Shown: in pieces, positions 1-25,973 of the stretch
Numbering within the stretch: the stretch's first letter is position 1
Layout of the letters: every line of letters begins with the position of its first letter
Origin: a virus
IMG/VR virus record: IMGVR_UViG_3300047455_000105
Location: 1-25,973 of that record
Length of the DNA stretch: 25,973 nt
Reading direction: 5' to 3' (one strand)
The notes under the pieces: generated by a model
Told to the model about the DNA's origin: nothing
The model's input: the letters and a program-made list of their open reading frames with translations, nothing else
The model's database searches: none
Made by a program: the position numbers and the translations under genes

Positions 1-1
1 G

Positions 2-190
2 CGGAAGCACTACGTAGACATCATGGAGAATTTTCCGAAGAACACGCAACGAACCTACGAGAGAGAGTTCACGGTAGACAAGGACTTCAGGCACATAGTG
101 ATGAACTTTGTCCTGTGGCAACCGGGAGGCTACGGCAGGAACGCTTTCTCACATGCGCGTGTTCACAACGTAACGGTGGAGAGAGTCTGA
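2..190 (+). CDS. C-terminal end of an unidentified, probably virion, protein (partial)
   Basis: An open frame enters from the left edge and ends at the TGA at 188-190, giving the last 62 residues of a protein. The residues are mixed polar and aromatic, with a segment reading NFVLWQPGGYGRNAFSHARV near the end, compatible with a beta-rich tail-appendage or structural domain, but I do not recognise the family. It belongs to the late operon, because the stop overlaps the next start (TGATG) and everything downstream is virion-like. The start lies outside the window. Confidence 0.6.
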   Translation, partial: RKHYVDIMENFPKNTQRTYEREFTVDKDFRHIVMNFVLWQPGGYGRNAFSHARVHNVTVERV

Positions 191-456
191 TGAGAACCTT
201 TGCAGTGATGTACAAGCCAGCATTTGCACATCCAAGAGTTAAGAAGTTTGACGCAAGAAGTTTTAAGGACGCGTTAAAGAAAGCTGGCAAGGCAATCCAA
301 GATAGGGAGTTTGACCCAACGAGAGTGCCACTGCTGTTAGTGGATTTCGATGAGCAAAGAGCAGAGATGATTGCAGATTCAGGAAGCGGAAGGATGAGGA
401 TTCTCGAGGATGAGACCTACGGCGAGATGACCGACTTCACAAGGAGAGTGTTATGA
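190..456 (+). CDS. Small hypothetical protein (88 aa)
   Basis: The chosen ATG at 190 overlaps the preceding stop in a TGATG junction and has a GGAGAG ribosome binding site just upstream (about 179-184). A frame opening further upstream would overlap the previous gene by 75 nt and is less likely. The protein starts MRTFAVMYKP, is basic in its first half (DARSFKDALKKAGKAI looks like an amphipathic helix) and acidic in its second half. There is no signal peptide or membrane segment and I recognise no family. It is translationally coupled to the lipoprotein gene, whose ATG at 453 overlaps its TGA. Confidence 0.7.
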   Translation: MRTFAVMYKPAFAHPRVKKFDARSFKDALKKAGKAIQDREFDPTRVPLLLVDFDEQRAEMIADSGSGRMRILEDETYGEMTDFTRRVL

Positions 457-1337
457 AGACGATTTTGGTGGGACTGGCGTTAGTCAGTTTTTTGGGATGC
501 GCGTCGGCGGAACAGAAGATGGAAAGCAAGCAGGACTATCGGCGCGCCCAAGTAGAAGCGATCAAAGTTCAATCAGACGCGAGAATCAGCCGTGATCAAG
601 TCAGTGCACTTGAGAAGCAGGCTATGTGGAACGCGCTGGCTGAGGTTGTAAAGGCTAACCCAGAGGCGGCGTCTAACGTAGCTATCGTGGCCGCTGTTGC
701 GGCCGCACGTGATGGTGGTGATGGCGGTCAGAGCACGTCTGAGGGCATGGCCCTGATCAAGACTGAGCGTGATGTGACTGCGCTGGACTGGGCGAAGGTG
801 CTAACTGGCCCCGTACTAGGCACTGTTACGCAGGTAGGTATTGCGGCACTTAACACTGACCTCCAGAAAGAGATCAGCAGGAACAATACGTCTGTTGATC
901 TAGTAGAGGCTGAGATCGAAGGCAAGATCTATGACGCTGTTGGTGTCATGGCTTCCACGCCACGATCTACCGTAACGGTTAGCGACAGTGCCAGCTACAT
1001 TGGTGGTGACTCCGCTGTTAGCACGGAGACGAACACCACGACCAGCACTACAACCTCAACTACTACAACGACAACTACCGATGACGATATCTACGTTATT
1101 AACACAAGCGCGGCAGATGCCGATGATCAGGTTGATGACCTCCTATCTGAAGTGGACTCTTTCGGTCTTCCTGATGACGATACTGTTGATGTTGACGATG
1201 GTAGTGATGACTCCTCCGACGATAGCGGCAGTGACGGCTCTGATGATGGGGGAGAGGAAGAATCCGAAGAGGGGGGTGAAGAGGTTGATTGCGAATCTGT
1301 GCAATTCAGTCCTGCCCCGCCTGAGTGCTCAGTATGA
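453..1337 (+). CDS. Putative phage lipoprotein with Thr-rich and highly acidic C-terminal tail
   Basis: 294 aa. The N-terminus is a short signal peptide, MKTILVGLALVSFLGC, ending in a lipobox-like FLGC, so Cys16 would be lipidated. A charged, probably helical part follows (residues 17-65), then an Ala-rich stretch and a moderately hydrophobic segment (ALDWAKVLTGPVLGTVTQVG) that could associate with membrane. Roughly residues 190-210 are almost pure Thr/Ser, and the tail after that is dominated by Asp, Ser, Glu and Gly, with two Cys close to the end. Phage lipoproteins of this general build occur among tail genes and may act in membrane attachment, lysis or superinfection exclusion; which one applies here is not visible. 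The start overlaps the previous stop (ATGA). Confidence 0.7.
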   Translation: MKTILVGLALVSFLGCASAEQKMESKQDYRRAQVEAIKVQSDARISRDQVSALEKQAMWNALAEVVKANPEAASNVAIVAAVAAARDGGDGGQSTSEGMALIKTERDVTALDWAKVLTGPVLGTVTQVGIAALNTDLQKEISRNNTSVDLVEAEIEGKIYDAVGVMASTPRSTVTVSDSASYIGGDSAVSTETNTTTSTTTSTTTTTTTDDDIYVINTSAADADDQVDDLLSEVDSFGLPDDDTVDVDDGSDDSSDDSGSDGSDDGGEEESEEGGEEVDCESVQFSPAPPECSV

Positions 1338-1519
1338 TGGGCGAAGTGCTATTTGGCGGTCTGATCTACGCCCTCCAAGGCAAGAGACCCTACGTGGAGC
1401 GCGGCTGGATCAAGCAGTGCAAGTCGCCTGATAACTGGAACGTGGTCCCACGTAATGATGTGGGTACTAGGGAGTGTGGCTTCACTCCCTTGAAGCTGGA
1501 GAAATGCAATGCCAATTGA
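1334..1519 (+). CDS. Small hypothetical protein (61 aa)
   Basis: The ATG at 1334 overlaps the lipoprotein stop (ATGATGG). A second ATG at 1337 and a GTG at 1325 are possible starts and no clear ribosome binding site separates them, so coupling is the main argument. The protein has one weakly hydrophobic stretch (EVLFGGLIYALQG) and three Cys in its C-terminal half (KQCKS, ECGF, EKCN). It does not have the features of a typical holin, and I recognise no family. Its end overlaps the next start by 11 nt, in keeping with the packed late operon. Confidence 0.55.
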   Translation: MMGEVLFGGLIYALQGKRPYVERGWIKQCKSPDNWNVVPRNDVGTRECGFTPLKLEKCNAN

Positions 1520-2081
1520 AGACACAAAATACATCACTGGTCTCGATAGAGAATGGCCAACCGCGCAAGATTCTATATCGAGCGGCGATGACCACCTACG
1601 TCTCATTAAGCACGTCTTGAAGGAGACGTTCCCAGAGGCTGACCGACCTCAGTCACCTATGGCCTACCCGGAACTAGAGCAGTTCTCTGTTGTTCATAAC
1701 GTAGATGGGCGCTGGAGTGAGACTGACAGTGTCACGATTGATACGTCGGGCAACATCGCCTGCGCGAACTTGAACGCAAGCGGTAACGTGATCAGCCAAT
1801 CTGATGAGCGCCTGAAGACGAAGCACTCGACTATTGATGACGCCTTGGACAAGGTTAAGACGCTGGACACCTTCACGTATCTGCCCAACGAGCAGGGCGT
1901 GGAGTGCGGTATGCCCTACATGGAGCAGGCTGGCGTCTCAGCGCAACAGGTGCAGGCCGTGTTCCCTCAGGCGGTACAACAAACTGACAACGGCTATCTG
2001 GCTGTGGACTACGCACGCCTGTGCGTGCTTCTGCTGGAAGCTGTGAAAGAACTGTCGCATAAGGTGGAGAACCAAGCGTAA
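1509..2081 (+). CDS. Tail-fibre-type protein with S74 intramolecular chaperone domain
   Basis: 190 aa. Residues 18-46 (PTAQDSISSGDDHLRLIKHV and the following KETFP) match the attachment motif common at the N-terminus of phage fibre and appendage proteins. Residues 98-103, SDERLK, are the hallmark of the peptidase S74 (endosialidase-type) C-terminal chaperone, where the Ser of the SD dyad performs self-cleavage after trimerisation. The following TIDDALDKVKTLDTFTY and the late VDYARLCVLLLEAVKEL helix also fit that domain. Little beta-rich shaft lies between the two ends, so this is a very short fibre or an accessory appendage. The RBS TGGAG lies 7 nt before the ATG. The stop overlaps the next start (TAATG). 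Confidence 0.88.
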   Translation: MPIEDTKYITGLDREWPTAQDSISSGDDHLRLIKHVLKETFPEADRPQSPMAYPELEQFSVVHNVDGRWSETDSVTIDTSGNIACANLNASGNVISQSDERLKTKHSTIDDALDKVKTLDTFTYLPNEQGVECGMPYMEQAGVSAQQVQAVFPQAVQQTDNGYLAVDYARLCVLLLEAVKELSHKVENQA

Positions 2082-3673
2082 TGCTGATCAATGTACGCGG
2101 CATAGGTGCTACTGGGGTCATATCTGACGTGGCCGCATGGGACTTGCCGCCCAACGCGCTAACTGATGGACGTAACTTCCGGGTCATGGCTGGGAAGATC
2201 CAATCGTCTGGTGGCTCCAAGATGGTCAACGTCAACGGGTCTGCGTCTGGCGACATTGGTCACATCTTGCAGAGCAGTGACTTCGAGGGAAACAGTAGCT
2301 GGATTGTCTGCACCGATTCGACTCTGGAAAGCTATACTGAGCAGAAGTTTCATACCGTGCTGGATATCGGCAGGGAAGTAGATGAGCACGCATGGACCAG
2401 TTGCCAGATTGGTCAGGTGACGTTTATCAACAACCCGTCGCTCAACCCCGTCTACTTCACTGACTGGAGCACTGGCGCGGAGCAGGCCATCAAGTTGCCA
2501 TGGGTAGCAGGTGGCAGGGATGGTGATCTCTGGGAAGATCGCGGCGTATCAGCAAGAATAATTCAGTCGCACAAGAACTTCGTTTTCGCCATGGGCATGA
2601 CGGAGCCAGACCCAGTCACTGGTCTGACCACTTACTACGAAGATCGCGTTCGCTGGTCTCACCCCTGTGAGCCTAACGGCGTTCCATATACGTGGGAAGG
2701 CCCAGACGTTGATCGCTCCTCGCTTGCTGGATTCGTAACCCTTGGGCGCGGTGGCAAGATCGTAGGCGCTGAGAGCCTGCGTGACAGCTTTGTCATCTAC
2801 AGCGACAAGGCACTAAATGTGCTTGACTTTACAGGTGACGCACTCGTATGGCGCAGGAGAACCCTTAGCCAGAACGCTGGACTCATTGGACGTGACGCGC
2901 TGGTGGAGGTCTCTGGCCGACACTACTTCATATCCAACGAAGACATCCTGATGTTCGACGGTAACCAAGCGCAGAGCCTGTTGCACGATAGGCTCCGCAA
3001 GCGCTTCGCCAGCACGCTGAACGAGGACGCACGTCATACGTCGTTCGCTACCCACCATAAGACGATGGGTGAGATCTGGTTCTGTGTTGCTGAGGAAGGA
3101 TACGACGAACCCAACATGGCCTACGTGTACAACTACCGTGACAACACATGGTCGCTGAGAGACCTGAGCACTGAGCGCACGTTCTCTCACGCCTGCTACG
3201 GTAACCAGCCTACTGAGGTTAGTCCGTGGGACGGATGGGAAGGCATCTGGGCCAACGAGCGCCAGACTTGGGCGACTGCCAATAGGCAGGCGTTTGACGG
3301 TGTGCTGGTAGGGGCGTCTGGTCCTGACGTGTACAACATCGACACCCAGAACCCTGATGAGGCTGACCTGTTGACGTTCGTAGAGAGGACGCACATGCCA
3401 ATCGTGGGCCACGAGGACGTGAGCACTATCACGCGCCTGTACCCGCAGGTTGAGGGCAAGACTCCTGTCAAGGTTCACGTTGGCTCTCACCACTACGCTG
3501 GTGACGCCGCACGGTGGGCAGGGGATAAGCGAGACTTTAGTCCTGCGACTGATCGCAAGGTGGACGTTAGAACGACTGGTGAACTTCACTCTTGGAGAGT
3601 AGAGGGACCAACCAACGGCAACTTCAATATCAGCGGTGTAGATATTGAATGGCAACCAGCAGGTACAAGATGA
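2081..3673 (+). CDS. Tail hub/stabilisation-type virion protein
   Basis: 530 aa. The opening, with a VISDVAAWDLPPNALTDGRN motif followed by FRVMAGKIQSSGG, is the typical N-terminus of podovirus proteins of the P22 gp10 stabilisation / tubular-tail-B-like group (LPPNAxxDGxNxRxxxGxxxxxxG). The body is rich in aromatic, Gly and Asp residues with recurring short strands, compatible with a beta-propeller-like tail tube or hub. No signal or membrane segment is present. It is flanked by the S74 appendage gene and by ejection-type proteins, as expected for the distal tail module. It starts in a TAATG overlap with the upstream gene and ends in an ATGA overlap with the next. The exact structural position in the virion is inference. 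Confidence 0.72.
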   Translation: MLINVRGIGATGVISDVAAWDLPPNALTDGRNFRVMAGKIQSSGGSKMVNVNGSASGDIGHILQSSDFEGNSSWIVCTDSTLESYTEQKFHTVLDIGREVDEHAWTSCQIGQVTFINNPSLNPVYFTDWSTGAEQAIKLPWVAGGRDGDLWEDRGVSARIIQSHKNFVFAMGMTEPDPVTGLTTYYEDRVRWSHPCEPNGVPYTWEGPDVDRSSLAGFVTLGRGGKIVGAESLRDSFVIYSDKALNVLDFTGDALVWRRRTLSQNAGLIGRDALVEVSGRHYFISNEDILMFDGNQAQSLLHDRLRKRFASTLNEDARHTSFATHHKTMGEIWFCVAEEGYDEPNMAYVYNYRDNTWSLRDLSTERTFSHACYGNQPTEVSPWDGWEGIWANERQTWATANRQAFDGVLVGASGPDVYNIDTQNPDEADLLTFVERTHMPIVGHEDVSTITRLYPQVEGKTPVKVHVGSHHYAGDAARWAGDKRDFSPATDRKVDVRTTGELHSWRVEGPTNGNFNISGVDIEWQPAGTR

Positions 3674-3903
3674 CTTATAGAGCAGAGCCAGTACCGCCCG
3701 ATGTGGATGAGGTGCTAGGCGAGTACTTAGACAGGCAGTTCTACGGCATTGACTCACATCTCTCGCGCTTCATTGCGCCAGTGATAGGTCAACAGCCGTT
3801 ACGCCTAGAGATGGGTGCAATAGTTTATGTCCGTGAGGAAGGATTCTACGGGTGCGTTGAGGAGAATGGAGATCTCGTATGGAAGAAGCTAACTTTAACG
3901 TAG
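3670..3903 (+). CDS. Small hypothetical virion-operon protein (77 aa)
   Basis: The ATG at 3670 overlaps the stop of the hub gene (ATGA); an ATG at 3649 is possible but would overlap it by 25 nt. The protein (MTYRAEPVPPDVDEVLGEYL...) has a helical acidic N-terminal third and ends in a small beta-rich part (GAIVYVREEGFYGCVEENGD), which resembles short podovirus proteins found beside the tail hub. I cannot assign a family. Its last 25 nt overlap the following gene in another frame and contain that gene's ribosome binding site. Confidence 0.6.
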   Translation: MTYRAEPVPPDVDEVLGEYLDRQFYGIDSHLSRFIAPVIGQQPLRLEMGAIVYVREEGFYGCVEENGDLVWKKLTLT

Positions 3904-4307
3904 AGCACGTACCGACTGATTCAGTGTGGGAGCACTGGGAGTACATAGACAAGTACGTGACGGAGGCCGCAGAGGCCACCTACGGTGAGTGCAGTAGAGA
4001 GTATTACCGTGGCCAGCTAATCAACGGCCAGCAACAGCTACTGTTATTTAGGTTAGACGGAAGAATTATTGGGTGCATGACGTGCTGTATCGACGTGGCA
4101 CCAACGGGCAGACGGTACTTGGAGTTGCCCTGTCTTGGAGGTGAGTACAACGTCCTCAGCGACTATACGACTGAGATCGTTGATCACATAAAGATGATGA
4201 AGGAAATGTACATGTGCGATGTCGCACGCGGCGGGGGAAGGAAAGGGTGGCACCGCTTCCTTCGTAACGAAGGTTTCAAACCAACTCAAACTTTTGTGGA
4301 GTTATAA
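3879..4307 (+). CDS. GNAT-like acetyltransferase-fold protein
   Basis: 142 aa. The layout suggests the Gcn5-related N-acetyltransferase fold: a central strand pair (QLLLFRLDGRIIGCMTCCID), a second strand segment (YLELPCLGG), and a C-terminal RKGWHRFLRNEGFKPTQTFV typical of the last GNAT helix and strand (helix, then GF-K-x-x-x-x-F). Proteins like this are commonly encoded between tail hub and internal virion genes of podoviruses, and their substrate is unknown. A clear acetyl-CoA R/Q-x-x-G-x-G/A loop is not obvious; VARGGGRKG lies near the right place but is atypical, so it may be inactive. The start is supported by GGAG 7 nt upstream, although it overlaps the preceding gene by 25 nt. Confidence 0.6.
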   Translation: MEEANFNVEHVPTDSVWEHWEYIDKYVTEAAEATYGECSREYYRGQLINGQQQLLLFRLDGRIIGCMTCCIDVAPTGRRYLELPCLGGEYNVLSDYTTEIVDHIKMMKEMYMCDVARGGGRKGWHRFLRNEGFKPTQTFVEL

Positions 4308-4309
4308 TT

Positions 4310-5236
4310 ATGGGTGTTAAAGGTGGAGGTGGACAAAATTCCTCTCAAAATAGCAGTGTCGGTCAGAACACTGGCCAGAGTAATGGGGCTAACGCATCCG
4401 TAGGGATGAACTTCGGTCAGACCCAGTCTGGCAACCAGTCCAGTTCGTCTGGCAGTTCGTTTAACCAATCCAGTCAGGACGTGTGGGGCGCTCAGGCACC
4501 CCACCTAGAGAACGTCTATGGCTCTGCTACTGACCAGTACGGGCAAGCCATTGGCCAGATCAATGAAATGCAACCTATGGTTCAGGGTCAGGTCAACGAC
4601 GCCTACAACCAAGGCGCGGCTGGCTTCGGCAATCAGACGCAGGGCGGATTCGCTTCTGGCTTGCAGGGTCAGGTTGGCCCCAACAGCTACGTGAACGCCC
4701 TCGCTGGCGACATGATGAGCGATGCCAACAAGATCAAGCAACAGAATCTTGGTGGGCTCGACGCTCGCGCGGCGGCGTCTGGCATGTCTGGCTCGACTGG
4801 GTATCACAACTCAGCCAACCAGATGGCTAACAACGTCGATGAGCAGACGATGCAGGGCATGAACCAGCTTCGATTCGGCGCTCATAACCAAGGCGTCCAG
4901 AACCAGATGAACCTCGCAAACATGATGGATCGCAACCAGCAGTTTGGTGTAGCCAACACTGGCGCGATGCAACAGAACGCGATGAACCAGTTCAATCCAG
5001 CGATGGCTGGCCTGAACGCTACTGGCATGTATGGCCAGATCATTGGTGGACCTACCACGTTGACTCAGTCTTCTGGTGGCTCATCGAACAGTTCCTCTAG
5101 CAGTGGCTTCAGCGACTCTGTCAACTACGGCATGAATCAGTCTGGCGGCTACACGGGCTCTAACAACTACGGCTCTAACGTAGGTCAGGGCGCGTCTAAC
5201 GGCTGGAACGCTAACGCTGGATTCAGCTACGTCTAA
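4310..5236 (+). CDS. Gly/Asn/Gln/Ser-rich internal virion (ejection-type) protein
   Basis: 308 aa. Both ends are low-complexity: residues 1-50 are Gly/Gln/Asn/Ser repeats, and the last 60 are Ser/Gly/Asn/Tyr. They flank a helical core that includes VWGAQAPHLENVYGSATDQY, the usual 'W-x-x-Q-x-P-x-L-x-x-V/L-Y' segment seen in podovirus proteins predicted to be ejected with the DNA or to sit in the tail. Two nearby helical, Met/Gln-rich stretches (MQGMNQLRFGAHNQGVQNQM) suggest coiled or oligomerising helices. It opens the block of five consecutive ejection-type genes. The RBS GGAG sits upstream in the preceding gene's last codons. The specific role is inference from composition and order. Confidence 0.6.
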   Translation: MGVKGGGGQNSSQNSSVGQNTGQSNGANASVGMNFGQTQSGNQSSSSGSSFNQSSQDVWGAQAPHLENVYGSATDQYGQAIGQINEMQPMVQGQVNDAYNQGAAGFGNQTQGGFASGLQGQVGPNSYVNALAGDMMSDANKIKQQNLGGLDARAAASGMSGSTGYHNSANQMANNVDEQTMQGMNQLRFGAHNQGVQNQMNLANMMDRNQQFGVANTGAMQQNAMNQFNPAMAGLNATGMYGQIIGGPTTLTQSSGGSSNSSSSSGFSDSVNYGMNQSGGYTGSNNYGSNVGQGASNGWNANAGFSYV

Positions 5237-5246
5237 GGAGTGACTC

Positions 5247-5783
5247 ATGGGCAAGAACAGACGATCAAGCAACACCAATAGCGGCCGCACGTCTCATGAC
5301 GCGGCTACTTCAACTAACCTCATGAACAACATGATGTCTAAGAACCCTATGCACACTCGTGAGCAGGGCCAGAGCAGTATGATGGGCATGATCGATGGGA
5401 TGATGGACAACATGGACGGCTTCGTCGATAAGATGGACCAGAAGGTGGCTGGCATCTTTGGCGGCGGCGTCAACCCAGCTAAGGCCCATTTCATGGGCCA
5501 GACTGGGACTCAGATGGCTCCCGCGCCTCAGCAACAAATGATGGCTCCCCAACAACAACCAGATCCCGCTGTCGCGGCACCTGTGGCACCTGCGGATGAA
5601 GGTCCAGAACTACCACCTTGGGCGTCTAAGTTAAGCCCAGAGGCTCAGGGAGCGCTGAAGGGTTGGATGTCCAAAAGGCAGGAACGCATTGACCGACGTG
5701 ATGAGCGGCGCGCGAGGGCAGATGAGTTTCTAGGACTAGATATGAACCGCCGACGTGGGGCGGGTCGGAGTTATGACCTATGA
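5247..5783 (+). CDS. Met/Gln/Pro-rich virion-associated protein (178 aa)
   Basis: 178 aa. The N-terminal half is exceptionally rich in methionine (SSMMGMIDGMMDNMDGFVDK), the middle is a Pro/Gln/Ala linker (APAPQQQMMAPQQQ), and the C-terminus is a basic helix (RQERIDRRDERRARADEFLG). This three-part build fits a flexible internal or ejection protein that contacts DNA or membrane, but no family can be named. The start has TAAGGAG 7 nt upstream, and the stop overlaps the next ATG (ATGA). It lies within the run of ejection-type genes. Confidence 0.6.
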   Translation: MGKNRRSSNTNSGRTSHDAATSTNLMNNMMSKNPMHTREQGQSSMMGMIDGMMDNMDGFVDKMDQKVAGIFGGGVNPAKAHFMGQTGTQMAPAPQQQMMAPQQQPDPAVAAPVAPADEGPELPPWASKLSPEAQGALKGWMSKRQERIDRRDERRARADEFLGLDMNRRRGAGRSYDL

Positions 5784-7036
5784 TGGGATTTCTTAGTGAC
5801 GGATGGGATCCATTCGACAGTGCGGAAGAGATACGCAAAAGAAGGAGGCAAGCAGAGGCTGAGAACGTAGCCGCTGTAGAAGGCTACGATCCGCAAAACA
5901 CCAATACAAAAGCAGGGCTAATGAGTAGCTTGATCGACAAGCCTGTAGCCCCGTGGGAGAAGGAAAAGGAAGAGCAGGGTACTGGTGAGTACTGGGCGAA
6001 GAACATCCTTGGTATCAACTCCCTGTTCTCTCCACTTGCTAAGAAGACTCACGCGGCTGAGACCGTTGCCTACAACGAGGCAATGCGCGAGGCGGCAGGC
6101 GAGGATGCAGAGCGGACGCGACTGCTGGGTGAACTTGACACCTTTAACACTGGCTTCACTGACGGCGATACCAGCAACGATGCCATGACATATATGACTG
6201 GCCGTATCGGTGGCCTTGAAGCTGATGATCTTGCGACTGCGTACTACGACGATCCTATGTTCGAGACTGCACGCAACGCATCGTCCAGCAGAGAGGTGTT
6301 GTTCCAGCCTAAGTACCGTCAACGAGAGGACGGCCGCTACGAGGCTGTGCAGTACAGCAACATGCCGGGGGCGGAGCCTCAGGTCTCGATGATGCCAGAG
6401 GGCTTCCTGCCTGAGTCCGCGCTGATGGACCCAGACACGGTCAACAAGTACATCACTGACTTCGGTGACCAGAAGCAGGCTCGCATATCAGAAATGCGCG
6501 GAACCTCTGAAGCTATTCGCAGGATCAATGGCATTGATGACGAGGACTGGACATCTGGTTTGCTGGGCAAGATTGAAGGCTTTGGTAAAGAGATCTTTGG
6601 TGACGAAGATCCAGAGTCATGGGCCAAGCGCGCCGCATCTCAGGTGGCGCAGATCGAGGCGCTCAAGCTGTTGCCTCCCGGCCCCGCAACCGACAGGGAC
6701 GTAGAGATCGTCTTGAGGAATGTTCCGAACAAAGACTCCAACAAGGAGACTTGGATCGAGTATCTGACCACTGTTCAGAAGGTTCAGCAGTCTGCATACC
6801 TCTACGCAAAAGAAAAGGGTGACTACATTGGCCGTAACGGCCGCAGAGGCTTCGATGGCTTTGAGACTCACTGGGACAGCATCTATGGCGAGGAAGGCTA
6901 TACGCACTCAGCGCCCGTTGTCGGTGGGTCTGTACCTGCCCAGCCTCTTGGTGAGGACGATGTGCCAGAGTTCGAGGTTCCTAATCAGCATAGGGACGCG
7001 TTCTATAAGTGGCTTGAGACCCAACAAGGACAGTAA
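5780..7036 (+). CDS. Hypothetical internal virion protein (418 aa)
   Basis: 418 aa, starting in an ATGA overlap with the upstream gene (a second ATG follows directly). The N-terminal 40 residues are strongly charged and helical (SAEEIRKRRRQAEAENVAAV). The rest is mostly acidic helices without a signal peptide, membrane segment or recognisable catalytic motif. Position, size and composition match the uncharacterised proteins between tail and large ejection proteins of podoviruses. Its end is two nt from the next start, so the three genes 5247-8931 are probably translated as a unit. Function cannot be inferred beyond virion association. Confidence 0.6.
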   Translation: MMGFLSDGWDPFDSAEEIRKRRRQAEAENVAAVEGYDPQNTNTKAGLMSSLIDKPVAPWEKEKEEQGTGEYWAKNILGINSLFSPLAKKTHAAETVAYNEAMREAAGEDAERTRLLGELDTFNTGFTDGDTSNDAMTYMTGRIGGLEADDLATAYYDDPMFETARNASSSREVLFQPKYRQREDGRYEAVQYSNMPGAEPQVSMMPEGFLPESALMDPDTVNKYITDFGDQKQARISEMRGTSEAIRRINGIDDEDWTSGLLGKIEGFGKEIFGDEDPESWAKRAASQVAQIEALKLLPPGPATDRDVEIVLRNVPNKDSNKETWIEYLTTVQKVQQSAYLYAKEKGDYIGRNGRRGFDGFETHWDSIYGEEGYTHSAPVVGGSVPAQPLGEDDVPEFEVPNQHRDAFYKWLETQQGQ

Positions 7037-7038
7037 AG

Positions 7039-8931
7039 ATGGCAACAGAACGAGAACTATATGAAAAGTTCATGTATGAGCAGTTCTTGCAGTCTCAGCA
7101 AGCACCTGCGGCTGTCAACGAGGACATTCCAACGGGGGGTGACCTCGCTGGCACTGCTATGCCTGCTGAAACAGAGAAGAAAGACAAGTACGGCATCAAG
7201 GACACGTTCCTTGGGATGCTGGAGACTGCGGCCGCAATGACCACTGGTGCCATTGGCGGGACCGCTGGCCACGTCTACGGGGCTATTGACGGTCTTGTCG
7301 GTGGTGGTATTCGAGGTATGGAGTTTGGTACTGGTGAGATGGCTGAGAACATGGCTGGAAGGGCTAACGAGGTTGCTGGTGCGTTGACCTATGCGCCTCG
7401 AACTGAGGCTGGCCAAGAGTTCACCGAAGCACTAGGCGGCGCTATGGCACCGCTGGAGGCGCTTGAGCCTATCATGCCTGCACTGGGCGCATTGCCCAAC
7501 CCGTCAAGGATTAGTGCTGTGCCAGACAAGAAGGCGGCAGAGATTGAACAAGCGCTGGATATGACGCGCGGCCAAGGCGACCCGACTAGGATGGGCAACC
7601 CTGACCAGCAGTGGAATGGGGCCATGTACCCCGGATTGACCCGTGACAAGTCAGCAGAAGACCTCATGGTGTCTGGCTCTGTCTTCATGGCACCTGAGCA
7701 CGTTCAGGCGTTCAAGAACGCTGACCCAGCAACCAAGGCGAAGATGCAGAAGATGCAGGAAGAGGCGAAGGCGTCTCAGAACGGTGTCAACGCGCAACAC
7801 TCGCCCTACAACGTAATTGCTGATGAGTTCGCGTCTCGCTCAGAGACACTGGGACAGGTTGGTGAGGCGTACCTTGCTGATATGAGCAAGGCTATGGAGG
7901 CCGTCGATCAGATGGACTCAAACAACGTGCGGACCCTGACTGGCGAACTGCAACAAAGCGTAGCAGGTATGCTGAGAGAGTACGGCATCAAATGGGATCC
8001 AGCGACTGGCACCATAGATAAAAAGTCACTTCAAGACTCTAAGGTCTTCAACGGCCAAGGCAAAGTTGTAAGGGCAGTGGAAAGATTCATGCAAGGCACG
8101 ACTACTCAGTCTGGCATACGTGACGCCCGATCTAACTACGCCACGTTCGAGGACTTGCACAACCTCAAGATTTCTCTCCAGCAGGCTGGGTATGGTGCCG
8201 CTCGTAACCAAGGCTCTGGGGATCTGTCTACGGCTCTTATCAAGCGCATGTCTGGCATGGTTAATGATACCGCGCGCACTATCTCGCCTGAGTACGGTGC
8301 CGCTAACGATGGCCTGTCATCTGTGATCACCAGTATGCAGGAACTGGCAGACGCTACTGGGACGAAGGTTGACTTGAATGAGTCGAACTTCACCCGCGAA
8401 GAATGGCGCAAGGTTTCTAACGCTTCTCGAAAGCTGACCAGTAACTACGACTCAGGTGTCAACCTTGATGAGACGCTGAAGAGAATGGATGAGCAGTTAG
8501 TCGCTGAGTCCAACAAGCGTGATCAGGACGGCAACTACGTGGGCCATGTAACTGACGGCCAGATGAATGAACTGAACCTTGTCAGGGATGAGAACGGTAA
8601 CTTTGTTCAAGGCACCAACCCGCGTGAACTGGCTCTGTTTGCTCACTACATGAACGCCTTCTACGGCGACGGTAAGGTGACCAGCTTCAGGGGTCTTACC
8701 CAGCAGGCTAACAACCACCTTGACACCATGGCGGCTAACGCACTGTGGGGTAACAACGCGGCCGTGACTGGTCAGGTTCTGGGCTGGACCAACAAGATGA
8801 AGAGCAACGAGAGGAAGCTGAAGGATAGAACGAAGGCGACCCATAAGGACATAGACCTTAACAACACGGCTCGCACTCAGATCGAGGACGCGCTGAACGA
8901 CGTACTCTGGCGTGGAGTGCCGTTCCTATGA
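7039..8931 (+). CDS. Large internal virion/DNA-ejection protein (630 aa)
   Basis: 630 aa. Residues 50-100 form a Gly/Ala-rich hydrophobic region (FLGMLETAAAMTTGAIGGTA and GLVGGGIRGMEFG), followed by LTYAPRTEAGQEF. This combination of a glycine-zipper membrane-active segment and a Y-x-P-R-T-E-A-G motif recurs in large podovirus proteins thought to form the trans-envelope channel or to be injected with the DNA. The remaining ~500 residues are long amphipathic helices. The RBS AAGGA is about 10 nt upstream. The stop overlaps the next ATG (ATGA). No transglycosylase or peptidase motif is evident. Confidence 0.65.
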   Translation: MATERELYEKFMYEQFLQSQQAPAAVNEDIPTGGDLAGTAMPAETEKKDKYGIKDTFLGMLETAAAMTTGAIGGTAGHVYGAIDGLVGGGIRGMEFGTGEMAENMAGRANEVAGALTYAPRTEAGQEFTEALGGAMAPLEALEPIMPALGALPNPSRISAVPDKKAAEIEQALDMTRGQGDPTRMGNPDQQWNGAMYPGLTRDKSAEDLMVSGSVFMAPEHVQAFKNADPATKAKMQKMQEEAKASQNGVNAQHSPYNVIADEFASRSETLGQVGEAYLADMSKAMEAVDQMDSNNVRTLTGELQQSVAGMLREYGIKWDPATGTIDKKSLQDSKVFNGQGKVVRAVERFMQGTTTQSGIRDARSNYATFEDLHNLKISLQQAGYGAARNQGSGDLSTALIKRMSGMVNDTARTISPEYGAANDGLSSVITSMQELADATGTKVDLNESNFTREEWRKVSNASRKLTSNYDSGVNLDETLKRMDEQLVAESNKRDQDGNYVGHVTDGQMNELNLVRDENGNFVQGTNPRELALFAHYMNAFYGDGKVTSFRGLTQQANNHLDTMAANALWGNNAAVTGQVLGWTNKMKSNERKLKDRTKATHKDIDLNNTARTQIEDALNDVLWRGVPFL

Positions 8932-10247
8932 GTCTTTTTAGCCTAGCGAAGAAGGGAGTAGATGAACTGATCGAACTTGGCTACCCCGATCTGGTGGCCA
9001 AGAAGATTAGCGACGGGCTGTTGCCGATGGACGAAGCCAGCAGGCAGGCTCGCGCTGACGCTATGGGCATGGGTCCAGATATGTATCGTGGCCACGCGGA
9101 CGGCAACACGCCCAGAAGCAATCAAGACCTGTGGATGACTGACGATCCTGAAGTGGCGCAAACATACGCCATGGGTGGTGAGTACTACGACGAAGTGCTG
9201 GATGACTATGCGATAAAGCAAGGCCAAGTCACTCCGTTGCGGCATAACGCTAATAACCTGTTCGAGATGGACGCCAAGGGTCAGCACTTCGAGGATATCT
9301 ACGCAGAGCGATCAGACTTCCCAGACTTCACTGACAAGCAGTACGAGGGCGCATGGAGTTCAGGCACGGACGGTATATCGTCCAGCATAAAAGATGAGGG
9401 GACTAGGCAGGGGTCTAGGTTCACTAACATCCAAGATGACTTCGACGCTGATGGCGCGTTCGAGCCCAGCACGGTAGAGAACGTGCTCGGGACTAGACCT
9501 GATGTGAAGATAAGATCGACCATGGCCGCGTTTGATCCTGACTACAACGGGTCAAACATCATGGGCGGTGGTCTGGTTGCCAGCGCGCTGGCTGGTGGTG
9601 CCGCATTAGCACCAGAGGAGGCGGAGGCTACTCCGCTGAAGATACTGTCTGCTGGTGGAGATGTTGCTGGAGACCTGTACAAGCGCCTCATGCGAGCACA
9701 GCAGGCTGGCCTGACTCCCAGTTCAGCCATGAAGCAGGCTATGCACGACGATAGCTTCAGCACGTACAACAAGATGATCAAGGAGGCGCACAAGCGCGAT
9801 GGCGGACCAGCGGGAGCCTTCTACAAGCAACAGATCAAAGATCTGATTGGCCCTATCTCCAAAGACGCGCGATTTAACAAGAGTAAGTACGCTCAGGAAG
9901 CACTGCGCGACTGGACGCTGACGCGTCTCTCACGTGGCCCTGACTACCGCAGTAAGGAGAGGGGCGAGGCTACGCTGGACGCTCTGTTGCCTGTGGCTGG
10001 TGTAGGTCTGGCGGCGGCTGGCCTGATGGCACCGCACATCAAAAGTAGTGGAATGATTAGTTCGCCCCGAAGTGAAACGCTGTCAGATGTGACAATGGGA
10101 CTGAGAGGTATAGAGAGGAGGCTGGAGGGTAGCCCTGCAAGCCTGCTGTTCCCTGAGGGACTGACGGAATACCTAGAGACGGTAAACCGGAGAGAGGAAG
10201 ACCCGACTGCTATGACGCGGGCCAATGCGCTACTAGATTTCTTGTAA
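8928..10247 (+). CDS. Virion-associated protein with ADP-ribosyltransferase-like (polyvalent) domain
   Basis: 439 aa. Residues 20-50 (LVAKKISDGLLPMDEASRQA) and 52-81 (MYRGH..., then LWMTDDPEVAQTYA) match the pattern of ART-type domains of phage polyvalent and MuF-linked proteins: a Y-[HR]-G motif, then 'L-[FW]-x-T-x-D/N-P-x-x-A-x-x-Y-A'. After a variable part with a GISSSIKDEG element comes KIRSTMAAFDPDYNGSN, equivalent to the IRSRxAAFDP segment that regularly closes this domain family. A hydrophobic Gly/Ala stretch follows (LVASALAGGAALAP) and a helical C-terminus. Being the last late gene and following ejection proteins, it may be delivered into the host with the DNA. Catalytic residues were not proven; Tyr53-Arg54-Gly55 differs from the commoner YHG. 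Activity is inference. Confidence 0.68.
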   Translation: MSLFSLAKKGVDELIELGYPDLVAKKISDGLLPMDEASRQARADAMGMGPDMYRGHADGNTPRSNQDLWMTDDPEVAQTYAMGGEYYDEVLDDYAIKQGQVTPLRHNANNLFEMDAKGQHFEDIYAERSDFPDFTDKQYEGAWSSGTDGISSSIKDEGTRQGSRFTNIQDDFDADGAFEPSTVENVLGTRPDVKIRSTMAAFDPDYNGSNIMGGGLVASALAGGAALAPEEAEATPLKILSAGGDVAGDLYKRLMRAQQAGLTPSSAMKQAMHDDSFSTYNKMIKEAHKRDGGPAGAFYKQQIKDLIGPISKDARFNKSKYAQEALRDWTLTRLSRGPDYRSKERGEATLDALLPVAGVGLAAAGLMAPHIKSSGMISSPRSETLSDVTMGLRGIERRLEGSPASLLFPEGLTEYLETVNRREEDPTAMTRANALLDFL

Positions 10248-10258
10248 TTTCCCGACTG

Positions 10259-10268
10259 TTTTCCCTAG
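10259..10268. repeat. Left arm of inverted repeat flanking attP
   Basis: TTTTCCCTAG here is the exact reverse complement of CTAGGGAAAA at 10415-10424. The two copies are about 146 bp apart and bracket the tRNA-Asn fragment. Arm-type integrase binding sites have this position and size, so that is the likely role, but it is inferred. Confidence 0.45.
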
Positions 10269-10315
10269 AAACCCCTACTCGCAATGGCTAACATCCGTGT
10301 CAGCCGCATATATGT

Positions 10316-10364
10316 TGGCTCCGTCTGCTGGGCTCGAACCAGCGACCCGCTGATTAACAGTCAG
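10316..10364 (-). other. attP: attP core: 3' part of tRNA-Asn(GUU)
   Basis: On the minus strand the sequence reads as the 3' part of a tRNA-Asn: anticodon loop CTGTTAA (anticodon GTT), a 5-nt variable loop, a perfect T arm (GCTGG/CCAGC stem around TTCGAGC), the acceptor 3' strand AGACGGA, discriminator G and encoded CCA (10316-10318). There is no D arm and no 5' acceptor strand (TCCGTCT would be needed), and the outermost anticodon-stem pair is a T-C mismatch, marking where similarity to the host tRNA gene should stop. It lies directly beside the integrase. Integration at this core would rebuild a complete host tRNA-Asn. Since phage genes lie on both sides, this is attP and not attL/attR. Confidence 0.85.
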
Positions 10365-10414
10365 ACGGTCCAACACCGGAGGGCTATGCTACTACATGCT
10401 TTCGGGGGGAAACA

Positions 10415-10424
10415 CTAGGGAAAA
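10415..10424. repeat. Right arm of inverted repeat flanking attP
   Basis: CTAGGGAAAA, the exact reverse complement of the copy at 10259-10268, lying between the tRNA-Asn fragment and the integrase stop. Candidate arm-type integrase site. Confidence 0.45.
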
Positions 10425-10450
10425 ACCTTTCACTTTTGTGACGGGTTCAT

Positions 10451-10465
10451 GCGGCTTTCAGCCGC
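10451..10465. terminator. Candidate terminator between convergent late and early operons
   Basis: GCGGCT-TTC-AGCCGC forms a perfect 6-bp GC-rich hairpin, placed between the convergent ends of the late operon (stop 10247) and the integrase (stop 10473). On the plus strand it is followed by TCTTTCCC, a weak U-tract. On the minus strand no T run follows. It is most plausibly the end of plus-strand late transcription, of modest strength. Confidence 0.4.
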
Positions 10466-10472
10466 TCTTTCC

Positions 10473-11411
10473 CTACCGTGTGGCAGGGATTGTTGGTAGC
10501 TGGCGAACATACGTCTTTCGCATCTGCGGCGAACGATGCCCACCATGGTTGTCTTTATGGTCCGTTATACCCTTAGCCTTCAAATCGTGGAAGGTGAACG
10601 GATTATCTAACTTGCCCTGTAAGCGCCTCCAAGCGCTCCTGAAGGCACTTTCACTATACCTATGGGTGACGTAGGGTTCTCCCCTAACGTCGCTGAGAGC
10701 GCGTCTGAGACGCTCTGAGAGCATTGTATGCTCCCCTTCACTCCCTTTTGACCGTCTGAGCACGACATAATCGTCAAATACGTCCTCAACACGTAAATTC
10801 ATCACCTCACCCAGCCTTGCGCGGAGCAAGTAAGCGAGTTCCATCATCTGGGCTATCGCAGGTGGGGCTAGTTGTAAAGCCATTTCGTACTCCTCATCTG
10901 TAACGTAGCGTTGACGTGGCTTCTCTTTGTTCAGCGTAACCCCTTTGCAGGGGTTTGCTGGGATGTCATACCTCTCCTCGACCCATGACCACGCAGATTT
11001 AAGGACTGCGATGTGTCTGTTAGCTGAGACGGGGGAGGGGTATTCGTCTAAGTAAGTGCGGATGGTGCGCTTGGTGACGGCGACCAGCTTGGCATCCCCA
11101 AACTGGCCGCGCCCCGTGTCTGCGCCCTTAATCTTCTGGATAGCGGCGGCGTAGTCCTTCTGGGACTTGGCCGATAACTGAGAGAACCTGTCAGACTCCA
11201 TATACAGGTCAAACAGCCAGCCAACCGTGTAGGTCTCGTGACCAATGATGGCTTCGTATGCTTTCCAGACTTGGGACATGGGGGCGTCTGGTGGCGCTAT
11301 GTTGCGCCATTTGCCCCAGACTATCTTCCCGTTCTTCGTCCCGCGATAGGGCTTGTAGACGTACCCGTACTTAGTCGCCGAAACGTACTTCGGCAGTTTC
11401 CTTGTCGGCAA
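10473..11411 (-). CDS. int: Tyrosine-recombinase integrase
   Basis: 312 aa from a TTG start at 11411, preceded by GGAG 7 nt upstream. This start gives the usual integrase opening (TTG)PTRKLPKYVSATKYGYVYKP. An ATG at 11468 would add 19 unlikely residues and deepen the overlap with the upstream gene. Catalytic residues can be placed: Arg199 in AYLLRARLGEVMNL, Lys222, His275-x-x-Lys278 in FTFHDLKAKG (Lys instead of the classical Arg, a known variant among phage integrases), His292 in GGHRS, and nucleophile Tyr301 in RKTYVR. An N-terminal AP2-like arm-binding part and a SAM-like core-binding domain (about residues 60-145) precede the catalytic domain. It ends next to the tRNA-Asn attP, its evident substrate, and overlaps the DUF4224 gene by 41 nt. 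Confidence 0.93.
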   Translation of the reverse strand: MPTRKLPKYVSATKYGYVYKPYRGTKNGKIVWGKWRNIAPPDAPMSQVWKAYEAIIGHETYTVGWLFDLYMESDRFSQLSAKSQKDYAAAIQKIKGADTGRGQFGDAKLVAVTKRTIRTYLDEYPSPVSANRHIAVLKSAWSWVEERYDIPANPCKGVTLNKEKPRQRYVTDEEYEMALQLAPPAIAQMMELAYLLRARLGEVMNLRVEDVFDDYVVLRRSKGSEGEHTMLSERLRRALSDVRGEPYVTHRYSESAFRSAWRRLQGKLDNPFTFHDLKAKGITDHKDNHGGHRSPQMRKTYVRQLPTIPATR

Positions 11412-11562
11412 TGGCTCGCTCCATGATGTCAACCGTCGTGACAGGATTATCCTGTGCATCGATGACAAATGGAATGTTATTTTTCCTGAGCCAGTCGCGG
11501 ACCTTGAGCCGCTGTTTAAATCCAGACAAGTCCTGTAAGTCCTTGAACGTCAGGACAGTCAC
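11371..11562 (-). CDS. DUF4224 protein
   Basis: 63 aa from GTG at 11562, which overlaps the stop of the upstream 33-aa gene (GTGA). The sequence LTFKDLQDLSGFKQRLKVRD then WLRKNNIPFVIDAQDNPVTT matches the DUF4224 pattern 'L-T-x-x-E/D-L-x-x-L-T/S-G-[YF]-K-x-x-x-Q-x-x-W-L-x-x-x-x-I-P-[FY]'. These small proteins very often sit directly upstream of phage integrases and are suspected DNA-binding or excisionase-like helpers. The frame stays open much further upstream (an ATG lies at 11664), but that extension would cover two other genes and its ATG abuts the GGAGG with no spacing, so the short form is preferred. Confidence 0.68.
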   Translation of the reverse strand: MTVLTFKDLQDLSGFKQRLKVRDWLRKNNIPFVIDAQDNPVTTVDIMERAIADKETAEVRFGD

Positions 11563-11660
11563 AGGGTACACACCGTATAAAAGATAACGGAAGCTGTCAC
11601 CAGCCCGATCACGTATATCCCGTAAGTGTTGAAACGTCGGAAGACGCGTTTCTTTTTCAT
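11559..11660 (-). CDS. 33-aa single-pass membrane peptide nested between two coupled genes
   Basis: The frame begins MKKKRVFRRF and continues as a 20-residue hydrophobic segment, YGIYVIGLVTASVIFYTVCT, then stops: a positively charged N-terminus followed by one membrane helix. The ATG at 11660 overlaps the stop of the upstream gene (ATGA) and has GGAGG 4 nt before it. Its own TGA overlaps the GTG start of the DUF4224 gene. Both junctions and the ribosome binding site fit a real gene, and the positive-inside rule puts the N-terminus in the cytoplasm. No family is recognised. Holin-like, toxin-like or regulatory roles are all possible. Confidence 0.55.
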   Translation of the reverse strand: MKKKRVFRRFNTYGIYVIGLVTASVIFYTVCTL

Positions 11661-11920
11661 TCATCCTCCACTCGGATAATAAGTCCATTACTAATTGATT
11701 CAATTGAAAATCTCCCAAAGTCGCAGAAGGTTTTGTCTTGCGAAACGCCGTTAGCATCAGGGCAAGCTATGACGAAGGACAGGCACGGAAGCGATAACGT
11801 CCATACCTGCCCATCTTCAACATAGCGAGGAGCAACCTGACACTGATACTCGATGCACGAGTCGTTCACGCAAAACCTGTGATCCCGCATGGCAGTCTCA
11901 AGGATTAACTCCTCAAACAT
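11657..11920 (-). CDS. Hypothetical Cys-containing protein (87 aa)
   Basis: 87 aa with five Cys (RFCVNDSCIEYQCQV, LPCLS, IACPD, TFCDF) spread over a mostly beta-like sequence. The spacing is not a clear zinc finger. The ATG at 11920 follows the TAG of the SSB-like gene by 2 nt and has no good Shine-Dalgarno sequence, so translation is probably by reinitiation. The stop overlaps the ATG of the 33-aa membrane peptide. I recognise no family. Confidence 0.6.
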   Translation of the reverse strand: MFEELILETAMRDHRFCVNDSCIEYQCQVAPRYVEDGQVWTLSLPCLSFVIACPDANGVSQDKTFCDFGRFSIESISNGLIIRVEDE

Positions 11921-11922
11921 GA

Positions 11923-12180
11923 CTAGAAGGGAACGTCGGTTTCAGGAACGCTAGGCGCTGGTGCCGCCTGTGCAGGCTTCGCCTGCTGACCATCGTCGAG
12001 GTCATACAGGTTGAGCCAGCCGTTCCACTCTCCGCCTACTGGCATTGAGTCGATCTTCAGGGTGACGCTGTTGTCATCCCTCATGAACGCCTTACCGACT
12101 GTTACGTAGCGGGTCTTCTCCTGACCAGCACTGTCCGTGTACTTGCCGTTGGCGGCTACGATCTTCTTAAACTGCTTCAT
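11923..12180 (-). CDS. SSB-like small protein with acidic DVPF tail
   Basis: 85 aa. Residues 1-65 (MKQFKKIVAANGKYTDSAGQ, later KTRYVTVGKAF and IDSMPVGGEWNGWLNLYD) form a compact beta-rich domain found in small phage proteins. A Pro/Ala/Gln linker and an acidic hydrophobic tail, PETDVPF, follow. That tail resembles the C-terminal tip of bacterial SSB (DDDIPF), which recruits repair and replication proteins. It sits directly after the single-strand annealing gene with an ATGA overlap, as expected for a single-strand DNA handling pair. An OB fold is not provable by eye, so the SSB assignment is inference. The RBS is GGAA, 7 nt upstream. Confidence 0.6.
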   Translation of the reverse strand: MKQFKKIVAANGKYTDSAGQEKTRYVTVGKAFMRDDNSVTLKIDSMPVGGEWNGWLNLYDLDDGQQAKPAQAAPAPSVPETDVPF

Positions 12181-12893
12181 GCGGTTTTCCTCATGTTAAT
12201 GATTGCTTGCTGTTGCTCTCCGTTGAGTCGCTCAAAGGCCACGCGGCGCTCGTAGGACGTTAGTTCTGCTACGGTTTCCTGTAGCAGTATTTGATCATCA
12301 CCCTCGACTGCGGCGACCAAAGCCTCAGCCGTCGATGTGATGAATTCTTCAGCCTGCTTGAGTGTGGCGCGGTAGGCGTCTTTGAACTTCACCTTGTGTC
12401 CACTGGGGGCGGCGTTAAACATCTCCGCCAACTCGTTCTCAGGCAGGCTCTTGATCAAGGCGTGGAAGCCCATGTTGTCACCACTGTCGATCAGTGCTAC
12501 GCACTTCTCGTATGCTCCCTTCTCAATCAAGCCTTTCAGGCTACCCAGATAGAGCCCAATGCCAATGCCGTGCATGGCTATGGCTTTAACAAAGCAACGC
12601 ATCTGCGCGTCACTAATGTCTCTGGCGTTAGGGTTCTGGATTGCCTTGTTTCTGTTGTCCATGACTGGCAGTGTCATCTCGTGGGTGAGGTCACCTACGG
12701 TGACGCCTGTCTTAACCATTACTGACTGGTCGGGGAACCAAGCTGGCTCACCGAAGTAGTAGCTGGCTTCTGGATGGTCCTCGCACAACAACGTCCATGC
12801 GTAGGCCCATGACAGGTAATCGAGGTTGCCTTTCTTCTCGACGCCTTCCGCCACGTCCTTGCGTGACAACCGAACGAATCGGTTTTCATTCAT
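12177..12893 (-). CDS. Sak-type (DUF1071) single-strand DNA annealing protein
   Basis: 238 aa. KKGNLDYLSWAYAWTLLCED (residues 20-39), LTHEMTLPVMDNRNKAI (69-85) and ISDAQMRCFVKAIAMHGIGI followed by GLYLG (93-117) match the DUF1071/Sak annealing family: 'LxYLSWAWAW', 'LTHEMWLPVMDxxNKA', then 'IxxAxMRCxVKAxAMxGLGxxLYxG'. These recombinases form rings, bind single-stranded DNA and anneal complementary strands in phage recombination. The C-terminal third is helical and variable. The SSB-like gene follows with ATGA overlap, and an HNH gene and a PD-(D/E)xK gene lie further upstream in the operon. The RBS GGAG is inside the last codons of the DUF3310 gene. A classical 5'-3' exonuclease partner is not seen. 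Confidence 0.82.
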   Translation of the reverse strand: MNENRFVRLSRKDVAEGVEKKGNLDYLSWAYAWTLLCEDHPEASYYFGEPAWFPDQSVMVKTGVTVGDLTHEMTLPVMDNRNKAIQNPNARDISDAQMRCFVKAIAMHGIGIGLYLGSLKGLIEKGAYEKCVALIDSGDNMGFHALIKSLPENELAEMFNAAPSGHKVKFKDAYRATLKQAEEFITSTAEALVAAVEGDDQILLQETVAELTSYERRVAFERLNGEQQQAIINMRKTA

Positions 12894-13164
12894 AGTCGTA
12901 CTCCTCTATAAGCCGTTCCAGATACCACTTGCACTTCTTCAAGTCCTCGACGGCTGTTCCCTTAAACTGAAAGCGGTGTAGGTACTTCAGGGTCTGGCCC
13001 AGAGCGTAGAAGCGGAAGCCAGTACCTAACTGCTGGCGCTGGTAGTCAACGCACTCGATCTCACCAACGGTGTAGTGGGGTGGCTTGTTGACCATGTCCA
13101 CTACATTGCTCCGCTTGCCGTTGAGCGCGTCCCACTCCTCTGGCGTGATGTTGTTGATGCTCAT
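12886..13164 (-). CDS. DUF3310 protein
   Basis: 92 aa from ATG at 13164, overlapping the preceding stop (ATGA) with GGAG 8 nt upstream; a frame opening further upstream would overlap the neighbour by 70 nt. VNKPPHYTVGEIECVDY (residues 25-41) and LGQTLKYLHRFQFKG plus VEDLKKCKWYLERLI (55-86) match DUF3310: 'VNxPxHYxxGxIECID', then 'GNxxKYLxRxxxKGxxxEDLKKAxWYLxxL'. The family is widespread in phages, sometimes fused to nucleotide kinases, and its function is not established. Here it precedes the annealing gene. Confidence 0.85.
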   Translation of the reverse strand: MSINNITPEEWDALNGKRSNVVDMVNKPPHYTVGEIECVDYQRQQLGTGFRFYALGQTLKYLHRFQFKGTAVEDLKKCKWYLERLIEEYDYE

Positions 13165-13361
13165 GCAATCATCTCCAAGTCCACGTCCAGATCGCCCTCC
13201 TCGGATACGCCTAAGTACTCGAACACCTGACACTCGAAGGACAGCAGGGCGAAGTAGCCAACCTCTGGCAAGTCCTCATCGATGGGCAACGCGTCTGGGA
13301 AGCCAGCCGCTGTCGCATCCAATAGGCTGTCGAACATTAACTCCAAGGTATGTCGCTTCAC
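13161..13361 (-). CDS. Small acidic hypothetical protein (66 aa)
   Basis: The GTG start at 13361 has GGAGG 6 nt upstream and overlaps the previous stop (GTGA). The protein is strongly acidic (LPIDEDLPEVGYFALLSFEC in the middle, EEGDLDVDLEMIA at the end), without membrane segment or known motif. Acidic proteins of this size in early phage operons are often host-protein inhibitors or DNA mimics, but nothing specific supports that here. Confidence 0.6.
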   Translation of the reverse strand: MKRHTLELMFDSLLDATAAGFPDALPIDEDLPEVGYFALLSFECQVFEYLGVSEEGDLDVDLEMIA

Positions 13362-13573
13362 TCTTCACCTCCTACTAGGTATCTAAGAACCTCATCGATA
13401 TCATCCTCGTGGACCTCGCAAGCGCGGCCCTCGAACATGACGGTGTCTAGGTCGTAATCAACCGTCTCCCAGATCTCTTGATGGCCGTGGACCTCCGCCG
13501 ACTGCACTTCCTTCTCGGCGTATGACTTGCCCCAGTCCAACTCGCTGGGACGAACCTCAAGGATTATTCGCAT
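13358..13573 (-). CDS. Small acidic hypothetical protein (71 aa)
   Basis: The ATG at 13573 is 7 nt from GGAGG and gives MRIILEVRPSELDWGKSYAE at the N-terminus; a GTG at 13579 is too close to the ribosome binding site. The sequence alternates short strands with acidic patches (WETVDYDLDTVMFEG, EVHEDDIDEVLRYLVGGEE). No family is recognised. It overlaps its downstream neighbour by GTGA and its upstream neighbour by 17 nt, so it is embedded in the operon. Confidence 0.6.
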   Translation of the reverse strand: MRIILEVRPSELDWGKSYAEKEVQSAEVHGHQEIWETVDYDLDTVMFEGRACEVHEDDIDEVLRYLVGGEE

Positions 13574-13766
13574 CTGCACCCCTCCGAACGTCTGGTTGCT
13601 GGTGGTGCAGTGAGTCGCCCATAGTGATGATCACGTCATCACACCTGAACTTAGCCTCGAACATATAACTGCCGTCCTTGGCATCTGACTCGACTGCTTC
13701 GCAGTAGCCAGCGTCCATGGCGTTCTGCACGTTGTCGAAATACAGCGTTGCTACAAACTGCTTCAT
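13557..13766 (-). CDS. Small hypothetical protein (69 aa)
   Basis: The ATG at 13766 is preceded by AAGGAGGG 4 nt upstream, which decides against a start at 13805 inside the nuclease gene. The protein reads MKQFVATLYFDNVQNAMDAG at its start, a strand followed by an amphipathic helix, then EAKFRCDDVIITMGDS, ending in a His/Gln/Arg/Asp-rich tail. The pattern resembles small single-domain alpha/beta phage proteins. No known family. The start overlaps the nuclease stop by 4 nt. Confidence 0.6.
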   Translation of the reverse strand: MKQFVATLYFDNVQNAMDAGYCEAVESDAKDGSYMFEAKFRCDDVIITMGDSLHHQQPDVRRGADANNP

Positions 13767-14263
13767 AATCCCTCCTTGATCTGCTTCTCTCGTAAACTTC
13801 TCCAAATTGCTTCAGGCTTCGCTAGGCTTGTCAGGTCAACGCACAGCTTTGTGCCGTACAGCTTTTCCTTCTCCTTGCACACGCTGGCAAAGTTCTCTCT
13901 GCGGATGCCTCCCTGCACCACAAGGTCGGAGCCTTTTTGGGTGACCAGAATGGCAACGTCAGCCCTGAAGCTATCGAGGCTGTCAAAGATCAACTCCTCG
14001 GTCTTAGTGAACTTCACGTCGATTGACGTGTCGCCAAACCAGAGGTCTTTGCCTTCGTCGCCCAGCACGTTGAACTTGGGCGGGTCGAGTCCGAACAGCT
14101 TCGCTACCGCAAACTCTGCGCGAGCGCCGCGAATCTCATTCTCATCTCGGCCATCCTCGCCCCTCGGGTTTGTGTTCTGCATCCGACAAATCTTCGTCGT
14201 GTCCCGTGCCAGCAAAAGTGCCTCGTGCTCTTCTCTGGGACTAAGGCGAACGCTAATTGCCAT
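13763..14263 (-). CDS. PD-(D/E)xK superfamily nuclease-like protein
   Basis: 166 aa. The sequence carries the order of the restriction-endonuclease-like fold: a helix with Glu50 (RGARAEFAVAKLFGL), then GDEGKDLWFGDTSIDVKFT, in which Asp73 is the first metal ligand and Asp82-x-Lys84 is the D-x-K half. 'E...G-D-x-G-x-D...G-x-x-I-D-V-K-x-T' is typical of small phage and resolvase-like members of this superfamily. It could process recombination intermediates alongside the Sak-type annealing protein, or degrade host DNA. The substrate is unknown. The start at 14263 has GGAGG 4 nt upstream, inside the last codons of the phosphoesterase gene, which it overlaps by 11 nt. Confidence 0.75.
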   Translation of the reverse strand: MAISVRLSPREEHEALLLARDTTKICRMQNTNPRGEDGRDENEIRGARAEFAVAKLFGLDPPKFNVLGDEGKDLWFGDTSIDVKFTKTEELIFDSLDSFRADVAILVTQKGSDLVVQGGIRRENFASVCKEKEKLYGTKLCVDLTSLAKPEAIWRSLREKQIKEGL

Positions 14264-15062
14264 ACTTCCTCCTCAGCCAATCGAGGCTCACTGGCATCAC
14301 GTCGAACTTGCCGTCCTGCACGTCATGCAATAACCAGACGCCAGACCATGTCTGCTCTGTGTTCGTCTGTGGCGTGAGGTAGCCCTCATCGTGCTGGTAG
14401 CAAATACCAAGGAACACGCCTGTGATGCTGGACCCGTCCGCCTTGTTGGCGAACGCTATGTCACGCTGTTGAACGTGGCCCATAACGAATGACTGGTGGC
14501 GCTTAGTCAGACCGATGCGTGCGCTACTCACTGGGCGTCCCATGGTTCCTGAAACGATGTAGTGGGCGTACACAACGCCATCGATGATGACTGGCACAAG
14601 GAACGGGTGAACCGTCCAGCCGTGCTCTTCGAGGTTGAAGTCATCGAATGACATCAGGGTCTCAAGTTGCGCGTCTGCGTCCACAGCTTTGACAATACGT
14701 TGCTCGTGGTTACCAAGGCAGAAGTGCATCTCAGGACGCCAGATCTTCTCCTTGTTCCTGCGGAGTCGTTCCTGCTCTTCCTGAATGGGGGCCATCAGCA
14801 TATCCATGGCCTTGTTGCCCCACTCGATGTCCTCCGCGTACCTGCGGCCCTCCATCTGGCGACTGCCTTTCTTGTCGTAACTCGACAGGCTAGGCATATC
14901 CCAATGATCGCCGATATGGATCAAAACCTGAGGCTTCATCTTGACGATGTAGCGGCCGATGTGGGTGAAGTGGTCTAGCGGTACATTTGGCTTTACCTGA
15001 GTGTCAGGTATCACCAAGTGTCTTCTCCCTATAGCGGCAGGAGTGGAAGTCGTAGGTTTCAT
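14253..15062 (-). CDS. Calcineurin-like metallophosphoesterase
   Basis: 269 aa from ATG at 15062 (AAGGA 4 nt upstream). The motifs of the binuclear metallophosphoesterase family are in order: HLVIPDTQVKP (Asp20), LIHIGDHWDMPS (GD around 51-52), FCLGNHEQRIV (Asn118-His119), AHYIV (His167) and VMGHVQQRD (His196). Phage enzymes of this group are common in replication modules and act on phosphodiesters or phosphomonoesters; the substrate is not predictable. The frame runs upstream through 85 low-complexity basic residues that overlap the HNH gene, and these were rejected. A TTG at 15017 preceded by GGGAG is an alternative start that would remove the remaining overlap almost completely. Confidence 0.85.
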   Translation of the reverse strand: MKPTTSTPAAIGRRHLVIPDTQVKPNVPLDHFTHIGRYIVKMKPQVLIHIGDHWDMPSLSSYDKKGSRQMEGRRYAEDIEWGNKAMDMLMAPIQEEQERLRRNKEKIWRPEMHFCLGNHEQRIVKAVDADAQLETLMSFDDFNLEEHGWTVHPFLVPVIIDGVVYAHYIVSGTMGRPVSSARIGLTKRHQSFVMGHVQQRDIAFANKADGSSITGVFLGICYQHDEGYLTPQTNTEQTWSGVWLLHDVQDGKFDVMPVSLDWLRRKYGN

Positions 15063-15495
15063 CGAGTCCTTCTCTGCCTTCGATTTCTTTCGCAAGTTCT
15101 TTTGCGACTTCGCGGTAGTAGTCTGCGATGGCTTTGGTGTTTGCTCGGGCATACTTTGCTCTCTCCTTGCAGGCTGACCTTTGAAGTAGCGCGTTAAGCG
15201 CGACATCAGAGGAGTCTCTTCCGTAGACTGACCCATAGATATCTCTCCACAGTTGAATATGGGCGACAGGGTGGCCCGTGACGTAGGTATGACAGTGAGC
15301 GCATAGGGCGATGGCACACTCGGGGTCGTAGCGAGTCCCGTAGTGGCCCCTACCTATCAGGTGGGAACACTGGAGTCCTTGCCTCTTCTCCGACTTGTCC
15401 TTGCCACAGCGCTGGCAGTGCCAGTTAGACCGCATCCGCACACAGTCGCTGAAGTGCTTATCAGCGATGTTGCGTTTGATCTTCCCGAAACTCAT
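15004..15495 (-). CDS. HNH endonuclease (NinG-like arrangement)
   Basis: 163 aa. A treble-clef/HNH core is visible: Cys27-x2-Cys30 (WHCQRCGKD), then LQCSHLIGRGHYGTRYDPEC with Cys43 and His45, and ALCAHCHTYV with Cys65-x2-Cys68-His69. The 'GLQCSH-x-x-GRxx-x-x-x-R-x-D-P' arrangement resembles phage recombination endonucleases of the NinG type more than terminase-associated HNH enzymes, in keeping with its place beside replication and recombination genes. The C-terminal part is a charged helix. The start overlaps the previous stop (TGATG). Confidence 0.82.
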   Translation of the reverse strand: MSFGKIKRNIADKHFSDCVRMRSNWHCQRCGKDKSEKRQGLQCSHLIGRGHYGTRYDPECAIALCAHCHTYVTGHPVAHIQLWRDIYGSVYGRDSSDVALNALLQRSACKERAKYARANTKAIADYYREVAKELAKEIEGREGLDETYDFHSCRYREKTLGDT

Positions 15496-15776
15496 CAGTG
15501 CACCAGCTTCAGGTCAGGCTTCGGCGGTGGCTCTGGCTCCCATTCGATGTCCATGACCTCGATGGGATACATCCACACACAGCGATAGCCGTCGCTGACT
15601 CCTTCGATGTACTCGACAGCCTCGTCCTCTGTCATGCCTTGCGACATGAGAACGTCCTTAGCTAGCTGGCTGTTGTAGACCAGCACGCTCTCTTGGTTGC
15701 TGTCGTACACACAGCCCACTACCGCATAGGCTAGTTCCTCCACTACTTCCATGTTGAACTCCAGTTCATCGTCCAT
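15495..15776 (-). CDS. Acidic hypothetical protein (93 aa)
   Basis: Starts in a TAATG overlap with the upstream gene. The protein is acidic and helical at first (MDDELEFNMEVVEELAYAVV), then has YRCVWMYPIEVMDIEWEPEP followed by a Pro-rich end. No recognised domain. The Trp/Tyr/Pro-rich C-terminus and its place between HNH and small genes say little about function. Confidence 0.6.
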   Translation of the reverse strand: MDDELEFNMEVVEELAYAVVGCVYDSNQESVLVYNSQLAKDVLMSQGMTEDEAVEYIEGVSDGYRCVWMYPIEVMDIEWEPEPPPKPDLKLVH

Positions 15777-16051
15777 TAGTAGTCACCCTTCGGCCTTCTA
15801 GCTGGCTTGTAGTAGCCGCCATCTCCAAGCGAAAAAAGTGTCGAGTAAACAGGCTTCTCGTATTCACCAAAGACCCATTCCCATGGCGTATAACAACCGC
15901 CTTGGTCTGCTATCCAAGCCTTCGATGGTGGAGCCACACAACGCATAGGTATGACTTCAATCTCTCCGCCTCGGGCTAGGTACTCAGCAGTGAGGCGTTC
16001 GTTCTCCTCACGCCACCTGCGCCTAGTCGGATCTTCTATTCGCATCGTCAC
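15776..16051 (-). CDS. Hypothetical protein (91 aa)
   Basis: The GTG at 16051 is 5 nt from AGGGGG; an ATG at 16045 is an alternative that removes two residues. The protein starts with a basic helix (RIEDPTRRRWREENERLTAE) followed by an aromatic-rich, Gly-rich part (GGCYTPWEWVFGEYEKPVYS) and a basic end. I recognise no family. It overlaps the preceding small gene by 29 nt in another frame. Confidence 0.6.
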   Translation of the reverse strand: MTMRIEDPTRRRWREENERLTAEYLARGGEIEVIPMRCVAPPSKAWIADQGGCYTPWEWVFGEYEKPVYSTLFSLGDGGYYKPARRPKGDY

Positions 16052-16220
16052 GATTACCCCCTAACTGATGCGCGGTAAGCACGTGGTCCCACACCAGAGG
16101 CTTTAGATGCTCTGGCACGTTCTCCTCAAACCACTTACGCTTAGTCGCTCTGTCCGCTTGCATTGATAAAAGAAAGGCCGCGTAGTCACGCGGCCATCGT
16201 TCTTGCCTAAACCAACTCAC
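16023..16220 (-). CDS. Small hypothetical protein (65 aa) whose start region contains a terminator hairpin
   Basis: From GTG at 16220 the frame reads (GTG)SWFRQERWPRDYAAFLLSMQ and continues RKWFEENVPEHLKPLVWDHV, ending in a basic tail. The W-P-x-D-Y...R-K-x-W-x-x-x-V-P-E-x-L layout looks like one continuous small phage protein. The GTG overlaps the end of the reductase gene by 14 nt and only a weak GGTGA lies upstream. An ATG at 16163 would give a 46-aa form, with no ribosome binding site. The DNA coding for WPRDYAAF is also a perfect terminator-like hairpin (16176-16195). Function is unknown and the start uncertain. Confidence 0.45.
   Translation of the reverse strand: MSWFRQERWPRDYAAFLLSMQADRATKRKWFEENVPEHLKPLVWDHVLTAHQLGGNRDDANRRSD
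16167..16195 (-). terminator. Intrinsic terminator downstream of the ribonucleotide reductase gene
   Basis: On the minus strand GGCCGCGT-GACT-ACGCGGCC makes a perfect 8-bp, very GC-rich stem with a 4-nt loop, immediately followed by TTTCTTTT. It lies 12 nt after the reductase stop. This is the best intrinsic terminator in the window. The operon continues downstream, so termination is probably partial, or is overcome by an antitermination system or a further promoter. Confidence 0.7.
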
Positions 16221-18108
16221 ACTTGTCACCGACACAGGCGGCTGTCTGCGCGCCCTCTGTCGTGTCCCCGCGCTCGTACTCAGGCAACTTGCTCCAGTCG
16301 ATGGGATCGATACACATCGAGCACTGGGTGTACTCGGCCAGATCAATCTCCTCGTAAGGTGCCTGCTTATAGCTGGAGCCTGAGTGCGGGAGGAACGACA
16401 TACCAATGAGGCTGTCGAAGTTCTTCCACATCCAGTCACACGCCTCGAACCACGTGTCATCCGTGTAATAAGCAGTACAGCTAACGGTGTGCGTGGCCCA
16501 GTGCTTGCCGTAGATGCGAGCCAACTCAAGCTGGTCGATGGTGCCGACTTGCTCGGTTGTCAGGCTGTGCTCTGGCGACTCGATGAAGAAGTCGAAGACC
16601 ACAGTGGTGGCTGGGTTCATTGCACAGGGCTCGTGCGGCACGCCTTGGTCGATCAGGAAGTCCGTCAATGGATCGTTTGTGCTCTGACGGATGCGGCGCA
16701 CGTAGTGCTTGCTGTAGCGTGGATGAATCCCACTGGACGCATCTACCAATTGGCTCACAGTGCCGCTCGGCTTCAACGTCGTTACAGAAGCTGACGTGCT
16801 GATACCGAACAGGTCGGCGTACTCAGCGTTAGCCTCCTCCGCGATGGTGCGAAGTTCCTCCAGCCACTTGGCTAGCTTCTCCTCGCCCTCCTGACCAGAC
16901 ATGACCTTGTGGTCACAGATGCCTGTCAGGCTGACACCCAGTAGAGCCTCATCTTCACAGTTGTCCTGCCAGACTTGGCGCAAGTATCGGAAGTTGGTCT
17001 GCGTTGCCTGCAACGTGCCTAAGATGGCCGCGATGCGTACCTTCTTCTTCAGCGATGCCAGCGTGTCCTTAGGACGGACCACAACCTCTGACAGATTGCA
17101 CATTTGCTGGGGTCGGAGCAGAATTTCCGCGCACGGGTTAGCTCCGAAATCGTGGTCTGGGTCGCGCTTGCCGTACTCAGCGATCTTCTTCTGAGCACCA
17201 CCACGATTGAACACGCCACGCTCACCAGAGTAAGACTCGTACAGAGACTTCATCTCGTTCTGGAAGACGTGGAAGTCAGGCTTGCCGTCGTACACAGCGC
17301 TGTTGTTAGCGAGCGCACGCTGGCCGTTAGCGTCATACCATGCGCCAGACTTACAGGCGCGCATACGATCATCTGACACGTTAGACAGACTGATCATGGC
17401 ACTGCGCCGCACACCGCCTACCACCACAGCCTCGCCAACCTTACACAGAAGGTCGTGAACCTCTAGGCTACTCAGCTTGCGTCCCTGTGCGTTGCGGAAC
17501 GTGTGCACAGTAAACTCGAACAGATCCACTAGCGGCTGTGGTCCGCTTGCGCGGCCCCCGAAGACTTTAAGCCTTGCACCCGCTGGACGTATTCTCGACA
17601 CGTCCCATGTGGGCTGGTGTCCTGAGAACAGGAGGGAGATAAGCTGACGCAATGCTGAAGCCCAGCCCTGCTTGCTGTCGGCCACAGTGATTACCGTGTC
17701 GCACTCGACGATATCGTCAGGCACTTCAGGTAGCTTGTTCACGTACTGGCGCTCGACTGAGTAACCTACGCCACAGCCACACATCAGCAAATAGAATGTC
17801 TCATCAAAAACGCGTGGATGATCTGCAACCGTGTAACAGCAGTTGAACGCGGCCGCGTTGTCCCGCTTCAGCGCTTCCCCTGCGCTCCACATAGCCCGCA
17901 TACTGGGCATAACGTCCATGTTAAGAATCGCTTTACGCGTCCCCTCATCGATCACACGGTCCATGAACATCATGGTGGTGTCATCGTCTTTGAAGTGCTG
18001 TAGGTAGCGATCTACAGTCTCCTCGAACGTCTCTCGACGTTCCGCATCGTCCAGCCATCTGGCATAGCGCGACTGGTGAATCAGGTGCTGGTAATCAGAA
18101 ATCTGCAA
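16207..18108 (-). CDS. Class II (adenosylcobalamin-dependent) ribonucleoside-triphosphate reductase
   Basis: 633 aa. It reduces ribonucleotides to deoxyribonucleotides for phage DNA synthesis without oxygen or an R2 subunit, using vitamin B12. All Cys positions known from the monomeric Lactobacillus-type enzyme are present with the same spacing: NCCY at 89-92 (reductive pair member), NPCAEIL with thiyl-radical Cys326 and Glu328, Cys337 eleven residues later (MCNLSEV), and a C-terminal Cys625-x4-Cys630 shuttle pair (CVGDKCELV). It is shorter than the ~740-aa bacterial enzyme, as is usual in phages. The start is TTG at 18108, with GGAG 7 nt upstream. It follows a 33-aa membrane ORF and is followed by a strong terminator. 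Confidence 0.93.
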   Translation of the reverse strand: MQISDYQHLIHQSRYARWLDDAERRETFEETVDRYLQHFKDDDTTMMFMDRVIDEGTRKAILNMDVMPSMRAMWSAGEALKRDNAAAFNCCYTVADHPRVFDETFYLLMCGCGVGYSVERQYVNKLPEVPDDIVECDTVITVADSKQGWASALRQLISLLFSGHQPTWDVSRIRPAGARLKVFGGRASGPQPLVDLFEFTVHTFRNAQGRKLSSLEVHDLLCKVGEAVVVGGVRRSAMISLSNVSDDRMRACKSGAWYDANGQRALANNSAVYDGKPDFHVFQNEMKSLYESYSGERGVFNRGGAQKKIAEYGKRDPDHDFGANPCAEILLRPQQMCNLSEVVVRPKDTLASLKKKVRIAAILGTLQATQTNFRYLRQVWQDNCEDEALLGVSLTGICDHKVMSGQEGEEKLAKWLEELRTIAEEANAEYADLFGISTSASVTTLKPSGTVSQLVDASSGIHPRYSKHYVRRIRQSTNDPLTDFLIDQGVPHEPCAMNPATTVVFDFFIESPEHSLTTEQVGTIDQLELARIYGKHWATHTVSCTAYYTDDTWFEACDWMWKNFDSLIGMSFLPHSGSSYKQAPYEEIDLAEYTQCSMCIDPIDWSKLPEYERGDTTEGAQTAACVGDKCELV

Positions 18109-18129
18109 CGTGTCTCTCCTCGACTGTTC

Positions 18130-18151
18130 AAAAAAATGCCAACGTCAGGCA
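18130..18151 (-). terminator. Weak hairpin plus T-tract upstream of the reductase gene
   Basis: On the minus strand TGCC-TGACGTT-GGCA is followed by seven T. The T run is good but the stem has only 4 bp. It lies between the 33-aa ORF and the reductase start and could attenuate transcription into the reductase gene. Low confidence. Confidence 0.25.
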
Positions 18152-18160
18152 CAGAAAGGC

Positions 18161-18262
18161 TCAGGAATTTTTCTCCTGCTTCCACTTTAGGTACTCAACG
18201 ATTGCGTAGCGTGTCGCTATGCCCCAAGCCAGAGCGGCTGTTGTGAGAATAAATAGTTCCAT
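18161..18262 (-). CDS. 33-aa putative membrane peptide upstream of the reductase
   Basis: The frame MELFILTTAALAWGIATRYA continues IVEYLKWKQEKNS and stops. It has one hydrophobic segment (residues 3-21) followed by a charged C-terminal helix. The ATG at 18262 has GGGAG 4 nt upstream. It overlaps the last 46 nt of the sigma-factor gene in another frame. Hydrophobicity, ribosome binding site and position in the only sizeable gap of this part of the operon support it. The family is unknown. Confidence 0.5.
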   Translation of the reverse strand: MELFILTTAALAWGIATRYAIVEYLKWKQEKNS

Positions 18263-18816
18263 TTGCTCCCTCTCATCTTGTCTCTAATTTTTCTCAAGGC
18301 CACACCGCGCTTGCCGCGAACCCATTCGCCGCTATAGCCCATGACCTCTCCTAGTTGCGCGTAGGTGTACTTGTCGCGCATTAGTGTTCTAACGATGTAT
18401 TCCTCGGTTGCGTCTAAGTAGCTAAACGCCTCCTCAAGAATCTCCTGCACATCGTAGTCAGGAGTCTCATCATCGACACAATTTCTTCCGTCTTCGTACT
18501 CAACCTCATCACCGATGTGTGGCTGTTTCTCCACAGACCGGATCATTTCCCAACGGATGTAGTTAGTCGCGTAGGTGGAGACCCTGAAGCCTTTCTCTGG
18601 ATCAAACTTCCTAAGCGACTTGATTAAGCCAATGATCCCGTCCTGCACCAATTCCTCAATCGGCACAGGCGTGATCATCTTGTTGGCTATCTTGTAGACC
18701 AAGCGAATGTTGTGCTTGACCATCTGCTCCAAGGATTTCTCGCACCCTGCCGCCATCTTCACGGCCAGCTTGTACTCCTCTTCCTTGCTGAGTAGTTCGT
18801 GGTGGGTGTCGTACAT
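18217..18816 (-). CDS. Phage-encoded sigma-70 family RNA polymerase sigma factor
   Basis: 199 aa. Region 2 is clear: KHNIRLVYKIANKM (34-47), then IEELVQDGIIGLIKSLRKFD (53-72) and FRVSTYATNYIRWEMIRSVE (77-96), matching the core-binding and -10-recognition helices of sigma-70 proteins. Region 4 is at about 133-181, with the helix-turn-helix TYAQLGEVMGYSGEWVRGKR for the -35 element. Regions 1.1 and 3 are missing; a short acidic linker (GDEVEYEDGR...) joins the two DNA-binding parts, so this is a minimal two-domain factor. It probably redirects host RNA polymerase to late or middle phage promoters. The RBS GGAG is 5 nt before the ATG. The neighbours are a helicase operon upstream and the reductase downstream. 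Confidence 0.9.
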   Translation of the reverse strand: MYDTHHELLSKEEEYKLAVKMAAGCEKSLEQMVKHNIRLVYKIANKMITPVPIEELVQDGIIGLIKSLRKFDPEKGFRVSTYATNYIRWEMIRSVEKQPHIGDEVEYEDGRNCVDDETPDYDVQEILEEAFSYLDATEEYIVRTLMRDKYTYAQLGEVMGYSGEWVRGKRGVALRKIRDKMRGSKWNYLFSQQPLWLGA

Positions 18817-18824
18817 ACAGACTC

Positions 18825-19151
18825 CTAGTGAATGGTTGCGTCCATCATCTTCATGTTCTCGATGGCTTCCTCGATGTTGCCCTCAGTAAACTCCTCACAG
18901 AGCCACTTGATAGCTTTCAGAGCGCCATCGTTGTCCATGGATGCGCCGACACACAGGTCGTACATCAACTCCATGATCATGGTCTCCGCGAGGTTGGCGC
19001 GGTGCCATCCAAGTGCATCGTCGTGGTCAAACTCGTGCAACAACATGGACGTGCCTTCCTGAATCTGACGCAAGGCAAACTCAAAGTGCTCGTCTTCCTT
19101 CTTCTTCTCTGCCTCGCGCTTCTCGACTGGAAAATCAATTACGTTGCTCAT
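18825..19151 (-). CDS. Hypothetical helical protein (108 aa)
   Basis: The ATG at 19151 overlaps the previous stop (ATGA), and CCTAAGGAGGG lies 11 nt upstream. The N-terminus MSNVIDFPVEKREAEKKKED resembles the 'x-x-V-I-D-F-P' opening seen in many small phage proteins. The rest is helical, with DHDDALGWHRANLAETMIME and a Met-rich end. No enzymatic motif. It directly precedes the sigma-factor gene, so a link to transcription control is possible, but only position suggests it. Confidence 0.65.
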   Translation of the reverse strand: MSNVIDFPVEKREAEKKKEDEHFEFALRQIQEGTSMLLHEFDHDDALGWHRANLAETMIMELMYDLCVGASMDNDGALKAIKWLCEEFTEGNIEEAIENMKMMDATIH

Positions 19152-19351
19152 AGCTTGAAAACCCTCCTTAGGTTGTGTTGCTCTAATTCGTTTAGCTTGC
19201 CTACCACTTCGGTAAGGCTGTACTGCTCCTTCCAAGGGAGTCCGTCTTGCTCATCGTCACGGGCTCGATCTCGGAAGTGCTGGTTGGCGTCTCGCTCGTT
19301 GTCAAACCAGACGGCTTTGTCGCCACAGGCGACTCGATAGAAGTCAGACAT
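19148..19351 (-). CDS. Small hypothetical protein (67 aa) overlapping the helicase 3' end
   Basis: The ATG at 19351 is preceded by the operon's signature leader CCTGAGGAGGG, 4 nt away, which strongly supports real translation even though 151 nt overlap the 3' end of the helicase gene in another frame. The protein begins MSDFYRVACGDKAVWFDNER and is a charged alpha/beta domain (DANQHFRDRARDDEQDGLPW, LTEVVGKLNELEQHNLRRVF). It has no known family. It is coupled by ATGA to the next gene. Confidence 0.65.
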   Translation of the reverse strand: MSDFYRVACGDKAVWFDNERDANQHFRDRARDDEQDGLPWKEQYSLTEVVGKLNELEQHNLRRVFKL

Positions 19352-20259
19352 TCGTCCCTCCTCAGGTCTATCGGTTGGTATTGGCGGTGGCGGTTGTTAC
19401 AGAGCACACGCGCCTTATCGGATTGGTATAGGCCCACAGTGCCTTGAAATGGCATGTACCTACTCTTAGCAACATTCAGCAGAAAATCTGGCTTGTCCCT
19501 GTCCCTGTCCTCCTTGTACATGTCGGGGTCTTTCCACAGCAGGAGCACTGAGGCACTAGCGTTTACTAAGTGACTACTGCCTAGCAGGTCTGCTTTGTTC
19601 GGTATATGGCGCTCGCCCTTGTCACCAGATGCCTTACGGACGTGGTGCACAAGGATCACAGCCATCTCTAGTTCACGTGCAAGCGTAGACAGGCGAGTGA
19701 TGAAAGCCTTCTCAGCTTCTAACTCGGTGCTCAGGTTGATCTGCATCAGACAGTCCAGCAGGAACACGTCACAGCCCAGCAGGGTTTTGGCCACACGGAT
19801 CATCTCGATAACGTCCACAGGCTCTAGCACCTGCGTGGTGTCAACAAAAAAGATCTTCTGGTTGGACCACTGGGCAAACTCCGACAGGTAAGACTCGTGC
19901 GGAGTAGGGACCACAGCGGCCTGCTCGGACATCATCTCGAATACGTAGTCAGCGGGCAGTTCCAAACTGGCTACGGCTACGCGCTTCCCACAGGATGCCG
20001 CGTGCACACACATCTGGTTTGCCATCGTTGACTTGTTCGATCCTGAGTAACCCCCAATGATGGTGATGCCACCACTGGGGATGCTGTACAGGCCGTGTAG
20101 CTTGCTCCATGGCACAGGGATACCAGTGTCACCCTTCTCCCTGCGCTCTACCGTGCGGCCCACCATCACAGACGGGTCCGCAAACTTGTCTAGGTACTGA
20201 TCCTGCAACCAACGCTCGTGCTCAAGGTCGGTCAGGTACACTACAGAATCGTTCCCCAT
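19201..20259 (-). CDS. DnaB-like/RecA-fold replicative helicase or ATPase
   Basis: 352 aa. The RecA/DnaB C-terminal ATPase core is visible: GGITIIGGYSGSNKSTMANQ carries the Walker A loop at 70-77 (GYSGSNKS, with Asn where GK is usual), Glu100 in ASLELPADYVFEMM matches the helicase 'E-[ML]-P' motif, LLGCDVFLLDCLMQI is Walker B (Asp169), VILVHHVRKA (201-210) is motif H3, and LLNVAKSRYMPFQG resembles motif H4. It has no primase domain and no full DnaB N-terminal domain, so it may be a stand-alone phage helicase needing another primase. The last ~60 residues are Ser/Thr/Pro-rich and overlap the next gene. The RBS is GGAGGAG about 8 nt upstream, inside the Cys-rich gene. Confidence 0.82.
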   Translation of the reverse strand: MGNDSVVYLTDLEHERWLQDQYLDKFADPSVMVGRTVERREKGDTGIPVPWSKLHGLYSIPSGGITIIGGYSGSNKSTMANQMCVHAASCGKRVAVASLELPADYVFEMMSEQAAVVPTPHESYLSEFAQWSNQKIFFVDTTQVLEPVDVIEMIRVAKTLLGCDVFLLDCLMQINLSTELEAEKAFITRLSTLARELEMAVILVHHVRKASGDKGERHIPNKADLLGSSHLVNASASVLLLWKDPDMYKEDRDRDKPDFLLNVAKSRYMPFQGTVGLYQSDKARVLCNNRHRQYQPIDLRRDECLTSIESPVATKPSGLTTSETPTSTSEIEPVTMSKTDSLGRSSTALPKW

Positions 20260-20489
20260 GTGATGCGCTCCTCCTCAGGCTCGTAATCGTCTCGGCTAAA
20301 CCACTCGTCACGTGACACCACAGGGCGTCTTATAGACGCACAGGGCTCACACATGCCGCGCACTAGATGGCCGTGCTCCTTCGCGCCTGTCGGGCAGTAG
20401 CGATTGGCACAGCGGTTAGGTGGGACAACGTCCCCGTAGTAATGGGCGTCAGGGATATCCCAGCGCCACGCTATGGACTCGTAACTCAT
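20241..20489 (-). CDS. Small putative zinc-binding protein (82 aa)
   Basis: The ATG at 20489 is 8 nt from GGAGG and overlaps the previous stop (ATGA), which decides against the ATG at 20504. Residues 27-50 (RCANRYCPTGAKEHG..., then RGMCEPC) give Cys-x4-Cys-x14-Cys-x2-Cys, a plausible zinc ribbon. The C-terminal EPEEERITWGTIL is encoded by DNA that also carries the helicase ribosome binding site. Coupling to the helicase (19-nt overlap) suggests a replication accessory role, for example DNA or primer recognition, but that is inference. Confidence 0.6.
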   Translation of the reverse strand: MSYESIAWRWDIPDAHYYGDVVPPNRCANRYCPTGAKEHGHLVRGMCEPCASIRRPVVSRDEWFSRDDYEPEEERITWGTIL

Positions 20490-20752
20490 GCGCCTGTCCT
20501 CCATACCTCGTACACAGGGAACTCTGGCTCCTCTGGCTCGCCGTTGATGATGGCGTCAACCAGTGCGCGCAGATCGTCCTCGCCCATGGATGGGCTGTAA
20601 CCAAACTCGACAACAAAATCCTGCAACTCTCCAATGCTCATGTAAGGCACCTCGCTGTTCAAAATATCGCAAAACTCAGGCATGACTAGGCCGCGTTTAT
20701 CGCGGCGCTGATAGTGATAATTTAGCTTGTCCCTGTAGGCTCTAGTGGTCAT
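20486..20752 (-). CDS. Hypothetical protein (88 aa)
   Basis: The ATG at 20752 is preferred over an opening at 20806 because it leaves an 11-nt instead of a 65-nt overlap with the CsrA-like gene; the Shine-Dalgarno sequence is weak (GGGTG). The protein begins MTTRAYRDKLNYHYQRRDKR (basic helix) and continues with an acidic helical part (SIGELQDFVVEFGYSPSMGE, LRALVDAIINGEPEEPEF). No family recognised. Confidence 0.55.
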   Translation of the reverse strand: MTTRAYRDKLNYHYQRRDKRGLVMPEFCDILNSEVPYMSIGELQDFVVEFGYSPSMGEDDLRALVDAIINGEPEEPEFPVYEVWRTGA

Positions 20753-20969
20753 CACGCACCCGATTGATTGGGATGCTACGCGGAGCCTCGAAAGATAACT
20801 CCACACGGTACTTGCCCAACTCCTTAACAGTCACAAACACGTCACTGGCTATCTGTACGGTCTCGCCCTCAGACAGCATTAGTTTAAGATTGCCCACAGG
20901 CGTGGGCTTGTCTTGCTTCTTCATGGTTAGATACTCAGGGTTGCGGTGCTCAAAGGTAGTGTACCTCAT
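20742..20969 (-). CDS. CsrA-like RNA-binding regulator
   Basis: 75 aa from ATG at 20969 (GGAGG 7 nt upstream, ATGA overlap with the previous gene). Residues 30-73 follow the CsrA fold closely: LMLSEGETVQIASDVFVTVK then YRVELSFEAPRSIPINRVRD, compared with 'L-T-R-x-x-G-E-x-x-x-I-G-x-x-V-x-V-T-V...V-R-I-G-x-x-A-P-x-x-x-x-V-x-R' of the family. Arg70 matches the RNA-binding Arg44 of E. coli CsrA, but the N-terminal RNA-contacting Arg pair is replaced (Leu32-Ser33). A 27-residue N-terminal extension precedes the domain. CsrA dimers bind GGA motifs overlapping ribosome binding sites and alter translation. Here it could control phage or host messages. Confidence 0.72.
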   Translation of the reverse strand: MRYTTFEHRNPEYLTMKKQDKPTPVGNLKLMLSEGETVQIASDVFVTVKELGKYRVELSFEAPRSIPINRVRDDH

Positions 20970-21190
20970 GCGATAACCTCCTCGGGGGCTCTCCACTTGC
21001 GTAAAACGCGGTTGTAGGTCTCCTCCACATGGCGGCGCACACGGAACGTGACTTCTGGCCACTTGTCGTGCAGAGCCTCTGCCGCATCCTCAGCGGCGTC
21101 ATACTCAGCGTGCTCGCCCAGTGACAGGTACTGTTGCTTCTCGCTGTCCCACAGGTCAACGTGATAGGTGGTCTTATAGCTGTCGTACAT
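20966..21190 (-). CDS. Small hypothetical protein (74 aa)
   Basis: The ATG at 21190 follows the signature leader CCTGAGGAGGG by 6 nt. The protein starts with a beta hairpin-like MYDSYKTTYHVDLWDSEKQQ and continues with an acidic helix (EYDAAEDAAEALHDKWPEVT) and a basic end (RVRRHVEETYNRVLRKWRAP). It looks like a compact beta-alpha phage protein. No family assigned. Its stop overlaps the CsrA-like start. Confidence 0.65.
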   Translation of the reverse strand: MYDSYKTTYHVDLWDSEKQQYLSLGEHAEYDAAEDAAEALHDKWPEVTFRVRRHVEETYNRVLRKWRAPEEVIA

Positions 21191-21396
21191 TATTTACCCT
21201 CCTCAGGTGTCAGTGCTTCGATTGCGATCTCCAGCCCACGTATGACGCCGTCGATCCGTTTTATTTTGCCCATGACCACAGCGGCTTGACCGCTGGGGGT
21301 GATGGACTCGTAGTACTCGCGCAGGCTCTCAAGCGCTGTCACAGCGACAGAGCGTTGCCACGTAAGAACCTCCACAGGGTTACTTATGTCTCTCAC
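21190..21396 (-). CDS. Small helical hypothetical protein (68 aa)
   Basis: The GTG at 21396 is 6 nt after CCTGAGGAGGG. The protein is essentially two amphipathic helices (VEVLTWQRSVAVTALESLRE, KIKRIDGVIRGLEIAIEALT) and would pair as a coiled coil. It ends PEEGK, encoded by the leader motif of the next gene. No family is recognised, though two-helix proteins of this size are common in phage early operons. Confidence 0.62.
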   Translation of the reverse strand: MRDISNPVEVLTWQRSVAVTALESLREYYESITPSGQAAVVMGKIKRIDGVIRGLEIAIEALTPEEGK

Positions 21397-21398
21397 TA

Positions 21399-21632
21399 TT
21401 ACCCCTCCTCAGGCTGGTTGCCGTCATCGTCAGAGCCCGACACTTGGACCACAATGGTCTTGGTCAGCTTGATGATGCGGTGGTTAAAGTCAGGGTCGTT
21501 AGACATCTCTGCGCCCAGCTTTGACACAGCGTTGCGGTACTGGCCGTACATGATCCCGTCAACGTCCATCCATTCGCCACCTAAGTGGCTCTCGTACTGG
21601 ACCATATAAACTGCTTCGTTGTAGTTACTCAT
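21399..21632 (-). CDS. Small hypothetical protein (77 aa)
   Basis: The ATG at 21632 follows CCTGAGGAGGG by 6 nt. The protein opens MSNYNEAVYMVQYESHLGGE, has WMDVDGIMYGQYRNAVSKLG, an RIIKLTKTIVVQVSGS strand and an acidic tail ending PEEG. The layout is typical of small phage proteins with a single alpha/beta domain. No family assigned. The tail codons double as the ribosome binding region of the next gene. Confidence 0.65.
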   Translation of the reverse strand: MSNYNEAVYMVQYESHLGGEWMDVDGIMYGQYRNAVSKLGAEMSNDPDFNHRIIKLTKTIVVQVSGSDDDGNQPEEG

Positions 21633-21649
21633 TGCTTACCCTCCTCAGG

Positions 21650-22006
21650 TTATTGCCCGTAGACGCCAAGCCACTTCAGGAAGTCCGCCAGAGCGTCTCC
21701 CGTGATGCACTTGTAGTCGTTGTCGCGGTGGCTCCAGATGCGGATCAGGCGTTTACTGCCAAGGCCCGTGTATTCCCACACAGCGCCTGTGCGGTCACTG
21801 TCCATGTACGCCTGCGCCATATCGAGCGCGTCCTCCTTGGTGTGGAACCACTCCTCGTGGTCGCCGTTGATCTGATAGCCAAGGGCAGTGTGACAGGACA
21901 CAATCCAGCCCCTGTCCTCGTGTTGCCACACGTGTGTCTGTGGCCAGTAGTCGAGATACTCAGGCGCAATGGGCCTGCTCATGCTCCAGTTAAGTGCGAT
22001 AGTCAT
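21650..22006 (-). CDS. Hypothetical protein (118 aa)
   Basis: The ATG at 22006 follows CCTGTGGAGGG by 3 nt, and the leader itself starts right after the upstream TAA. The protein is rich in Trp, His, Tyr and Asp (YWPQTHVWQHEDRGWIVSCH, TKEDALDMAQAYMDSDRTGA, RIWSHRDNDYKCITGDALAD). Without a recognised motif it can only be called a soluble, aromatic-rich small protein. Confidence 0.65.
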   Translation of the reverse strand: MTIALNWSMSRPIAPEYLDYWPQTHVWQHEDRGWIVSCHTALGYQINGDHEEWFHTKEDALDMAQAYMDSDRTGAVWEYTGLGSKRLIRIWSHRDNDYKCITGDALADFLKWLGVYGQ

Positions 22007-22020
22007 AATCCCTCCACAGG

Positions 22021-22206
22021 TTATCGGGGCGACACTCTGCCGCCCTGAACGATCTTGATGGTCATGCCGCTTCGCTTCTTAGCCTCAGCGATTTTGTGCG
22101 GCACACGATTGGCCCAGCCCGTTTTTTTCTTGGGCTTCTCTTTTATGCCGCTCTCCTCCTGTCGCGCTTTCATCTGCGCGATGGCGTGCTTTGTCCAGCT
22201 ATCCAT
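22021..22206 (-). CDS. Small basic protein (61 aa)
   Basis: The ATG at 22206 follows CCTGAGGAGGG by 3 nt; that motif contains the stop codon of the upstream gene. The protein is strongly basic (ARQEESGIKEKPKKKTGWAN, HKIAEAKKRSGMTIKIVQGG) and could bind nucleic acid. No known family. Confidence 0.6.
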   Translation of the reverse strand: MDSWTKHAIAQMKARQEESGIKEKPKKKTGWANRVPHKIAEAKKRSGMTIKIVQGGRVSPR

Positions 22207-22215
22207 AGTCCCTCC

Positions 22216-22740
22216 TCAGGCGTTAGCGATGTCTTTCAGTTGTGCTTGTGTCCACTCACAGGAGCCATCCTTGTCCCACAGCGTGTCTACGTCATACACA
22301 CACAGGTTGTCCGACAGGTGGCGCGGCAGGCGGTCAGTCTCGATCCACACGTCCCGCTTGACGTAGAAGCCCGTCATGTGGCCAAGGCCAGCGGGCGAGA
22401 TCAGCCCAGTGCCTTCACCCTCAGCGGGAACGCTGGTGATCAGGTAGCGGGTCGCGCCCAGTCGCACGATGTCGCTCTCTAGCGAATCGCGCAGACCTTC
22501 GCGCTCGCCGTAGCACACAGTCAGGCGGCGTGCAGGGTGCTGGCCCAATTCCATCCAGCGCTCTACCTTGGCTTCATCCTCGTGCCAGTCATCATCAGCA
22601 GTCAGGGCGCGCAGTTCATCCCACACAGCCTCGCTGTCGGCCGTGGTGTAGCCGTCAGCCTCAATGGCGTTAATCTCGCGTTGCACAGAGTCAAACTGGC
22701 GAGACAGATAAGCGTTTACGTTGTCGGTGGTGATAGTCAT
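22216..22740 (-). CDS. Hypothetical protein (174 aa)
   Basis: The ATG at 22740 follows CCTGTGGAGGG by 6 nt. The N-terminal half is helical and acidic (AYLSRQFDSVQREINAIEAD, ADDDWHEDEAKVERWMELGQ), and the C-terminal half is more beta-like (LTVCYGEREGLRDSLESDIV, GFYVKRDVWIETDRLPRHLS). No catalytic motif recognised. It ends with a TGA that lies inside the leader of the next gene. Confidence 0.65.
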   Translation of the reverse strand: MTITTDNVNAYLSRQFDSVQREINAIEADGYTTADSEAVWDELRALTADDDWHEDEAKVERWMELGQHPARRLTVCYGEREGLRDSLESDIVRLGATRYLITSVPAEGEGTGLISPAGLGHMTGFYVKRDVWIETDRLPRHLSDNLCVYDVDTLWDKDGSCEWTQAQLKDIANA

Positions 22741-22763
22741 AAAGTTCCCTCCACAGGAATGGT

Positions 22764-22777
22764 GGGGCGTTAGCCCC
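22764..22777 (-). other. GC hairpin with a stop codon in its loop
   Basis: GGGGC-GTTA-GCCCC is a perfect 5-bp GC stem. The loop contains the TAA stop of the gene ending at 22770. No T-tract follows on either strand, so it is not a classical terminator. It could limit readthrough, protect mRNA 3' ends, or separate translation of neighbouring genes. Confidence 0.35.
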
Positions 22778-22976
22778 GCTTTGATGTCATAGGTCTCATG
22801 TAGCGCTCTTCAGTGAGCGGCACACGCTTGCGCTCGCCAGTGGCGTAGATAATGTGCATCCACTTGCGCCCGCGCTTGATGATGCAGGCGACTCGACAGC
22901 CGCCCACATTGGTCTTGTACAGGACTGGCTCCCAGCCCCTGTTTACCGCCTTGCGATAGGTTAGTGCGCCTCTCAT
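22770..22976 (-). CDS. Small basic hypothetical protein (68 aa)
   Basis: The ATG at 22976 is 4 nt from GGAGG and overlaps the previous stop (ATGA); an opening at 23003 was rejected. The protein reads MRGALTYRKAVNRGWEPVLY, then CRVACIIKRGRKWMHIIYAT and GERKRVPLTEERYMRP. It is a basic, beta-rich domain that could bind nucleic acid. No family assigned. Confidence 0.6.
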   Translation of the reverse strand: MRGALTYRKAVNRGWEPVLYKTNVGGCRVACIIKRGRKWMHIIYATGERKRVPLTEERYMRPMTSKRG

Positions 22977-23437
22977 GCCGCCTCCCGTGGGACAAATTCC
23001 CACACAGTGTGTGTGCGCTTGCGCCTGCCCTCAGCCCAGTCAGAGGTTTGGCCGTTAGACCAGCCCATCGTGTGGCCGCGCTGGTTGATCACTAGCCGCT
23101 GGTGCGGCTGGATCTTGCGCTGTGCCGTGACGATGGTCGCGCCGTAGCGCTTGCGCGCGTCTGCACGGCTGACCGTGTGCATGTACAGGCCGCGTTGCTT
23201 GGCCATGTCCAGACAGGCGCGCTTCCAGCGTGACCACGAGGGGCCACGGCCGTGCGGGCGTCCGTGTTTGGCCATGTGCACATAGGCCGTGATGCGATGC
23301 AGGCCGAACGTGTCGCCAAGGGCGCGCACAGTGCAGTTGTTGTTGTCGCGATAGGCGGGATGGCTGGCCACCATGGCCGCGCCGTGTACCGCATGAATGT
23401 GCCACAGCAAAACGTGGCAGTCGTGTTGCCTTCTCAT
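22973..23437 (-). CDS. Hypothetical protein with cysteine-peptidase-like residue pattern (154 aa)
   Basis: The ATG at 23437 follows CCTGTGGAGGG by 3 nt. Residues 31-40 (DNNNCTVRAL) put Cys35 at the head of a helix in the manner of papain-like phage proteins ('D/N-C-x-V-R-A-L/I'). Later GHTMGWSNGQTSDWA gives His122, and Asp133 after a short hairpin, the usual His-...-G-...-Asp spacing of that fold. The middle is basic (KHGRPHGRGPSWSRWKRACL). A small papain-fold or C39-like domain is therefore plausible; enzyme activity is not demonstrated. Phage members of this group are poorly characterised. Confidence 0.55.
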   Translation of the reverse strand: MRRQHDCHVLLWHIHAVHGAAMVASHPAYRDNNNCTVRALGDTFGLHRITAYVHMAKHGRPHGRGPSWSRWKRACLDMAKQRGLYMHTVSRADARKRYGATIVTAQRKIQPHQRLVINQRGHTMGWSNGQTSDWAEGRRKRTHTVWEFVPREAA

Positions 23438-23460
23438 AAGCCCTCCACAGGTGAGAAAGT

Positions 23461-23574
23461 TTAGAAGGTGCGGTGCTTGTTACCCCGCACACGTTTGGTT
23501 GCTTTCTTGCGATCCTTGAACACGTGCGCCTTGTTGAACTGGCGCGCATGTTTGGCCACTAGATTGTTTTTCAT
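23461..23574 (-). CDS. Short basic conserved-type phage protein (37 aa)
   Basis: The frame MKNNLVAKHARQFNKAHVFK continues DRKKATKRVRGNKHRTF and stops. It has ATG at 23574, GGAGG 4 nt upstream, and an ATGA overlap with the previous gene. The pattern 'M-K-N-x-V-A-K-x-x-x-x-F-N-K-A-x-x-x-x-D-R-K-K' is one I recognise from many small phage proteins of unknown function. It is very basic (11 Lys/Arg in the last 22 residues) and may bind nucleic acid. Confidence 0.75.
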   Translation of the reverse strand: MKNNLVAKHARQFNKAHVFKDRKKATKRVRGNKHRTF

Positions 23575-23975
23575 GCCGCCTCCTGTGCGCGTTGCTCTAG
23601 TTCCTCGATGCGGTCAGTAACGGCCGCGTGGATGTGACCCTGCCAGATGAAATAGGCAAGTTGGGTCATATAGGTATCGAGGTTCTCGAACACAAAGCCA
23701 CACTCGGCCACACGTTGCTCGGCTTCGTCTACCTCTTCGGAAAACCACTGTTGCATGAACTGCACAACTTTGTAGTTGTCGCTGGTATAGATAGCCTCGC
23801 GATCAGCCGCCTCATAAATGGCATCAACACAGTCATCCTTCAACTGATCCCAGTCGCCGTTAAACTCGCCATCTGATTGCATGGTCTCGCCGACAATCTC
23901 GTGAGCGTGGTTAGTGACAGCGTTCTGAAACTCGACACGGTAAGCAATAAACTCTTTTTGATCTAACTTAAACAT
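23571..23975 (-). CDS. First gene of the leftward operon; hypothetical acidic protein (134 aa)
   Basis: The ATG at 23975 follows CCTGTGGAGGG by 7 nt; a GTG at 23990 lies inside that motif and is unlikely. The protein is helical and acidic: MFKLDQKEFIAYRVEFQNAV, DWDQLKDDCVDAIYEAADRE, QWFSEEVDEAEQRVAECGFV and TDRIEELEQRAQEA. There is no known domain. As the most promoter-proximal leftward gene it should be expressed earliest, suggesting a host-interaction or regulatory role. Confidence 0.65.
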   Translation of the reverse strand: MFKLDQKEFIAYRVEFQNAVTNHAHEIVGETMQSDGEFNGDWDQLKDDCVDAIYEAADREAIYTSDNYKVVQFMQQWFSEEVDEAEQRVAECGFVFENLDTYMTQLAYFIWQGHIHAAVTDRIEELEQRAQEAA

Positions 23976-24014
23976 ATTGAAACCCTCCACAGGTCATAGG
24001 TTGTATGTACAGCG

Positions 24015-24038
24015 TAAAACGGCCACAGAGCCGTTTTA
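24015..24038. terminator. 9-bp bidirectional hairpin before the first leftward gene
   Basis: TAAAACGGC-CACAGA-GCCGTTTTA is a perfect 9-bp stem with a 6-nt loop and A/T ends, terminator-like on both strands, though the T run is only four long. It lies 40 nt upstream of the first leftward start codon, so it would sit within the leader of that transcript. Confidence 0.45.
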
Positions 24039-24264
24039 AGATGCACACACTTTGGCCAGCCTGACGGTGCGAACCTCGCCCGCTCCGCGTGCTGTGCTTA
24101 TGGTGTTTGATGGGGACCGCTGAACCACGACACCCCACACCAGACAGCCGTTAGGAACTGCACTCTCGCTACCGCGTCAGTGCTGGCCGTGTGTGAATCA
24201 AACTGCTCGGCGTTTGCGTTGCTAATGCTTGCGCCGTGCTCCGCGTTGGATAAGCGGACCCCGC

Positions 24265-24281
24265 CAACCGCTGTGCGGTTG
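24265..24281. repeat. Perfect inverted repeat CAACCGC-TGT-GCGGTTG
   Basis: 7-bp stem with a 3-nt loop in the non-coding region. It is compatible with an RNA hairpin or a protein site; no T-tract follows. Confidence 0.5.
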
Positions 24282-24317
24282 CTCGCTAGGCTCTCTCAGG
24301 TCAAACCAGACTGTCGC

Positions 24318-24333
24318 CGCCAGACATCTGGCG
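24318..24333. repeat. Perfect inverted repeat CGCCAGA-CA-TCTGGCG
   Basis: 7-bp palindrome with a 2-nt centre. Such a short centre suits a dimeric DNA-binding protein better than an RNA hairpin, so it is an operator or replication-initiator candidate. Confidence 0.5.
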
Positions 24334-24490
24334 TAGTGCTAAGGCTCAAAGTAAGGGGCGTCACGTCCAAATCAGGGAGCCGTACAGCCTGACAAGGTGA
24401 GGCAATAGCCGTTGCTTGATCAGGGAGCGGCGCGCCACCTACGCGCCTGCAAGCACTAACCCACGCTTGCTAAGTCTGCCCAGCCGCCGT

Positions 24491-24504
24491 GCGGGATGTC
24501 CCGC
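24491..24504. repeat. Perfect inverted repeat GCGGGA-TG-TCCCGC
   Basis: 6-bp palindrome with a 2-nt centre in the non-coding region. Candidate protein-binding site of the same type as 24318-24333. Confidence 0.45.
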
Positions 24505-24518
24505 GCTTTGACTATCAG

Positions 24519-24544
24519 CAAAAAGCCCTGTGTTTGACTGGGCT
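24519..24544 (-). terminator. Leftward terminator-like hairpin
   Basis: On the minus strand AGCCC, an 11-nt loop and GGGCT are followed by TTTTG. The 5-bp stem is short but GC-rich and has a T run. It could terminate or attenuate leftward transcription within the leader region. Confidence 0.35.
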
Positions 24545-24688
24545 ACCGATCGCCCGCCTCTGACCGCTCGGCGGGGGGTTCTCAGGCGGCGCGCTAGGCG
24601 CACCGCATCGGCACTACTATGACGCCTGTGCGAGCGATTTGTTCCCCAACCTGAGCAAAAAAATGCAAAAAAGATTTCAAAACAAGCC

Positions 24689-24713
24689 GAAACCCGCGCA
24701 AACACTGGGTTTC
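24689..24713. repeat. Inverted repeat GAAACCC-N11-GGGTTTC
   Basis: 7-bp perfect arms separated by 11 bp, about one helical turn, next to the A-tract DNA and about 90 bp upstream of the repressor start. The spacing fits a two-site operator for a dimer as well as an RNA hairpin. Confidence 0.45.
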
Positions 24714-24799
24714 TGGGCATAAAAAATATTCGTATCTTTGTGGTGACATGTAACGCATACTTCTCATTCATTGGCGAAACATTGAACTGAGGCACCACC

Positions 24800-25159
24800 A
24801 TGGCATCACGTAAGACACTGAGAGAGATCGTAGCCCGCAATATACGGCTGGTGATGGAAGAGCATGACCTAAACACCAGAGAGGTCCAGAAGCGCTCTGG
24901 CGTCCCTCAGAGGACCGTACATAGCGTTGTAAACAATCAGTCGGCCCCAACCCTTACCACTATCGAAAAGCTCTGTAGCGCGCTCCTGATAAGCCCTGTG
25001 GCGCTCATGGTTGAAGGCGCGCCCATGTCCGTCCTGCAATCACGCCGCACCCGCTGGCTACTGGGCGAGTATGCCCGCATGACCCCACTCGAACGGCAGA
25101 AGGTGGAGGACGCCGTACTAGCCATTGGTGATGGCGTGGTGCCAGAGATTGCCCCCTGA
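24800..25159 (+). CDS. Cro/C1-type HTH transcriptional regulator (candidate lysogeny repressor)
   Basis: 119 aa. An XRE-type helix-turn-helix lies at about 10-62: NIRLVMEEHDLNTREVQKRS, then GVPQRTVHSVVNNQSAPTLT and TIEKLCSALLISPVALM, with recognition helix PQRTVHSVVNN. The C-terminal part (RTRWLLGEYARMTPLERQKV...) is a short helical extension and not an S24 LexA-like peptidase domain, so induction by self-cleavage is unlikely. The start has GAGG 8 nt upstream. It is transcribed away from the early operon, as expected for a phage repressor gene, and is separated from that operon by the 800-bp region. The likely operator is the palindrome at 25322-25341 or sites in that region. Confidence 0.82.
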   Translation: MASRKTLREIVARNIRLVMEEHDLNTREVQKRSGVPQRTVHSVVNNQSAPTLTTIEKLCSALLISPVALMVEGAPMSVLQSRRTRWLLGEYARMTPLERQKVEDAVLAIGDGVVPEIAP

Positions 25160-25316
25160 TTGAACGATTTTTCTTGACTTTGGCAATATATCGCTAGGAG
25201 GCTCTCAATCGCTCTCTAAGCAACGCTAGCTGTACCCTATGCCGTAGGTCTCGTGTGTTCATAAAATTGCTAATCTATATTCTATGCGGGTTTCAGCCTG
25301 ATCAAATGAGAATGAG

Positions 25317-25344
25317 TTGCATTATCACGGATCGGTGATAAACT
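25317..25344 (+). promoter_or_regulatory. Promoter-like sequence containing an operator palindrome
   Basis: TTATCAC-GGATCG-GTGATAA (25322-25341) is a perfect 7-bp inverted repeat with a 6-bp centre, typical of a phage repressor operator. It lies almost exactly between TTGCAT (-35-like, 25317-25322) and TAAACT (-10-like, 25339-25344), 16 bp apart. A bound dimer would block this rightward promoter, which points to the secreted-protein gene at 25496. The -10 match is only moderate. Confidence 0.55.
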
Positions 25345-25347
25345 TAA

Positions 25348-25361
25348 GGGGGGAGCCCCCC
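25348..25361. repeat. G6/C6 hairpin
   Basis: GGGGGG-AG-CCCCCC, a very stable GC hairpin directly after the promoter-like element. No T-tract follows on the plus strand. Confidence 0.5.
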
Positions 25362-25403
25362 TCTAGCCACGAGGTCAACGGCTCACCCCAAAGTCACCCA
25401 GTC

Positions 25404-25426
25404 GTCACCACCGCCAAGGTGGTGAC
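25404..25426. repeat. 9-bp perfect hairpin GTCACCACC-GCCAA-GGTGGTGAC
   Basis: Perfect 9-bp stem and 5-nt loop without T-tract, in the 5' leader of the secreted-protein gene. Candidate RNA structure that could control that message. Confidence 0.55.
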
Positions 25427-25463
25427 AGCCTGACTAGCCTGAAGTCGGTAGAGTCAGACGGTT

Positions 25464-25481
25464 GGCCAATTTTAATTGGCC
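25464..25481. repeat. Palindrome GGCCAATT-TT-AATTGGCC upstream of the secreted-protein gene
   Basis: 8-bp perfect arms with a 2-bp centre, ending 14 nt before the ATG at 25496. It occupies the place where a ribosome binding site would be expected, and none is visible. It could be an operator or a leader hairpin that hides the start region. Confidence 0.55.
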
Positions 25482-25495
25482 CGTAGTCCGTCCGC

Positions 25496-25855
25496 ATGAC
25501 TCGCACTGTTCTCACCATCTCTTTTGCCCTGATCACCTTACTTGCAAGCGCTGACGCGCTCGCTTTGCGTAAGGGCATAAAAACAAAGGTATACGCCACG
25601 CTCTGGGATGAATCACTAGGCGGCATGGCCAACATCAAACTGCCCTCTGACGTGTGGTGTGCTGAACAGGACAACGGACGCGGCTGGGTTTACTTCTCGA
25701 CGGATGGCGCTGACCTCTCGCCCGTGGTGGCTGAGAGCAATATGCGACAAGCCCAGCTAGCCATGACTCGCGGCACTGTGATGACTGTATACATTGATGA
25801 CAGTAGGAAGCAGGGCGATATCTGTCTGGCTTACCGCACGATCCTCCTGCCATGA
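25496..25855 (+). CDS. Small secreted/periplasmic protein
   Basis: 119 aa. The N-terminus MTRTVLTISFALITLLASAD followed by ALALRKG is a Sec signal peptide with a hydrophobic core at 5-17 and possible cleavage after Ala19, Ala21 or Ala23. The mature part is a small beta-rich domain (KTKVYATLWDESLGG, GRGWVYFSTDGADLSPVVAE, GTVMTVYIDDSRKQG) with two Cys (55 and 110) that may form a disulfide. Placed next to the repressor and its own regulated promoter, it could be a lysogenic-conversion or superinfection-exclusion protein, but that is inference. No clear ribosome binding site is present. The stop overlaps a possible next start (ATGA). Confidence 0.7.
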   Translation: MTRTVLTISFALITLLASADALALRKGIKTKVYATLWDESLGGMANIKLPSDVWCAEQDNGRGWVYFSTDGADLSPVVAESNMRQAQLAMTRGTVMTVYIDDSRKQGDICLAYRTILLP

Positions 25856-25973
25856 GGAAGAGAGAGCAGGGCATACCAAAGCGCCATGAATCGAGGCAGA
25901 TGCCTCGACGTGGTACACACTGCCGCGACTTGCCGCCATGGCCCAATGACAGACTTGAATGGTCAATTGTGGC
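25852..25973 (+). CDS. Possible partial gene running off the right edge
   Basis: An ATG overlapping the previous stop (ATGA) opens a frame with no stop for 40 codons to the window edge. It begins MRKREQGIPKRHESRQMPRR and contains RDLPPWPNDRLEWSIV. There is no Shine-Dalgarno sequence, and a perfect palindrome at 25891-25908 lies inside, so it may instead be non-coding. Real coding status cannot be decided from this fragment. Confidence 0.35.
   Translation, partial: MRKREQGIPKRHESRQMPRRGTHCRDLPPWPNDRLEWSIV
25891..25908. repeat. Palindrome TCGAGGCA-GA-TGCCTCGA
   Basis: 8-bp perfect arms with a 2-bp centre, the same geometry as the palindrome at 25464-25481 but a different sequence. It could be a regulator site for whatever gene follows to the right, or an RNA hairpin. 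Confidence 0.45.

What the first reader, a model, noticed from the sequence alone, without database searches (positions are those of the whole stretch)
19162..23993. An 11-base leader CCTG(A/T)GGAGGG is conserved across ten early genes regardless of its coding role
The motif precedes ten starts (one differing at the final base). In three cases it encodes Pro-Glu-Glu at the end of the upstream protein, in one it encodes Leu-Arg-Arg-Asp inside the helicase, in one it contains the upstream stop codon, and elsewhere it is non-coding. Selection therefore acts on the nucleotides. Conservation of the 5' CCTG, beyond what anti-Shine-Dalgarno pairing needs, suggests an RNA-level signal. Each copy contains GGA, the core of CsrA-type sites, and the phage encodes a CsrA-like protein.
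Basis: partly seen in the sequence, partly recalled or inferred. Interest (0 to 1): 0.8.

Follow-up and report, generated by a model that had tools for sequence, protein, structure and literature searches.

The report
Repeated early-gene translation-start element in phage
A bacterial virus places the same 11-letter signal, which includes the ribosome-binding site, in front of about eleven unrelated early genes, and distant relatives that also carry a CsrA-like gene use matching small RNA hairpins there, so the virus may switch its early genes off together at translation.

Summary
Nine exact CCTGWGGAGGG copies lie in 4.6 kb, all on the minus strand, against 0.03 expected. Each sits 3-7 nt before a start codon, and two one-mismatch copies bring the starts to eleven. 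Neither the genes nor the flanks are related, so this is not gene duplication.

The exact CCTG word is private to this phage: 0 of 284 start sites in 26 csrA-lacking relatives have even CCTNNGGAGG. The conserved feature seems to be the Shine-Dalgarno held in a tiny hairpin, CCU[RWGG]AGG. Two distant relatives have their own versions: GCCT[AAGG]AGGC five times in L018, and GCCCT/AGGGC, ATCCT/AGGAT and ACCT/AGGT in L046. Compensatory arm changes exceed shuffles. All three hairpin-rich phages carry a divergent CsrA-like gene just upstream of the helicase. csrA-bearing phages lie at five separate places on the helicase tree.

Best reading: a translational operator, probably for the phage CsrA-like protein, mechanistically like RsmA on psl mRNA and T4 RegA. 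The closest known element is the Start-Associated Sequence of cluster K mycobacteriophages. Protein binding is untested, and two csrA+ relatives and three unrelated csrA+ phages show little or no such pattern.

The parts
23983..23993 (-). leader copy CCTGTGGAGGG before gene 23571-23975
   Evidence: exact match
23441..23451 (-). leader copy CCTGTGGAGGG before gene 22973-23437
   Evidence: exact match
22747..22757 (-). leader copy CCTGTGGAGGG before gene 22216-22740
   Evidence: exact match
22210..22220 (-). leader copy CCTGAGGAGGG before gene 22021-22206; contains the upstream TGA stop
   Evidence: exact match
22010..22020 (-). leader copy CCTGTGGAGGG before gene 21650-22006
   Evidence: exact match
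21639..21649 (-). leader copy CCTGAGGAGGG before gene 21399-21632
   Evidence: exact match
21403..21413 (-). leader copy CCTGAGGAGGG before the GTG start of gene 21190-21396; codes PEE of the upstream protein
   Evidence: exact match
21197..21207 (-). leader copy CCTGAGGAGGG before gene 20966-21190; codes PEE of the upstream protein
   Evidence: exact match
20269..20279 (-). leader copy CCTGAGGAGGA (last base differs) before the helicase gene
   Evidence: one mismatch
19356..19366 (-). leader copy CCTGAGGAGGG inside the helicase 3' end, before gene 19148-19351; codes LRRD
   Evidence: exact match
19162..19172 (-). eleventh copy, CCTAAGGAGGG, before gene 18825-19151
   Evidence: one mismatch
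20742..20969 (-). CsrA-like protein gene, 75 aa
   Evidence: Pfam CsrA 1.8e-6, above cut-off; profile of five orthologues matches solved CsrA/RsmE chains at 2e-6; the L037 orthologue's model ranks CsrA structures first
19201..20259 (-). DnaB-like helicase, the anchor gene used to find relatives
   Evidence: Pfam DnaB_C 1.3e-12; orthologues at 42-48%
14267..14277 (-). degenerate copy GCTGAGGAGGA before gene 13763-14263, outside the reported cluster
   Evidence: two mismatches

Best explanation
The leader is a repeated cis-acting translational operator of the phage's early operon. In the mRNA the 5' CCU can pair with the AGG of the same Shine-Dalgarno and form a weak mini-hairpin, CCU[GWGG]AGG; alternatively CC pairs with GG around a loop holding GWGGA(G). 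The ribosome can open this unaided, so early genes are translated at first. As the phage's own CsrA-like protein accumulates, it binds the GGA-bearing loops, stabilises them or covers the Shine-Dalgarno, and turns down many early genes at once. This resembles RsmA on pslA mRNA and, in role, T4 RegA. Shown: the repeat, its placement, nucleotide-level constraint, compensatory pairing in relatives, and co-occurrence with a csrA-like gene. Inferred: that the hairpin forms in the window's own mRNA, that the CsrA-like protein binds it, that the effect is repression, and the timing.
For: Copies and chance level. No shared flanks and no convincing paralogy. CCTNNGGAGG at the Shine-Dalgarno: 19 of 65 start sites in five csrA+ loci, 0 of 284 in 26 csrA- loci. 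Early sites with at least 3 pairs: 24/57 in csrA+ against 5/131 in csrA-. Re-dealing the 3' arms of csrA+ sites reaches 24 with p=0.0002; without the window, at least 4 pairs: 8/42 against 2.7 expected, p=0.0005. On 24 leaders chosen only for CTNNGGAG, the covariation score is 0.149 against a shuffled mean of 0.056 (0/500 shuffles), and slid partners score lower; the second outer pair occurs as GC, CG, AU and UA. In the four csrA+ relatives the two outer pairs give p=0.006 and 0.001; in csrA- leaders there is no excess. Orthologous genes in L046 and L018 keep the pairing through a C-G to U-A change (ACCT[AAGG]AGGT, TCT[AAGG]AGA). GGAG sites inside genes: 0/188 with this hairpin against 9/76 at starts in csrA+ loci. 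csrA+ loci sit at five separate places on the helicase tree, and L021, in the sister group of L018, lacks both csrA and the hairpins. The csrA-like genes lie within one or two genes upstream of the helicase in all five. The window protein keeps the residues matching E. coli CsrA L4 and (ungapped reading) R44. RsmA stabilising a weak SD/anti-SD hairpin is published (PMC7652899).
Against: No binding or expression data exist. Within the window the arms are invariant, so they cannot show covariation, and the individual hairpins are weak (about -2.7 to -6 kcal/mol) and mostly within shuffled values. The window loop is GWGGA, lacking the A of ANGGA, and in the best pairing the A of GGA is in the stem; pairing of GGA lowers RsmE affinity (PMC7652899). 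Two csrA+ relatives (L028, L037) have hardly any such leaders. Three unrelated csrA+ phages have none or few (3/26, 1/48, 0/15). csrA- relatives show a mild excess of other GGAG-loop hairpins. The csrA gene's own leader is a poor match. In the csrA+ relatives R44 is replaced by His. Contigs are fragments, so csrA absence is not proven for each phage.
Confidence: 0.5

Rival explanations
1. The mini-hairpin works without any dedicated protein. It slightly hides each Shine-Dalgarno so that translation depends on the upstream ribosome or on ribosome supply, giving translational coupling along the operon; csrA is incidental.
For: Several copies overlap the end of the upstream gene, including one containing its stop, as coupling would need. 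Pairing covaries. Loosely similar Shine-Dalgarno hairpins are mildly enriched in csrA- relatives. Cluster K phage Anaya has analogous leaders and no CsrA match.
Against: Five of eleven copies are in non-coding gaps. The window's hairpins are weak. This does not explain why the CCU[NNGG]AGG form appears only in csrA+ phages at separate places on the tree.
Confidence: 0.22
2. The leaders are sites for some other RNA-binding factor, for example the host's CsrA/RsmA or an unknown phage protein or small RNA; the phage csrA-like gene acts elsewhere, for instance on host mRNAs.
For: Some csrA- relatives hold the Shine-Dalgarno in ANGGAN hexaloops like classical CsrA sites, for example L033 GTCAT[AAGGAG]ATGAC and L019 GATCAT[ATGGAG]ATGATT. 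csrA in unrelated phages comes without such leaders.
Against: The co-occurrence of csrA with the CCU hairpin. The host is unknown, so host CsrA could not be examined.
Confidence: 0.17
3. It is only a strong ribosome-binding site that became uniform in one phage by drift or by the shuffling of gene cassettes, with no regulatory meaning.
For: Its core AGGAGG is a near-perfect Shine-Dalgarno; the exact word is private to this phage.
Against: CCTG and the final G do not pair with the 16S tail (established aSD sequence). Four copies have T instead of the useful A. There is no homology outside the 11 nt and no convincing gene paralogy. Independent versions with compensating arms occur in relatives.
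Confidence: 0.09
4. It is a DNA-level site (stoperator-like operator or recombination linker) that happens to overlap the Shine-Dalgarno.
For: Repeated, one orientation, confined to the early operon.
Against: Placed at the Shine-Dalgarno a few nt before start codons in all eleven counted copies; arm changes in relatives compensate as single-strand pairs.
Confidence: 0.02

Closest known systems
Start-Associated Sequences (SAS) of cluster K mycobacteriophages, GGGATAGGAGCCC (Pope et al. 2011, PMC3203893)
   Same: Short asymmetric repeat, 11-19 copies, a few nt before starts of non-structural genes, contains the Shine-Dalgarno, conserved beyond rRNA pairing, outer bases symmetric (GGGN7CCC; here CCTGWGGAGGG with CC...GG), almost always one orientation, rare in other genomes, function unknown.
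   Different: Different sequence and unrelated phage. SAS are shared across a cluster, this word is private to one phage. No CsrA match in SAS phage Anaya. No extended-SAS inverted repeats were noticed here. SAS show no arm compensation in Anaya.
RsmA/CsrA repression of pslA mRNA (reviewed in PMC7652899)
   Same: A weak Shine-Dalgarno/anti-Shine-Dalgarno hairpin whose loop is a CsrA-family site; stabilising it blocks the ribosome.
   Different: Here the hairpin is minimal and repeated at about eleven genes, in a phage, with a GWGGA rather than ANGGA core; binding unproven.
T4 RegA translational repressor (PMC3014915)
   Same: Small phage-encoded RNA-binding protein that switches off many early genes at their start regions; the same role is proposed here.
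   Different: RegA is not a CsrA homologue (own knowledge); its sites are AU-rich, unstructured and poorly conserved (PMC3014915).
csrA genes of other phages (F116, VvAW1, Vibrio 219E41.1; survey in PMC7366521)
   Same: Phage-borne CsrA family proteins.
   Different: Those are close to bacterial CsrA/RsmA (57-65% to E. coli CsrA), and their genomes lack repeated Shine-Dalgarno hairpin leaders.

Membership tests
Start-Associated Sequence (as a class of element) | multi-copy short repeat directly before start codons, overlapping the Shine-Dalgarno | tested here: met
   11 copies, 3-10 nt before starts
Start-Associated Sequence (as a class of element) | restricted to non-structural genes, one orientation | tested here: met
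   all counted copies minus strand, 19162-23993; none among structural genes
Start-Associated Sequence (as a class of element) | consensus GGGATAGGAGCCC in a cluster K phage | tested here: not met
   sequence differs; the best phage matches are not cluster K phages
CsrA protein family (PF02599) | score above the Pfam gathering cut-off | tested here: met
   28.2 bits against 27; orthologues L018 and L037 fall below the cut-off, but the joint profile hits CsrA chains at 2e-6
CsrA protein family (PF02599) | RNA-contact residues L4 and R44 | tested here: inconclusive
   L4 equivalent kept in all; R44 equivalent is R in the window (ungapped reading) but H in the four relatives
CsrA protein family (PF02599) | CsrA fold | tested here: inconclusive
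   the L037 orthologue model ranks CsrA structures first but weakly (best E 5e-3, prob 1.0); the window model is low confidence (pLDDT 66)
CsrA protein family (PF02599) | homodimer that binds RNA | not testable with these tools
   needs biochemistry
Classical CsrA binding site | GGA in a hairpin loop of a short stem (4 or fewer pairs typical) | tested here: inconclusive
   possible in alternative pairings, but in the commonest predicted one the A of GGA is paired
Classical CsrA binding site | ANGGA core | tested here: not met
   the window has GWGGA (only the 19162 copy has AAGGA); L018 and L046 do have A[AT]GGA

The most novel reading that the evidence does not exclude
A family of uncultured phages uses a phage-encoded, diverged CsrA as a dedicated early-gene translational repressor. 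Its operator, a Shine-Dalgarno in a mini-hairpin, has been copied by selection to many unrelated genes and re-invented with different arms in each phage. The still unexplained start-associated sequences of other phages would be operators of the same general kind.
Probability: 0.35. Interest if true: 0.8.

Novelty: new variant of a known kind. Interest (0 to 1): 0.62.

Why it matters
Repeated start-associated sequences have been known in mycobacteriophages since 2011 without a function or a binding partner. This case offers one: a phage regulon at the level of translation, with a candidate protein encoded in the same operon and relatives that show which part of the leader is conserved (the pairing rather than the exact letters). 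If the CsrA-like protein binds these leaders, it would be a RegA-like early shut-off built from a bacterial regulator family, and it would tell people how to read similar leaders elsewhere.

Tried and rejected
Close relatives through the helicase or CsrA protein alone: none found; the ribonucleotide reductase scan and a helicase alignment worked. Prophage copies in genome contigs: none. The window's CsrA-like protein in named phages: no match; the L037 orthologue: no match. Gene duplication as the source of the repeat: rejected. The exact word as a common phage leader: 80 other viral contigs with one copy before ATG were fetched; only one has a second. Known RNA family: no Rfam match in 18000-25000. 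General rule that csrA phages have such leaders: rejected with VvAW1, F116 and 219E41.1. CsrA as a partner of cluster K SAS: no Pfam CsrA in Anaya. A hairpin in the window judged by energy alone: not significant. L028 leaders share a TAAC...TACGGAG look that I did not pursue statistically. Promoter-like sites in the region: none by the sigma-70 consensus.
Full report
Setting. The window is a 25,973-base virus record of unknown host. Structural genes are on the plus strand; the early/replication operon is on the minus strand and includes a DnaB-type helicase, a sigma-70-like protein and a class II ribonucleotide reductase. There is also an integrase. A cI-like regulator at 24800-25159 reads the other way, so the phage is probably temperate.

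Observation. CCTGWGGAGGG occurs nine times exactly, always on the minus strand, within 19356-23993, against 0.03 expected. Two one-mismatch copies (20269, 19162) also precede starts. There is almost no similarity beyond the 11 bases, and the proteins are not convincing paralogues. Position 5 is T in four of the five non-coding copies and A in all six copies that overlap upstream coding sequence or its stop; that is my own count. The motif belongs to the first 5 kb of the operon; starts at 23574, 22976, 20969 and 20489 lack it.

Relatives. The reductase and then an alignment of six helicases brought in about 30 related contigs. None has CCTGWGGAGG. The gene after the helicase has an orthologue in most; its leader inside the helicase end is AACTTGGAGG, TTTAAAGGAGG, TTTATCGGAGG and so on. 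The window has CCTGAGGAGGG there, with the protein changed to LRRD, so the leader was probably gained in this lineage at some cost to the protein.

What recurs. L018 has GCCTAAGGAGGC before five genes. L046, found through its CsrA-like gene, has CAGCCCTAAGGAGGGCA, CATCCTAAGGAGGATA and CACCTAAGGAGGTAC before three genes and CCTATGGAGG before a fourth. Read as RNA these are perfect mini-hairpins around the same core, arm-CU[AAGG]AG-arm, with different but complementary arms. The window's word is the three-pair version CCU[GWGG]AGG, and its conserved last G can pair with the first C in a second register.

Statistics. After a simple gene call, CCTNNGGAGG is present at 19 of 65 start sites in the five csrA+ loci and 0 of 284 in the others (sites are not independent). 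Restricted to early regions, stems of three or more pairs: 24/57 against 5/131; re-dealing 3' arms in csrA+ loci gives p=0.0002, in csrA- loci p=0.63. Leaving the window out, four or more pairs: 8/42 against 2.7, p=0.0005; with duplicate leaders removed 6/39 against 2.0, p=0.004. For 24 leaders selected only by the inner CT...AG, the covariation score and the share of paired cells exceed all 500 shuffles, and partners slid by one to three columns do worse on both. The tool warns that relatedness inflates shuffle tests. The window's copies contribute no covariation, because their arms do not vary, and their folding energy is ordinary.

The CsrA-like protein. Window gene 20742-20969 scores above the Pfam CsrA cut-off. 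L018, L028, L037 and L046 have orthologues shortly upstream of the helicase. Their joint profile finds solved CsrA/RsmE chains at 2e-6, and the L037 model ranks CsrA structures first, though with weak E-values; the window model itself is low confidence. The residue matching L4 is kept; R44 is kept in the window by an ungapped reading, and is His in the relatives. The sequence is far from the csrA genes known in isolated phages, which resemble bacterial CsrA.

Association. Among loci with at least eight early Shine-Dalgarno sites, hairpin-rich leaders occur in 3 of 5 csrA+ and 0 of 9 csrA- loci (my Fisher arithmetic, p about 0.03). csrA absence was checked on the whole records with the family's own profile, but the records are fragments. 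On the helicase tree csrA+ loci need five changes and are not clustered; the hairpin-rich window, L018 and L046 are far apart, and L021, in the sister group of L018, has neither feature. L046 and L018 orthologues keep the pairing through a C-G to U-A change. Against this, L028 and L037 have csrA and few such leaders, and unrelated csrA phages show none or few. In csrA- relatives there is a mild excess of hairpins that put the Shine-Dalgarno in five- or six-base loops, some of them ANGGAN like textbook CsrA sites. That leaves room for host CsrA or for hairpins alone.

Mechanism. Published work gives a direct precedent: RsmA stabilises a weak hairpin between the Shine-Dalgarno and its anti-sequence in pslA mRNA and so blocks ribosomes, and selected CsrA sites mostly have four or fewer pairs (PMC7652899). 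I therefore favour a phage CsrA-like early-gene repressor with a repeated operator, at about even odds. That the leader is an RNA-level translation element is considerably surer (about 0.8).

Comparison with the known. Start-Associated Sequences of cluster K mycobacteriophages (PMC3203893) are the same kind of element: repeated, at starts of non-structural genes, conserved beyond rRNA pairing, symmetric outer bases, function and partner unknown. The window's element is not one of them by sequence or lineage, and Anaya has no CsrA match. T4 RegA (PMC3014915) is the functional analogue. Hence: a new variant of a known kind.

Noticed in passing
window 23461-23574 (-); also L018 1637, L028 1610, L037 5289, L046 about 1710: A 37-aa very basic peptide (MKNNLVAKHARQFNKAHVFKDRKKATKRVRGNKHRTF) is conserved across these phages and sits directly upstream of csrA in L028 and L037; function unknown.
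   Followed up: no
L033 9107, L022 2655, L019 1578, L023 2109, L015 1404: Relatives without a detectable csrA hold some early Shine-Dalgarno sequences in stem-hexaloops of ANGGAN type, like classical CsrA sites.
   Followed up: partly
L028 171-1300: Early leaders of this csrA+ relative share a different look, TAAC..TACGGAG, possibly another private leader.
   Followed up: no
window 21368-21378 (-): A CCTGTGGAGGT copy lies inside coding sequence about 20 nt downstream of the GTG start at 21396 and precedes no gene; it codes Pro-Val-Glu.
   Followed up: no
window 18217-18816 (-): A sigma-70-like protein (regions 2 and 4) is encoded right after the leader-bearing genes, and no sigma-70 consensus promoter was found in 18000-25300; transcription may use its own factor.
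   Followed up: no
window 19162-23993 (-): Position 5 of the motif is T in 4 of 5 non-coding copies and A in all 6 copies overlapping upstream coding sequence, so the one free position seems set by coding needs.
   Followed up: partly
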